Of a stretch of DNA of 53,897 nt, positions 1 through 53,897 are shown one piece after another. The position numbers were made by a program, and so were the translations under genes. The stretch lies in contig SVGV01000002.1 in assembly GCA_015056185.1 (NCBI GenBank), positions 1 through 53,897 of the forward strand, read 5' to 3'. The stretch's first letter is position 1, and each line of letters opens with the position of its first letter. The stretch comes from Clostridiales bacterium (GTDB taxonomy: Bacteria > Bacillota > Clostridia > Christensenellales > QAND01). The notes under the pieces are model-generated. The model had not been told where the DNA came from. It saw only the letters and a list, made by a program, of their open reading frames with translations, and ran no database searches.

Positions 1-140
1 AGGATAAAGGGGGATTTTTCTTCCTGAGCGGCAGCGGTGATACCCTGCACGATCTCCATGTTGTTCACGTTGAAAGCGCCAACGGCGTAGCCGCCTTCGT
101 AAGCTTTCTGGAGCATGTCTTTGGAATTGATAAAGGCCAT
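1..140 (-). CDS. fba: Class II fructose-bisphosphate aldolase, N-terminal part (runs off the left edge)
   Basis: This is the first 46 codons of a reverse-strand gene that continues beyond base 1. The translated start (MAFINSKDML, then YAVGAFNVNNMEIVQGI) matches the N-terminus of class II zinc-dependent aldolases, where the 'GAFNVNN' stretch lines the first strand of the TIM barrel. The enzyme cleaves fructose 1,6-bisphosphate to dihydroxyacetone phosphate and glyceraldehyde 3-phosphate in the cytosol. The ATG is preceded by a GAGGT ribosome binding site at good spacing, and a promoter lies just upstream. The catalytic residues fall outside the window, so the family call rests on the N-terminus only. 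It fits the glycolytic genes gapA, pgk, tpiA and gpmI found further along. Confidence 0.85.
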   Translation of the reverse strand, partial: MAFINSKDMLQKAYEGGYAVGAFNVNNMEIVQGITAAAQEEKSPFI

Positions 141-179
141 GGGAACATACCTCGCTTTAAAAAGATTCAATTATTGAAT

Positions 180-209
180 ATTATAAGCCATTTGGGCGCT
201 AATTTACAA
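180..209 (-). promoter_or_regulatory. Promoter for the aldolase gene
   Basis: Reading the reverse strand, TTGTAA and a perfect TATAAT are separated by 18 bases, about 40 bases upstream of the aldolase ATG. This fits a sigma-A promoter. Confidence 0.6.
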
Positions 210-311
210 GGGTATAAGCAGAAAACACCGCCTTTGAAAAACAAACGGCTTTTTCATTTTAATCATAGCCAAAAGAAGGTATAATAGGAAAAAAGCATGA
301 AGGAGGGAATC

Positions 312-1253
312 ATGGAACGAGTCAAATACTCCGTCGTGGTTCCGGCATATAACGAAGAAGAAGTGCTGCCCCACACCCATAAGCGCCTCACTGCGGTGAT
401 GCAGGGGCTGGATGGGGAATACGAGATCATCTATGTAAACGACGGCAGCCGTGATAACACCCTTGCCATTTTAAAAGAGCTCGCAAAAGATGATCCCCAT
501 GTGGTGGCCATCGATTTTTCCCGCAACTTCGGCCAGCAGGCTGCGGTAACGGCGGGCATGCACCGTGCAAAGGGCCAGGCGGTGATCCTCATCGATGCGG
601 ATCTTCAGGACCCGCCCGAGGTCATCCCCCAAATGGTGGAACGCTGGCGCCAGGGTGCCGATGTTGTCTACGGCAAACGGAAACTGCGCAAGGGCGAGAC
701 CTTCTTTAAAAAGATCACCAGTAAGCTTTACTACCGCCTGTTCCGCTTCCTTTCCGGCAGCAATGCCCCTCTGGATACCGGGGATTTCCGGTTGATGGAC
801 CGCAAAGTGGTGGATGAAGTGGGCTCCATGACGGAGCATAACCGCTACATCCGCGGGATGATCAGCTGGGTGGGCTTCAAGCAAGAACCGGTGGAGTTTA
901 TTCGGGAGGAGCGGGAATACGGTGAGACCAAGTACGGTTTTCACCAGATGCTGCGCCTTGCCATCGACGGCATTGTGGGGTTCTCCTTAAAACCCCTTAC
1001 CATTGCCATCCCCTTTGGGGTGTTTTTGATGGCGGCATCCTTTCTTGCCCTTATCATAGAAGTGGTGCTGCTGTTTACGGGTGGCCTTTACGGCGCACTC
1101 TACCCCCTTTTGACGGGGCTGTTTTTCCTGATGGGCGTATTGCTCGTCATTTTAGGTATTTTAGGCGGGTATGTGGGCCGCATTTATGATGAGGCCAAAG
1201 CTCGCCCCAACTATATCATCAATGAGATCATTTCACAAAAGGAGGAAGATTAA
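312..1253 (+). CDS. Family 2 glycosyltransferase with two C-terminal membrane helices (GtrB/DPM-like)
   Basis: The protein begins with a GT-A fold: VVVPAYNEEEVLPH, then YVNDGSRDNT and the DxD-like LIDADLQDPPE. These are typical of undecaprenyl-phosphate sugar transferases such as GtrB, which move a sugar from a nucleotide donor to a lipid carrier at the inner face of the membrane. Two hydrophobic helices near residues 225-285 anchor it, also as in GtrB. The track starts at 297, but AGGAGGG at 301-307 lies inside that extension and is correctly spaced for the ATG at 312, so I use 312 (313 residues). A TATAAT at 280-285 may be its -10. It runs into the aminopeptidase genes with one base between stop and next start, so it may head that operon. 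The donor sugar cannot be told. Confidence 0.85.
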   Translation: MERVKYSVVVPAYNEEEVLPHTHKRLTAVMQGLDGEYEIIYVNDGSRDNTLAILKELAKDDPHVVAIDFSRNFGQQAAVTAGMHRAKGQAVILIDADLQDPPEVIPQMVERWRQGADVVYGKRKLRKGETFFKKITSKLYYRLFRFLSGSNAPLDTGDFRLMDRKVVDEVGSMTEHNRYIRGMISWVGFKQEPVEFIREEREYGETKYGFHQMLRLAIDGIVGFSLKPLTIAIPFGVFLMAASFLALIIEVVLLFTGGLYGALYPLLTGLFFLMGVLLVILGILGGYVGRIYDEAKARPNYIINEIISQKEED

Positions 1254-1254
1254 C

Positions 1255-2370
1255 ATGATGGATCCCCGTATTGCTCAGCTGGCCCATAATCTGATCAACT
1301 ACTCTTTGAAACTGCAAAAAGGGCAGAAGGTGTGGATCAACGCCAGCAACACCGGCACCCCCGTGCTGGAAGCCCTTGTGAAGGAAGCCTACGCTGTGGG
1401 CGCATACCCCTTTGTACACATGGAGGATCAGCGGGTCACCGCCGCGGTGATGGCCGGTATGACCAAGGAACTTTCCACCCTGATGGCGGATTTTGATGCC
1501 CCTAAAATGGCTGCTATGGATGCTTACATCTCCATCCGGGGGTTTGATAACGCCTTTGAATCCGTTGGCGTTGGGGAAGAACAGCAGAACGCCTATAACT
1601 CCATCTACAACAAACGGGTCCATATGGATATCCGCATCGACCACACCAACTGGGTGGTGCTCCGTTGGCCCACTGCCGCCATGGCACAGCAGGCAGGCAT
1701 GAGCACCGAAGCCTTTGAGGATTTCTACTTCGACGTGTGCAACCTGGATTACTCCATCATGTCCCGGGCGATGGATCCTCTGTGTGAGCTTTTGAATAAG
1801 ACGGATAAAGTGCACATCAAAGGCCCCGGTACTGATTTGACTTTCTCCATCAAGGGCATCGGCTCCGTCAAATGCGACGGCGGCAAAAACATCCCCGATG
1901 GCGAGATCTACACCGCCCCCGTTAAAGACAGCGTCAACGGCACCATTACCTTTAATACCCCCAGCTACGTCAGCGGCTTTAAGTATGAAAACATCAGCCT
2001 GACGTTTAAAGACGGCAAGATCGTGGACTGCAGCAGCAACGATACCGAGCGCATGAACACCTACCTCAATACCGACGAAGGTGCAAGGTACGTTGGCGAG
2101 TTTGCCATCGGCGTCAACCCCAACATCAACCTGCCCCAGGGCGATACCCTGTTTGATGAGAAGATCGCCGGCAGCATCCACTTTACCCCCGGCAACTGCT
2201 ATGAAGATGCCGATAACGGCAACCACAGCGCCATCCATTGGGATCTCATCCTCATCCAGACCCCGGAATTCGGCGGCGGTGAGATCTACTTTGATGATGT
2301 GCTCATCCGCAAGGACGGCCGATTTGTGCTGCCTGAGCTCTTCTGCCTGAACCCCGAAAACCTGAAATAA
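1255..2370 (+). CDS. M29-family aminopeptidase (AmpS/PepS type), first of a tandem pair
   Basis: The 371-residue protein matches the length and pattern of M29 metallo-aminopeptidases (thermophilic aminopeptidase T, PepS). The family has N-terminal LVKxAYxxGA-like and C-terminal THFAxG-like blocks; here these read LVKEAYAVGAYPFVH, DEGARYVGEFAIG, SIHFTPGNCYEDA and SAIHWDLI. The last blocks carry the Glu and His residues expected to bind two metals. It should remove N-terminal residues from peptides in the cytosol. The track start at 1171 is too long: AAGGAGG at 1239-1245 sits nine bases before the ATG at 1255. The next gene, its close paralogue, begins 10 bases after the stop, so the pair looks like a local duplication kept as an operon. 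Confidence 0.9.
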   Translation: MMDPRIAQLAHNLINYSLKLQKGQKVWINASNTGTPVLEALVKEAYAVGAYPFVHMEDQRVTAAVMAGMTKELSTLMADFDAPKMAAMDAYISIRGFDNAFESVGVGEEQQNAYNSIYNKRVHMDIRIDHTNWVVLRWPTAAMAQQAGMSTEAFEDFYFDVCNLDYSIMSRAMDPLCELLNKTDKVHIKGPGTDLTFSIKGIGSVKCDGGKNIPDGEIYTAPVKDSVNGTITFNTPSYVSGFKYENISLTFKDGKIVDCSSNDTERMNTYLNTDEGARYVGEFAIGVNPNINLPQGDTLFDEKIAGSIHFTPGNCYEDADNGNHSAIHWDLILIQTPEFGGGEIYFDDVLIRKDGRFVLPELFCLNPENLK

Positions 2371-2379
2371 GGAGACGCC

Positions 2380-3489
2380 ATGATCGATTCCCGTGCCAAA
2401 GAGTTTGCCCGTGTGCTGGTGGACCATTCCATCAGCGTACAAAAGGGTGATAACGTCTTGATCTCCATGCGGGATCACGATACCGAATTGTGCTGCGCCC
2501 TGATTAAGGCCATCTACGAAAGAGGCGGCAAGCCCTTTGTGGAGCTTACCTCCACCCGGTTAAACAGCGTGCTTTACAAGGGCTTCAGCGAAGAGATGGT
2601 CAAAGCTATGGCGGAATTCGATGCCCGCCGCTTTGCAGAGATGCAGTGCTATATCTCCTTTGCAAAGCCGCTGAACTCCTTTGATATGATCGACGTCCCC
2701 CAGGAGAAGGTGCGCTTGTACCGCACCCATCATGCAAAGGTGATGGATGAGATCATGCACAAAAATAACATCCGCTGGGTCATGGTGGAATACCCCGGCC
2801 CTGGCGCGGCACAAAAGGCGGAAATGTCCACCGAGGCCTTTGAGGACTTCTTCTTCTCCGCCTGCTGTGTGGATTACAGCACCTTAAGCCGCAGTATGGA
2901 TGTATTAAAAGCCTTGATGGAAAAAACGGATCGGGTCCACATCAAAGGCCCGGGGACGGATATCTCCTTTTCCATTAAAGACATCCCTGTGATGAAGTGC
3001 GACGGCATCTACAACGTGCCCGACGGCGAGGTGTTTACCGCCCCCGTCCGTGACAGCGTCAACGGCACCGTCACCTTTAATGCGGACAGCATCAAAAGCG
3101 GCTACCGGTTTTCCAACATCACTTTGACCTTTGAAAACGGCAAGTGTGTTAAGGCTACTGCCAACAATACCGAACGCCTTAACGAGATCTTAGATACCGA
3201 CGAGGGCGCACGGTACATCGGCGAGTTTGCCTTTGGGGTCAATTCCGCCATCAAGCGGCCCATGCTCAGCACCCTGTTTGATGAAAAGATCAACGGCAGC
3301 TTCCACTTTGCCATGGGCGATGCCTATGAATACACTCCCAACGGCAACAAGAGCGCCATCCACTGGGATCTGATCAATATCCAGACCCCGGAGTGGGGCG
3401 GGGGAGAGATCTGGTTCGATGGTGTGCTCATCCGCAAAGACGGCTTGTTCATCCCGGAAGAACTACAGGGCCTGAACCCCGCCGAGTAA
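2380..3489 (+). CDS. M29-family aminopeptidase, second of a tandem pair
   Basis: This 369-residue protein is a clear paralogue of the one before it. They share MSTEAFEDF, VHIKGPGTD, PVRDSVNGTVTF-like and DEGARYIGEFAFG blocks, and the C-terminal SFHFAMGDAYEY and KSAIHWDLI carry the presumed metal ligands. It is expected to be a cytosolic metal-dependent aminopeptidase. The ATG follows an AAGGAG site that overlaps the upstream stop, which suggests translational coupling. Divergence between the copies is spread over the whole length, so the duplication is old, and the two probably differ in peptide preference. A small membrane protein gene follows after 13 bases. Confidence 0.9.
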   Translation: MIDSRAKEFARVLVDHSISVQKGDNVLISMRDHDTELCCALIKAIYERGGKPFVELTSTRLNSVLYKGFSEEMVKAMAEFDARRFAEMQCYISFAKPLNSFDMIDVPQEKVRLYRTHHAKVMDEIMHKNNIRWVMVEYPGPGAAQKAEMSTEAFEDFFFSACCVDYSTLSRSMDVLKALMEKTDRVHIKGPGTDISFSIKDIPVMKCDGIYNVPDGEVFTAPVRDSVNGTVTFNADSIKSGYRFSNITLTFENGKCVKATANNTERLNEILDTDEGARYIGEFAFGVNSAIKRPMLSTLFDEKINGSFHFAMGDAYEYTPNGNKSAIHWDLINIQTPEWGGGEIWFDGVLIRKDGLFIPEELQGLNPAE

Positions 3490-3502
3490 GGAGGAAAGAG
3501 CC

Positions 3503-3673
3503 GTGCAGGAATGGATCAAACTGGTCATCTGCTGGCTGATCCCCCTATCAATGGGGCTCATCGCGCTGTTCGTTTTTGCGCCGGAGGCAGCCGCTTTTGC
3601 ACTCATGGTATCCATTCCCGCCATGGCCCTTCTGCTCTGTTTGGAATCCCGGAAGAAAAACAAGAGGAAATAG
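3503..3673 (+). CDS. Small membrane protein of 56 residues (GTG start, absent from the ORF track)
   Basis: A GTG codon at 3503 follows a textbook AAGGAGG (3488-3494) at eight bases and opens a 56-codon frame ending in TAG. The product has two hydrophobic stretches (roughly residues 5-26 and 28-47) separated by a short FAPEAA turn, and a very basic tail (ESRKKNKRK). That makes a small two-helix inner-membrane protein with its C-terminus probably in the cytosol. It sits 13 bases after the second aminopeptidase, so it is probably the last gene of that operon. I do not recognise a family and assign no function. The track instead shows a different frame here (3511-3711), which lacks a ribosome binding site. 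Confidence 0.65.
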   Translation: MQEWIKLVICWLIPLSMGLIALFVFAPEAAAFALMVSIPAMALLLCLESRKKNKRK

Positions 3674-3745
3674 GGGCAAATATCAAAAACCCCCGGAAAA
3701 CGGGCAAATAATTCACAGATTGAAAGAGAGAATCCTGTGAAACTA

Positions 3746-3774
3746 TTGCCAATTACAGAAAAAGAAGTTATCAT
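3746..3774 (+). promoter_or_regulatory. Promoter for gapA
   Basis: TTGCCA (3746-3751) and TATCAT (3769-3774) are separated by 17 bases, leaving an untranslated leader of roughly 75 bases before gapA. Confidence 0.65.
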
Positions 3775-3829
3775 AAGCAATGGAATGTAAATGGGGGTAC
3801 TATATCCTCATTACAAAATACAAACTTAG

Positions 3830-4861
<1,032 letters not shown>

Positions 4862-4880
4862 GCAATAGCTTATGATGCAT

Positions 4881-4915
4881 AAAAAGAGCCCTCTTTGAGG
4901 GCTCTTTTTGTTTTG
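4881..4915 (+). terminator. Intrinsic terminator of gapA
   Basis: The hairpin AAAAAGAGCCCTC-TTT-GAGGGCTCTTTTT is followed by a T-rich stretch, 20 bases after the gapA stop. Confidence 0.85.
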
Positions 4916-4923
4916 GCTGTAAT

Positions 4924-4957
4924 AAAAAAGACCATCTTGCGGTGGCCTTTTTTATTA
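4924..4957 (-). terminator. Intrinsic terminator of the WtpA-like gene
   Basis: An A-tract, an imperfect GC-rich stem around ACCATC/GGTGGC and a T-tract form a bidirectional hairpin just downstream of the reverse-strand gene ending at 4969. Confidence 0.55.
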
Positions 4958-4968
4958 AGCGTTACTGC

Positions 4969-5811
4969 TTATTTCAGGATGTCCTCGCCAACCACTTCGC
5001 TACGGGGGATCATGCCGAATGCAGCGAAATCCTTTTTGAGGAACAGCTTGGAGAATTCCTTTGCAGCATCGGCGAACTTGGCCGTCTCGGGGATGGTCAG
5101 GGCGTGTACGATGGGCCCGCCGCGTACAACGGTGTTTTCGTCCACTGCAAAGGATGCTTTGGCATATTCCTCGGCCAAATCTGTGTTGGAAAGGTTGATG
5201 CTTTCAGGCAGCTCGGCGAAGTTTTCGCCCCGGCTGACAGCGCCGGAACGGTACATAAACAGGTAGTCTGCATGGGGGAAGAGCCCCCTTTGCGCATCGT
5301 GCTCCATACCCATGTGGCCGGGATGGTTCATGAGCTTTTCCGCAATGCCGGGGCGCAGCTGATCGGCAAGAAGGATGCAGAAGATGGCGCGGTAGCCGCT
5401 GGGGTCGCCATAGGGGTTGGTGTGGCCAAAGGTGGCGTCGGGGGCAGAGAGCACATCCATCCAGTTTTCGCTGGTGATATCTTTCCCGGTGATGACCATT
5501 GCATTGCCTGCAAAGAGGTAGTAGCCTTTGGTGAGTTCGGGCATCATCATGTCTTTGATGTTGGTGTCATCAGCCAGGATCATCACATCACAGCGCTCTC
5601 CGGCGAGGGCACGGCGGATGAGCGCCACGGAGCCGCCGGCCACCATCTCTGCCATCAGTTCGGGGTGTTCCGTGTTCCATTGATCTATGGCCTCTTGTGC
5701 AACGCCGATGGCAACGCCGGCGGTGAACACCTTCAGAGTATCTTTTTCAGCAGCATCCCGGCTGGGATTGGCGGATGACGGCTTTGGCCGACTTTCTTTG
5801 GTATGTTCCAT
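4969..5811 (-). CDS. WtpA/ModA-like tungstate or molybdate binding protein lacking an export signal
   Basis: The 280-residue sequence matches extracellular oxyanion-binding proteins of the WtpA type: LKVFTAGVAIG, MAEMVAGGSVALIRRAL, DVMILADDTNIKDMM, NPYGDPSGYRAIF, DYLFMYRSGAV, LPESINLSN and the GGPIVHALTIP strand. These normally deliver tungstate or molybdate to an ABC permease outside the membrane. Oddly, residues 1-27 are hydrophilic (KESRPKPSSANPSRDAAEKD) and resemble the linker after a lipoprotein cysteine. No hydrophobic signal or lipobox precedes them, and I found none in the upstream reverse-strand DNA. GTGAGG is correctly spaced for the ATG, so the start is credible. No permease or ATPase gene adjoins it; a separate ModABC set lies at 27.2-29.4 kb. 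It may be cytosolic, or it may have lost its signal peptide. Confidence 0.75.
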   Translation of the reverse strand: MEHTKESRPKPSSANPSRDAAEKDTLKVFTAGVAIGVAQEAIDQWNTEHPELMAEMVAGGSVALIRRALAGERCDVMILADDTNIKDMMMPELTKGYYLFAGNAMVITGKDITSENWMDVLSAPDATFGHTNPYGDPSGYRAIFCILLADQLRPGIAEKLMNHPGHMGMEHDAQRGLFPHADYLFMYRSGAVSRGENFAELPESINLSNTDLAEEYAKASFAVDENTVVRGGPIVHALTIPETAKFADAAKEFSKLFLKKDFAAFGMIPRSEVVGEDILK

Positions 5812-5859
5812 ATGATATTCCTCACTTTTGCAGGATGATTTCGGGCTTCCGCATCAGTA

Positions 5860-5887
5860 TCTTTACATACCTGATCCAAATAGTCAA
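5860..5887 (-). promoter_or_regulatory. Possible promoter for the WtpA-like gene
   Basis: On the reverse strand TTGACT and TAAAGA are 16 bases apart, about 50 bases upstream of the ATG. The -10 is poor. Confidence 0.35.
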
Positions 5888-5942
5888 TTCCTTACTGCGG
5901 CTGCCCACAAACAAAAATGCCACCCGATCTAACCGCCTTTTC

Positions 5943-5970
5943 TTGAATTCAATCTCCTCTATGTTATAAT
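5943..5970 (+). promoter_or_regulatory. Promoter of the glycyl radical enzyme operon (extended -10)
   Basis: TTGAAT (5943-5948), a 16-base spacer and a perfect TATAAT (5965-5970) preceded by TGT form a strong extended -10 promoter. Confidence 0.75.
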
Positions 5971-5979
5971 TATAAAAGT

Positions 5980-5998
5980 ATCTGCACTTTTTGCAGAT
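5980..5998 (+). promoter_or_regulatory. Perfect inverted repeat at the expected transcription start (operator or leader hairpin)
   Basis: ATCTGCA-CTTTT-TGCAGAT is a perfect 7-base inverted repeat starting about ten bases after the -10. The position suits a repressor operator. As RNA it would be a small hairpin at the very 5' end of the transcript. Confidence 0.5.
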
Positions 5999-6024
5999 GG
6001 ATCATGTGTAAGTGAGGGAGCAAG

Positions 6025-8193
6025 ATGGAACGCACCGAAAGAATGCAGAAGATCTATGAAGATTGCAAATATAAGGGCCAGTACCCCGAACCCGTACATT
6101 TTAAGTATGATCAGCACAAGGCTGCCCTTACAAAATACGCTCATTTGCCCCGCTGGGAGAAGATCGTCCGGGCCACGGCCGATGCCGTTGTGAATCAGGA
6201 TGTCATCATCCAGCCCTACGATAAGCTCATCGGCCGGGTCAATTATAACGATATCGACCCCGAGGTCCTGGACCCGGATTTCGATTACAAAGCCTTTTAC
6301 AAGGGGGAAGAAGGGGATGTGGAGGATACCATCCCCGGCTATCGCGAGTTTTACAAGTATAATCTCGTATTAAAGGGCATCCCCGGGCACATCACCTGGG
6401 ATTGGAACTACATCCTCCATTACGGCACCGAGGGCATCCGTGAGCGGTGTTTAGAGGGCCTTAGCCGGTTTAGCGGCGATGAAAAAGCCCGTGAGCTCTT
6501 TGAAGGCGCCCTCATCATGCTGGATGCTTTGGAAAGCTGGAACGAAAAACACGTGGCTGCCCTTTTGGAGATGGGCAAGACGGAGGAGGCCGAGATCTGC
6601 CGCCGCGTGCCCAAATACCCCGCACGCACCTTCCGCGAGGCCCTGCAGTCCTTCTTTATGCAGCACATCGTGGTCATGAAGGAAGCACCCTATGGCGGCA
6701 ACAGCCCCGGGCGCATCGATTACTACCTGTGGCCCTATCTGGAGCAGGATTTAAAAGAAGGCCGCTGCACCTTGGAAGAGGCCGGCGAACTGTGCGAAGA
6801 GCTTTGGCTGCGCATCGATGAGCGTATCCATCGCAACGATGCCTGGGGCGAAACGGTGGTGCTGGGCGGCAGCCATGCAAACGGCGCCTCTGCGGTGAAT
6901 CCCCTTTCTTACCTCATGGTAAAGGCATTCATGAAGTACGATATCACCCACCCCTACCTTTATATGCGCATGCCCAAGGATGCGCCGAAAGAGTTTGTGG
7001 ATCTCGCCGCCGAATATATGGTCAAGGGCGGCAACCGTGCCCAGATCTTAAACGACGAGGCTATCATCCGCGCGCTGGTGAAAAACGGTGTGCCCCAAAG
7101 CGATGCCGCTAACTACTACTGCGGCGGCTGCATGGAGGTGGGTATCCAGGGTGCCACCAGCGATCTGCTCTTTGCGGGGTTCCACAACATCCCCAAAGTG
7201 CTGGAACTGTGCATGACGGGCGGTCTTTCCTTGCCCGATGGCTACAAGCTGCAAAATCGCAGCTACCGCTCTTTAACGGATTTTAGCGATTTCGAAAGCT
7301 TCTACCGCTATTTCATTGAAGAGGCGTCCTTCTTCCTTAAGATCTCCCTGGAGTTCTGCGATCTGCAGAGCGAACACTTTGATAAAAGCCGGCCCCATCC
7401 CCTCCTTTCCACCATGGTCAGCGATTGCATTGCACGGGGCAGGTGCATCCATGCCGGCGGTGCCCGTTACCACGATTACGGCGCATCCCTTGTGGGCATC
7501 CCCAATGCGGCGGATTCCCTCTACGCCATTAAAGAGGCGGTATTTGAAAGGGGCATCTGCACCGCAGAAGAGCTCATCGCCGCCTGTGCTGCCAACTTTG
7601 AAGGCTGCGAAGTGCTGCGCAAAAAGCTGATCGCTCTGCCCAAATACGGCCAGGAGTGCGCCGAGGCCGATGCTTTGGCAGCCCGCATCTCCACCGATTT
7701 GAGCAAAGTCTACCGGGGCTATGTCAACCGGTTTGGGGGCAGGGGCAAGTTTGTGCTTCTCTCCTTCCAGTATTCTCCCCTGGTGGGCAGCCTGACGGGT
7801 GCCACTCCCGATGGCCGCCTCCATGGTGTGCCCGCAGCCCAGTCCGTCACCCCCCAGAGCATGTCCATGACCAAGGGCATCACGGCGGCCATCAACTCCA
7901 CTGTGACCCAGCCCTTTGATCTTTTCGCCGGCGGTGCTTCCACCATGTGGGATCTCGACCCCTCCTGGGCGGATCAGAATGTGGTAAAGGCTTTGTTTAC
8001 CACATTCTTTGAGCAGGGCGGGCAGATGTTCCAGGGCAATATACTCAATGTGGATGACCTCGTCCGTGCCCAGCAGCACCCCGATGAATACCCCAACCTC
8101 ATCGTCCGTGTGGGCGGGTACTCTGCCAGGTTCATCTGGCTGGATAAAGACCTGCAGGATGACATCATCAGCCGCCTGCACCATCGGGCATAA
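6025..8193 (+). CDS. Glycyl radical enzyme of the C-x-E (dehydratase/lyase) class, substrate unknown
   Basis: The 722-residue protein is a member of the pyruvate formate-lyase superfamily. The radical-bearing glycine is in RVGGYSARF near the C-terminus (about G698). The thiyl cysteine is in YYCGGCMEVG (about C369), followed two residues later by Glu371. That Cys-x-Glu arrangement is known from glycerol, choline and hydroxyproline eliminases, not from pyruvate formate-lyase itself, which has adjacent cysteines. The protein is shorter than most characterised eliminases (about 780-850 residues). I see no bacterial microcompartment genes nearby that would point to diol or choline use. Its activase follows three bases after the stop. 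The reaction is probably a radical C-O, C-N or C-S bond cleavage in the anaerobic cytosol; the substrate is not deducible. Confidence 0.9.
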   Translation: MERTERMQKIYEDCKYKGQYPEPVHFKYDQHKAALTKYAHLPRWEKIVRATADAVVNQDVIIQPYDKLIGRVNYNDIDPEVLDPDFDYKAFYKGEEGDVEDTIPGYREFYKYNLVLKGIPGHITWDWNYILHYGTEGIRERCLEGLSRFSGDEKARELFEGALIMLDALESWNEKHVAALLEMGKTEEAEICRRVPKYPARTFREALQSFFMQHIVVMKEAPYGGNSPGRIDYYLWPYLEQDLKEGRCTLEEAGELCEELWLRIDERIHRNDAWGETVVLGGSHANGASAVNPLSYLMVKAFMKYDITHPYLYMRMPKDAPKEFVDLAAEYMVKGGNRAQILNDEAIIRALVKNGVPQSDAANYYCGGCMEVGIQGATSDLLFAGFHNIPKVLELCMTGGLSLPDGYKLQNRSYRSLTDFSDFESFYRYFIEEASFFLKISLEFCDLQSEHFDKSRPHPLLSTMVSDCIARGRCIHAGGARYHDYGASLVGIPNAADSLYAIKEAVFERGICTAEELIAACAANFEGCEVLRKKLIALPKYGQECAEADALAARISTDLSKVYRGYVNRFGGRGKFVLLSFQYSPLVGSLTGATPDGRLHGVPAAQSVTPQSMSMTKGITAAINSTVTQPFDLFAGGASTMWDLDPSWADQNVVKALFTTFFEQGGQMFQGNILNVDDLVRAQQHPDEYPNLIVRVGGYSARFIWLDKDLQDDIISRLHHRA

Positions 8194-8196
8194 TCC

Positions 8197-9102
8197 ATGG
8201 GTATGGTTTTTGACATCCAGCGGCTGTCCGTCCATGATGGCCCCGGCATCCGCACTACGGTGTTTTTAAAGGGATGCCCCCTTCGCTGCGTGTGGTGCCA
8301 TAACCCGGAATCCCAAAGCTTTACAAGATCCATGGGCCTTTCTAAAGAAAAATGCACCCTTTGCGGGGAATGCGCCATGGTATGTGATGCCCACAAACTA
8401 TCGGCCGATGGCCATGTGCTGGACCGCAGTGCATGCATCGCCTGCGGCAAATGTGCCGATGCATGCTTAAACGGTGCCATTTTGTCCTCCGGCAGGGAGG
8501 CCACGGTGGAAGAGGTAATGGCCGATGTACTCCGTGACCGCATCTTCTACAAAAACTCCGGCGGGGGAGTCACCTTTTCCGGCGGTGAGCCCTTAAGCCA
8601 GCCTGCGTTTTTAAAAAGCCTTTTACGGGCTGCCAAAGAGGCCGGCCTGCACACCTGTGTGGATACCTCTGGCTACGGCAGCAGCGAGAGTATCCGTGCC
8701 ATCGCGCCGGATACCGATCTCTTCCTCTTTGATTGGAAGGAAAGCGACAACGAAAAGCATCTGCAGTTTACCGGAGTTTCCAACGAGCCCATCAAACAAA
8801 ACCTGGAGCTTCTGTGTGAATTGGGCGCCAAGGTGATTTTGCGCTGCCCCATCATACCGGGGCTGAACGATACCGAAAGCCACCTAAAAGGCATTGCGGA
8901 ATTGGCCGCACAGCATAGCTGCATCACCGCAGTCAACATCATGGCATTTCATAAGCTGGGTGATGGCAAATACACCGCATTTTCCATGGAAAACGGCACG
9001 AAAGACATCCCCCAGATGGAAAAGGCCGATGCTGCCCTCATCGCCGATGCCATTTCTGCCCACATCACCCGGCTGACGGACCGCACCATCACAGTGGAAT
9101 AA
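8197..9102 (+). CDS. Glycyl radical enzyme activase (radical SAM, PflA family)
   Basis: This 301-residue protein should generate the glycyl radical on the preceding enzyme using S-adenosylmethionine. The radical SAM cluster motif is GCPLRCVWCHNPES (CxxxCxxC), followed by an inserted pair of ferredoxin-type motifs, CTLCGECAMVC and CIACGKCADAC. Such inserts mark activases of the eliminase-type enzymes; the pyruvate formate-lyase activase lacks them. The GGEPL motif (SGGEPLSQP) that binds SAM is present. The ATG lies three bases after the upstream stop, so the two are translationally coupled and their pairing is secure. A terminator follows at once, giving a two-gene operon with no transporter or downstream enzyme to hint at the pathway. 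Confidence 0.93.
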   Translation: MGMVFDIQRLSVHDGPGIRTTVFLKGCPLRCVWCHNPESQSFTRSMGLSKEKCTLCGECAMVCDAHKLSADGHVLDRSACIACGKCADACLNGAILSSGREATVEEVMADVLRDRIFYKNSGGGVTFSGGEPLSQPAFLKSLLRAAKEAGLHTCVDTSGYGSSESIRAIAPDTDLFLFDWKESDNEKHLQFTGVSNEPIKQNLELLCELGAKVILRCPIIPGLNDTESHLKGIAELAAQHSCITAVNIMAFHKLGDGKYTAFSMENGTKDIPQMEKADAALIADAISAHITRLTDRTITVE

Positions 9103-9106
9103 ACAT

Positions 9107-9135
9107 AAAAAAGAGCCCAACAGGGCTCTTTTTTT
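9107..9135 (+). terminator. Intrinsic terminator of the glycyl radical enzyme operon
   Basis: AAGAGCCC-AACA-GGGCTCTT followed by a run of T forms a strong hairpin terminator. Confidence 0.88.
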
Positions 9136-9155
9136 ACCACTCTACGCAGGGTAGG

Positions 9156-9184
9156 TTGAGGGAATCGGTGTATGCCGCTATACT
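9156..9184 (+). promoter_or_regulatory. Promoter of the HTH-superoxide reductase fusion
   Basis: TTGAGG, a 17-base spacer and TATACT are well formed. The expected start near 9190 leaves only about a dozen bases of leader, essentially just the ribosome binding site GGAGGG. Confidence 0.65.
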
Positions 9185-9202
9185 TGCCATGGAGGGATGA
9201 AG

Positions 9203-9787
9203 ATGGACGCGACGATCATCGGCAACACCATAAAACTGCTTCGGGAAAGCCGCAGCCTTACCCAGGCCCAGCTGGGCGAAAGCATCGGCGTGGGGGATAA
9301 AGCGGTATCCAAGTGGGAAAACGGCAAGGGCCTGCCGGATATTACCTTGCTGCAGCCCCTAAGTAAGGCCCTTGGCGTATCGGTAGAAGAGCTCATCCGC
9401 GGGGAAGTGGTGTGGAACCGCAACCGCAGCGCCAATATGATGCGCAGCCGGTTTTATGTTTGCCCCCTTTGCGGCAATGTGATCCACTCCATGGGGGATG
9501 CCGCCATCAGCTGCTGTGGGATCACCCTGCCGCCCCTTACGGCCGAGCCTGCCGAAGAAGGGCATATGGCAAAGGTGGAACGGGTGGAGGATGAATGGTT
9601 CATCAGCCTTCAGCACCCTATGGAAAAGGAACATTACATCTCGTTTCTGGCGGTGCTGACTTACGACCGCCTGCAGATGGTAAAGCTTTACCCTGAGGGC
9701 AACGCAGAGGCAAGGTTTGCGCTGCGGGGCAGGGGGATGCTCTATTATCACTGCAACCGTCATGGGCTGTTTTCCGTGAGGATATAA
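9203..9787 (+). CDS. Helix-turn-helix regulator fused to a complete desulfoferrodoxin/superoxide reductase (HTH-Dx-SOR)
   Basis: Residues 1-66 form an XRE-type helix-turn-helix (SLTQAQLGESIGVGDKAVSK). Residues 83-194 are a two-iron desulfoferrodoxin. Centre I has its four cysteines as YVCPLCG and SCCG (C87, C90, C104, C105). Centre II keeps all five ligands: His121 in EGHMA, His138 and His144 in HPMEKEHY, Cys184 and His187 in CNRHG. In typical enzymes the residue before the first His is a lysine (EKH); here it is glycine. The protein probably senses or scavenges superoxide and controls target genes; fusions of this order have been recorded in superoxide reductase surveys, as I recall. The ATG at 9197 would touch GGAGGG, so I start at 9203. 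It is flanked by terminators and transcribed alone. Confidence 0.85.
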   Translation: MDATIIGNTIKLLRESRSLTQAQLGESIGVGDKAVSKWENGKGLPDITLLQPLSKALGVSVEELIRGEVVWNRNRSANMMRSRFYVCPLCGNVIHSMGDAAISCCGITLPPLTAEPAEEGHMAKVERVEDEWFISLQHPMEKEHYISFLAVLTYDRLQMVKLYPEGNAEARFALRGRGMLYYHCNRHGLFSVRI

Positions 9788-9790
9788 AAC

Positions 9791-9821
9791 AAAAGCCACG
9801 GCAATGCCGTGGCTTTTTGCG
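9791..9821. terminator. Bidirectional intrinsic terminator
   Basis: AAAAGCCACGGC-AAT-GCCGTGGCTTTT is a 12-base perfect stem with A and T tracts. It serves the HTH-SOR gene on the plus strand and the nuclease gene on the minus strand. Confidence 0.88.
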
Positions 9822-9827
9822 TGCACC

Positions 9828-10724
9828 TTACGGTTTGCAGGAGGTACAGGGGGTAAACCCTTGCTGGATGAGCAGGCTGCGGCTGCCGGTGAAATCCTGG
9901 CGGTTCTTTTTGTTCATATCCTTTGCGCCGGAGCAGCTGGGCAGGTGGAACTTTTTGGAACTGGTGTTCAGCACAAAGGTGCCTTCGTCATCGGCGTCGA
10001 TCTCCACCGCGCGGCTTTCGCCGGTGGCGTAGTCGATCTCCACCCCCGGCTGTACATTATAAATGTACACGTTAAAGCAGATGCCGTCGCCCTTGTCCTC
10101 TACAGAATAGGCTTCCATCTGGACGCCGCTGGCAACCAAGTCATCCCCGTTGTAGATGGGGGTCACCCGGTACAGCACGTGGCAATCCGTTTCCTTTACG
10201 TAGTCAGCCACCATGTTTTCAAAGGGGAGCATGCCCTCCACATTAAAATACCGGGTACCGGTGATCAAATTCTTTTCGTTGTCGTTTTCCCCCGTCAGCT
10301 GAAAGCCGATGAGGTGGCAGCGGTTATAAAGGTACCGTCCATCCACGAAATCATAGGGCACATTGACCCAGCCGGAAGGCTTTACATGGCTGATGCTTTC
10401 CCTGTCCTCCGTGGGCATCAGCTCCTGGCCCACGCAGGCCTCAGCCACACCGCAGCGGCCAAGCCGATCCAGTCTGCTGAAGGATTCATAGGCTTTTGTG
10501 GTATGGTCATCCTCCGTAAAACCCGGGATGTTGTTGTTGATGGTGCAATAGGCCTCACCGGAGTATTCCGGCACATCGGCAACGGATACGGCATTGGCGG
10601 CGCCGCCCTTGTTGAACATGCCGTCAAAGACGCCGGACTCCCACAAAAAGACCGCGAGGGCCAGGATCAGCACCAGTATGGTCACAAAGCTGGATTGTTT
10701 GCCTTTGGGTTTACGGTTGCTCAC
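9828..10724 (-). CDS. Membrane-anchored DNA/RNA non-specific endonuclease (EndA/DNA-entry nuclease type)
   Basis: The 298-residue protein starts with a basic tail and a single transmembrane helix (about residues 12-30), placing the rest outside the cell. The nuclease core carries YLYNRCHLIGFQL, a variant of the DRGH active-site motif, and NLITGTRYFNVEGMLPFE, the Asn/Glu metal-binding helix of the beta-beta-alpha-metal nucleases. The C-terminal 45 residues (KKFHLPSCSGAKDM ... PCTSCKP) form an Ada-like zinc-binding module often attached to such nucleases. The likely role is degrading or importing external DNA. The gene overlaps the upstream small gene by 14 bases, so the two are co-translated. 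No competence genes are visible nearby. Confidence 0.88.
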   Translation of the reverse strand: MSNRKPKGKQSSFVTILVLILALAVFLWESGVFDGMFNKGGAANAVSVADVPEYSGEAYCTINNNIPGFTEDDHTTKAYESFSRLDRLGRCGVAEACVGQELMPTEDRESISHVKPSGWVNVPYDFVDGRYLYNRCHLIGFQLTGENDNEKNLITGTRYFNVEGMLPFENMVADYVKETDCHVLYRVTPIYNGDDLVASGVQMEAYSVEDKGDGICFNVYIYNVQPGVEIDYATGESRAVEIDADDEGTFVLNTSSKKFHLPSCSGAKDMNKKNRQDFTGSRSLLIQQGFTPCTSCKP

Positions 10725-11106
10725 GGGTATAAACCTCCCTTGTGATGGTTTCGTGGGATGTGCCCTTAAAGTCCATCCCTTCTAAGTAGGTAAAGCCTTC
10801 TAAGGAAACGTCAAAGTATAGATCAGCGGGGTACCGGCGATTCCATCGGTACAGCACGATGGTATCCACCCCATCCATAAACGGGGCGGGGGAGCAGAAC
10901 TCTAAAAAAAGATGCTCGCAGCCATGGGCATCGGAAGATGGCACCACGCTTGTCTGTAAAAACAGCGCCTGAGAGCGTGCATCCATATAAAGGGGAGCAT
11001 CGCCGCAGCGTAGTGCGATATCCTCATACACTGCCCGGTCCCGGCTTTGCCTGCGGCCCATAAAGGCCATGCCCAGCTTATCATCCACGCATACGTACAG
11101 CGTCAT
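10711..11106 (-). CDS. Conserved hypothetical protein of 131 residues, coupled to the nuclease gene
   Basis: The protein begins MTLYVCVDDKLGMAFMGRRQ and has no signal or membrane segment, so it is probably cytosolic. A near-perfect AGGAGG precedes the ATG, and its end overlaps the nuclease start by 14 bases, so it is a real gene in the same operon. I have an impression of similar short proteins in other Clostridia, some labelled ribonuclease Z. However, no metallo-beta-lactamase motif (HxHxDH) is present, so that name is not supported. The N-terminal DDKxGMxFxGRRQSRDR-like stretch is the most distinctive part. No function is assigned. Confidence 0.7.
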   Translation of the reverse strand: MTLYVCVDDKLGMAFMGRRQSRDRAVYEDIALRCGDAPLYMDARSQALFLQTSVVPSSDAHGCEHLFLEFCSPAPFMDGVDTIVLYRWNRRYPADLYFDVSLEGFTYLEGMDFKGTSHETITREVYTREQP

Positions 11107-11220
11107 GGGCTCCTCCTAACAGGTATATTCCAACTACTTACATCTTAGTATACTATGCATCTTGTGTGAAGTCGAGCAGAAACCACAAGATGTTGATGCA
11201 CCATCGCACCCGATCGGCAA

Positions 11221-11258
11221 ATAAAAAAACACCGGCCCTAAAATGGGGTCAGTGTTTT
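11221..11258 (-). terminator. Intrinsic terminator of the HTH/membrane regulator
   Basis: AAAACACCGGCCC and GGGGTCAGTGTTTT form an imperfect stem followed, on the reverse strand, by a T-run. Confidence 0.65.
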
Positions 11259-11275
11259 GGGCGTAAGGTTTACCG

Positions 11276-11878
11276 TCAGATCACCTTTTTGCACCAGTGG
11301 CGCCTGCCGCATTTGGGGCACTTTAAGTAACGGGTGGTCCCCATATGCATGGCCCACAATGCTTCTGAATAGGTCGGTATGATCTCAATTCCACAGCGTT
11401 TGCACTTGTAAGCACCGATGCTCACCTCAAGCTTAAGGGCGTAAAAGCAGGGGATCAAAAACACCACCGTGATCAAAAGCACGGTTATGATTTGCAGCGT
11501 TCCCTCCGGCATCAAAAATGCCGCCAGGAAGATCCCTGAAAACATCGCAGTCATACTGATGCCCAAAATGACCCACATGGTGGTCAAAAGGGCCTTGTTT
11601 TTCTCCTCTAACGATTTGGACAGATCCAGCAAAAGCTGTTCGTTTTTCTGATTCCCGTTTTCCATGGCATGTTCCTCCCCACTTAATAATTCGTTTACAC
11701 TGATCTCAAGTATCACGCACAACTCAAGCATTAAGGATGTATCGGGCATGGATTTCCCTGTTTCCCATTTGGATACCGCCCGATCGGTGATGCCCAGTTT
11801 TTCTGCCAGCTGCATCTGAGTCAGATTCACTTTTTTTCTGCGCTCGGCTATAAATTTGCCGATCTTCGCTTGGTTCAT
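11276..11878 (-). CDS. XRE-family regulator with two membrane helices and a C-terminal zinc-ribbon-like region
   Basis: The 200-residue protein opens with a helix-turn-helix (LTQMQLAEKLGITDRAVSK, residues 20-38). After a short helical linker come two transmembrane segments (about residues 98-121 and 127-148). The tail has two CxxC pairs (YKCKRCG and LKCPKCGRRHWC) likely to hold zinc. Proteins of this plan are common in Clostridia as membrane-tethered regulators of unknown stimulus. The track start at 11929 is too early; AAAGGAGG lies six bases before the ATG at 11878. The -10 TATAAT on the reverse strand at 11992-11997, preceded by TGG, may be its promoter. No obvious target gene adjoins it. 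Confidence 0.82.
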   Translation of the reverse strand: MNQAKIGKFIAERRKKVNLTQMQLAEKLGITDRAVSKWETGKSMPDTSLMLELCVILEISVNELLSGEEHAMENGNQKNEQLLLDLSKSLEEKNKALLTTMWVILGISMTAMFSGIFLAAFLMPEGTLQIITVLLITVVFLIPCFYALKLEVSIGAYKCKRCGIEIIPTYSEALWAMHMGTTRYLKCPKCGRRHWCKKVI

Positions 11879-12119
11879 GGGCTGCCTCCTTTCGCTTAAA
11901 AGATAGTGTAAACAGGCCCAAAAGAACACGAACCGGTGGTTGAGTGAGGAGGGGATCCACCATCGATCGTTCGTTGGGCGGGCACTTTTCTATTATACCA
12001 CGGTGGTACTGCCGCCTTTGCGGGCCTGCTTACGAAGTGCTCAATTCTATGATGCACAAAACAAAGCCACTACCCGAAGGGGTAGTGGCTTCAATCTGAA
12101 TGATAAATTGGAATTTGGC
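11879..12119. other. Intergenic region
   Basis: It holds the leader and probable extended -10 (TGGTATAAT read on the reverse strand) of the HTH/membrane regulator. A strong hairpin terminator at 12054-12091 serves the broken lipoprotein gene. GGTGGTACTGCCG near 12003 resembles a T-box motif only superficially. Confidence 0.5.
12054..12091 (-). terminator. Intrinsic terminator downstream of the lipoprotein pseudogene
   Basis: AAGCCACTACCC-GAAG-GGGTAGTGGCTT is a 12-base perfect stem. On the reverse strand it is followed by TTTGTTTTG. Confidence 0.8.
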
Positions 12120-12539
12120 TTAATCGGTGATCAAATCATAATCGAAGAAATGATACTTTGCTTCTGCCCAACTCAATATATCAGAATATGAAACATTATC
12201 ATCTGCAATGTATGTTACACCATTGATAGAGATACATGCCTCTCCAAACAAAATAACAACCTCTTCTGTATTCTTTGAGTATTTATGTGGATTGAATATA
12301 ATTCGATACACCCAATCGCCAGTAAACTCTACTTCTGCTTACTTAAGCATCAAACCATCAAAGATATCTAATGAATCAATTTCACTCGTAATCAATTTAT
12401 ATCCGTTATCTTCATTGTATTCAAAAGTTGCAACAGCGCAATCTGATACAGTTTCTCTTTTCGTTTGATGATTGGATGTGCAAGCCGATAGAACGAAGGC
12501 ACAAGACAATACTAAAACGAATGTTATCAACTTTTTCAT
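12120..12539 (-). pseudogene. Lipoprotein gene split by an in-frame TAA stop
   Basis: The 5' part encodes a lipoprotein signal (MKKLITFVLVL ... LSAC) and a short extracellular segment ending ...IFDGLMLK. A TAA at 12339-12341 then interrupts it. The same frame continues for 72 codons without another stop (AEVEFTGDWVYRIIF ... FFDYDLITD) up to TAA at 12120 and a terminator. The track shows the halves as two ORFs (12339-12560 and 12120-12311), but they share one frame, so a single point mutation explains the break. AAGGAAG is spaced nine bases from the ATG at 12539. The region is visibly AT-rich compared with its neighbours. The family is unknown; it may be a small secreted protein acquired with the neighbouring GrpB gene. 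Confidence 0.75.
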
Positions 12540-12572
12540 GCAATCACACTTCCTTGTCAAATAGGGATTTGT

Positions 12573-13088
12573 TTATTTCAAACCGCATTCTTTGTACAGC
12601 TCTTCGATGCATGGCGATTTATACTCTATGTATCCGTCTATATCATTGGGGTATAATTCAGCGGCTTTTTCTTTTACCAGGCTATACTTTCTAACCGCTT
12701 CGGGATTGCTTCGAAGATAATCTCGAAAGGAAATATGACGACGCAATTCTTTCGAGTATTCCGGGCATACATACAGGTGATGCATTTGCAGATGCTCTTT
12801 TCCCAAATACCCAAAGGCCTCTCGATCCGGAATACCAAGGTCACCTTCGTGGATATAGCCGATCCCTTTCAAACCTTCAACCACCGCATGAAACGCTGTG
12901 TAATCCTTTATGATCACATCGATATCAATGCAAGGTTTGGCAGACATTCCTTCCACAGAGGTGCTTCCAACGTGTTCAATGCCGATGATCAAATCGCCGA
13001 CTGCCTCTTTGATCTCACCCTTTATTCTTTCAAATGCTGATGGCCACGCCATATCGTATGGTATGACTCGCACATTTTTCGTCCGCAT
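12573..13088 (-). CDS. GrpB-family protein (UPF0157, nucleotidyltransferase fold)
   Basis: The 171-residue protein has the GrpB hallmarks: VIPYDMAWPSAFERIKGEI, IEHVGSTSVEGMSAKPCIDIDVII and a C-terminal EAVRKYSLVKEKAAELYPNDI. The HVGSTSV...KPxIDIxV core resembles the catalytic strand of minimal nucleotidyltransferases, but the family's substrate is unknown. It is a cytosolic single-domain protein of normal length. The track begins with GTG at 13097, but AGGTGAG spacing favours the ATG at 13088. The gene is AT-rich and lies between a broken lipoprotein gene and a repeat array beside tRNA-Arg, which suggests acquisition by transfer. The promoter at 13122-13150 is embedded next to the last array unit. 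Confidence 0.88.
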   Translation of the reverse strand: MRTKNVRVIPYDMAWPSAFERIKGEIKEAVGDLIIGIEHVGSTSVEGMSAKPCIDIDVIIKDYTAFHAVVEGLKGIGYIHEGDLGIPDREAFGYLGKEHLQMHHLYVCPEYSKELRRHISFRDYLRSNPEAVRKYSLVKEKAAELYPNDIDGYIEYKSPCIEELYKECGLK

Positions 13089-13121
13089 ATAGCTCACCTA
13101 TAAATTCTTGTTTTCAAACTG

Positions 13122-13150
13122 ATTATTTCATAAATATAGCAGCTTTTCAA
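13122..13150 (-). promoter_or_regulatory. Promoter for the GrpB-family gene
   Basis: On the reverse strand TTGAAA and AATAAT are 17 bases apart, about 35 bases from the ATG. Confidence 0.5.
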
Positions 13151-13153
13151 TGA

Positions 13154-13262
13154 TGCCCGAAAGGATGGCCGCATAGCGGCAGTTAGCAGCTTGGCGCTGC
13201 CTGCGCTGCTGCACCCCACCTCGCTCGCTCTGCTCGCTGGGTTCTCATCTTTGTGATACATA
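13154..13262 (-). repeat. tRNA-Arg array module 4 (type A, truncated tail)
   Basis: Type A body with the tRNA tail shortened to ATCCTTTCGGGC. The GTACGCCA end and the following terminator are lost. It borders the GrpB gene promoter. Confidence 0.75.
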
Positions 13263-13426
13263 AAACAAAAACACCACCCGGGAAGGGTAGTGTTTTTGTT
13301 TGGCGTACCCGAAAGGATTCACGAGCGGCACTGGGGCAGTGCCGCCCCCAGTCCGGGGCACTCGTTAACCATCCACAGGATGGTTAACGCCCCTTCAGGT
13401 CGTGCCCTTCGAATCCTCTCGTTTAC
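13263..13426 (-). repeat. tRNA-Arg array module 3 (type B body) with terminator
   Basis: Starts with GAGAGGATTCGAAGGG, which contains the reverse complement of the tRNA T-loop region, and ends with the tail GAATCCTTTCGGGTACGCCA. Inside are a GGTTAACCATCC/GGATGGTTAAC hairpin and a GGCACTG/CAGTGCC hairpin. The terminator 13263-13300 is near-identical to that of module 1. Confidence 0.75.
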
Positions 13427-13578
13427 AAAATAAAACACCAAAACCTAAAAAGGTGTTGGTGTTTTATGGCGTACCCGAAAGGATAGCCGCATAGCGGCAG
13501 TTTGCAGCTTGGCGCTGCTTGTGCTGCTGCACCCCCCTCGCTCGCTCTGCTCGCTGGGTTCTCATCTTTGTGATACAT
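13427..13578 (-). repeat. tRNA-Arg array module 2 (type A) with terminator
   Basis: Type A body with a full tail ATCCTTTCGGGTACGCCA, followed by a terminator with AAAACACCAA/TTGGTGTTTT stem (13427-13466) unlike the others. Confidence 0.75.
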
Positions 13579-13732
13579 AAAACAAAAACACCACCCGGGA
13601 AGGGTAGTGTTTTTGTTTGGTGTACCCGAAAGGATGGCCGCATAGCGGCAGTTTGCAGCTTGGCGCTGCCTGCGCTGCTGCACCCCACCTCGCTCGCTCT
13701 GCTCGCTGAATTCTCATCTTTGTGATACACAG
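13579..13732 (-). repeat. tRNA-Arg array module 1 (type A) with terminator
   Basis: Type A body, tail ATCCTTTCGGGTACACCA (one change from the tRNA), then a terminator with AAACAAAAACAC stem at 13579-13617. Confidence 0.75.
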
Positions 13733-13769
13733 AAATAAAAAAGCCACACGGATGTGTGACTTTTTTATT
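13733..13769 (-). terminator. Terminator of tRNA-Arg
   Basis: AAATAAAAAAG(T)CACAC-ATCC-GTGTG(G)CTTTTTTATTT on the reverse strand. The one non-Watson-Crick pair is U-G on that strand but C-A on the other, which fits transcription with the tRNA. Confidence 0.85.
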
Positions 13770-13846
13770 TGGCGTACCCGAAAGGATTCGAACCTTCGGC
13801 CTTTAGAGTCGGAGTCTAACGCTCTATCCAGCTGAGCTACGGGTAC
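13770..13846 (-). tRNA. tRNA-Arg (anticodon CCG), CCA encoded
   Basis: A 77-base cloverleaf: acceptor GTACCCG/CGGGTAC, D-arm GCTC/GAGC, anticodon arm TTAGA-CTCCGAC-TCTAA giving anticodon CCG (codon CGG), and T-arm with TTCGAAT. CCA is encoded in the DNA. Its 3' end is the template for the repeat tails to its left. Confidence 0.95.
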
Positions 13847-13902
13847 ATACCGTTAGCTTTTAGATTATAGCACAAGAGGTTTTTAGGTTCAACCTTAAAA
13901 AT

Positions 13903-13924
13903 CAAAGGCCCCTAGGGGCCTTTG
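13903..13924 (-). terminator. Terminator of htrA
   Basis: CAAAGGCCCC-TAGGGGCCTTTG palindrome directly after the htrA stop codon. The tail is not strongly T-rich, so efficiency is uncertain. Confidence 0.55.
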
Positions 13925-15061
13925 TTATTCATACTCGATCTCGCTCATATCCCCAACCTCTACCGAGATCTCAAGTTCGTTGCTGCCCCGGCGGATGGTG
14001 AGCACCATCTGATCCCCGATGGATTTCTTATTCAGAGCAGCCATGTAATCCTCGCTGCTGGCGATGCCGACGCCATCCACCGCGATGATCACATCCAGCG
14101 CGCGGATGCCCGCCGCCCCGGCCGGGCCGTTTGCCACCACTTTATCCACGATGACCCCGCTTGCAGCACCATCGGAATACACCACGATGCCGATGCCGGG
14201 CCGGCTGACTTTGCCTTTCTGGATCAGCTCTTCTGCGATCATTTTGGCGTCATCCACCGGGATGGCAAAGCCGATGCCCTCTGCATAAACGGTATTGCCG
14301 TTTTGGTCATACCCGCTGATGCGGCTCTTTAAACTGTTGATGCCGATGAGCTGCCCCTTGGCGTTAAACAGACCGCCCCCGCTGTTGCCGGGGTTCATGG
14401 CGGCGTCCGTCTGGATGTAGCGGATGGAAGCGCCGTCGGTGGTGATGGTGCGGTTTAAAGCGCTGATGTACCCCACGGATTGGGAGTTGCCCACCGTGCT
14501 GCCAAAGGGATTGCCGATGGCTACGGCCAATTCACCGACCTTCAGTGTGGAGGAATCCCCCAGTTCTGCTGCCTTTAGCCCCTGTTTTTCCACCTTGATC
14601 ACCGCAAGGTCGCTGGATGCATCCGCTCCGATGGCCTTTGCCAGCAGTTTGGTGCCATCGTTTAAGGTGACGTAAATGCTGTTGGCATCTTCAATGACGT
14701 GGCAGTTGGTCAAAATGTATCCGTCGCTCTTTAAGATCACGCCGCTGCCCACATCGGTGATGTGCTCCTGCCCGGCGTACTTGCCAATGGTGGAAACGGT
14801 GGCGGATTCCACATACACCACGCTGTCCATGCACTTTTGCGCAACGGCAACGGCAGGGTTCTCGTACCCGCCAAGGTTAATGACGGTATCTCCGCTGCCC
14901 TGTACCGTGGTTTGGGTTTCCCCCTGGGGCATACTGCCCTTGAGTACCACGGGGATGATCAAACAGGCAATGAGTACCCCAACAAGGGCAGAGGCGATCG
15001 CGGTGGTAAATAAAGGCCAAAACATACTTTTGGGCCGTTTGTATCGGTTGTTGTCTTCCAT
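13925..15061 (-). CDS. htrA: HtrA/DegP-type membrane-anchored serine protease with PDZ domain
   Basis: The 378-residue protein has one N-terminal membrane helix (about 14-40), so the protease lies outside the membrane. The trypsin-like domain keeps the triad: His121 in LTNCHVIED, Asp151 in DASSDLAVIKV and Ser227 in MNPGNSGGGLFN. A PDZ domain follows (from about residue 280: GIGIVVYSDGAASGVIV, then GIRALDVIIAVDG). It should degrade or refold damaged exported proteins. The track start at 15151 is too early: AAAAGGAGCG precedes the ATG at 15061. It follows a UspA-like gene by 31 bases and a two-component system. HtrA genes are often controlled by such a system, so the cluster may act in envelope stress. 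Confidence 0.93.
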   Translation of the reverse strand: MEDNNRYKRPKSMFWPLFTTAIASALVGVLIACLIIPVVLKGSMPQGETQTTVQGSGDTVINLGGYENPAVAVAQKCMDSVVYVESATVSTIGKYAGQEHITDVGSGVILKSDGYILTNCHVIEDANSIYVTLNDGTKLLAKAIGADASSDLAVIKVEKQGLKAAELGDSSTLKVGELAVAIGNPFGSTVGNSQSVGYISALNRTITTDGASIRYIQTDAAMNPGNSGGGLFNAKGQLIGINSLKSRISGYDQNGNTVYAEGIGFAIPVDDAKMIAEELIQKGKVSRPGIGIVVYSDGAASGVIVDKVVANGPAGAAGIRALDVIIAVDGVGIASSEDYMAALNKKSIGDQMVLTIRRGSNELEISVEVGDMSEIEYE

Positions 15062-15092
15062 GGGACGCTCCTTTTTAGGCAAGAGCCTTAGT

Positions 15093-15512
15093 TTAAGCGC
15101 CTCTATTATAATCCAAACGGGCAGAAGTTGGGTAGTCAGTCTTGCTGCCATTTTTGTCGACTACATGGATGGATGCGCCGCACCCCTCCATCATGCCCTT
15201 AATAAAGCTGCTGTCCGCCGTACTTCCCTGGCCCAGCACCACATGGGCCGCATTGCGCTTATGGATAAAGCTCAGCGCGGTGGAAAGGACGTCGCAATGG
15301 TAAAACACCGTCATCTCCGCCCCGGCCTCCCGGGATGCGGAAAACAGATATTCCAGCGCTTCGCCGCAGCTGCGGGGGGCCACCTTTAAGGGCACCACAC
15401 TTAAAACATACAAGGGCAAGCTGTTTTCCACGGAAATACGACTTCCTTCGTGGATGAGCCGCACGCAGCTTTGCTGGTCGGTCACGCATACCACTACGGA
15501 TGGCTGATTCAT
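15093..15512 (-). CDS. UspA-like protein (resembles the Usp domain of KdpD-type sensors)
   Basis: The 139-residue protein has the alternating strand-helix pattern of universal stress proteins: VVVCVTDQQSCVRLIHEGSR at the start, an AGAEMTVFY strand, and HVVLGQGSTADSSFIKGMM. That last stretch resembles the phosphate-binding loop seen in Usp domains attached to KdpD. It is cytosolic and probably binds a nucleotide or dinucleotide. AGGAGG is eight bases before the ATG at 15512, so the longer GTG start in the track is not preferred. It lies between the histidine kinase and htrA on the same strand, so it may link signalling and protease expression. The function is inferred from fold only. Confidence 0.65.
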   Translation of the reverse strand: MNQPSVVVCVTDQQSCVRLIHEGSRISVENSLPLYVLSVVPLKVAPRSCGEALEYLFSASREAGAEMTVFYHCDVLSTALSFIHKRNAAHVVLGQGSTADSSFIKGMMEGCGASIHVVDKNGSKTDYPTSARLDYNRGA

Positions 15513-15570
15513 AAAAAACACCTCCTAATTAAGGGTACCCCATTTCAGAGGCAGCACCGTGAAGGAAAGC

Positions 15571-15634
15571 TGACGGATTTTTTAGGCCAAGGTGTATTGT
15601 ATGCCCATGGGGCAAAAGATGCAAAAATCCGTCA
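15571..15634. repeat. Perfect 12-base inverted repeat with a 40-base gap, spanning the kinase stop codon
   Basis: TGACGGATTTTT at 15571-15582 and AAAAATCCGTCA at 15623-15634. The right arm contains the stop codon of the histidine kinase gene. No T-run follows, so it is not an ordinary terminator. Confidence 0.55.
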
Positions 15635-17434
15635 CAGTGCCCGGCGTACCGTAAAAGTAAAGGCGGCACCTTTGCCCACTTCGCTTTCCACCCAAATGCG
15701 CTGGCCCATGAGCCCAAGGGCCTTCTGTGCGATGGATAGCCCAAGGCCGGTACCGGGGCTTGCATAGCTGGTATCCTCTTTATAAAAACGGTCAAACACC
15801 CTTGCAAGAGACTCACGGGGGATGCCGCAGCCCGTATCCGTTACGGTGATGTAAATGGTGCTTTCATCCCATTTGGCGGAGTATTCGATCTTCCCGCCGC
15901 TGGGGGTAAACCGCAGGGCGTTATCCGTCAAAATGACGAGCACCTGTTCCATCCTGTCGCTGTCCGTCAGGGCAGGGGGGCAGGCGGCCAGGCTTTGGTG
16001 CAGGATGATTCCCACACCCTTTTCCTCCGCCAAAGGCATCAAAGGCTCCAGGGAATCCCGCACAACATCGTAAAGGTCCTCTTTGCGGATGTCCGCCTGG
16101 GCACGGCCTTCCTGCAGGCGGGAAAGCTCCAATAAATCATCGATGAGCCTGCTCAGCCGCTGAGATTCCTTTAAGATCAGCCCATAGTACCGCTGGCGGT
16201 CCTCCTCGTTTGTGATGATGCCGTCGTTTAAAGTCTCCGCAAGGCCGATGAGGGAGGAAACCGGCGTCCGCAATTCGTGGGATACATTGGCCACGTATTC
16301 CCGCCTGGTCTTTTCCAGCTGCTCCGATTCGCTGATGTCGGAAAACAGCACAACGGCCCCTTCACAATCCCCTTTGCTGCCCACCATGGGGGATAGGATG
16401 ACACGCAGCATCCGCTCCCCGGAGGCCACCTGTTTTACCGCTGTGCTCTTGGTGCCGGTGACGATATCCACATCGGCAATGGCAGAGCGCAGCGCAGGGG
16501 TGTTTGTAAGGGCGTTTATGGATGCATCAGCAGGAAGCCCCATCAAGGTATACAGGGCGGGATTGGCATGGGTAATGGCGCCATTTACATCCAGGGCCAA
16601 AATGCCTTCGTTTAAGCCATCCAGCAGCTGCAGCAGGCGGTTGCGCTCCAGAATAATGGCGCCGATGCTGTCGCTGAGCTGGGCTGCCAAATAGTTTAAG
16701 GTACGGCCCAATTCGCCGATCTCCCCCCGGGCAGTCTCGTTGGCCCGGGCGGAGTAATCCTCACCGGCAATGGCAAGGGCCACCTCCCGCATCTGTAAAA
16801 TGGGGCGGCTGATGCTGAGGGATGCAAAATAGCTTAAGATCAGCATCATGCAAAATACCGTGATGAGGCTGATGAACAGGGTGGTGTTCAGGCTTTGGAA
16901 GGCAGCGTTTACTTCCTCCAGGGTTTTCGTCAAAAACACCGCACCGATGATGCTCCCCTCTGCAGTGATGGGTACCCCCACCAACAAACAGTTGCCCCTG
17001 CCGTCCATCAGATCCACCGCGGTGCTCACCACCATGCCGTTATAGACGGAATCCCGGTAGGGCGCAAGGAGATTCAGCGTTTGTTCAGAGGGGGAGTCCA
17101 TCGTCTGCGCCGAACGGGTAAAGATGATCTCGTTCGTATCCTTCACATAGGCATACATGTAGGAATTCAAAATGGATTGCTCATTGATGAGGAGATCGCC
17201 GATGGTTTTAAATGCGTAGTTCTGGTCATAGTCACTGATGTATTTGGATTCCATGATGTACATATGCATCAAATCGGCTGCGGCATAGGCCCGGGGCAAA
17301 AGCTCTTTCACCTTGGCTTCTGCCATCTTGCCCGGGGCGATGGTGGCGTAGATGACAGCAATGAGCATGGTGGCCATGGCAAGGCTGGCCGCCACCACCG
17401 TAAGGATGCGCTTTAAAACAAAGCTGCGGTTCAT
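15632..17434 (-). CDS. PhoR/WalK-type sensor histidine kinase
   Basis: The 600-residue membrane kinase has two transmembrane helices (about residues 8-31 and 184-206) around an extracellular sensor region, then a HAMP domain (207-258) and a PAS domain (about 268-370). A HisKA domain follows with phospho-acceptor His386 in VANVSHELRTPVSSL, and then a HATPase domain (LTDNALRFTPSGGKI, DTGCGIP, GTGLGLSI). The order matches PhoR, ResE and WalK. It should autophosphorylate and pass phosphate to the response regulator encoded just upstream, with which it overlaps by four bases (ATGA). The signal is unknown; the neighbouring htrA and UspA-like genes suggest envelope or ion stress. Confidence 0.94.
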   Translation of the reverse strand: MNRSFVLKRILTVVAASLAMATMLIAVIYATIAPGKMAEAKVKELLPRAYAAADLMHMYIMESKYISDYDQNYAFKTIGDLLINEQSILNSYMYAYVKDTNEIIFTRSAQTMDSPSEQTLNLLAPYRDSVYNGMVVSTAVDLMDGRGNCLLVGVPITAEGSIIGAVFLTKTLEEVNAAFQSLNTTLFISLITVFCMMLILSYFASLSISRPILQMREVALAIAGEDYSARANETARGEIGELGRTLNYLAAQLSDSIGAIILERNRLLQLLDGLNEGILALDVNGAITHANPALYTLMGLPADASINALTNTPALRSAIADVDIVTGTKSTAVKQVASGERMLRVILSPMVGSKGDCEGAVVLFSDISESEQLEKTRREYVANVSHELRTPVSSLIGLAETLNDGIITNEEDRQRYYGLILKESQRLSRLIDDLLELSRLQEGRAQADIRKEDLYDVVRDSLEPLMPLAEEKGVGIILHQSLAACPPALTDSDRMEQVLVILTDNALRFTPSGGKIEYSAKWDESTIYITVTDTGCGIPRESLARVFDRFYKEDTSYASPGTGLGLSIAQKALGLMGQRIWVESEVGKGAAFTFTVRRAL

Positions 17435-18117
17435 GGGCGCACCTCAAACTTGTAGCCCACCCCGTAAAGGGTGCGGATGGCAAAGCTGTCATCCTGGGGC
17501 AGCTTATGGCGGATGCGCTTGATCTGGGTATCCACCGCACGGGTGTCGCCGTAGTAATCGTACCCCCATACTTTGTTTAAGATGGTCTCCCTGTCAAACA
17601 CCTGACCGGGGCGGGAAAGCAAAAGGTTTAAGATCTCCACCTCTTTGGGGGTGCAGATGATGGGCTTTCCGTCGTAAAGCACCTCGTACTTTGCAATGTT
17701 TACGCTCAGCTTGCCCGCTCGCAAGATAGTCTCCTTGGCCTCATGGGCGGATTCATGCTTGCGGCGCAAAACGGCTTTGACCCTTGCAACCACCTCCCGG
17801 GGGGAAAAGGGCTTTACAATATAATCATCCGCCCCCAGTTCCAGCCCCAGGATGCGGTCCACCTCATCCCCACGGGCGCTGAGCAGCAGCACAGGCACGC
17901 TGCTTTCCTTGCGGATGCGGCGCATCACATCGATGCCGGAAAGCCCCGGCATCATGATATCCAGTATGATGAGCTCCGGCTGGTGTTCCTGGTATAGCTT
18001 AAGGCTGTCGGGGCCGTTTGTGGCGGAAACAAAGGTGAACCCTTCACTTTTTAAATATGCACCCAGGGTCTCGTGGACCACGGGGGAATCGTCGCAGATC
18101 AAAATCAGTTTATCCAT
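17431..18117 (-). CDS. OmpR/PhoB-family response regulator
   Basis: The 228-residue protein has a receiver domain with the acidic pair DD (residues 9-10), phospho-acceptor Asp53 in LIILDIMMPG and the conserved Lys in DDYIVKPF. It is followed by a winged-helix DNA-binding domain (VEILNLLLSRPGQVFDRE, VDTQIKRIRHK, IRTLYGVGYKF). It acts as a transcription factor once phosphorylated by the kinase encoded next in the operon. The ATG overlap with the kinase gene ensures coupled translation. A promoter and a 12-base palindrome lie upstream, so it could regulate its own operon. Confidence 0.95.
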   Translation of the reverse strand: MDKLILICDDSPVVHETLGAYLKSEGFTFVSATNGPDSLKLYQEHQPELIILDIMMPGLSGIDVMRRIRKESSVPVLLLSARGDEVDRILGLELGADDYIVKPFSPREVVARVKAVLRRKHESAHEAKETILRAGKLSVNIAKYEVLYDGKPIICTPKEVEILNLLLSRPGQVFDRETILNKVWGYDYYGDTRAVDTQIKRIRHKLPQDDSFAIRTLYGVGYKFEVRP

Positions 18118-18159
18118 CTTGTTACCTCATCTTCAGGTTAAGGCCAAAGACCCATTTTA

Positions 18160-18189
18160 ATTATAAAGGAAGGCAGCGCCTGCCGACAA
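18160..18189 (-). promoter_or_regulatory. Promoter of the two-component operon
   Basis: On the reverse strand TTGTCG and TATAAT are 18 bases apart, about 40 bases from the ATG of the response regulator. Confidence 0.6.
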
Positions 18190-18215
18190 CAAAGACAGAT
18201 AACTGACACACTTGT

Positions 18216-18227
18216 TCACAATTGTGA
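18216..18227. promoter_or_regulatory. Palindrome TCACAATTGTGA (possible operator)
   Basis: A perfect 12-base palindrome about 60-75 bases upstream of the expected two-component start. TGACAC copies on both sides could be regulator half-sites. Confidence 0.35.
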
Positions 18228-18544
18228 CACGATTCCACTCTTTCTTTGACACGCAAAGGGGCTAAGATGCTCTTACAACAGTTAAGGGAACACCCCTCCT
18301 CCACAAAAAGCAATGCAGCGATGAAAGGCCCTAAGCGTAGGGTCTTTCGTCGTTTTGGGCATAATTGCCATTAAAATAGTGCAAATAGGGCGAAAGGCAG
18401 TTTTTCTCCATCAAAAAGAGAAATGTTTCACAAATCACTTGCTTTTTGACATGGTTACTATAAAATGGTTTGTGTAGAAAAATGCATACCCCCAGGGGTT
18501 CCATTTGCACCTTAAATGAGAATTTTATATAAGGAGTGATCGTC

Positions 18545-19732
<1,188 letters not shown>

Positions 19733-19740
19733 GTACCCAA

Positions 19741-19761
19741 GGGGGAGGCAGCCCCTCCCCC
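19741..19761 (+). other. GC-rich hairpin between pgk and tpiA
   Basis: GGGGGAGG and CCTCCCCC form an eight-base stem without a T-run. It is probably a message-processing or stability element. Confidence 0.5.
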
Positions 19762-19792
19762 CATCAATATTGATTTTAGGAGGAATTCCATC

Positions 19793-20548
19793 ATGAGAAA
19801 GCCCATCATCGCCGGCAACTGGAAGATGAACAAAACCCCCAGCGAAGCCAAAGAGCTCATCGAGGCTTTGAAGCCCCTCGTTGCCGATAACAACGAAGTA
19901 ACCGCTGTTGTATGCCCCACCGCTGCCAGCCTTTTGATCGCCAAACGCTACCTCGAGGGCAGCAACATTCACCTGGGCGCCCAGAACATGCACTGGGAAG
20001 AATCCGGCGCTTTCACCGGCGAAGTTTCCCCCGTTATGCTGAAGGAAATCGGCGTAGAGTACGTCATCCTTGGCCACAGCGAGCGTCGTCAGTACTTTGC
20101 TGAAACCGACGAGACCGTTAACAAGAAGGTTCTTTCCGCTATCGCTCATGACCTCATTCCCATCATGTGCGTAGGCGAGACCCTGGAAGAGCGCGAAGCC
20201 GGCGTGACCGATACCCTGGTAGCCGGTCAGGTCAAGGCTGGCCTCAAAGATGTTGCTGCTGCTGACATCGCCAAGCTGGTCATCGCTTATGAACCCGTAT
20301 GGGCCATCGGCACCGGCAAAACCGCTACCGATGAAGAAGCCAACCGCGTCATCGGCATCATCCGCAAGACTGTGGAAGAGATCGCCGGCACCGAAGCTGC
20401 CGAGGCAGTTCGCATCCAGTACGGCGGCAGCATGAAGCCCGCTAACGTAAAAGGCCTGATGGCTCAGCCCGAGATCGACGGCGGCCTCATCGGCGGCGCT
20501 GCTCTGAAGGCTGAGGACTTCTCTGCCCTCATCAACTACCAGAAATAA
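19793..20548 (+). CDS. tpiA: Triosephosphate isomerase
   Basis: The 251-residue TIM barrel interconverts dihydroxyacetone phosphate and glyceraldehyde 3-phosphate. The N-terminal GNWKMNKT holds the active-site lysine, ILGHSERR the catalytic histidine, and [16 protein letters not shown] the catalytic glutamate and flexible loop. The phosphate-binding GGSMKPANV and GGAAL loops are present. Length and motifs are typical. AGGAGG precedes the ATG, and the gene lies between pgk and gpmI in the same operon, with codon use typical of high expression. Confidence 0.97.
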
Positions 20549-20581
20549 ATCGGCAAATTCTGCTGATCACAGGAGGATACC

Positions 20582-22105
20582 ATGAAGAAACTTACGGGAT
20601 TGATCATCCTGGATGGCTTCGGTATCGGTAAAAAGGATGGCGGCAACGCCATCCTTTCTGCCAATACCCCCAATATCGATGCACTTGTGGCCAAATACCC
20701 CAACACTGCCATCGAGGCCAGCGGCATGGCCGTCGGCCTGCCCGAAGGCCAGATGGGCAACAGCGAGGTTGGCCACATGAACATCGGCGCCGGCCGTATT
20801 GTTTACCAGGAATTGACCCGCATCACCAAATCCATCAACGATGGCGATTTTTACGAAAACGCCGTATTGGTGGAGGCCATCGAAAGCGCAAAAGCCAAGG
20901 GCACTGCCGTGCACCTGTTTGGCCTGTGCTCTGATGGCGGTGTACACAGCCATCTTACCCACGGCATCGCTGTGTTGAAGCTGTGCAAAAAGCTGGGCGT
21001 CAGCGATGTTTACGTCCATTGCTTTATGGATGGCCGCGATGTTGCCCCCACCAGCGGTAAAGGCTATGTGGAACAGCTCCAGGCCGCTATGGAAGAGATC
21101 GGCGTAGGCAAAGTGGCTACCGTCATCGGCCGTTACTATGCCATGGACCGCGACAACCGCTGGGAGCGTGTGCAGGTGGCCTATAACGCCATCGTCAAGG
21201 GCGAAGGTGACCAGTACGGTGCCGATGCCCCCGCCATGATCCAGAAGAGCTACGATGACGGCGTGACCGATGAATTCATCAAGCCCATCGTAGTGGATGG
21301 CGGCGCAACCATCAAAAAGGATGATTCCATCATCTTCTACAACTTCCGCCCCGATCGTGCCCGTGAGATCACCCGCACCTTCATTATGGAAGATTTTGAT
21401 GGCTTCGAGCGCCAATACTTCCCCGTGCACTATGTGTGCTTTACCCAGTACGATGCCAGCTTTGGTGATAAAGTCAACATCGCCTTCAAGCCCCAGTCTT
21501 TGGATAACACCCTGGGCGCTTATTTGGCCAGCCAGGGCAAGACCCAGCTGCGCATCGCCGAGACCGAAAAGTACGCCCATGTTACCTTCTTCTTCAACGG
21601 TGGCGTCGAGGCCCCCAATGCGGGTGAGGATCGGGAATTGATCCCTTCCCCCAAAGTGGATACCTACGACTTAAAGCCCGAGATGAGCGCCTACGAGGTG
21701 GCTGACCGCGCTGTGGAACTCATCAATGAAGGCAAGTACGATTTCATGGTCTTAAACTTCGCCAACCCCGATATGGTCGGTCACACCGGCGTCATCCCCG
21801 CTGCCGTTGCTGCTGTTGAGGCAGTGGATGCCTGCGTGGGCAAAGTGACGAAAGCCATTTTGGATAACGGCGGCAGCTTCCTTTTGACTGCTGACCACGG
21901 CAACGCCGAAACCATGATCGATGAGAACGGCGGCCCCATGACCGCTCACTCCACCAACCCCGTCATGCTGTTGCTGGCAGGCTATGACGAGGGCGTTGCT
22001 CTCAACGAAGGCGGCAAACTGTGCGACATCGCTCCCACCTTGCTGGAGATGATGGGCATCGCTCAGCCCGCTGAGATGACCGGCGTATCCCTTTTGAAGA
22101 AATAA
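20582..22105 (+). CDS. gpmI: Cofactor-independent phosphoglycerate mutase
   Basis: The 507-residue manganese enzyme converts 3-phosphoglycerate to 2-phosphoglycerate through a phosphoserine. The active-site serine is in GNSEVGHMNIGAGR (alkaline phosphatase superfamily), preceded by the metal aspartate in ILDGFG. FMDGRDVAPTSG and the C-terminal LLTADHGNAE and MTAHSTNPV blocks complete the metal sites. AGGAGG is five bases before the ATG. It ends the pgk operon, followed by a strong terminator. Enolase is not in the window. Confidence 0.97.
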   Translation: MKKLTGLIILDGFGIGKKDGGNAILSANTPNIDALVAKYPNTAIEASGMAVGLPEGQMGNSEVGHMNIGAGRIVYQELTRITKSINDGDFYENAVLVEAIESAKAKGTAVHLFGLCSDGGVHSHLTHGIAVLKLCKKLGVSDVYVHCFMDGRDVAPTSGKGYVEQLQAAMEEIGVGKVATVIGRYYAMDRDNRWERVQVAYNAIVKGEGDQYGADAPAMIQKSYDDGVTDEFIKPIVVDGGATIKKDDSIIFYNFRPDRAREITRTFIMEDFDGFERQYFPVHYVCFTQYDASFGDKVNIAFKPQSLDNTLGAYLASQGKTQLRIAETEKYAHVTFFFNGGVEAPNAGEDRELIPSPKVDTYDLKPEMSAYEVADRAVELINEGKYDFMVLNFANPDMVGHTGVIPAAVAAVEAVDACVGKVTKAILDNGGSFLLTADHGNAETMIDENGGPMTAHSTNPVMLLLAGYDEGVALNEGGKLCDIAPTLLEMMGIAQPAEMTGVSLLKK

Positions 22106-22135
22106 GGCTGGATATCACCTGAAAACAAACGCAAA

Positions 22136-22177
22136 ACAGGCACGGCGCGCTTGCGCTGTGCCTGTTGTTGTTTTCGC
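22136..22177 (+). terminator. Terminator of the pgk-tpiA-gpmI operon
   Basis: ACAGGCACGGCGC-GCTT-GCGCTGTGCCTGT followed by TGTTGTTTT. The single odd pair is G-U on the plus strand. Confidence 0.8.
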
Positions 22178-22193
22178 TGCCCGGTGCTACAAT
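22165..22193 (+). promoter_or_regulatory. Promoter of the DUF3795-like gene
   Basis: TTGTTG and TACAAT are 17 bases apart with a TG extension. The promoter overlaps the right arm of the preceding terminator. Confidence 0.6.
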
Positions 22194-22221
22194 TGCCATG
22201 AAAAGGGGAGGGGGATACAAC

Positions 22222-22596
22222 ATGAAGAAAGAGCTCGGCATTGCCCGGTGCTCTCTGGCCTGCTGCCTTTGCAGTGAAAACCAATGGTGCGGCGGGTGCA
22301 ACAGCGGTAATTGCCCCGATGCTAAGGGGTGCATCAACCGGGCCTGCTCCATGGAAAAGGGCATCAGCCACTGCTACTTGTGTGAAGAGGACTGCAGAAA
22401 AGGGCTGCTGAAAAAGATCAAACCCTATGGGTTTACCCTGTATGCCAAACGGTATGGCATCGACGGGCTCCTTTGCCGCCTTGAGGAGAATGAGAAAAAT
22501 GGAGTCGTCTATCACCGCGAGGGCATCCTGGGGGATTACGATGAATTTTGTGATGTGGAAGAACTCATCCGGTTTATCCATACGGGCAAAAGGTAA
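22222..22596 (+). CDS. DUF3795-like cysteine-rich protein
   Basis: The 124-residue protein starts IARCSLACCLCSENQWCGGC and goes on with GCINRACSMEKGISHCYLCEEDC, a dense cysteine array typical of DUF3795 proteins, which probably bind zinc or an iron-sulfur cluster. There is no signal peptide, so it is cytosolic. The function of the family is unknown to me. The track start at 22165 lies in the promoter and terminator; a GGGGAGGGGG site precedes the ATG at 22222. It has its own promoter and no operon partner. The C-terminal half (YGFTLYAKRYGIDGLLCRLEE) lacks cysteine pairs and looks helical. Confidence 0.75.
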   Translation: MKKELGIARCSLACCLCSENQWCGGCNSGNCPDAKGCINRACSMEKGISHCYLCEEDCRKGLLKKIKPYGFTLYAKRYGIDGLLCRLEENEKNGVVYHREGILGDYDEFCDVEELIRFIHTGKR

Positions 22597-22693
22597 TGCA
22601 TCCCATGCATAGCCTGGCTGTAAAGGGGCAGGCTACCTTGTGGGGTCAGATGCACCTGAATCTGTAAAAAGAGCGGATCAAACGAAAAATCCG

Positions 22694-22722
22694 TTGCATT
22701 GCATTTCAATGTGTGATACAAT
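22694..22722 (+). promoter_or_regulatory. Promoter of secG
   Basis: TTGCAT and TACAAT are separated by 17 bases, about 30 bases before the secG start. Confidence 0.65.
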
Positions 22723-22757
22723 TCGAATGCTATGTATTTGGGAGGATCGTGAATTCT

Positions 22758-22997
22758 ATGTTAGTAACCATCGGCAAAATTGCTATTTGTATTTTATCAG
22801 TGCTGATCATCGTACTGGTGCTGCTTCAGAGGCCCAAAGATGGTGCCGGTGCAGCCTTTGGCGGTGGCGACAGCTTTTTGAGCAAGACCAAGAGCAAAAC
22901 CTACGAAGCCAAGTTGGATCGTTACACCAAGATCGCTGCTGTTACCTTGGCAGTTGCTTCCTTTGCACTGGTTTTGATCCAGAAATTTGCTGCGTAA
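22758..22997 (+). CDS. secG: Preprotein translocase subunit SecG
   Basis: The 79-residue protein has the SecG plan: a first transmembrane helix (about 4-22), a glycine-rich cytosolic loop (LLQRPKDGAGAAFGGG, with FLSKTKSK) and a second helix (about 57-75). It joins SecYE to help move exported proteins. The track extends the frame back to 22713; the GGAGG at 22741-22745 is somewhat far from the ATG at 22758, and a GTG at 22749 in the same frame is the alternative start. secG followed by rnr and smpB is a gene order widely kept in Bacillota, which supports the call. Confidence 0.92.
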   Translation: MLVTIGKIAICILSVLIIVLVLLQRPKDGAGAAFGGGDSFLSKTKSKTYEAKLDRYTKIAAVTLAVASFALVLIQKFAA

Positions 22998-23014
22998 ACT
23001 ATGAAAGAAACGTT

Positions 23015-23042
23015 GGGGCGCTGAGTGCGCCCCTGTTTTTTT
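23015..23042 (+). terminator. Strong intrinsic terminator between secG and rnr
   Basis: GGGGCGC-TGAGT-GCGCCCC followed by TGTTTTTTTA. The T-run ends only 14 bases before the rnr start, so rnr depends on read-through unless it has a promoter inside secG. Confidence 0.8.
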
Positions 23043-23055
23043 ATGGAGAGTTTTT

Positions 23056-25149
23056 ATGAAAGAAGCTTTATTGGCACATCTGAAGAAGAACCACGTCCCC
23101 TTGACCCGCAAGGAGCTATTAAAGGGGCTGGGCATCAATGATGGTGCGTTAAACAAAATACTGGCCCAGTTGGAAAACGAAGGAGAGATCGTCTACACCG
23201 CCAAGGGCAAAGCGGCACTGCCCCACTGGCTGGGGTATTTAAGGGGCACCCTTACGGGCAACCAAAGGGGCTTCGGTTTTTTGACCCCCGATGAACCGGG
23301 GGAAGAGGATGTGTTCATCCCCGGGGGCGCCATGCAAAGTGCCATCCATGGGGATACCGTCCTTGTTAAGCTCAGTGGTCAGCGGGCTTACCGGGGCAAG
23401 CGGGAAGGGGAAGTGGTAAAGGTATTAAACCGTGCGCGGGAAACGGTGGTTGGCCGCATTGAGCGCACCCACAATGCCGGGTTTTTGATCCCGGAGGATC
23501 CGCGCATCCCGGATATCTTCATCCCCTTAAACGCCATGGCAAAGGCGAAGAATGGCGACCTTGCCGTGGTCCGCATCGAAAAATGGCCCAGCCGCAACCG
23601 AAATGCCCAGGGCAGGGTGGAGGAGATTTTGGGCAAAGGGGACAGCATCGATGCTGCCGTCAAGGGTATCATCCGCACCTTTGAGCTGCCCGATGTATTC
23701 AGCAAAGGTGCCATGAACCAGGCATCCGCCGCCCCCACAGAGGTTACCGGCAAGGACCGCCGGGGCAGGGAGGACTTCCGCAATCTTTTAACGGTGACCA
23801 TCGACGGTGCCGATGCCAAGGATTTGGATGACGCGGTCTCCCTTGTGCGCCGGGGGGACGGCTACACCCTTTATGTGCACATTGCCGATGTCTCCCACTA
23901 TGTTTTGCCCGGCACCCCCATGGATCAGGATGCCTACGAGAGGGGTACCAGTGTTTACTTCCCCTCCATGGTGATCCCCATGCTGCCGGTGGAACTTTCA
24001 AACGGCATCTGCAGCTTAAACGCCGGTGTGGAGCGTCTGTGCCTTACCTGCATCATGGAGCTGAACGCCCTGGGCGAAGTATGCAATTACAGGTTCTCTA
24101 AGGGTATCATCAAGGTGGATCAGCGCTGCACCTATGAAGACGTCACCCGTCTTTTAGCGGGGGATGAGGTGGAAGGCTATGAAGAGGTCCGGGATTTACT
24201 CCTTTTGATGGCAGAACTGAGCGAAAAACTTACCGAAAACCGGGAGGGCCGGGGCAGCATCGATTTCGACCTTTCCGAAACGGATATCGTTACCGATGAA
24301 TGTGGCAATGCGGTCTCCATCGGCAAGAAGGATCGCGGCCGGGCGAATCTCATCATCGAGGATTTCATGCTGGCCGCCAACGAATGCGCCGCTGCCTTTG
24401 GCACCCGCAATGGCCTGCCCTTTTTGTACCGCATCCATGAAGAGCCTGATGAAGGCCGCATGGAAGAGTTTTTTAACATGGCAAAGGCCCTGGGCATCTC
24501 CGTACCCCGCACGGGGGAGGTACACCCCAAAGCCCTGCAGGCTCTTTTAAAACAGGCAGAGGACACCCCCTACCATTCCGTCATCAGCCGCACCATGCTC
24601 CGCTGCATGAAAAAGGCCCGCTACGGTGAAAGCCCCCTGGGGCACTTCGGCCTGGCCTTAAAAAACTACTGCCACTTTACCTCCCCCATCCGCCGCTACC
24701 CCGATCTTGTGGTGCACAGGGCCATCAAAGCGCTGATCAGTTACGGCCCCGGCTGCAGGGATCTTGAGGCCATGGAGGGCACCGTTCACGCCATGGGCGA
24801 GCACACCAGCCGGCGGGAGCGCACCGCCATGGAAGCGGAGCGGGCGGTGGATGACCTGTTAAAGGCCCAGTATATGCAGCAGTACATTGGCCAGCCCTTT
24901 AAAGGCATCATCACCTCGGTATTGGAATTCGGCATCTTTGTGGAGTTGGATAACACCGCAGAGGGCCTTGTGCGTATCACCAGCCTGGATGACGACTACT
25001 ATTATTATGATGAAAAACTCCTGCGCCTTGTGGGCAAACATAAGGGGAAAACCTTTGCAATCGGCGATGAAATGGATATCATAGTAGGTGGGGTCAACCT
25101 GGATCTGCGCCGGGTGGAATTCGTACCCAACTGGGAAGGAGAAAGCTGA
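23056..25149 (+). CDS. rnr: Ribonuclease R
   Basis: The 697-residue 3'-5' exoribonuclease digests structured RNA and works with tmRNA-SmpB on faulty messages. Order of domains: an N-terminal winged helix (about 1-60: [15 protein letters not shown]), cold-shock domains (about 65-210: [13 protein letters not shown]), the RNB catalytic domain (about 245-570: [17 protein letters not shown] with the metal aspartates, and [17 protein letters not shown]), and a C-terminal S1 domain ([15 protein letters not shown]). It is shorter than E. coli RNase R because it lacks the long basic tail. The stop overlaps the smpB ATG by one base. A terminator lies directly upstream. Confidence 0.96.
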
Positions 25150-25613
25150 TGGACCGGAAGAAGAAGGTAATGGTGCAAAACCGCCGCGCCCGTCATGAAT
25201 ACTTTATTGAAGAGACCATGGAAGCCGGTATGGCTCTCTACGGTACCGAGGTCAAGTCCATCCGTCAGGGCAAGGCCAATTTGAACGATGCCTTCATCCG
25301 GGTGAAAAACGGTGAGGCCTTTGTGGTGGGCATGCACATCAGCCCCTATGAGCAGGGCAACATCTTTAACCGGGATCCCTTAAGGGATAAAAAGCTGCTG
25401 CTCCATAAACGGGAGATCGCGAAGCTGAGCGAAAGCAACATGAAGGAGGGCTATACCCTCATCCCCCTTTCCATCTACTTTTACGGCAATTACGCCAAGA
25501 TGGAAGTGGGCATCTGCAAGGGTAAAAAGCTTTACGATAAGCGCCAGGCCTTAAAGGAAAAGGACGATCGGCGGGAAATGGACCGGGCTATGGCCGGCCG
25601 CAACCGCAGTTAA
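25149..25613 (+). CDS. smpB: tmRNA-binding protein SmpB
   Basis: The 154-residue protein binds the tRNA-like part of tmRNA and brings it to stalled ribosomes. The core has [36 protein letters not shown] and REIAKLSE blocks of the beta-barrel. The basic C-terminal tail ([17 protein letters not shown]) that enters the empty mRNA channel is complete. Its ATG overlaps the rnr stop by one base (TGATG). Its partner ssrA lies at 42.6-43.0 kb in this window. A terminator follows. Confidence 0.97.
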
Positions 25614-25627
25614 GCATACAAAAGCGC

Positions 25628-25655
25628 GAGGATGGCAGTGCCATCCTCTTTTTTT
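25628..25655 (+). terminator. Terminator after smpB
   Basis: GAGGATGG-CAGTG-CCATCCTC followed by seven T. Confidence 0.88.
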
Positions 25656-25687
25656 CAAAAAGATAAAGAAAAAACATCATAATTTGT

Positions 25688-25716
25688 TTGACGGTTCAAA
25701 GCCCCCATGGTAAAAT
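25688..25716 (+). promoter_or_regulatory. Promoter of the lysA-like gene
   Basis: TTGACG and TAAAAT are 17 bases apart, about 33 bases before the start. Confidence 0.65.
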
Positions 25717-25749
25717 TTTTGCATAATGTTTGTTTTAAAGGGGTAAATT

Positions 25750-26997
25750 ATGAAAGTACCTGTATTTAATAAAGAGCAGATCCAAGAGATCATCAAAAAG
25801 TATCCCACGCCTTTTCATCTGTACGATGAAAAGGGCATCCGTGAGACTGCCCGTGCGTTAAACGATGCGTTCAGCTGGAATGAAGGCTATAAAGAGTATT
25901 TTGCGGTAAAAGCACTGCCCAACCCCACCATTCTGAAGATCTTAAAAGAAGAGGGCTGCGGGGTGGATTGCGCCAGCGAAACGGAATTGATGCTGGCAGA
26001 AGCTCTGGGCTTTACGGGGGAAGAAATCATGTTCAGCAGCAACGTGACCCCCGCAAAGGAATATGTTTATGCCCGCAAGCTGGATGCCATCATCAACCTG
26101 GATGATTACAGCCACATCGACTTTTTAAAGGAAAACGGCGGCATCCCCGAGACCATTTGCTTACGGTATAACCCCGGTGGGGATTTCCAGATCGGCACCT
26201 CCATCATGGGAAGCCCCTGGGATGCGAAGTACGGCATGACCAAGACCCAGCTTATGGCGGGCATCCGTAAACTGAGCGCCATGGGTGCCAAAAAATTCGG
26301 CATCCACGCCTTCCTTTCCAGCAATACTACCGATAAAAACTACTATCCTTATTTAGCAAAAGAGCTCTTTACCCTGGCAGTGGAAATGAACAAGCTCACC
26401 GGTGCAGAGATCTCCTTCATCAACCTTTCCGGCGGCATCGGCATCCCTTACCGGCCTGAGGACCGCCCGGTGGACATCAAAGAGGTGGGCGAGGGCGTCC
26501 GCAAAATGTATGAGCGCACCATCGCAAAAGCCGGCATGAAGGTGGCCATCAAAACGGAACTGGGTCGCTTTATGACTGGCCCTCATGGCTATTTGGTCTC
26601 CACCGTGCTCCATGAAAAGAAGATCTACAAAGACTACATCGGCCTGGATGCCTGCGCCGTCAACCTGATGCGCCCCGCCATGTACGGCGCTTACCATCAT
26701 ATTACCGTCATGGGCAAGGAAGATGCCCCCCACGATACCCTTTATGATGTGACGGGCTCCCTGTGCGAAAACAACGATAAATTCGCTGTCAACCGGGCCC
26801 TGCCCAAGATCGACATCGGCGATATCGTGGTCATCCATGATACCGGCGCCCACGGCTTCTCCATGGGGTATAACTACAACGGCAAGCTGCGCAGTGCTGA
26901 GGTCCTTTTGAAAGAAGACGGCAGCACCCAGCTCATCCGCCGGGCAGAGACCCCCAAGGATTACTTTGCTACGCTGGATTTTACCGATACCTTCTAA
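25750..26997 (+). CDS. lysA: Diaminopimelate decarboxylase-type PLP enzyme
   Basis: The 415-residue fold III PLP enzyme has the lysine Schiff-base site at YFAVKALPNP (Lys54), the phosphate-binding INLSGGIGIPY strand, ELGRFMTGPHGYLV and the C-terminal GSLCENNDKF and DTGAHGFSMGYNYNG. These fit diaminopimelate decarboxylase, which makes lysine from meso-diaminopimelate. Fold III decarboxylases overlap in sequence, and the long insert GGDFQIGTSIMGSPWDAKYGMT is unlike the compact E. coli enzyme; a related specificity such as carboxynorspermidine or ornithine is possible but less likely. It is transcribed alone, between its own promoter and terminator. Confidence 0.85.
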   Translation: MKVPVFNKEQIQEIIKKYPTPFHLYDEKGIRETARALNDAFSWNEGYKEYFAVKALPNPTILKILKEEGCGVDCASETELMLAEALGFTGEEIMFSSNVTPAKEYVYARKLDAIINLDDYSHIDFLKENGGIPETICLRYNPGGDFQIGTSIMGSPWDAKYGMTKTQLMAGIRKLSAMGAKKFGIHAFLSSNTTDKNYYPYLAKELFTLAVEMNKLTGAEISFINLSGGIGIPYRPEDRPVDIKEVGEGVRKMYERTIAKAGMKVAIKTELGRFMTGPHGYLVSTVLHEKKIYKDYIGLDACAVNLMRPAMYGAYHHITVMGKEDAPHDTLYDVTGSLCENNDKFAVNRALPKIDIGDIVVIHDTGAHGFSMGYNYNGKLRSAEVLLKEDGSTQLIRRAETPKDYFATLDFTDTF

Positions 26998-27004
26998 ACA
27001 AATA

Positions 27005-27032
27005 AAAAGCTCCCGTAAGGGAGCTTTTTTTT
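27005..27032 (+). terminator. Terminator after lysA
   Basis: AAAAGCTCCC-GTAA-GGGAGCTTTT followed by T. Confidence 0.88.
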
Positions 27033-27112
27033 ATGAAAAGATTATGATGTAGAGAAAAATCGCCCTCTTTCAAAAAAAGAATACAAATATCATGTAAAAT
27101 ACCTGATTTATC

Positions 27113-27154
27113 TTGAAAAGAAAATTGATGGTGATATTATTTTCACAATAATAT
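27113..27154 (+). promoter_or_regulatory. Promoter and perfect inverted repeat controlling the ModABC-like operon
   Basis: TTGAAA (27113-27118) and TATTAT (27135-27140) are 16 bases apart. The -10 lies inside the perfect inverted repeat ATATTATT-TTCAC-AATAATAT (27134-27154), a good place for a repressor such as an oxyanion-responsive regulator. Confidence 0.5.
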
Positions 27155-27174
27155 TTTTCAGGAGGTTTTCTCAA

Positions 27175-27936
27175 ATGAAGAAAGCTTTGGCACTGGTAAT
27201 GGCACTTGCCCTGTGCGCACTTGCTCTGTGTGCCTGCGGCGCCCCCGAGCGGGAATCCCAGACTTGGGAACTGTACGTAGCAGCCGGCATGAAGAAGCCC
27301 ATGGACGTTGTAGCCCAGCGTTATATGGATGAAACCGGCGACACCATCAACATCAACTACTCCTCCTCCGGCGCACTGTTCAGCCAGATCGAACAGGGCC
27401 AGCCCTGCGACCTCTACTTCACCGCTGACTGGCTGTATGTAGAGAAAATGGAAGAGATCGACCTTTGCGAAGAAAAGGCCGGTTACCTCAATGATAACGT
27501 GGTTCTGGTGGTTTCCGAAAGCGCCAAGGACAAGATCAAATCCTTTGAAGACCTCACCAAAGAAGGTGTGACCATTGCTATTTGTGATGTGGGCGCTCCT
27601 GTTGGTCTCTATGCCGAAAACGGCCTGCGCGCCATGGGCCTGTGGGATGCCGCTGAAAAGAATGTTGTGACCCGCCCCTCCACCGTAAATCAGGCTGCCA
27701 TCATGGTCCTGCAGGATGAAGTGGACGCTGCATGCATCTTCTCCAGTGTTGCCAACAGCAATGGCCTTGAGAATGTAGATGTCATGACCAACGAAGAATC
27801 CGGCGAGATCGTCTTTGCTACCGTTGTAGTTAAGGGCGGCAACACCAAAGTTGCTAAAGAATTTGTTGAGTTTGCCAACAAAGACGAGAATCTCAAAGAG
27901 TTCGAAAAATACGGCTGGGTAAGATATGAAAAATAA
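27175..27936 (+). CDS. ModA-like molybdate/tungstate-binding lipoprotein
   Basis: The 253-residue lipoprotein has a signal of MKKALALVMALAL type ending in the lipobox LCAC. The mature part matches ModA: LYVAAGMKKPMDVVAQRY, INYSSSGALFSQIEQGQPCD, LYFTADWLYVEKM and the hinge GVTIAICDVGAPVGLYAENG. It should bind molybdate or tungstate outside the membrane and pass it to the permease encoded next. Its stop lies 11 bases inside the permease gene, so translation is coupled. Sequence alone does not separate molybdate from tungstate specificity; anaerobes of this kind often use tungsten as well. Confidence 0.88.
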   Translation: MKKALALVMALALCALALCACGAPERESQTWELYVAAGMKKPMDVVAQRYMDETGDTININYSSSGALFSQIEQGQPCDLYFTADWLYVEKMEEIDLCEEKAGYLNDNVVLVVSESAKDKIKSFEDLTKEGVTIAICDVGAPVGLYAENGLRAMGLWDAAEKNVVTRPSTVNQAAIMVLQDEVDAACIFSSVANSNGLENVDVMTNEESGEIVFATVVVKGGNTKVAKEFVEFANKDENLKEFEKYGWVRYEK

Positions 27937-28714
27937 AAAACCGATCAACCTGGTAACGGCGACTTTTGTGCCGCTGTTTACCTTGCTCATCATTTTCCCT
28001 ACGGTGGCCCTGGTCGCCAAGGTGAATATGAGCGGCCTCAATGATATTCTGGCGGACCGCTACTTCTGGATGAGCGTAAGCAACACCTTTATTGCAGCCA
28101 TCGGCGCGGCATTGCTGGGCCTGGTACTGGCGGTTGGGTTCGGGTACTTCCATGTGTTCCACCGCAACTCCTGGTTCTACAAGATCGCAAACCTGTTTAA
28201 CGATCTGCCCATCGCCCTGCCCCACACCGTTGCGGGCTTGGCACTGCTCATCGCATTCGGCCGCAACAACTTTGGCTTTGTCAGCAACACCGGTTTTGCG
28301 TTTAACCTGTTTGCTGTCATGATCTCCATGTTCTTCGTTTCTTACCCCCTGTGCGCCCGCGCCATTGCATCCGGTGTGGATCAGATCGATCAGGAGATGA
28401 TCTCCGTTGCCCGTACCTTGGGGGATAGCCCCGTGCAGGCCTACTTTAAGGTGGTACTGCCCAGCATCGGCGAGGCGGTGTTCTCCGGCACGGTGCTGGC
28501 CTTCTCCCGTGCGCTCAGCGAGTTTGCGGCGGTCATCATGTTTGGCGGCAATCTGCCCGGTAAGACCCAGTCTCTGGCGTCTTACGTGTTCACCAAAGTG
28601 GAAGAGGGCGAAACCGAGATGGCCATCGCAGCCAGCGTATTCTGCATCCTGCTTTCTTTGGCCATCGTGCTGTTCTTAAGTATTCGGAGGAGGGTGAAAA
28701 ATGCTCGTAATTAA
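27926..28714 (+). CDS. ModB-like molybdate/tungstate ABC transporter permease
   Basis: The 262-residue integral membrane protein has about six hydrophobic helices and the permease-ATPase contact motif EMISVARTLGDSPVQAYFKVVLPSI (the EAA loop: ARTLG...F..V.LP). The segments LPHTVAGLALL and FSRALSEFAAVIMFGGN are characteristic of the ModB/WtpB group. It overlaps the binding protein by 11 bases and the ATPase by 14, so all three are made together. The substrate is inferred from its neighbours. Confidence 0.88.
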   Translation: MKNKKPINLVTATFVPLFTLLIIFPTVALVAKVNMSGLNDILADRYFWMSVSNTFIAAIGAALLGLVLAVGFGYFHVFHRNSWFYKIANLFNDLPIALPHTVAGLALLIAFGRNNFGFVSNTGFAFNLFAVMISMFFVSYPLCARAIASGVDQIDQEMISVARTLGDSPVQAYFKVVLPSIGEAVFSGTVLAFSRALSEFAAVIMFGGNLPGKTQSLASYVFTKVEEGETEMAIAASVFCILLSLAIVLFLSIRRRVKNARN

Positions 28715-29408
28715 AGACGTATGCAAAACATACGGCAAGCAGACGGTATTAAACAACACCTCCATGACGGTGGAAGAGGGCATCCGGGTACTGCTGGGCA
28801 TCAATGGCTGCGGTAAATCCACCTTACTTAAGATCATCACCGGCGTGGCTGATGCCGACAGCGGCAGCGTGCAGTTAAAGGGTGAAGAGCTTTTAAATCT
28901 CCCCCCGGAAAAACGGCGCATCGGCTATGTGCCCCAGCACACCGCTCTGTTTCCCAACATGACGGCTTATGATAACATCCTCTACGGCCTGCGCAGTAAA
29001 GAGGCAAAACAGGCTGCCAAGGCCCATGTGGATGAACTCATTGAGATGCTGGAACTGGGCGACTTTTTAAACAAGCGCCCCGGTCAGCTCAGCGGCGGTT
29101 ACAAAAGCCGTGTATCCCTTGCAAGGGCATTGGCTCCCGACCCCAACCTGATGCTGCTGGATGAACCCCTCAGCGACGTTGACGTCGTCATGAAGGAGCG
29201 GCTTCTGCCTGAGTTTAAAAAGGTCATCCACACCCTTGGCATCCCCGCCATCTATGTAACTCACGACCCCAGCGAAGCACAGCAGGTGGGCGACAGCTTC
29301 TGCTCCATGGTACAGGGCAACATCTCCGGCCATGATAACGCCGCCGCCGCATTTGATTTCATCCGCCAGGAAGAGATCAAGCATTTAGAGGCAAATCTGC
29401 TGAAATAA
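28701..29408 (+). CDS. ModC-like ABC transporter ATPase without the C-terminal MOP domain
   Basis: The 235-residue nucleotide-binding subunit has Walker A (GINGCGKST), a Q-loop (YVPQHTALFP), the signature LSGGYKSRVSLARAL, Walker B (LMLLDEPLSDVD) and a switch histidine in YVTHDPSEAQ. E. coli ModC is about 350 residues with a molybdate-sensing C-terminal domain; here that domain is missing, so feedback by bound oxyanion at this subunit is unlikely. The signature has Tyr-Lys after LSGG in place of the usual Gln-Arg/Gln, a mild variation. It ends the operon, followed by a hairpin. Confidence 0.88.
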   Translation: MLVIKDVCKTYGKQTVLNNTSMTVEEGIRVLLGINGCGKSTLLKIITGVADADSGSVQLKGEELLNLPPEKRRIGYVPQHTALFPNMTAYDNILYGLRSKEAKQAAKAHVDELIEMLELGDFLNKRPGQLSGGYKSRVSLARALAPDPNLMLLDEPLSDVDVVMKERLLPEFKKVIHTLGIPAIYVTHDPSEAQQVGDSFCSMVQGNISGHDNAAAAFDFIRQEEIKHLEANLLK

Positions 29409-29411
29409 CAT

Positions 29412-29450
29412 ACAGGAAAGGCTGCAAATCTTGCAGCCTTTCTGTACTTT
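29412..29450 (+). terminator. Terminator after the ModABC-like operon
   Basis: AAAGGCTGCA-AATCT-TGCAGCCTTT with a modest T-rich tail. Confidence 0.65.
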
Positions 29451-29465
29451 TATGCACTTTACCCG

Positions 29466-29495
29466 TTGACAACGGTAAAAACGATGTGGTATAGT
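29466..29495 (+). promoter_or_regulatory. Promoter of the T-box-led ligase operon
   Basis: A consensus TTGACA and TATAGT are 18 bases apart. Transcription should begin near 29502. Confidence 0.7.
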
Positions 29496-29501
29496 AACAA
29501 A

Positions 29502-29775
29502 AAATCATAAGACGTTGAAGGTATTACGCGTTTTCGTACCGTTAGTCAGAGAATTGCCGGGTGGTGCAAGGCATGTAACGGCGAGGGGGCGGTCTCCTAC
29601 CTGAGTTGAGCTTCTGAACCTTAGTAAGAGGCTCCGGGTGATCCCGTTACAGGTCCTGGGCTTGTTAGAGCCTGATGAGTGGTTGGGGCAATTACCCCGG
29701 CAAAACGGGTGGTACCGTGGTCTTAGATGATCATCCCGCAAAAACAATGTGTTTTTGCGGGTTTTATTTTTAGCA
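29502..29775 (+). promoter_or_regulatory. T-box riboswitch upstream of the LeuA-like operon
   Basis: The leader has the T-box hallmarks: CAGAGAA and GGTGGTGCAA in the upper part of stem I, AGTAAGAGG ... CCGTTAC later on, and the antiterminator sequence AACGGGTGGTACCGTGG (29704-29720). A terminator hairpin CCCGCAAAAACA-ATG-TGTTTTTGCGGG with a T-run (29735-29771) follows. By hand-pairing stem I (GGT with ACC below the loop), the seven-base specifier strand is GUCUCCU followed by A, giving specifier CCU (Pro) in the usual last-three position. CUC (Leu), two bases earlier, is the alternative. Uncharged tRNA binding would favour antitermination and expression of the genes below. Confidence 0.88.
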
Positions 29776-29792
29776 GGAAAGTGGGTTTTACC

Positions 29793-31172
29793 ATGAAGAA
29801 GATCTTTACCAGCGATTATACCTTGCGCGATTGTGCAAAGCGTGCGGAGGCTGTTTCCTTCCGGGAGAAGAATAACATTGCAAAATGCCTGGATGACTTG
29901 GGCGTGGATGCCATCGAGCTGGCTCCCTTAAACGGCTCTAAAGAGGATGCCATCATCGTCAGGACCATTTCCATGGCTGTAAAAAATGCTGCCGTGTGCA
30001 TCCCCGTGGGCTTTACCACGGCCGAGGTCGATGCTGCATGGGAGTGTGTGAAAGATGCCGAAAAGCCCATTTTGCAGGTGATGGTGCCCACCTCCACCGT
30101 GCAGATGGAATACACCTATCATTTAAAAGATGACAGGATGGCCCTTAAGATTGCAGAGCTGGTCGCCTATGCCAAGGGCAAATGCAATCGGGTAGAGTTC
30201 ATAGCCTCCGATGCCAGCCGTGCCGACCGCAGCTTTTTGTTGAAGGCCTGCACCATCGCTGTGGATGCCGGCGCCACCGCCGTTGCATTGCATGACGATG
30301 CGGGCATCATGGCGCCCAAAGCCTTTGGTGCCATGGCTGCAGAGGTGAAAGCGGCGGTGGGCAAGGTCAAGGTTTTTGTCAGCCCCTCCGATGCCATCCA
30401 TATGGCGGCTGCCTGCGCTTTGGAGGCCCTTAGTGCAGGCGCTGACGGCGTTAAAACCACCATCACCGGGGAAGGGACGCTGAATTTAGCCAAGTTTGCG
30501 GATACCATCCGGGTTTTGGGCGGCGAAGTGGAAGGAAAGTGGAACCTGGACCATACCGGCATCCACCGGGCCGTGGCAGCCTTTGCCCCCGGCGGCAAGG
30601 GCGTGGTGGAAGCCATGGTGGAAGAGCAGCAGACGCTGCTGCTCACAGCGGAAAGCACCCTTGGCGACATTGCGAAAGCGGTCTATTCTTTGGGTTATGA
30701 TCTTTCGGAAGAGGATACCGGCAAGGTGTACGAAGAGTTTAAACGGGTCACCGCGAAGCGGGATTCCGTCAGCGCACGGGAATTGGAGGCCATGGTAGCC
30801 AGCTCCGCCATGCAGGTGCCCTCCACCTACCATCTGGAAAGCTACGTATGCAACAGCGGCAACACCATCCGCTCTTTGGCCAGCGTGACGTTAACAAAGG
30901 ATGGCGCAGCCATCCAGGGTGTCAGCGTGGGCGATGGCCCCATCGATGCCTCTTTCAGGGCCATTGAGCAGGCCATGGGCCACCACTATGAGCTGGATGA
31001 CTTCCAGATCCAGGCGGTCACCGAAGGCCGCGAGGCACTGGGTGCAGCCCTTGTAAAACTGCGCAGTGGCGGCAAGCTGTATTCCGGCAACGGCTTAAGT
31101 ACAGACATCGTCGCGGCCAGCATCCGGGCTTATATCAACGCCCTCAACAAGATCGTCTATGAGGAGAACTGA
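29793..31172 (+). CDS. LeuA-like (2-isopropylmalate synthase family) protein with altered metal site
   Basis: The 459-residue protein aligns with the LeuA plan. It has an HMGL-type TIM barrel (about 1-270: SDYTLRDC, LHDDAGIMAP, GADGVKTTITGEG), a linker, and a C-terminal LeuA allosteric domain (about 365-455: GVSVGDGPIDASFRAIEQAM ... GNGLSTDIVAASIRAYINALN). In true LeuA the barrel binds a metal through the Asp of LRDG and the two histidines of HxHND. Here the Asp survives (Asp13) but HxHND reads VSPSD (residues 196-200), and the GERxGN motif reads GEGTLN. It may be a pseudoenzyme or catalyse a different reaction. The allosteric domain suggests it still senses an amino acid. The ATG at 29793 lies after the terminator; the track start at 29727 lies within the T-box terminator region. 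Confidence 0.8.
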   Translation: MKKIFTSDYTLRDCAKRAEAVSFREKNNIAKCLDDLGVDAIELAPLNGSKEDAIIVRTISMAVKNAAVCIPVGFTTAEVDAAWECVKDAEKPILQVMVPTSTVQMEYTYHLKDDRMALKIAELVAYAKGKCNRVEFIASDASRADRSFLLKACTIAVDAGATAVALHDDAGIMAPKAFGAMAAEVKAAVGKVKVFVSPSDAIHMAAACALEALSAGADGVKTTITGEGTLNLAKFADTIRVLGGEVEGKWNLDHTGIHRAVAAFAPGGKGVVEAMVEEQQTLLLTAESTLGDIAKAVYSLGYDLSEEDTGKVYEEFKRVTAKRDSVSARELEAMVASSAMQVPSTYHLESYVCNSGNTIRSLASVTLTKDGAAIQGVSVGDGPIDASFRAIEQAMGHHYELDDFQIQAVTEGREALGAALVKLRSGGKLYSGNGLSTDIVAASIRAYINALNKIVYEEN

Positions 31173-31174
31173 AG

Positions 31175-33622
31175 ATGAAACTGACGTTTTCTACCCAAAA
31201 TGTACCGGCACCGAGCTTTTTAAGGCTCTGCGATATTGCCGATGAATACGGCTTTGACGGATTTGAGATCTACGATGGCGCTTTGGAGCGCAAACAGCAC
31301 AGCGACAGTATTTTAAACAGTCTGAGCGCTGCCGGTGCAAAGCGCAAGCTCAACAACCGCCGCATCGCCATCCCGGCCTTGCGCTACCCCGGCTGCGTGG
31401 ATGCAGCGAGCGAGCTTGCCCAGTGTGTGGAGCTGGCCGCCGGTGCCTCCATCCCTTATGTGATCATCCGGGCAGGGGAATCCGGGGATGGAGAGGAACT
31501 GTTTGCTGCCCTTACTCCCGCTATTTCCGTGGCGGAAAAATACGATGTCACCATCCTTCTGGAGACGGTAGGATACTTGGCGGATACAAAAAAAGTGGTG
31601 GAGATCATCCGCCGGTTCAGGACGGGTGCATTGGGCGCTGCATGGAACATCCGCGGAACTTATTTCAGGGCGGGGGAGAGCGCAGAACAGACCATCCAGA
31701 CCTTGGGCGCATACATCAACTATGTGCGTCTGGGGGATCGCAAGGACGGCGTGGATGTGCTCATCGGCGATGGAGACCTGCCCGTAAAAGAGTTCGCCAA
31801 TGCCCTTCGGGCCCTCAATTACGAAGGCTATGTCTGTGCTGACTGGAATGATGAGATCACCGATGCTGACATCGTCCTGACCCATTTTAAGAGCTACATC
31901 GAAAACGCGGTGGAGCGGGAGCGCAAGGAAAGCAGACTGCAGCACAACCGCAGCCGCACCGGCACCTTTGTGTGGAAGAAGTACGATGTCATTGACAAAA
32001 CCTTCTCTCAGGTGCTGGATGCCATGGTGGAGCACTACCCCGATCAATACGCTTTTAAATACACCACGCTGGATTATACCCGTACCTACAGCCAGTTCAG
32101 GGATGATGTGGATCAGGTGGCTGCAGCCCTCATCTCCCTGGGTGTCAAGCCCGGCTACCATGTGGCTATCTGGGCTACCAACGTGCCCCAGTGGTTCTTG
32201 ACTTTCTGGGCCGCCACCAAGATCGGCGCGGTACTGGTAACGGTGAATACCGCCTATAAGATCCACGAGGCGGAATACCTTTTGCATCAGTCCGATACCC
32301 ATACTCTTATCATGATCGAGGATTGCAAGGATTCTAACTATAAAGAGATCATTTCGGAGCTGTGCCCCGAATTAAAGGATCTGAAGCCCGGCAGCCCCCT
32401 GTACAGCGAAAAACTGCCTTTTTTGCGCAATGTGGTCACCATCGGCTTTGAGATGGACGGCTGCCTCACCTGGGAAGGCATGATGGAACGTGCCAGCCTG
32501 GTACCGGAAGAAGAAGTCCGCCGCCGCGCTGCTGCCGTAAAACCCGATGATGTGTGCAATATGCAGTACACCAGCGGTACCACCGGCTTCCCCAAAGGGG
32601 TCATGCTGACCCACCGCAACATCGTCAACAACGGCAAGACCATCGGCGATCGGATGGATCTTTCCACCGCGGACCGCATGATGATCCAGGTGCCCATGTT
32701 CCACTGCTTTGGCATGGTCCTTTCCATGACCAGTATGATGACCCATGGCGGCACCCTTTGCCCCATTCCGTACTTCTCGCCCAAATCCTCCCTGGCGTGC
32801 ATCAACAGTGAGCGCATCACCTGCTTTAACGGGGTGCCCACCATGTTCATCGCCATGTTCAACCATGAGGATTTTAACAAGACGGATTTTTCCTACATCC
32901 GCACCGGCATCATGGCGGGGGCCAACTGCCCGCCGGAACTCATGCGCCGCGCCGCTGCCGAAATGAACATGAAGGAGATCATCAGCGTGTACGGCCAGAC
33001 GGAAGCTTCCCCCGGGTGCACCATGGGTGAAGTCAATGAGGATATCGACCACCGTGTGGATACCGTAGGCAGTGCCTTCCCCGGGGTGGAATGCAAGATC
33101 ATCGACCCCGAAACGGGGGAAGATCTGCCCGATGGCGCAAACGGCGAGTTCGTTGCCCGCGGCTTTAACATCATGAAGGGCTACTACAAAATGCCCCGCG
33201 CCACCGAACAGACCATCGATCAAGACGGCTGGCTCCACACCGGTGACATCTGCTGCCGCACCCCCGATGGCTACTATAAAGTCACCGGCCGTTTGAAGGA
33301 TATGATCATCCGCGGCGGCGAAAACCTCTACCCCCGTGAGATCGAGGAATTCTACCTCACCCACGAAAAGGTCAAGGATGTACAGGTGGTGGGCGTGCCC
33401 GATGAACGCTACGGCGAAGAAGCCTGCGCCTGGATCGTCCTCCACGATGGGGTGGAAGGCACCGTGGAAGAAATGCGTGAATACGGCAACAGCCACATGG
33501 CCCGCCACAAGGTGCCCAGGTATTTTGTGATGGTGGATGACTTCCCCATGAATGCCGCCGGCAAGATCTTAAAATACAAAATGCGCGAAGACAGCATCGA
33601 GCTTCTTGGGCTCAAAAAATGA
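31175..33622 (+). CDS. Fusion of a xylose-isomerase-like TIM barrel and an acyl-CoA ligase (ANL superfamily)
   Basis: Residues 1-245 form a barrel of the sugar phosphate isomerase/AP endonuclease 2 type (DEYGFDGFEIYDG, SIPYVIIRAGES, TILLETVG, LNYEGYVCADW). Residues 270-815 form a full adenylating enzyme: QYTSGTTGFPKGVMLTHRN (P-loop, about 464-482), VYGQTEASPG, GWLHTGDIC, GRLKDMIIRGGENLYPREIE and catalytic Lys797 in GKILKYK. The ligase half resembles medium-chain or branched acyl-CoA synthetases. In the barrel only Glu130 of the usual metal ligands is clear; the later Asp/His positions read WNIRG and VRLGDR. The frame is unbroken, with a charged linker, so this is a real fusion. The gene starts two bases after the upstream stop. 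Confidence 0.85.
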   Translation: MKLTFSTQNVPAPSFLRLCDIADEYGFDGFEIYDGALERKQHSDSILNSLSAAGAKRKLNNRRIAIPALRYPGCVDAASELAQCVELAAGASIPYVIIRAGESGDGEELFAALTPAISVAEKYDVTILLETVGYLADTKKVVEIIRRFRTGALGAAWNIRGTYFRAGESAEQTIQTLGAYINYVRLGDRKDGVDVLIGDGDLPVKEFANALRALNYEGYVCADWNDEITDADIVLTHFKSYIENAVERERKESRLQHNRSRTGTFVWKKYDVIDKTFSQVLDAMVEHYPDQYAFKYTTLDYTRTYSQFRDDVDQVAAALISLGVKPGYHVAIWATNVPQWFLTFWAATKIGAVLVTVNTAYKIHEAEYLLHQSDTHTLIMIEDCKDSNYKEIISELCPELKDLKPGSPLYSEKLPFLRNVVTIGFEMDGCLTWEGMMERASLVPEEEVRRRAAAVKPDDVCNMQYTSGTTGFPKGVMLTHRNIVNNGKTIGDRMDLSTADRMMIQVPMFHCFGMVLSMTSMMTHGGTLCPIPYFSPKSSLACINSERITCFNGVPTMFIAMFNHEDFNKTDFSYIRTGIMAGANCPPELMRRAAAEMNMKEIISVYGQTEASPGCTMGEVNEDIDHRVDTVGSAFPGVECKIIDPETGEDLPDGANGEFVARGFNIMKGYYKMPRATEQTIDQDGWLHTGDICCRTPDGYYKVTGRLKDMIIRGGENLYPREIEEFYLTHEKVKDVQVVGVPDERYGEEACAWIVLHDGVEGTVEEMREYGNSHMARHKVPRYFVMVDDFPMNAAGKILKYKMREDSIELLGLKK

Positions 33623-33656
33623 ACGGGTGAAAATCTGGTGAAATGCACAGGTTTTG

Positions 33657-33684
33657 TTGACATTTGAACCAGGTGTGCTAGCAT
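33657..33684 (+). promoter_or_regulatory. Internal promoter before the PaaK-like gene
   Basis: TTGACA and TAGCAT (with TGC extension) are 16 bases apart, within the 111-base gap after the fusion gene. Confidence 0.55.
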
Positions 33685-33733
33685 AAAACAGAATATTTAT
33701 GCTTTATATTCTTTCCTTTAGGAGATGGTTTCT

Positions 33734-35035
33734 ATGGAACGCTATTATCAACCGGAGATCGAAACCGCCAGCCGTGAGCAGATCAAGGCCTGGCAGGATG
33801 AACGCCTGGTCAAACAGGTAAAACATGTATGGGATAACGTGCCCTACTACCGCGCCAAGATGGAAGCCGCAGGCCTCACCCCTGATGACATCAAAGGCCG
33901 GGATGATCTGCACAAGCTGCCCTTTGTGACCAAGGCCGATCTGCGGGAAGCTTACCCCTATGGCCTTTTGGCAAAACCTTTGTCTGAGTGTGTCCGCATT
34001 CAGTCCACCTCCGGCACCACCGGCAAGCGTGTTGTGGCCTTCTACACCCAGCATGATATCGATCTGTGGGAAGATTGCTGTGCCCGTGCCATCATGGCAG
34101 TGGGCGGCACCAAGGAAGACGTTTGCCAGGTTTCCTACGGCTACGGCCTCTTTACCGGCGGCCCCGGCCTCAACGGCGGCAGCCATAAGGTAGGCTGCCT
34201 TACCATCCCCACTTCCTCCGGCAATACCGAGCGGCAGATCATGTTCATCCAGGATCTGCAGGCAACCATCTTGTGCTGCACCCCCAGCTACGCAGCCTAT
34301 TTGGGCGAATCCATGAAGGAAATGGGCCTCACCCCCGATCAGATCCCCTTAAAGGCCGGCATCTTTGGTGCAGAAGCCTGGAGCGAGGAAATGCGCAGGG
34401 ATATCGAAAACACCCTGGGCATCAAAGCCTATGATATCTACGGTTTGACGGAGCTTTCCGGCCCCGGTGTATCCTTTGAATGTTCCGCCCAGAGCGGTAT
34501 GCACATCAATGAGGACCACTTCATCGCTGAGATCATCGACCCTGAGACGGGCGAAGTGCTGCCCGAAGGCTCCAAGGGTGAATTGGTGTTCACCTCCATC
34601 ACCAAAGAAGCCTTCCCCCTCATCCGCTACCGCACCCGTGATATCTGCATGCTCAACAGCGATCCCTGCCCCTGCGGCCGTACCCATGTAAAAATGTGCA
34701 AACCCATGGGCCGCAGCGATGATATGCTCATCATCCGCGGGGTAAACGTATTCCCCAGCCAGATCGAGACCGTGCTGCTCAAACAGGGCTACAGCGCAAA
34801 CTATCAGATCATCGTAGACCGGGTAAAGAACACCGATACCCTGGATGTTCAGGTTGAAATGACCCCCGAAATGTTCACCGATAACATGGGCGAGATCGAC
34901 CGCCGCCAGAAGGAACTGGTAGAGGGTCTGCGCTCCATGCTGGGCCTGACCGCTAAAGTGACTTTGGTTGCACCCAAGTCCATCATCCGCAGTGAGGGCA
35001 AGGCCGTCCGCGTCATCGACAAGCGGAAAATCTGA
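33734..35035 (+). CDS. Phenylacetate-CoA ligase family protein (PaaK-like)
   Basis: The 433-residue adenylating enzyme has the PaaK signature blocks: QSTSGTTGKRVVAFYT (P-loop), YDIYGLTELSGPGVSFEC, PLIRYRTRDIC, GRSDDMLIIRGVNVFPSQIE and the C-terminal catalytic Lys in SEGKAVRVIDKR. It should activate an aryl or other carboxylic acid with ATP and CoA. The ATG at 33725 overlaps the TAGGAG site, so I start at 33734. In archaea and Clostridia, PaaK-like ligases are often paired with an ACT-domain protein, as here. That context usually goes with aryl acid or amino acid metabolism. The true substrate is unknown. Confidence 0.9.
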   Translation: MERYYQPEIETASREQIKAWQDERLVKQVKHVWDNVPYYRAKMEAAGLTPDDIKGRDDLHKLPFVTKADLREAYPYGLLAKPLSECVRIQSTSGTTGKRVVAFYTQHDIDLWEDCCARAIMAVGGTKEDVCQVSYGYGLFTGGPGLNGGSHKVGCLTIPTSSGNTERQIMFIQDLQATILCCTPSYAAYLGESMKEMGLTPDQIPLKAGIFGAEAWSEEMRRDIENTLGIKAYDIYGLTELSGPGVSFECSAQSGMHINEDHFIAEIIDPETGEVLPEGSKGELVFTSITKEAFPLIRYRTRDICMLNSDPCPCGRTHVKMCKPMGRSDDMLIIRGVNVFPSQIETVLLKQGYSANYQIIVDRVKNTDTLDVQVEMTPEMFTDNMGEIDRRQKELVEGLRSMLGLTAKVTLVAPKSIIRSEGKAVRVIDKRKI

Positions 35036-35049
35036 GGGAGGAATTTGTG

Positions 35050-35484
35050 ATGACTGTTAACCAGATCTCTGTATTTATTGAAAACAAAGCCGGTTCCCTC
35101 TACGGGCTTACCCAGGTGCTGGCAGAAAACCACATCGATATCCGCGCACTGTATTTGGCAGAATCCAGCGACTTCGGCATTGCACGCCTCATCGTAAACG
35201 ATGTTTACGCCGCCTCCACTTTGTTGAAGGATTCCGGCTATGTGCACCAGGTCAGCCCCGTACTGGCTGTGGCCGTGCCCGATGTCCCCGGCGGACTCAA
35301 CAACCTTCTGCACATGTTTGCCGAGGCAGAAGTGAATGTGGAATACATGTATGCCTTCCTGGGCGATAAAAAGGCAGGCAATGCTTACATGATCTTCCGG
35401 GTGGCAGAGCCCGTCAAGGCCGCTGCATCCCTCAGGACCAAAGGCGTCAAGATTTTAGAACAGGAAGATCTGAGCTTGCTGTAA
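35050..35484 (+). CDS. Tandem ACT-domain protein
   Basis: The 144-residue protein has two ACT domains. The first begins QISVFIENKAGSLYGLTQVLAENHIDIRAL and the second VAVPDVPGGLNNLLHMFAEAEVNVEYMYAFL. Both keep the N-x-P/A-G turn that forms the amino acid pocket. It is a small cytosolic sensor that probably binds an amino acid and controls a partner, most simply the PaaK-like ligase encoded 14 bases upstream. GTG at 35047 is an alternative start, but spacing from AGGGAGGAA favours the ATG. A terminator shared with the opposing gene follows. Confidence 0.88.
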   Translation: MTVNQISVFIENKAGSLYGLTQVLAENHIDIRALYLAESSDFGIARLIVNDVYAASTLLKDSGYVHQVSPVLAVAVPDVPGGLNNLLHMFAEAEVNVEYMYAFLGDKKAGNAYMIFRVAEPVKAAASLRTKGVKILEQEDLSLL

Positions 35485-35490
35485 CAACAA

Positions 35491-35530
35491 AAATTAAAAA
35501 GAGATGGCATTTGCCATCTCTTTTTAATTT
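35491..35530. terminator. Bidirectional terminator
   Basis: AAATTAAAAAGAGATGGCA-TT-TGCCATCTCTTTTTAATTT, an almost perfect palindrome with A and T tracts on both sides. Confidence 0.88.
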
Positions 35531-35542
35531 ATCATGATGTGT

Positions 35543-36100
35543 TTATGGGTTGCGCTTTTTGCCCTGTTTTTGCTGTCGTTCCCATAGCCTGAGGATCCGC
35601 GGACGGTTATACCGCTGCATGATCACATAGGCACCATCCACCGCGGCAGCTGCAATGGAGGTTAACAGGAACACCAGCGGTTCCCCAAAGGGGAAGATCA
35701 TCAAAAGGGGCAGAAAGCTCAAAAAGAAGATGATGGTATGCACCACCTCCGCCTGGCACATGGCCTGGGCGATCTCATACAGGCTGTGCAGCTCGGTGGA
35801 AAACAGGGCGGGGTCATAGCTGAGCATGGTGTTCTTCCACCCATGGACCCGCAAAAGTCGGTATACCTTACCTTCAAAAGGCAGGGGACGGTACCATTTT
35901 TGATAGGGGTCTGTACGGTTGTGCATCCGGGCATTTACCATGGTCCCCACCATAAGGCGCATCACAAAATGGTAGGCGGTGGTGCCAAAGGTGATGGCAA
36001 GGGTCAGCAGCAAACCATCTTTGGTATTACAATAGAAAAGGACGGCCAATCCCGTAAAAAGGCTCAGGATGGCCGCCGCGGATTTCATCAGTTTAGCCAT
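35543..36100 (-). CDS. Membrane protein resembling glycosyl-4,4'-diaponeurosporenoate acyltransferase
   Basis: The 185-residue protein has about four hydrophobic helices. The YHFVMRLMVG helix, the central WYRPLPFEGKVYRLLRVHGWKNTM and the C-terminal MQRYNRPRILRLW match the pattern of the CrtO-type acyltransferase family (HxxxR, WK, YNRxR). In staphylococci that enzyme finishes staphyloxanthin, but distant members are widespread in bacteria without carotenoids, so a lipid acyl-transfer role is only inferred. The frame in the track extends upstream to 36235 through the ferredoxin gene; the ATG at 36100 overlaps that gene's stop by eight bases. The ribosome binding site is weak, which points to coupling. 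Confidence 0.65.
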   Translation of the reverse strand: MAKLMKSAAAILSLFTGLAVLFYCNTKDGLLLTLAITFGTTAYHFVMRLMVGTMVNARMHNRTDPYQKWYRPLPFEGKVYRLLRVHGWKNTMLSYDPALFSTELHSLYEIAQAMCQAEVVHTIIFFLSFLPLLMIFPFGEPLVFLLTSIAAAAVDGAYVIMQRYNRPRILRLWERQQKQGKKRNP

Positions 36101-36872
36101 TGAGGTACGCTTCTTTAAAATCTGCATAGGTGGGGCAGCGGTACTGGCCCCGCTTCTGGCTGTTTTTGCCCACGCCCAATGCGGCTTCGGGGCAGTGGTG
36201 CAAGCAAGCGTAGCAGGAGGTGCAGCGGTCCCCAAAGACGGGCCGGTTGTTTTTTATCTCGATATTGCCGGTGGGGCAGGCATCGGCACAGGTGCCGCAG
36301 CCCACGCAGCTGTTTTCCACTGTGATCTGCTGGCTTTTCAGCATAAACTGGTTAAACCCCTTGTTGACAGAGCCGGAAAGCAGCCACCCTGCAAAATGCA
36401 CCCGTTTGTTGGTGATGGGGTCCCCGATCTTAATATCTCTTGCCACTTCCGCCATACGGGGCAGGGAGTTCTTGATGATGGTGATGGCCTCTTCCTCTGT
36501 GGGCATATTGCTGTTGCGTACGTAGTTGTTGGGCATCACGATGCCGCAAAAGCCCCTGTAGGTAAGGCCGACGGAATCCACGATCTTTCTGGTGTAGGTG
36601 GCGCAGCTGCCGGAGTTTTTGCCCATGGTGGCTACCACATAAAAATTCTTGTTCCCCTGAAAGTTGGAACGCATGATGAAGTTTTCCACCATGCGGGGCA
36701 GCCGCCAGGCATAGATGGGGGCCACCAGTATATAGGGCTTTTGGCTGTAAAACCGCCTGGGCAGTTTGTTTTTGACGATATCCCCAATGGAAAAGCACTC
36801 ATCCTCCAGCTGCTCGCTGAGGTAGTCTGCCACAAAACGGCTGTTGCCCGTGCCGGAAAAATAAAAGATCAT
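36093..36872 (-). CDS. EFR1-family ferredoxin (flavodoxin domain plus two [4Fe-4S] motifs)
   Basis: The 259-residue protein opens with a flavodoxin-like domain (IFYFSGTGNSRFVADYL, the FMN phosphate loop; APIYAWRLPRMVENFI). It ends with two ferredoxin motifs, CVGCGTCADACPTGNI and CTSCYACLHHCPEAAL. This is the EFR1 arrangement, an electron carrier common in gut Clostridia; its partners are mostly unknown. CGGAGG lies five bases before the second of two ATG codons, so I use 36872. An extended -10 (TGCTATAAT on the reverse strand, around 36901) is upstream. The gene overlaps the acyltransferase-like gene by eight bases. Confidence 0.9.
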   Translation of the reverse strand: MIFYFSGTGNSRFVADYLSEQLEDECFSIGDIVKNKLPRRFYSQKPYILVAPIYAWRLPRMVENFIMRSNFQGNKNFYVVATMGKNSGSCATYTRKIVDSVGLTYRGFCGIVMPNNYVRNSNMPTEEEAITIIKNSLPRMAEVARDIKIGDPITNKRVHFAGWLLSGSVNKGFNQFMLKSQQITVENSCVGCGTCADACPTGNIEIKNNRPVFGDRCTSCYACLHHCPEAALGVGKNSQKRGQYRCPTYADFKEAYLNG

Positions 36873-37041
36873 CATGGCCTCCGAAGGTTTTGTTTTAGGT
36901 ATTATAGCATGTTTTAAGGGGAAGGGGATGTGCAACTTGGCGTTTTTGCCCGTGGCTTTGCGCAGAATCTCCCCCTATTTGCAGTCAGCACTTCAGAATC
37001 TGAAAACTGAGTAAAAAGCCACCGCTGCAGTGCTTTTTTGT

Positions 37042-37070
37042 TTGTCTTCTGTTTTAAATGGGGGTATCAT
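37042..37070 (+). promoter_or_regulatory. Promoter of the amidohydrolase gene
   Basis: TTGTCT and TATCAT are 17 bases apart, about 25 bases before the start. Confidence 0.55.
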
Positions 37071-37094
37071 AATGGCTATGAAAGGGGCGGTAAT

Positions 37095-37886
37095 ATGCTC
37101 ATCGATTTTCATACCCATTGCTTCCCGGACCGCATCGCAAACCGGGCCATTGAAAAGCTCAGCTTTGCGGCGGGCGGGCTCTTCCCCCATACCGATGGTA
37201 CCATCAGCTCTCTGAGAGACAGCATGGCAAAAGAGGGGGTCGATACCAGCGTGGTGCTCAGCATTGCAACCAATGCGCACCAGCAAAAAAGCGTCAACGA
37301 TTTTGCGGCTTCCATCAATAATCAGCAGGATATCTTTGCCTTTGGCTCCGTTTACCCCTACGCCGAGGATGCTTTAGAGGAGCTGGGGCGCATCAAAGCC
37401 CTTGGGCTGAAGGGAGTCAAACTCCACCCCGATTACCAAAGCTTTTTTGTGGATGACGAACGGATGAAGCCCATTTATCAAGAGATCGGCCGCTTGGGGC
37501 TCATTACCGTCTTTCATGCTGGGTGGGATTACGGCTTTGAGCCGCCCTACCACTGCACGCCAGATCGCCTGGAACGGGCTCTAAACTGGTTTGACAGCCC
37601 GGTGGTAGCTGCCCACTGGGGCGGCGTAAACTGCACCCAGGAGGTCATAGAGCGCCTTTGCGGACGGGATGTGTATTTTGATGTATCCTTTGGGTACTGC
37701 ATGATGCCCAGGGTATTCGCAAAAACCATCGTAGAGCGCCACGGGGCAGAACGATTGCTCTTCGGCACCGATTCCCCCTGGCACACCGCAGAGATGGAAC
37801 TGCGGCTGTTAAACACCCTGGAACTCAGTAAAACGGAGATGGATGCCATCACCCACGAAAACGCAAAAAAGCTGCTTTCGCTATAA
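37095..37886 (+). CDS. Amidohydrolase-family TIM barrel protein (ACMSD/amidohydro-rel 2 type)
   Basis: The 263-residue protein has the metal-binding HxH of this family at IDFHTHCFPD, then KGVKLHPDYQSFF, VFHAGWDYGFEP, a metal histidine in AAHWGG and the catalytic aspartate in FGTDSPW. Members include ACMSD decarboxylases, resorcylate decarboxylases and small hydrolases, so the substrate is open. It is cytosolic and complete. The track starts at 37038, but AAAGGGG at 37081-37087 supports the ATG at 37095. It is a single-gene unit with its own promoter and terminator. Confidence 0.87.
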   Translation: MLIDFHTHCFPDRIANRAIEKLSFAAGGLFPHTDGTISSLRDSMAKEGVDTSVVLSIATNAHQQKSVNDFAASINNQQDIFAFGSVYPYAEDALEELGRIKALGLKGVKLHPDYQSFFVDDERMKPIYQEIGRLGLITVFHAGWDYGFEPPYHCTPDRLERALNWFDSPVVAAHWGGVNCTQEVIERLCGRDVYFDVSFGYCMMPRVFAKTIVERHGAERLLFGTDSPWHTAEMELRLLNTLELSKTEMDAITHENAKKLLSL

Positions 37887-37918
37887 AAAAACTCCGGCAA
37901 TGCCGGAGTTTTTCTTTT
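37887..37918 (+). terminator. Terminator of the amidohydrolase gene
   Basis: AAAACTCCGGCA-TGCCGGAGTTTTT followed by a T-rich tail. Confidence 0.85.
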
Positions 37919-37919
37919 A

Positions 37920-38105
37920 TCAGGCTCGTTTTTTGTGCTCTCCCGCCATGGCAACCACGCCCCATTGCTTTAAAGGGCAGCGCCCACAAAAGATGCAGCC
38001 CGGCAGCAAGCAGGGGATGGGGAGGGCAAAAGAGCATGGCTGCTTAAAACATCTGCCTCCTAAATAGCGGGGTGGGCCCGATTGCTTTTGCGTGGTTTTC
38101 GGCAA
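37920..38105 (-). other. Possible remnant of a small cysteine-rich ORF
   Basis: A reverse-strand frame reads GGRCFKQPCSFALPIPCLL then PGCIFCGRCPLKQWG and ends in a basic tail. The cysteine spacing resembles small zinc-binding cysteine-rich domains. However, its only start is a TTG without a ribosome binding site. A fine TTTAGGAGG in the middle sits just before ATG TTT TAA, which is out of frame. It could be a gene damaged near its start, or chance. Confidence 0.25.
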
Positions 38106-38130
38106 ACAAAAACCCCCGCTGTGCGGGGGT
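38103..38130 (-). terminator. Terminator of the TrpXYZ-type transporter operon
   Basis: ACCCCCGC-ACA-GCGGGGGT on the reverse strand, followed by TTTTTGTTTG. Confidence 0.8.
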
Positions 38131-38138
38131 ATGTTTGT

Positions 38139-38933
38139 TTAGCTTAAGAGGGCGCGGTCGCTTGCGAATTCTTCGCCGCTGGCCTGAGAGAACTTTTTGA
38201 TCAGCCCTTCCACCGTCAGCTGCTTCTTTTCCTCGCCGGAAACATCAAAGATGATCCTGCCTTCGTGCATCATGATGAGCCGGTTGCCGTAGGCGATGGC
38301 ATCCTTCATGTTGTGGGTGACCATCATGGCGGTAAGATTGTTTTCTTTGATGAGCCGTTCCGTCAATTCCAGCACCTTGGCGGCCGTCTTGGGGTCAAGG
38401 GCGGCGGTATGTTCATCTAAAAGGAGAATCTTGGGCTTTTTGATGGAGGCCATGAGCAACGTAAGGGCCTGGCGCTGGCCGCCGGAAAGGAGGCCCACTT
38501 TGGTGGTCATGCGGTTTTCAAGACCCAGATCCAGAGTTTTCAGCAATTCGTAATACTCTGCCTTTTCTTTACGGGTGATGCCCCATTTTAAGGTGCGGCG
38601 CTGGCCCCTGCGTGCAGCGATGGCCAGGTTTTCCTGGATCTCCATGGTGGCGGCGGTGCCGTTCATGGGGTCCTGGAAGATGCGGCCAAGGTATTTTGCC
38701 CGCTTGTGCTCGCTCAGATGGGTCACATTAACACCATCGATGATGATCTCGCCGGAATCGATGGGCCATACGCCTGCCACAGCGTTCAGCGTGGTGGATT
38801 TACCCGCGCCGTTGCCGCCGATGATGGTAACGAAATCGCCGGGGTTCAAATGCAGATCCACCCCGTTTAAAGCCCGCTTTTCGTTGATGGTGCCGCGGTT
38901 GAAAGTCTTTTGAATGCCGTTCAGTTTAAGCAT
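38139..38933 (-). CDS. ABC transporter ATPase of the TrpXYZ-type system
   Basis: The 264-residue ATPase has Walker A (GGNGAGKST), a Q-loop (GRIFQDPMNGTAATM), the signature LSGGQRQALTLLMA, Walker B (ILLLDEHTAALDP) and the switch histidine in MVTHNMKDAI. EHTAALD in place of EPTAALD is typical of this subfamily. It drives uptake with the permease and binding protein encoded upstream. The track start at 38984 lies inside the permease gene; GGGAGG supports the ATG at 38933, which overlaps the permease stop by eight bases. The T-box with a Phe-type specifier ahead of the operon points to an aromatic amino acid or precursor as cargo. Confidence 0.9.
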   Translation of the reverse strand: MLKLNGIQKTFNRGTINEKRALNGVDLHLNPGDFVTIIGGNGAGKSTTLNAVAGVWPIDSGEIIIDGVNVTHLSEHKRAKYLGRIFQDPMNGTAATMEIQENLAIAARRGQRRTLKWGITRKEKAEYYELLKTLDLGLENRMTTKVGLLSGGQRQALTLLMASIKKPKILLLDEHTAALDPKTAAKVLELTERLIKENNLTAMMVTHNMKDAIAYGNRLIMMHEGRIIFDVSGEEKKQLTVEGLIKKFSQASGEEFASDRALLS

Positions 38934-39879
38934 GTTCGCCGCCTCCCATCCTGGGTTTTTCTTTGTGCTTGATCTTCCCGCCAAAGTACCTGCCCTTCCA
39001 GTAGGGGATGGCCAGGAAGATGGCTACCACGATGGCGGAAAGCATCTTCAGGTAGTTGGAATCCAAACCCAAATAGATAACGGTGGAGTATACAAAGAAG
39101 TACACAACGCCGCCCAATATAACGGTGGTCAGTTTTAACGCAAAGTTGTTCCTGGCAAACCAGCCAAACAGCGCCTCACCGATGATAACAGCCGCAAGGC
39201 CGATGACGATGGCGCCCTTGCCCATGTTGATATCCGCATTGCCCTGGAACTGTGCTAAAAGTGCGCCGGAAAGAGCCACGATGCCGTTACTGAGTACCAG
39301 ACCGAAGATCTTGGCGGCATCGGTATTGATGCCCTGGGCCCGGCTCATGTTGGGGTTGGCGCCGGTGGCCCGAAGGGTGGAGCCGTACTCCGTACCGAAG
39401 AACCAGTACAGCATGCCGATGATCACAACGCAGAAGATGCCCAATACAACAAGACTCTTGTTTACATCCAGCAGGGATACGATGGTATCAAAATTGCGGG
39501 CACTCAGGGGCAGGTTAGCTGCGCTGGCCTTGCCAAGGGCCATGCCCAGTATTTTCAGGTTGACGGACCAGCAGATCAGCTGGGTCAAGATACCCGAAAG
39601 GATGGCGGGAATGCCCATAAAGGTGTGGAACAGGCCGGTGATAAACCCTGCAAGCAGACCTGCAAGGAAGGCACCCACCAGGGCTACGGGCAAAGAACAG
39701 CCCATGGTCATCATGGCGGCGCAAACGGCGGCGCCGGTGCAGATGCTGCCGTCTACCGTCAGATCTGCGAAATCCAGTACCTTATAGGTGAGGTACACAC
39801 CAATGGCCATGATCCCCCAAATAAGTCCCTGGGCAGCCGCCCCGGGCAAAGAGGACAGATAGTTGAAAAGAGAGTCCAT
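38926..39879 (-). CDS. ABC transporter permease of the TrpXYZ-type system
   Basis: The 317-residue protein has around eight to nine hydrophobic helices and belongs to the branched-chain-type permease superfamily: VYLTYKVLDFADLTVDGSI near the N-terminus, a TGANPNMSRAQGIN cytoplasmic loop that contacts the ATPase, and GNADINMGKGAIVIGLAAVIIGEA. These blocks are typical of the permease partnered with PF04392-type binding proteins (TrpX family). It lies between the binding protein and the ATPase on the reverse strand. The specific substrate is inferred only from regulation. Confidence 0.9.
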   Translation of the reverse strand: MDSLFNYLSSLPGAAAQGLIWGIMAIGVYLTYKVLDFADLTVDGSICTGAAVCAAMMTMGCSLPVALVGAFLAGLLAGFITGLFHTFMGIPAILSGILTQLICWSVNLKILGMALGKASAANLPLSARNFDTIVSLLDVNKSLVVLGIFCVVIIGMLYWFFGTEYGSTLRATGANPNMSRAQGINTDAAKIFGLVLSNGIVALSGALLAQFQGNADINMGKGAIVIGLAAVIIGEALFGWFARNNFALKLTTVILGGVVYFFVYSTVIYLGLDSNYLKMLSAIVVAIFLAIPYWKGRYFGGKIKHKEKPRMGGGEHA

Positions 39880-39985
39880 ATTAAGCTCCTTACGTTGCCA
39901 ATTCTATGACGTGGATTGCGGAAAACGGGGGTACAGCGCAATGCACTGCACCCCCGCCCTAATTCATTATATAACTGAGGTTGGA

Positions 39986-40969
39986 TCAGTCAAGGGCTAC
40001 ATAGCCTGCGTCTTCCAAAGCTTTGGTATCGATGCCAAGGTCAGCGCAGATGTCTGCGTTGTACTTCTTGGTGGCCTGGGGAGCATATTCGATGGCCATT
40101 TCGGCGATGTCAGCTTCGCCCTTTAAGATCTTCACAGCCATCTTGCCGGTGGTGTAGCCAAGGTCATAGTAGCTGATGGAAAGGGTGGCGATGCCGCAGC
40201 CGCCGCAGATGCCGCTTTCACCGGCGATGATGGGCTTTTTGTTGTTGCCCATGGCGCCGTAGATGGTCTCGGCACAGGCAGCAGCGGTGTTATCGGTGGG
40301 GATGTAGATGGCGTCGCACTCGGCAGCGGCCTTCTGGGTCACGGTGGTTACGTCGTTGGAATCGGAGAACTCATAGTTTTTGCAGGTAAGGCCTTTTGCG
40401 GTGAGGTATTCGGTTACCTTTTTCACCTGGTAGTCGGAGTTGGCTTCGCTTGCGCAGTAGAGCATGCCCACCACTTTTGCATCGGGCACGAGGTCGATGA
40501 TCATCTGGGCCTGGTCATCCAGACTTGCAAGGTCGCTGGTGCCGCTGACGTTGCCGCCCACGGTGCCGGTGAAGTTATCAAGGCTGAGGGCTACGCCGTA
40601 CTCGGTAACGGAGGTGCCCAGGATGGGGATCTCGGTGGTGGCGTTGTAAGCAGCCTGCAGGGCGGGGGTAGCATTGGCCATGATGAGGTCTACCTTCTGC
40701 TGTACAAAGGTGTTGGCTACGGTAGCACAGGTATCGGGGGAGCCGGCTGCATTCTGGATGTCAATGGTGACATTCTCTTTGCCAAGTTCCTCTTCCAAAG
40801 CGGCTACAAAGCCATCGGTGGCGGCATCAAGAGCATCGTGAGTGATCAGCTGGATCACGCCGACGGTGTACTTGCCGTCATCTGCGGGTTCGCTGCTGCC
40901 GCCGCATGCAGTCAGGCACAGGATCATGGCGATGGCCAGGATCAGACTTAACATACGTTTGTTTTTCAT
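39986..40969 (-). CDS. TrpX-type substrate-binding lipoprotein
   Basis: The 327-residue lipoprotein has a signal ending in the lipobox LTAC followed by a Ser/Glu/Asp-rich linker. The binding domain is of the PF04392 type: YTVGVIQLITHDALDAATDGF, LIMANATPALQAAYNATTEIPILGTSVTEYG and VVGMLYCASEANSDYQVK. Proteins of this group bind amino acids or related small ligands. GGGAGGAATC lies just before the ATG at 40969; the track start is 15 bases too early. A T-box whose specifier reads UUC sits upstream, so phenylalanine or its precursor is the best guess. Confidence 0.9.
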   Translation of the reverse strand: MKNKRMLSLILAIAMILCLTACGGSSEPADDGKYTVGVIQLITHDALDAATDGFVAALEEELGKENVTIDIQNAAGSPDTCATVANTFVQQKVDLIMANATPALQAAYNATTEIPILGTSVTEYGVALSLDNFTGTVGGNVSGTSDLASLDDQAQMIIDLVPDAKVVGMLYCASEANSDYQVKKVTEYLTAKGLTCKNYEFSDSNDVTTVTQKAAAECDAIYIPTDNTAAACAETIYGAMGNNKKPIIAGESGICGGCGIATLSISYYDLGYTTGKMAVKILKGEADIAEMAIEYAPQATKKYNADICADLGIDTKALEDAGYVALD

Positions 40970-41029
40970 GGTGATTCCTCCCATTAAAATAAATCAAGTT
41001 TATTTCAACGAATCTGATTCGTTGGAACC

Positions 41030-41312
41030 GTAAATAAAAACGCCCCTGTACCAACGGTACAGAGGCGAAAATACGCGTTACCACTCTGCTTTATCCCTGC
41101 CTTGCAGCAGGAACCTCATAGGGCATCAACTAATGTCCTCACGATATGACGGTCGAACCCGGCGCAGCCTACACTCCCAAGGGGATTTCAGTGCGCAGCT
41201 CCCGGAATGAATTCACCAACCGAATACACTACCATCTTACACCCAACGATGGCTCTCTGTAAGGACCCATGTTGACTACTACTTTCCGATCAATGCTTTT
41301 CTCTATTAAATT
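41030..41312 (-). promoter_or_regulatory. T-box riboswitch (specifier UUC, Phe) controlling the TrpXYZ-type transporter
   Basis: On the reverse strand the leader has CAGAGAGCC, then GGTTGGTGAA-TTC-ATTCCGGGAG, where UUC at 41209-41211 sits in the specifier position preceded by GAA and followed by A. The T-box sequence AGAGTGGTAACGCGT is at 41073-41087. The terminator CGCCTCTGTACC-GTT-GGTACAGGGGCG (41041-41067) with TTTTTATTTA follows. The odd pair in the terminator is U-G on the reverse strand. Low charged tRNA-Phe would turn the operon on. Confidence 0.88.
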
Positions 41313-41318
41313 GGTGAA

Positions 41319-41347
41319 AGAATACCACTGTTTTTTTTACTTGTCAA
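41319..41347 (-). promoter_or_regulatory. Promoter of the TrpXYZ-type operon
   Basis: On the reverse strand a consensus TTGACA and TATTCT are 17 bases apart, placing the start near 41312. Confidence 0.7.
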
Positions 41348-41355
41348 CAGGTTTT

Positions 41356-41573
41356 TTAAAAAAGTTTTGCGTTTTCCTCCCGAAGTTTGGCGTAAAGGTA
41401 GATATCCTTCCGGATAGGGCGGCCTATGGCATCGGTGTGAAAGTACACGTTTTTTCTCTAATGCCCTTCCCGCCGGAACCCCAAAGATTCCGGCAGCCGC
41501 CAGGAGGCGGTGTTCAAAGGATCGCACATTCATGAAAGGGCCTGAGGATCAGACGCTCGGTGGTCAAAACCAT
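41356..41573 (-). pseudogene. Decayed GNAT acetyltransferase (RimJ/RimL type)
   Basis: The reverse strand opens with MVLTTERLILRPFHE, the classic N-terminus of RimJ/RimL acetyltransferases, and hits a stop a few codons later. In another frame comes NTASWRLPESLGFRREGH, a stop codon, then RKNVYFHTDAIGRPIRKDIYLYAKL, which is the normal C-terminus. Roughly 100 residues of the middle are missing, and a frameshift and an internal stop separate the parts. The gene is dead. The promoter of the neighbouring T-box lies immediately past its 3' end. Confidence 0.75.
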
Positions 41574-41708
41574 GGGAGACGTCCTCTCATCTGTTCCTAT
41601 ATATAGGATAATAGGAGAATCGATGGTTTATTGCAATTGTTTGCCCGTGGAGACTGCGGGATTGATGCAGCATCTGCGGTGGACGATGGCCCCCGTTCAA
41701 CTCCCCAT
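41574..41708 (-). repeat. tmRNA array, outermost remnant (module e)
   Basis: It begins on the reverse strand with GCGATGGGGAGTTGAACGGG, the same start as modules a and b, but no tmRNA tail is recognisable at its other end, next to the GNAT pseudogene. Confidence 0.5.
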
Positions 41709-42004
41709 CGCAAAACAATAGCGGCACCATGCGATGTGCGCAGATCTGCTTGCAACGGGCAAAAAAGACCGCACCAACAAAAAAGATAGCGCGGCGTGGC
41801 TGCGGCAGCTTGCTCATGGTGGAGGCGAGGGGAGTTGCTCCGGGGCATCACCGCCCAATTGCAGGGGGAATCATCTATCTTTATATAACAGCGTGCATCC
41901 TACATATGTTTTTTGTGGCTCTGCCCCTATCACGCCGGGGCCTAAAAACATGCCACCGGCACCTTTTGCCGGCTGCGCCGTCACACCCGATGGGCTCCCC
42001 ATCG
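41709..42004 (-). repeat. tmRNA array module d (copy of module c)
   Basis: About 296 bases, nearly identical to 42005-42296. It keeps the tail AACTCCCCTCGCCTCCACCA with its CCA, and a decayed terminator (GGTGCCGCTATTGTTTTG). Confidence 0.75.
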
Positions 42005-42296
42005 CAAAATAAAAGCAGCACCATGCGATGTGCGCAGATCTGCTTGCAACGGGCAAAAAAGACCGCACCAATAAAAAAGATAGCGCGGCGTGGCTGCGGC
42101 AGCTTGCCGCTGGAGGCGAGGGGAGTTGCTCCGGGGCATCACCGCTCAATTGCAGGGGGCATCATCTATCTTTCATATAACAGCGTGCATCCTACATTTG
42201 TTTCTTGTGGCTCTGCCCCTATCACGCCGGGGTGTTCAAAAGGTGCCACCGGCACCTTTTGCCGGCTGCGCCGTCACACCCGATGGGCTCCCTATC
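42005..42296 (-). repeat. tmRNA array module c
   Basis: Starts GCGATAGGGAGCCCATC, ends AACTCCCCTCGCCTCCA, then a spacer and a degenerate terminator with GGTGCTGCTTTTATTTT. The CACCA of the tail is reduced to CA. Confidence 0.75.
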
Positions 42297-42447
42297 GCAA
42301 AAAAAAGCAGCACCATACGATGTATGGCACTGCTTTCATTTGGTGGAGGCGAGGGGAGTTGCTCCGGCGCCTTCGGCGCCTATCACGCCGGGGCCAAAAA
42401 ACATGCCGCCGGCATGTTTTTTCACGGCCCGTTCAACTCCCCCATAA
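42297..42447 (-). repeat. tmRNA array module b with terminator
   Basis: Begins GGGGGAGTTGAACGGGCC, contains the hairpin AAAAAACATGCC/GGCATGTTTTTT, and ends with the full tail including CCA. The terminator at 42297-42340 is almost identical to that of ssrA. Confidence 0.8.
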
Positions 42448-42595
42448 TAAAAAAAGAAACGCCCTGCTTGCGCAGGACATTTCTTTTCATGGTGGAGGCG
42501 AGGGGAGTTCCGCCGCAGCCGTTGGCTGCTATCAGGCCGCGTTCGCTCGCTGCATCTGCCGCTGGCAGCGCTCGCTTCCGGTTCAACTCCCCATC
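42448..42595 (-). repeat. tmRNA array module a with terminator
   Basis: Begins GGGGAGTTGAACCGGAAG, contains GCCGTTGGCTG-type hairpins, and ends with the full tail including CCA. It is followed by its own terminator with AAAGAAA(U)G(U)CCTGC stem (42448-42489). Confidence 0.8.
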
Positions 42596-42597
42596 GC

Positions 42598-42640
42598 AAA
42601 ATAAAAGCAGCACCATACGATGTATGGCACTGCTTTCATT
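42598..42640 (-). terminator. Terminator of ssrA
   Basis: AAAGCAGTGCCATA-CATCG-TATGGTGCTGCTTT followed by TATTTT on the reverse strand. Its two odd pairs are U-G and G-U on this strand and C-A on the other. Confidence 0.85.
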
Positions 42641-42990
42641 TGGTGGAGGCGAGGGGAGTTGAACCCCTGTCCGAAGATGTTCGTCTACAGTTTTCTCCGA
42701 GCGCAGCGGCTTGATCTCATTCCCGCAGCAATTCCTCAAGACGCAAGGGAATTACCTTGGTAGCTTCATCATACCGGCGCGGGGGCAAAGCTTAACCCGG
42801 CCTGTTCCCCATCTAATGGCGTTCTATCCTGCCCGACGGGACATGCAGGTAGAACGTCGCAGCGTTAGGCTGCGAAAGCTACGTTGTTTTTCGCAGTTAT
42901 TATTTGTTTGCCGGTTTTTAGTGCAGATTCCGGCGTCCTGCAGCTCGCTTACCGTACCCAATCCATCCCCGTCGAAACCATTACGCCCCC
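42641..42990 (-). ncRNA. ssrA: Transfer-messenger RNA (tmRNA), one-piece
   Basis: The 350-base RNA starts GGGGGCG and ends CGCCTCC-A-CCA, which pair as the tRNA-Ala-like acceptor arm. GTTTCGACGGGG near the 5' end and the T-arm GGGGTTCAACTCCCC are diagnostic. The tag reading frame (plus-strand coordinates 42865-42894) encodes AKNNVAFAA and then TAA. It rescues ribosomes stalled on broken messages together with SmpB, encoded at 25149-25613. Its 3' end is repeated several times downstream. Confidence 0.97.
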
Positions 42991-43006
42991 ATGGAGATGC
43001 TACTAC

Positions 43007-43015
43007 ATTATAGCA
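43007..43015 (-). promoter_or_regulatory. Extended -10 of the ssrA promoter
   Basis: TGCTATAAT on the reverse strand, with the start expected about ten bases before the mature 5' end. The -35 is weak. Confidence 0.6.
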
Positions 43016-43298
43016 CAATAAGGGTGATAATCATACCATACCCCGGCAGAAAAGGGAAGTGGGCGGGGGAGGGTATTATTTTTCCTCGTGAGGAGTAAAC
43101 TGGTTAGCGAAAACCGTGCGCAGATGATTGACACAGAACAAGAAATCGGTATCATAAAGGTACCGATATCCCCTCACAGGCGCTTTTGCAGCCGGGATGG
43201 AAAAAGCGTCGGGAAACCGCTGGGGCGTGTCATCCTTGTGAAATCAAGAACAAACAACAAATTCATGAAGAATTATGTTTGCTTGAAGCGGTAGACCG
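43016..43298 (+). other. Intergenic region upstream of the PTS operon
   Basis: It contains a possible promoter (TTGACA at 43128, TATCAT at 43150) whose -10 lies in the inverted repeat ATCGGTA/TACCGAT. A hairpin GCGCTTTT/AAAAAGCGT follows. The 68-codon ORF in the track (43088-43294) lacks a convincing start and family match. I recognise no known RNA. Confidence 0.4.
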
Positions 43299-43327
43299 TT
43301 GACAGATGGAAGGAAAGTCACTATAAT
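43299..43327 (+). promoter_or_regulatory. Consensus promoter of the PTS operon
   Basis: Perfect TTGACA and TATAAT separated by 17 bases. The start near 43334 leaves a leader of about 385 bases. Confidence 0.8.
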
Positions 43328-43333
43328 GAGGGT

Positions 43334-43719
43334 GAACATTGAAGGTAAACTGTTTGAAAAATATGATCGGAAGCCGTTAAAACGGTGAAAACTCCCGTCA
43401 TATTCTTTGTATTTCTCTTATAAGAGGGAAACAGGCGGCTGGCCAAACTTCACAAAAACACTCAGCCAAAGGCGAGGAAGAATGACAAAAATGTTCGTTC
43501 TTGTTGTTTTGTGCGGTGTTGGCCCTCCGGAAAAACAGAATACCACAACCATATGTTAATTAGGGCGATCTTAACCCCGTTGTCCTTATAAAAAGCTTCT
43601 GGGAAGGTTACGTAGTGAACAGCCTCCGGGGCAGCCGTTTCGGCGGCGAAAGCTACTTATCGTAATTTTTCCAATAGGGCCAAGGGATTGGCTACTTCTT
43701 AAAAACGGGAGGTGAAAAA
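43334..43719 (+). promoter_or_regulatory. Long structured leader of the PTS operon (class unknown)
   Basis: About 385 untranslated bases contain several stems: CCGTT-AA-AACGG, CTCTTATAAGAG, a long-range pairing of TGGCCAA and CACAAAA with TTTTGTG and TTGGCC, and CCAAT ... ATTGG just before the ribosome binding site. No T-run terminator is seen. It does not match any riboswitch consensus I can recall. A 25-codon ORF (43482-43559) lies within it. Confidence 0.5.
43482..43559 (+). CDS. Possible leader peptide (25 residues)
   Basis: MTKMFVLVVLCGVGPPEKQN and a short polar tail, read from an ATG just after GAGGAAG. The peptide has a hydrophobic core. It overlaps the long-range stem of the PTS leader, so its translation would open that stem. 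It could equally be a chance ORF; no family is known. Confidence 0.25.
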   Translation: MTKMFVLVVLCGVGPPEKQNTTTIC

Positions 43720-44211
43720 TTGGTAACATTGATGCGTATCGATGATCGTATGATCCATGGTCAGGTAGCAATCGCCTGGAGTAAAGCTCTGGCATTCAAA
43801 ATCCTGATGGTGGTAAGCGATGAGGCTGCGGCCAGTAAAACTCAGACGATGGCTCTGAAGATGGCATGTCCGCCCAGCAGCAAATGCTCTGTGCAGTCTG
43901 TCGAACAGGCTATTAAAACCCTGAACGACCCCCGCACCGCTAACACGGTTATCGGAATCATCGTAACGAACATGGAAGACTGTCTGGCCCTCGCTAAGGG
44001 TGCCACCAGCCAGATCCAGCGTATCAACTTTGGTAACTACGGTCGCCTGAACGGCGGTGACGTTTCTAAGAAGAAGAAACTCTCCGACAACGTTTATGTT
44101 GATGAAGCTGATCTGAAGATGATCGAGGAGATGAAAGCGACGGGTATCCCGATCGACGTTCAGCTGCTGCCTTACATGGCAATGGTTACCCTCGACGACG
44201 TACTGAAGTAA
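43720..44211 (+). CDS. PTS mannose/sorbose-family EIIB component (TTG start)
   Basis: The 163-residue cytosolic subunit has the phosphorylated histidine in RIDDRMIHGQVAIAW (His13), the EIIB hallmark of the mannose-fructose-sorbose family, and RINFGNYGRLNGG later on. It passes phosphate from EIIA to the incoming sugar. GGGAGG sits seven bases before a TTG codon; the first in-frame ATG is too far away, so TTG is the start. The order IIB-IIC-IID is standard, but no EIIA gene is present in the window. The sugar cannot be told; the NagA-like gene downstream hints at an amino sugar. Confidence 0.92.
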   Translation: MVTLMRIDDRMIHGQVAIAWSKALAFKILMVVSDEAAASKTQTMALKMACPPSSKCSVQSVEQAIKTLNDPRTANTVIGIIVTNMEDCLALAKGATSQIQRINFGNYGRLNGGDVSKKKKLSDNVYVDEADLKMIEEMKATGIPIDVQLLPYMAMVTLDDVLK

Positions 44212-44264
44212 TCTTAACTTCAACCTAACGTACTTTTACATTATTCTAGAAAGGGGTTATAAAC

Positions 44265-45059
44265 TTGAGTGCAACTTCTCTTGCCATTACTGCGGCAATT
44301 GTGTACTTCATTTTCTCTGAAGTTAGCGCATTCTATGCTCACAACTTCATTACCCGCCCCATCACCGTATGTCCCGTTCTGGGCATGGTATTGGGCGATG
44401 TAACCACCGGCTTGATGCTGGGTGCCAACCTTGAGCTTCTGTTCATGGGTATCACCAACATCGGTGGTTCCATTCCTTCCGACGTATTCCTTGCTGGCAC
44501 CATCGTAACCGCTCTGGTTATCGGCTCCGGCCTCGATATGGAATCCGCTATCGTTCTGGCTACCGCTATCGGTGTTGTAGCAGCTATCTGGTCCCTGACC
44601 GTCCGTATCGTATTCCAGGGCGCTCTGGTACCCATCTTCGAAAAGTATGCTGCTGCTGCTAACGACAAAGCCTACACCCGTTTGGCCATCATCGGCAACG
44701 CCATCAACCCCATCTTCTCCACCATCCTGGTGTTCGCTGCTATCGCTCTGGGCGCTGACGCTCTGACCAACCTGATGGCTTCCATCCCCGAATTCATCAC
44801 CCGTGGTCTCCAGGTTGCTTCCGGCATGATGCCTGCAATCGGTCTTGGCCTCCTGATGAACATGCTGTGGTCCACCAAAGCCTCCATTTACTTCTTCTTC
44901 GGCTTTGCTGCTACCGTATACCTTGGCATCAACATGACCTTCATGGTCGTAATCGCTATCTTCATCACTTTGATGCAGGTTTACAACGAATTGGATCTGC
45001 GTGACCGCCTGAAGGCAGTTGCCGGTTCCGCTGGTGAGGAGGATGATCTCTTTGGCTAA
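44265..45059 (+). CDS. PTS mannose/sorbose-family EIIC component (TTG start)
   Basis: The 264-residue membrane subunit forms the sugar channel. It has about seven hydrophobic helices, with RPITVCPVLGMVLGDVTTGL, GANLELLFMGITNIGGSIPSD and MNMLWSTKASIYFFFG as family landmarks. AAAGGGG lies eight bases before a TTG at 44265, again without a suitable ATG. The gene follows EIIB after 53 bases and overlaps EIID by eight. Confidence 0.92.
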   Translation: MSATSLAITAAIVYFIFSEVSAFYAHNFITRPITVCPVLGMVLGDVTTGLMLGANLELLFMGITNIGGSIPSDVFLAGTIVTALVIGSGLDMESAIVLATAIGVVAAIWSLTVRIVFQGALVPIFEKYAAAANDKAYTRLAIIGNAINPIFSTILVFAAIALGADALTNLMASIPEFITRGLQVASGMMPAIGLGLLMNMLWSTKASIYFFFGFAATVYLGINMTFMVVIAIFITLMQVYNELDLRDRLKAVAGSAGEEDDLFG

Positions 45060-45864
45060 TGAAGTAATTAAAATGGATAGCAAACTGCGCACGAAACTGT
45101 TCTGGCGCTACACTTTCCTGGCATCTTGCTGCTTCTCCCAGGTCAAGATGATGACTGTTGGCTTCTGCGTAGCTCTGCTGCCCTGGTTCAAGAAGCTGTA
45201 TCCCGATAACAAAGAAAAGTTGGCAGAAGCTATGGTTCGTCACCAGCCCTTCTTCAACTGCACCCCTGAGACTGCTTTCTTCATCCTCGGCCTTGCTGCC
45301 GCTATGGAAGGCGAATATGCAGCCGATCCCGAAGGCTTCGACCCCGGTTCCATCAGCGCTCTGAAGGCCGCTTTGATGGGTCCTCTGTCTGGCGTTGGCG
45401 ATGCTATCTTCTGGGTAACCGTTCGTACCATCGCTGCTTCTATCGCTATCACTCTGGGCCAGAATGGTTCCATCCTGTCCCCCATCGCTTTCGTAGTGAT
45501 CTATCACGGCGTCAGCTTCCCCCTCCGTTGGCTCATGCTCAAGTATGGCTATGAACTGGGTAACTCCTTCATCGAGTCCGCTTATGAGTCTGGCTACATT
45601 GATATGCTGACCATGGCTGCTACCACCATCGGTCTGATCATGGTTGGCGCAATGTGCGCAAACTTCATCAGCCTGTCCACCACCCTCATGCTGTCCGAAG
45701 CTCAGTCCCTCCAGGCTGCTATCGACAGCATCTTCCCCAAACTTCTGCCCCTGTGCGTCGCTCTGCTGACCCTGGCTGGCCTGAAGAAGGGCGTCAACAT
45801 GGCTTGGATCATCGTGATCATGGTCGTTGTTGGTGTTGTTGGCGTGGCTATCGGCCTGTTCTAA
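45052..45864 (+). CDS. PTS mannose/sorbose-family EIID component (TTG start)
   Basis: The 270-residue membrane partner of EIIC has the family blocks FWRYTFLASCCFSQVKM, FFNCTPETAFFILGLAAAME, LMGPLSGVGDAIFWVTVR and GYELGNSFIESAYESG. The track start at 45019 and the ATG at 45043 are too close to or inside GAGGAGG (45036-45042). The TTG at 45052, nine bases after it, fits best, so all three PTS genes start with TTG. It ends the operon, followed by a strong terminator. Confidence 0.92.
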   Translation: MANEVIKMDSKLRTKLFWRYTFLASCCFSQVKMMTVGFCVALLPWFKKLYPDNKEKLAEAMVRHQPFFNCTPETAFFILGLAAAMEGEYAADPEGFDPGSISALKAALMGPLSGVGDAIFWVTVRTIAASIAITLGQNGSILSPIAFVVIYHGVSFPLRWLMLKYGYELGNSFIESAYESGYIDMLTMAATTIGLIMVGAMCANFISLSTTLMLSEAQSLQAAIDSIFPKLLPLCVALLTLAGLKKGVNMAWIIVIMVVVGVVGVAIGLF

Positions 45865-45885
45865 TCTTAGGATTAAAACACAACA

Positions 45886-45916
45886 CGAGGACCGGTCTTT
45901 TGACCGGTCCTTTTTT
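45886..45916 (+). terminator. Terminator of the PTS operon
   Basis: GGACCGGTC-TTTT-GACCGGTCC followed by six T. Confidence 0.9.
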
Positions 45917-45957
45917 GTGTTTAGTAATAAGAATATAAAGGAATATGAAGGAATTTA

Positions 45958-45984
45958 CCCGGCAAAAATGCTGGGCTTTTTTAT
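45958..45984 (+). terminator. Second small terminator-like hairpin
   Basis: CCCGGCA-AAAA-TGCTGGG followed by CTTTTTT, shortly after the PTS terminator. The odd pair is G-U on the plus strand. Confidence 0.55.
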
Positions 45985-46050
45985 TGCAATATGGTAGAAT
46001 ATCTCGTAATAGAATGTGCAGTAATATGCACCAAAGAAGGAGAAAACTCT

Positions 46051-46887
46051 ATGAGCTTCAGAACGGAGATCGATGGCGGCTATACCGTTGGCTTTGGCTT
46101 CTTTTTGCTGTTTGATGCCGGGTTTATCGCTGCTACCGTAATTGCCTTTTCCATTCCATCGTTGATCATTTCTATTCTTTTTTGTGCCATGACGTTGTTT
46201 GTGCTTGTTCCTATGTATGCAGGTACGAAGTATATTGTGGAGGAGGATGGCCTTCGTGTGCGTATGGGATGGATCAAAAACACTCTGTACGCCTATGACC
46301 GCTTTTTCGGGTACCAGCAGGTGAAAGCTGTTGCGCAGAACCATTACGGGCTCTCCCATACCCACGTGCTGGCCCTTTATACGAAAGAATACAATGGTTA
46401 CGCTGTAATGAGCATCTCCCCTAAGGATATGAATGGATTCATCAAAGCGTTTGGTGAAAAAACCGGTTTGGAGATCACCCCTCCCGATCCCACCTTCCGT
46501 GAGATCCAGGACGAGTACAACAAAAAGACCAGCGAAGCTCAGCGCAAAGCAGCTCGCGACCGCTTAAAAGGCGTTTTGTTTAAGGGTTATGGCAGCGATA
46601 TGACAGAGGCCGAGACCCCCGAATCTTTGGAAGAATTGGGAGAACTCAACGTAGAAGAATACGAGGCCAACAAAGCTGCAGCAGTGGATGCTGAAACTGC
46701 CCGGGCCATGAAGGAAGACCTGCGCAACGAGGCCAAGCGTCTGCGCCGTAAGGGCAAAAAAGCCACGGAGGACGATGCCGCTGCATTGCGCGCAAAGCTG
46801 GCTGCCTATCAGGCTGCGGTGCAGAAGCAGGAAGAAGCTGCCGATGAAGATGCCGAAGCATCTTCCGACGAACCTACCGAAGAATAA
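46051..46887 (+). CDS. Membrane protein with a PH-like domain and acidic helical tail
   Basis: The 278-residue protein has two close transmembrane helices (about 16-54), then a stretch TKYIVEEDGLRVRMGWIKNTLYAYDR and YTKEYNGYAVMSISPKDMNGFI that resembles bacterial PH domains of the YdbT/PF03703 kind. The C-terminal 130 residues are charged and helical (probable coiled coil: EANKAAAVDAETARAMKEDL) and very acidic at the end. AAGGAG supports the ATG at 46051; the track start is earlier. It is followed after 44 bases by another membrane protein gene in the same direction. The function is unknown. Confidence 0.7.
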   Translation: MSFRTEIDGGYTVGFGFFLLFDAGFIAATVIAFSIPSLIISILFCAMTLFVLVPMYAGTKYIVEEDGLRVRMGWIKNTLYAYDRFFGYQQVKAVAQNHYGLSHTHVLALYTKEYNGYAVMSISPKDMNGFIKAFGEKTGLEITPPDPTFREIQDEYNKKTSEAQRKAARDRLKGVLFKGYGSDMTEAETPESLEELGELNVEEYEANKAAAVDAETARAMKEDLRNEAKRLRRKGKKATEDDAAALRAKLAAYQAAVQKQEEAADEDAEASSDEPTEE

Positions 46888-46931
46888 GTATTGGCCTATA
46901 TGGCTTATTGAAGATAGAGGAGTGAATCACC

Positions 46932-47696
46932 TTGATACTTGATTTTATTTTCCAGATGCTCATCAGCATGGGTGTTGTGCGGTTTATTGGCGCCGGCATC
47001 GAACAGCTCTTTTTGATCAAATGGTACATGAAGGGCGATGAGGCCAAAAAGAACCGCTTTGTTCTTGGCTACTGGATGGCTGTCCATGTCATCGCGGCGT
47101 GGTTCTGCGTGTTCAGCCTGTTCCGCTTCATCCCCGGCCAGAGCCTGAATGTGACCATCTCCCTCTTTACCTTTGCATTTATCGCTTATGCTTTGTTGTT
47201 CTATATGCCTGCCTACCGCAGCGAGTTCCTGTTTGTGGGCCGCCTGGCAAAAGAAGTGAGCGAAAAATCCTCCGATGCAGCTGTTACCAGCCGCATCATC
47301 GCGGTGTTTACCCAGCGCAAACGCAGCGCACTGTGGAGCGTCGGCGCTCTGGTCCTCTTTATGATCCTCCAGGCCATCTTCAACTTCAACGATTTCCTCC
47401 TCATCCCCATGGTGTGGCTGAAGACCACCGCTCCCTGGGCATACTACATTGTGGGCGGCATCGTTGCGGCTGTGATGCTGTTTTCCGCATTCCTGGCAGT
47501 CCAGCTGCTGTATGCAAGCTATAAACGCCGCCGCTCCCGCAAAGAGATGGAGCTGAAGCTTGGCCGCAAGCTCACCGATGAAGAGTTCGGCTACCTGTAT
47601 ATTGAAATGCAGAAGGATCAGTACGAACAGGGCCAGCGCCGGGATAACATCCGCGCAAGCAGGCCCGGTGCAGCCGGAAAGAACAGAAAGAAATAA
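46932..47696 (+). CDS. Multi-pass membrane protein of unknown function (TTG start)
   Basis: The 254-residue protein has about six hydrophobic segments (for example 38-60, 66-90, 131-152, 163-192) and a basic C-terminal tail (KRRRSRKEMELKLGRKLTDEEF ... AAGKNRKK). A GAGGAG site precedes a TTG at 46932 with nine bases between; no ATG is available nearby. It is probably co-transcribed with the PH-like membrane protein before it and ends at a terminator. I recognise no family; the long basic tail may contact acidic partners, such as the tail of its neighbour. Confidence 0.65.
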   Translation: MILDFIFQMLISMGVVRFIGAGIEQLFLIKWYMKGDEAKKNRFVLGYWMAVHVIAAWFCVFSLFRFIPGQSLNVTISLFTFAFIAYALLFYMPAYRSEFLFVGRLAKEVSEKSSDAAVTSRIIAVFTQRKRSALWSVGALVLFMILQAIFNFNDFLLIPMVWLKTTAPWAYYIVGGIVAAVMLFSAFLAVQLLYASYKRRRSRKEMELKLGRKLTDEEFGYLYIEMQKDQYEQGQRRDNIRASRPGAAGKNRKK

Positions 47697-47727
47697 TGAA
47701 AGGCCCTTCGGGGCCTTTTCTTTTTAT
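47697..47727 (+). terminator. Terminator after the membrane protein pair
   Basis: AAAGGCCC-TTC-GGGGCCTTTT followed by CTTTTT. Confidence 0.85.
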
Positions 47728-47800
47728 GCATCTGTTTTATAAGGTGTGCATGATGGGGGGAATCACGGTATAATGGTGAAAAATCAACGGAGGGACTACC

Positions 47801-48919
47801 ATGCTGATCAAAAACGGCAGAGTTTTTTATAACGGAATGTATCACGACGAGGATGTCCGCATCCGTGATGGTGTGATCGCGGAGATCGGAATAGGCCTTG
47901 TGGGGGATGAGGAGACCATCGATGCCGCAGGCAAATTGGTATACGCAGGGTTTTTGGATACCCACATCCACGGCTGCAACGGGGGAGAGTGCTCTGACAG
48001 CACCGAGGCGGTGATCAAAGCCAGCGAACTTTTGCCCAAATTCGGCGTGACGGGCTATCTGCCCACGTTCTCTCTGCCCGATGCTGATACGGTACGCACT
48101 GCGGTGCGCAACATCCGTGCGGCCAAGGGCTGCCCCGGCGCCGAGGTGCTGGGTATGCACATCGACAGCCCATTCCGGTATCGTTCCATCGCCTACTATC
48201 CTGTGAAGGTACCGCCCACCAGGGAATACACCCTTGATATGGTGGATGGGGACCTTAGCGACATCCGCATTATTTCCGTTGCGCCGGAGCTGCCGGGCAG
48301 CATGGAGTGGCTGGATTGGGTCGTAAAAGAAGGGGTCATCGGCGAAATTGGCCATACAGAATGCACCGCTGACCAGGTGAAGGAGGCCGCTGACCATGGT
48401 GCTACCCTTTTGAATCACTTTTACAACGGCTATGCACCCATGGATCATCATGTGAGCGGCGTTTTGGCCGGCGGTTTGATCGAAGACCGGTTGTTCGCCC
48501 AGCTCACCTGCGATGGCATCCATGTGGCGGAGGCGTTCATCAAGCTGACGGTGCGGGCGAAGGGCATCCATAAGGTGGTGCCGGTGACGGACTGCAGTCA
48601 GTTTTTAGGCATGCCTGAGGGGCGGTATATGCGGCGGGATAAGGAAGTCATCTTTAAAGATGGCGCCGCCCGCGACCCCAACGGCAAGCTGGTGACGGGC
48701 GCCCACCCCTATGATGAAAATATGCGTACCATCCGCGCCATGGGCTTTACATTAGAGGAAGTTGGCACCATGTTTGCAGAGAATCCCGCTATTTCCATCG
48801 GGGAGAGCAAGCGGGGGAAGATCGAAGTTGGCCGCAAGGGCGATCTTGTTATTATGGATACCGATCTTTTTGTAAAACAGACCATTATGGATGGTAAAGT
48901 GGTGTATGCCGCAGAATAA
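47801..48919 (+). CDS. nagA: N-acetylglucosamine-6-phosphate deacetylase-like amidohydrolase
   Basis: The 372-residue protein matches NagA in length and order: FLDTHIHGCNGG (HxH), GEIGHTEC (His185), LLNHFYNGYAPMDHH (His206), TCDGIHV and the catalytic Asp264 in PVTDCSQFLG. NagA removes acetate from GlcNAc-6-P. One block differs: the usual HLEGPF, whose Glu binds metal, reads HIDSPF here (Asp122), and the following substrate loop RYRSIAYYP is unlike KKGAH. The substrate may therefore be a related N-acetyl sugar phosphate. CGGAGGG supports the ATG. TATAAT at 47769-47774 may be its -10. No nagB is visible nearby. It stands downstream of the PTS, separated by two membrane protein genes. Confidence 0.78.
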   Translation: MLIKNGRVFYNGMYHDEDVRIRDGVIAEIGIGLVGDEETIDAAGKLVYAGFLDTHIHGCNGGECSDSTEAVIKASELLPKFGVTGYLPTFSLPDADTVRTAVRNIRAAKGCPGAEVLGMHIDSPFRYRSIAYYPVKVPPTREYTLDMVDGDLSDIRIISVAPELPGSMEWLDWVVKEGVIGEIGHTECTADQVKEAADHGATLLNHFYNGYAPMDHHVSGVLAGGLIEDRLFAQLTCDGIHVAEAFIKLTVRAKGIHKVVPVTDCSQFLGMPEGRYMRRDKEVIFKDGAARDPNGKLVTGAHPYDENMRTIRAMGFTLEEVGTMFAENPAISIGESKRGKIEVGRKGDLVIMDTDLFVKQTIMDGKVVYAAE

Positions 48920-49008
48920 TCAAGATATCATGAATGTTTGATGCGTACGTCTGTTTGGAAAATAATCGACAAAATACGCAATTTTACCCCTCCCAAGATA
49001 GCCGGATA

Positions 49009-49017
49009 TGCTATACT
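49009..49017 (+). promoter_or_regulatory. Extended -10 promoter of xpt
   Basis: TGCTATACT about 33 bases before the start. No purine riboswitch core is visible in the 130-base upstream gap. Confidence 0.5.
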
Positions 49018-49049
49018 AAGGGGGTAATTTGTAACCGGAGGGCGAAAAG

Positions 49050-49625
49050 ATGAAAGCACTGCAGGAACGCATCGCAAAAGAAGGCAGGATCATCGACGGA
49101 CGCATCATCAAGGTGGATGGATTTTTGAATCACCGGGTAGATGTGGAACTGTTAAACGATATGGGCAAAGAATTTCACCGTATCTTTGGAGAGAAGGGCA
49201 TCACCAAGATCTTGACGGCGGAGGCCAGCGGTATTGCTGTGGCTGTCATTGCTGCCCAGTACTTCCATGTGCCGGTGGTATTTGCCAAAAAGGCCAAGAG
49301 CGATAACATTGAAGGCGGGCTTTACGCCAGCGAGATCTTCTCCTACACCTATAACAAAAAGGTGACCTTCCTGGTCTCTAAACAGTGGCTCGGCAGTGAT
49401 GACAAGGTGTTGATCATCGACGACTTTTTGGCCAATGGCGAGGCGGTGCGGGGCCTTGTGGACATCGTAGCCATGGCCGGGGCCGAGCTGTGCGGTATCG
49501 GCGTTGCGGTGGAAAAGGGCTTCCAGGATGGCGGCAAAAAGCTGCGGGAGCAGGGGATCGACCTTCATTCTTTGGCCATCATTGACGGTGTGGTGGACGG
49601 AAAATTCATCTTCAGGGAAGAATAA
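49050..49625 (+). CDS. xpt: Xanthine phosphoribosyltransferase
   Basis: The 191-residue enzyme converts xanthine and PRPP to XMP in purine salvage. It starts with the typical LQERIAKEGRII and GRIIKVDGFLNHRVD, has KSDNIEGGLYASEIFSYT and the PRPP-binding loop VLIIDDFLANGEAV. Length and motifs match B. subtilis Xpt. In many Bacillota xpt is under a guanine riboswitch, but the short leader here shows none. GGAGGG supports the ATG. The nucleoside transporter downstream suggests joint purine salvage, but a terminator separates them. Confidence 0.95.
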   Translation: MKALQERIAKEGRIIDGRIIKVDGFLNHRVDVELLNDMGKEFHRIFGEKGITKILTAEASGIAVAVIAAQYFHVPVVFAKKAKSDNIEGGLYASEIFSYTYNKKVTFLVSKQWLGSDDKVLIIDDFLANGEAVRGLVDIVAMAGAELCGIGVAVEKGFQDGGKKLREQGIDLHSLAIIDGVVDGKFIFREE

Positions 49626-49639
49626 ACAGATACTGTCAG

Positions 49640-49678
49640 TCAGCCTGCAGGGAATCCTGCAGGCTGATTCTTTTTATT
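49640..49678 (+). terminator. Terminator of xpt
   Basis: TCAGCCTGCAGG-GAAT-CCTGCAGGCTGA followed by TTCTTTTTATT. Confidence 0.88.
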
Positions 49679-49727
49679 CCCAAAATAGGAAACTGTGTTG
49701 AAAAAAGTGCAGAAATAGTTGCGGAAT

Positions 49728-49756
49728 TTGCAAAGAATTTGACGGTTTTGTACTAT
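49728..49756 (+). promoter_or_regulatory. Promoter of the nucleoside transporter operon
   Basis: TTGCAA and TACTAT are 17 bases apart. The leader includes CCCCG ... CGGGG followed by AAATTTTTG (49793-49830), a weak attenuator-like hairpin. Confidence 0.5.
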
Positions 49757-49857
49757 ACATCATGCAAAAAATGTCGTATCATTAGGGTAACAACCCCGCT
49801 ATATTTGGTATAACCGTAACGGGGAAATTTTTGTTTTCATTTGGAGGAGAGAGCACA

Positions 49858-50976
49858 ATGAAAAAGTGGTTAGCAATCGCACTTTGCGCCATGATGATGC
49901 TGTGCCTGGTTGCCTGCGGTGGCGGCGAAAGCGCACCCCAGGGCGGCAACGAAGGCGAACTGACTCTTGAAAACGTCAAGATCGGTCTCATCTACATTGG
50001 TGACCCCAGCGACAATGGCTACAACTACGCCCACGACAAAGGCCGCAAATTCATGGCTGAAGAACTTGGCCTGAAAGAAGAGCAGATGATCGTGAAAGCC
50101 AACGTTTCTGAAGACAGCGCATGTGCAGACGCCATCAACGAACTGATCGAAGCCGGCTGCAACATCATCTTCGGCAACAGCTTTGGTTTTATGGACTTCA
50201 TGGCTGAAGCCGCTGAAGAGCATCCTGAGATCTACTTCTGCCATGCTACCGGCATCAAGTCCAACGACACCAACTTCTGCAACTACTTTGGCCGTGTATA
50301 CCAGCCCCGTTACCTGGCCGGTATCGCTGCAGGTATGCGCACCGAGACCAACAAGCTGGGCTATGTTGCTGCATTCAGCAACTCCGAGTGCAACAGCGGC
50401 ATCAACGCTTTCACCCTGGGTGCTCAGAGCGTAAACCCCGACATCGAAGTTATTGTAAAGTACACCAACAGCTGGTATGACCCCACCGGTGAGCGTCAGG
50501 CTGCCGAAGCTCTGCTGGATGCAGGCTGCGACGTTATCGCTCAGCACGTGGATACCACCGGCCCCCAGGTTGCTGCTCAGGAACGCGGCGCATGGGGCTG
50601 TGGCTACAACAACGACATGACCGAGTTTGCTCCCGATGCTCATCTGTGTGCTCCCGTATGGAACTGGGGCGCCATCATGAAGCAGCTGGTTGAAGATGTC
50701 ATTGCCGGCGAATTCACCGGCGGCATCCACCTGGGCAGCATGGCCATCGGCACCTGCTATCTCTCCCCCTTGACCGACAACGTAGCCGAGGGCACCGAAG
50801 AGAAGATCAAGGCTGCTTACGACAAGATCGTAGACGAGAACGATGAATTCGACGTATTCAACGGGCCCATCTATGACAACGAAGGCAACCTGCAGATCGC
50901 TGAAGGCGAAAAAGCTTCTGACGAACTCATCGCTCAGAACATGACTTGGCTTGTGAAGGGCGTACGGGTCGACTGA
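49858..50976 (+). CDS. BMP-family (PnrA-like) nucleoside-binding lipoprotein
   Basis: The 372-residue lipoprotein has a signal MKKWLAIALCAMMML ending in the lipobox LVAC and a Gly-rich linker. The mature domain has IGLIYIGDPSDNGYNYAHDKG, FGNSFGFMDFMAEAAEEHP and YFGRVYQPRYLAGIAAGM, typical of the Bmp/PnrA family that binds purine nucleosides. It is the capture component for the ABC transporter encoded next. GGAGGA lies nine bases before the ATG; the track start is 27 bases too early. A hairpin terminator after the gene should make it more abundant than the membrane parts. Confidence 0.92.
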   Translation: MKKWLAIALCAMMMLCLVACGGGESAPQGGNEGELTLENVKIGLIYIGDPSDNGYNYAHDKGRKFMAEELGLKEEQMIVKANVSEDSACADAINELIEAGCNIIFGNSFGFMDFMAEAAEEHPEIYFCHATGIKSNDTNFCNYFGRVYQPRYLAGIAAGMRTETNKLGYVAAFSNSECNSGINAFTLGAQSVNPDIEVIVKYTNSWYDPTGERQAAEALLDAGCDVIAQHVDTTGPQVAAQERGAWGCGYNNDMTEFAPDAHLCAPVWNWGAIMKQLVEDVIAGEFTGGIHLGSMAIGTCYLSPLTDNVAEGTEEKIKAAYDKIVDENDEFDVFNGPIYDNEGNLQIAEGEKASDELIAQNMTWLVKGVRVD

Positions 50977-51004
50977 TCCCTATACCCTAACTGGTAAGAA
51001 TCGG

Positions 51005-51043
51005 GATGGGGTTATACCTATGGCATAACCCCATCTTCTTTTT
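51005..51043 (+). terminator. Internal terminator between binding protein and transporter genes
   Basis: GATGGGGTTAT-ACCTATGGC-ATAACCCCATC followed by TTCTTTTT, only 14 bases before the ATPase start. Partial read-through would express the membrane part at a lower level. Confidence 0.8.
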
Positions 51044-51056
51044 AAGGTGAGTATCT

Positions 51057-52622
51057 ATGGAAAACGCCATTGAACTAAAGCACGTAACAAAAGCTTTTGG
51101 CCCTGTTGTTGCCAATGCGGATGTCTCCCTCACGGTGAAGTGGGGCGAGATTTTGGCGCTTTTGGGCGAAAACGGCAGCGGCAAGACCACGCTGATGAAC
51201 ATCCTTTCCGGCATTTATTTCCCCGACGAGGGTGAGATTTATGTAAACGGTGAGGAGGTTTCCATCCGTTCCCCCAAGGACGCTTTTGACCTTGGCATCG
51301 GCATGATCCACCAGCACTTTAAACTGGTGGATGTGTTGACCTGCATGGAGAACATCGTACTTGGTTTGCCGGGGGCACAGAAGCTTAACCGCAAAAAACT
51401 TGCTGCCGAGATCCGGGAGATCAGTGAACGGTACGGCCTTGAGGTGGACCCCGGGAAGAAGGTCTACGATATGTCCGTCAGCGAGAAGCAGACGGTAGAG
51501 ATCTTAAAGGTGCTCTACCGGGGGGCCAACATCCTGATTCTGGATGAACCCACCGCTGTTCTGACCCCTCAGGAGATCAGCAGGCTGTTTGAGATCTTGC
51601 GGAAAATGCGGGATGACGGCAAAGCCATCATCATCATCACCCATAAGCTCAACGAAGTCATGGAGATCTCCGACAGGGTGACGGTGCTCAGGCGGGATGC
51701 CAGTGACCGCAGCGGACGTGTGGCAGGCACAGTGGAGACGGCTTCCATCGATATTCCGAAACTGACGGAGATGATCGTAGGGCACAGCGTCAGCCTTGCC
51801 ATTAACCGCAGCGATGTTGCGGAAAAGGAAGAACGCTTAAAGGTGGTCAATCTGACCTGCCTTGGCGGCGAAGGCAACAAGGTGCTCAGCGATGTGACCT
51901 TTGATCTCTACTCCGGCGAGATCTTGGGTGTTGCAGGTGTAGCCGGCAACGGCCAGAAGGAGCTGTGCGAGGCCATTGCGGGGCTGTACCCTGCAGCGGG
52001 CGGCGCCATCCTTTATAAAAACCATGTGAACGGCGTGGAAGTCAGCGAGAATCTGGTGGGCAAGAGCCCCCGTGAGATCATCAAAAAAGGCATCTCCATG
52101 GCATTTGTACCGGAGGACCGACTGGGCATGGGCCTGGTGGGCGGCCTGGACATGGTAGAAAACATGATGCTCAAGACTTACACCGATAACCCCGGCATGT
52201 TGGTGGACCGCAAGGCCCCCGCTGCCCAGGCGGAGCAGCTCATCGATAGATTGGAGATCGCTACCCCCGGCATCCATACCCCTGTAAGGATGCTCTCCGG
52301 CGGCAACGTACAAAAGGTGCTGCTGGGCCGGGAGATCGATGGCGCGCCCCAGATCCTCATTAGCGCATACCCCGTGCGCGGGCTGGACATCAACTCTACC
52401 TACACCATCTACAACCTTTTGAACGAACAGAAGGAAAAGGGTGTTGCGGTGCTGTACATCGGCGAGGATCTGGATGTATTGCTGGAGCTGTGTGACCGCA
52501 TTTTGGTGTTGTGCGGCGGCCAGGTCAGCGGCATTGTGGATGGCCGGACTGCCACCAAGGAACAGCTTGGTTACATGATGGTACATGTGGACAAGGAGGC
52601 AAACAACAATGAAGCAAAATGA
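51057..52622 (+). CDS. Double-domain ABC ATPase of a nucleoside importer (NupO/RbsA type)
   Basis: The 521-residue protein holds two nucleotide-binding domains. The first has a canonical Walker A (GENGSGKTT), Q-loop (IGMIHQHFKLVD), signature region DMSVSEKQTVEILK and Walker B (ILILDEPTAVLTP). The second is degenerate as in this family: GVAGNGQKELCEA in place of Walker A, MLSGGNVQKVLLGREI, and ILISAYPVRGLD in place of Walker B. It powers uptake of nucleosides captured by the BMP protein. AAGGTGAG precedes the ATG. It overlaps the permease gene by 14 bases. Confidence 0.93.
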   Translation: MENAIELKHVTKAFGPVVANADVSLTVKWGEILALLGENGSGKTTLMNILSGIYFPDEGEIYVNGEEVSIRSPKDAFDLGIGMIHQHFKLVDVLTCMENIVLGLPGAQKLNRKKLAAEIREISERYGLEVDPGKKVYDMSVSEKQTVEILKVLYRGANILILDEPTAVLTPQEISRLFEILRKMRDDGKAIIIITHKLNEVMEISDRVTVLRRDASDRSGRVAGTVETASIDIPKLTEMIVGHSVSLAINRSDVAEKEERLKVVNLTCLGGEGNKVLSDVTFDLYSGEILGVAGVAGNGQKELCEAIAGLYPAAGGAILYKNHVNGVEVSENLVGKSPREIIKKGISMAFVPEDRLGMGLVGGLDMVENMMLKTYTDNPGMLVDRKAPAAQAEQLIDRLEIATPGIHTPVRMLSGGNVQKVLLGREIDGAPQILISAYPVRGLDINSTYTIYNLLNEQKEKGVAVLYIGEDLDVLLELCDRILVLCGGQVSGIVDGRTATKEQLGYMMVHVDKEANNNEAK

Positions 52623-53712
52623 GCATGTTCATAGCCAGCCCTTTGTGCGCATGGTAAAACGCACCGATGTGACCCGCAAGCATGCGGTGATGGTCCGTGT
52701 GATCGCCCTGATCGCCGCGTTTTTGACCAGCAGCCTTTTGATCGGCATTTTGGGCAAAAACCCCATTGCGGTGTTCGGACAGATGATCACCGGTTCTCTT
52801 ATGACCTCTGCGGCCTTTAAAGAGACGGTACGCATCGCCATCCCCCTGCTGGTAACTTCTTTGGGTGTGGCCATGGCCTTTAAGATGAAGTTCTGGAACA
52901 TCGGTGCAGAGGGGCAGATCTGCCTGGGCGCCATTGCGGCCACCTACTTTGCCCTGTTCTATGTGGATATCATCCCCCAGCCTTTCCTGTTCATCGTGAT
53001 GTTTTTGGCGGGCGCCGTGTTCGGCGGCCTGTGGGGCCTCATCCCCGCGTACTTTAAGGCGAAATTCGGCACCAACGAAACGCTGTTTACTCTGATGATG
53101 AACTATGTTGCGGTGTACATCATCCAGTTTTTGCGGGAAGGTCCCTGGATCAACCCCGAAAACACCGGCTTCCCCCAGATCGCCCGGTTTGATAAGGCCG
53201 CACGTTTGCCCGAGGTATTCGGCATTCACATCGGCTGGATCATCGCGCTGATCCTGGTAGGTGTGATGTACTTTTACTTGACCCGCACCAAGCAGGGTTA
53301 TGAGATCAGCGTGGTTGGCGAAAGCGAGGCCACTGCCAAATATGCCGGCATGAACGTAGGCAAGATCGTCATGCGGACCATGTTCCTTTCCGGCGCACTG
53401 TGCGGCGTGGCAGGTATGCTCCAGGTAACCGGCGCGGACCACACTCTGGTGGAAACGGTAGCCGGCGGCGTTGGCTTTACCGCCATCACCGTGGCATGGC
53501 TGGGCAATTTGAACCCCGTAGCCATGCTGGTGGTAACCTTCCTCTTCAGTATTCTGGATAAGGGCAGCAACAGCATCCAGACGGTGTTCGGCATCAGCAA
53601 TGCCGCCGCCGAGGTGCTGACGGGCATCATCCTCTTCTTCATGCTGGGGTGTGAATTCTTCCTGCGCTATCGTTTGATCTTCAGGAGAAAGGAGCAACAC
53701 GAACATGAATGA
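52609..53712 (+). CDS. Nucleoside ABC transporter permease (NupP/YufP type)
   Basis: The 367-residue membrane protein has about nine helices in the branched-chain-type permease fold: LLVTSLGVAMAFKMKFWNIGAEGQI, FKAKFGTNETLFTLMMNYVAVY and VVGESEATAKYAGMNVGKIVMRTMF, the last being the ATPase-contact loop. It matches the first permease of BMP-linked nucleoside importers. AAGGAGG supports the ATG at 52609. It overlaps the ATPase gene by 14 bases and the next permease by eight. Confidence 0.92.
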   Translation: MKQNEHVHSQPFVRMVKRTDVTRKHAVMVRVIALIAAFLTSSLLIGILGKNPIAVFGQMITGSLMTSAAFKETVRIAIPLLVTSLGVAMAFKMKFWNIGAEGQICLGAIAATYFALFYVDIIPQPFLFIVMFLAGAVFGGLWGLIPAYFKAKFGTNETLFTLMMNYVAVYIIQFLREGPWINPENTGFPQIARFDKAARLPEVFGIHIGWIIALILVGVMYFYLTRTKQGYEISVVGESEATAKYAGMNVGKIVMRTMFLSGALCGVAGMLQVTGADHTLVETVAGGVGFTAITVAWLGNLNPVAMLVVTFLFSILDKGSNSIQTVFGISNAAAEVLTGIILFFMLGCEFFLRYRLIFRRKEQHEHE

Positions 53713-53897
53713 TACCGTAAGTTATATCATCAGTTTTTTGTATGCTGCCGTTCTGGCCGGTACGCCCCTTTTATACGGCACCCTGGGTGAGATCCTGACG
53801 GAAAAATCCGGTAACCTCAATTTGGGTGTGGAAGGCATGATGTACATGGGTGCGGCCATCGGCCTTGTGATGGGCTACACCTTTGACAGTGCCGTTA
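53705..53897 (+). CDS. Second nucleoside ABC transporter permease (NupQ/YufQ type), cut by the right edge
   Basis: The first 64 codons are visible, reading MNDTVSYIISFLYAAVLAGT, then LYGTLGEILTEKSGNLNLGVEGMMYMGAAIGLVMGY. The TEKSGNLNLGVEGMM block is diagnostic for the second permease of BMP-linked importers. Its ATG lies eight bases inside the preceding gene, so it completes the importer BMP-ATPase-permease-permease. Confidence 0.9.
   Translation, partial: MNDTVSYIISFLYAAVLAGTPLLYGTLGEILTEKSGNLNLGVEGMMYMGAAIGLVMGYTFDSAV

Follow-up and report, generated by a model that had tools for sequence, protein, structure and literature searches.

What are the hairpin-bearing modules that follow the tmRNA gene (ssrA) of this clostridial genome, each of which ends in a further copy of the tmRNA 3' end, and how did they come to lie there? 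The question is answered below from the arrays themselves, from their counterparts behind other RNA genes, and from sister genomes in which individual modules are present or absent.

Arrays in the window

The minus strand 3' of ssrA in the window (the whole stretch of 53,897 nucleotides analysed here) carries four units in complete form, with lengths of 151, 149, 233 and 291 nt, and a fifth that is truncated, arranged in the order inverse T-arm, folded core and ssrA 3' tail (Table 1). The tail AACTCCCCTCGCCTCCACCA is exact in units t1, t2 and t4, while the copy in t3 ends CCAGCG; its 14-mer CTCCCCTCGCCTCC occurs five times, always at the ssrA array, against an expectation of 0.02. The inverse arm GGGGAGTTGAAC is found in t1, t2 and the fifth unit, and decayed forms (GGGAGCCCATC) in t3 and t4. 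A covariance model termed R1 matches t1 at 42592-42502 and t2 with E=3e-22, the latter also being matched by a second model, R2 (E=7e-16). Unit t3, in which an insert enlarges the core and the CCA of the tail is lost, is matched by R1 in part, and t4 is a near copy of it (74% identical). The stretch after t2 reproduces the terminator stretch of ssrA to 98%, and the terminator after t1 differs from that of ssrA and looks functional. The original prediction, made from the same DNA, had described at least four modules with an inverse T-arm and a tail copy, the nearest two followed by terminators; the positions of tails and arms, the 14-mer count and the terminator copy therefore confirm this array.

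Table 1. Positions of the two RNA genes and of the units behind them in the window.
Feature	Position	Strand	Parts
ssrA (tmRNA gene)	42641..42990	-	last 20 bases 42660-42641 = repeated tail
Unit t1	42490..42640	-	ssrA terminator stretch T1, inverse arm 42592-42581, core 42580-42510, tail 42509-42490
Unit t2	42341..42489	-	terminator T2 42488-42451, inverse arm 42442-42431, core 42430-42361, tail 42360-42341
Unit t3	42108..42340	-	T1 copy, decayed inverse arm 42292-42282, tail 42127-42108
Unit t4	41817..42107	-	decayed inverse arm 41999-41989, tail 41836-41817
Fifth unit, truncated	41690..41816	-	flank and intact inverse arm 41706-41695; core lost
tRNA-Arg(CCG), head of second array	13770..13846	-	
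Unit u1	13618..13769	-	terminator a, type-B core, tail 13635-13618
Unit u2	13467..13617	-	terminator b, type-B core, exact tail 13484-13467
Unit u3	13301..13466	-	terminator c, type-A core, exact tail 13318-13301
Unit u4	13160..13300	-	terminator b, type-B core, truncated tail

A second array, absent from the original prediction, follows tRNA-Arg(CCG) and spans 13769-13160 on the minus strand. Its cores run in the order B, B, A, B, the foreign type-A unit u3 sitting between u2 and u4, which are 90% identical to one another; such interleaving of unit types behind a single tail is the expectation for separable cassettes. The type-B left arms AGATGAGAA lie at 13711-13719, 13559-13567 and 13242-13250 of the window (minus strand).

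Two further features were observed. Elsewhere in the genome, GC-rich interspersed repeats at loci L009-L015 (contigs C65, C19, C22, C60, C54 and C1 of the source genome, G000) have hairpin stretches in common with t1 and t3 (e.g. CGCTGCCAGTGGCAGAGGAAGCGAG) and possibly represent another family of non-autonomous elements. A T-box leader lies at 41302-41058 (minus strand) of the window, upstream of a gene for an ABC-transporter substrate-binding protein (39986-40984).

Anatomy of the units

Across 84 RNA genes, the inverse arm is complementary to the adjoining gene from G53 to about nt 63-65 and fits the T-arm of that neighbour, compared with 2 of 316 upstream controls. The arm pairs with the tail of its own unit over 7-8 bp, and in the modelled structure the invariant AAC would find a partner in the intact T-loop only and none within the unit. 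A wider role of the arm as a mimic of the full acceptor/T minihelix was considered and rejected, pairing past the T-stem amounting to 120 Watson-Crick pairs where 123 were expected by permutation, although the match reaches 16-20 nt at a few loci. The core has a closing stem and, within it, one or two further stems; the word GGCGTGATA..GGAG encloses a variable stem, and the right junction of the aligned units joins GGAGC to RARTCCC. Among 26 sequences, the covariation score of the core is 0.306 (0.098 when shuffled and at most 0.09 when slid), and 10 of 17 core pairs have changes on both sides. Whereas the arms are specific to their locus, likeness among the cores goes with the genome, their identity being 0.70 within genomes and 0.60 between them, a difference reached in none of 2000 permutations.

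Occurrence behind other RNA genes and in other genomes

About ten RNA genes of the source genome bear this architecture, namely the tmRNA gene and those of tRNA-Ala, three tRNA-Ser, two tRNA-Arg and tRNA-Thr, with a looser downstream anatomy at Val(CAC) and Met(CAT). Behind tRNA-Ala(CGC), tRNA-Ser(CGA) and tRNA-Arg(ACG) the type-A core is found again, each time with the tail and arms proper to that gene, and the predicted tRNAs Ser(GCT), Ser(GGA), Thr(GGT) and Arg(CCG) are also followed by clear units. Model R1, built from five copies of the source genome, matches 7 of 61 genomes, mostly of the same order, and 15 of its 20 matches outside the source genome sit behind a tRNA. A second tmRNA with a unit was found in G144 through R2, its arms fitting its own T-arm; the R2 matches in the wider samples are lower bounds, few candidates per genome having been scored. 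With R1 and R2, no units were detected in most sampled relatives.

A scan of GTDB with the pattern GGCGTGATAGN{4,34}GGAGCRARTCCC returned 107 stretches, nearly all from Clostridia or their kin, and the same scan of IMG/VR returned none. Of the 126 GTDB matches, 96 follow a same-strand tRNA at a distance of at most 600 nt, 17 are truncated by the start of a contig or stretch, and 13 lie elsewhere, eight of these retaining an NCCA tail and five being decayed or due to chance. The distribution is not the one named beforehand as contrary to the original prediction, that is, modules at random places unrelated to RNA genes. In 70 of the 96 tRNA-adjacent matches, the 13 nt after RARTCCC are the tail of the neighbouring tRNA; the excess of Ser and Leu genes (62/96) may in part reflect search bias, because the pattern requires a CCC T-stem. 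Since most loci are tRNA genes, nothing points to the tmRNA-specific roles, such as decoys for SmpB, that had been suggested for the modules.

Phage and plasmid collections queried with the clostridial array gave matches to tRNA-like ends only, and a query with the E. coli rtT repeat found one Salmonella record filed among phages. Rfam, searched with the modules at gathering and at relaxed thresholds, and the accessible parts of the literature searched contain no matching family; the structured-RNA papers, one of which covers RNAs near tRNA-ligase genes, do not describe such units in those parts, and the subscription literature on rtT falls largely outside this scope.

Empty and filled sites

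Two units occur in the complete genome G545, one of 128 nt in the spacer that separates tRNA-Leu(GAG) from tRNA-Ser(GCT) and one of 131 nt in that separating tRNA-Ser(TGA) from the next tRNA-Arg, and both are missing to the base in the congeners G521 and G592, where the empty sites equal the filled sites minus the unit, G592 differing at a few nearby bases. The host flank at these sites is unchanged and not duplicated, the tail alone being repeated in phase, and the flank brought by the G545 units has no more than a few bases in common with the host flank; G636 has a related unit at Leu(GAG). Similarly, the tyrT-tyrV spacer of E. coli has one rtT unit in K-12, three in EC1303 and none in SK1144 and FDAARGOS_401. 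The exact empty and filled sites at Leu(GAG) and Ser(TGA) support one origin put forward in the original prediction, the scars of repeated site-specific insertion, and the precise empty site together with a direct repeat equal to the gene 3' end is a feature of site-specific integrative elements. Whether units were gained or lost at these sites is unproved, because slippage loss between 20-bp repeats gives the same empty sites.

The units are best read, with about an even chance that the reading is right, as insertion units ('tail cassettes') that are neither coding nor autonomous and that site-specific exchange adds in phase at the T-loop/CCA end. Each comprises a flank, usually a terminator, followed by an inverse complement to the T-loop and the T-stem 3' strand of the host gene, a folded core of about 65-130 nt and a fresh tail copy corresponding to nt 57-76, from the middle of the T-loop to CCA. 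The tail of the tRNA or tmRNA gene itself, or one within an existing array, would receive the new unit in phase. Since the unit brings a tail of its own, and a terminator where one is needed, the RNA gene would stay intact. Exchange would probably occur between C56 and R57, with gain rather than loss as the likely direction, folded single-stranded DNA as the putative substrate and a recombinase presumably supplied in trans.

Host replication and repair could conceivably produce the same arrays, an explanation that we hold to be possible and on the whole unlikely: on passing the tail and the terminator palindrome, copying would fold back, switch to an existing core and return, with the universal T-loop words TYGAAC and RARTCCC as switch points and no dedicated enzyme, while slippage and unequal crossing-over between tails would alter the number of units and quasi-palindrome correction would keep their stems perfect. 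Such copying finds a plausible substrate at Ala, L037 and L208, where a single long palindrome spans tail, terminator and inverse tail, and the duplication of the flank along with the tail at several loci (L133, L202 and L203) suggests local copying. At three clean empty/filled sites, however, the units carry a flank of their own and not a copy of the host flank, the same T-loop junction recurs, and the non-palindromic core word GGCGTGATA..GGAGC is common across families, which drift by slippage would not preserve.

Test of selection on the folded core

The original prediction had taken the G-U pairs on the tmRNA strand, opposed to C-A on the other, as a sign that RNA structure is selected on that strand. 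In counts that penalise G-U and A-C equally, the core helices comprise 1245 Watson-Crick, 10 G-U and 19 A-C pairs, compared with 818, 31 and 3 in the tRNA acceptor stems of the same loci. The G-U pattern thus fails as a property of the family, and selection on the RNA strand is unsupported, because a helix selected as sense-strand RNA should resemble the tRNA stems, and the cores have no excess of G-U. Recent turnover or palindrome correction could also remove wobble pairs from the cores, and their near absence speaks for the host-repair explanation in this respect.

These counts also weigh on the suggestion, made for rtT, of a functional RNA family, in which read-through would yield small RNAs that end like a tRNA in CCA and serve as decoys or regulators. 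We consider it improbable here, even though almost all units directly follow the gene in sense orientation, their paired core is conserved, their tails are intact to CCA in the proportion of tRNA-adjacent matches given above, and E. coli records annotate rtT RNA as a processed product. Besides the lack of a G-U excess, close relatives do without units, as do most of the relatives sampled so far as could be detected, and the terminator that precedes most units behind operon ends leaves little transcript to be expected.

Candidate enzymes

The source genome, which is 96.6% complete, contains no match to a Y1 transposase, reverse transcriptase (RVT_1) or serine resolvase, and mobilisation by IS200/IS605-type, reverse-transcriptase or serine-resolvase systems was set aside for want of these enzymes there. 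Its single tyrosine recombinase, the sole match to PF00589, is XerS-like, scoring best with XerS at 174 bits (cut-off 267) and falling far below the cut-off as an integron integrase (55 against 265), and is the only candidate among the families searched for the recombinase that the insertion of tail cassettes would call for. Among the other carriers, Y1 transposases are lacking in G011, G022, G037, G052 and G057, with one in G035, and reverse transcriptases are lacking in G011, G035, G052, G057, G181 and G324 and present in G022, G037, G312 and G545. An HxLRH motif scan of 80 loci, crude enough to miss degenerate or truncated copies, revealed no tyrosine recombinase; being non-coding, the units do not encode the integrase by which a site-specific integrative element is also recognised. 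Because the enzyme search in the source genome gave just one XerS-like recombinase, confidence in site-specific insertion is only moderate and template switching by the host is a serious rival, favoured in turn by the fact that no mobile-element enzyme other than the XerS-like protein was found to be common to the carriers.

Comparison with known systems

The likeness to rtT that had been proposed for the modules holds for the order of the units and for their presence and absence, and fails at the level of sequence, where no homology is detectable. As in the clostridial arrays, the rtT/rttR repeats behind E. coli tyrT-tyrV (RF00391) are tandem units of about 150-180 bp that each end in the 3' end of the upstream tRNA, have a left arm that pairs with the tail (GGGGAAGGAT/ATCCTTCCCC), vary in copy number among strains and leave precise empty sites; whereas rtT is known at tRNA-Tyr, the clostridial units lie behind many tRNAs and tmRNA. 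The RF00391 covariance model matched no unit even at E<=1, and gave four matches in K-12 as a positive control. Homology of the type-B units to rtT was likewise rejected for lack of significance, since 80 and 68 of 500 shuffles did equally well; the rtT left arm GGAAGGATGAGAA has GATGAGAA in common with the type-B left arms.

Integron cassettes form in-phase arrays whose attC boundaries are folded imperfect palindromes with a variable terminal stem, and attC recombination relies on sequence common to one side of the junction only. By analogy, the present units appear similar in their in-phase arrays, folded boundary palindrome and one-sided sharing of junction sequence, and differ in that their landing site would be a tRNA T-arm and not attI, that nearly all are geneless and that the source genome gave no integron integrase. 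The attC R-boxes, RYYYAAC ... GTTRRRY, are not reproduced, GTTRRRY being missing at the right end of the aligned units. The one cargo-bearing case was seen at L111, in the interval 4150-5472, where the ORF of a DUF4932 protein ends just before a half-module, CCGGCGTGATAG..GGAGC, and a tRNA-Leu tail. REP/REPIN hairpins, which depend on RAYT, a Y1 transposase of the IS200/IS605 type, are likewise small non-autonomous hairpin elements; unlike them, the units are not interspersed, and the source genome and five of the six other R1 carriers have no Y1 transposase.

Close in outcome, and a precedent for the tail-cassette reading, are the tandem ssrA islands of Dehalococcoides, which leave 20-bp repeats of the ssrA 3' end and regenerate that end with each insertion, inferred to occur in the middle of the T-loop through the serine recombinase DsiB (PMC3146451). 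Repeated regeneration of a tmRNA end is therefore a known outcome of island accretion, and what is unusual here is that the unit lacks cargo, is built from hairpins, has an inverse arm and occurs at many tRNA genes. The islands possess cargo genes and a module for integration, whereas the present units are 0.13-0.3 kb long, non-coding and found at many RNA genes; the inverse T-arm and the conserved folded core belong to these units, and the main text describing the islands does not contain the term 'inverted repeat' (PMC3146451).

The units might be ordinary remnants of islands targeted to tRNA or tmRNA genes, that is, attR scars left after loss of cargo, for which the 20-bp 3'-end repeats that result from island integration (PMC3146451) provide a precedent. 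An island-like 2.5-kb segment was also seen after the tRNA-His unit of Candidatus Dichloromethanomonas elyunquensis (L133, at about 4475 in the reverse-complement reading); it ends in a longer tRNA-His repeat and its truncated ORF resembles the N-terminal part of a tyrosine recombinase. Such an origin is nonetheless very improbable for the units as a class, since scars would not have inverse arms and a conserved folded core in common throughout Clostridia, nor would they recur two to four times in phase with almost no cargo.

A broader proposal, which we put forward as speculative and rather doubtful, is that cargo-less, hairpin-encoded cassettes constitute a separate class of mobile DNA, in which the T-arm of any tRNA or tmRNA would serve as an attI-like site, each insertion would restore the end of the RNA gene, and folded single strands would be moved by a host recombinase, possibly XerS or another of the Xer type, with rtT as an independent example of this principle.

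Concluding remarks

On the best reading of these arrays, the units behave like tiny mobile cassettes that land on tRNA ends, in the manner of accreting tRNA/tmRNA islands but built from hairpins. What had been a single curiosity of E. coli, rtT, becomes a recurrent architecture at the ends of tRNA and tmRNA genes, and because this architecture recurs and clean presence/absence pairs exist in sister genomes, the nature of rtT is now testable in several hosts. If the cassette reading is true, T-arms would be landing sites for elements too small to hold genes, with a bearing on tRNA annotation, on integrase hotspots and on the recombination of folded single-stranded DNA outside integrons.
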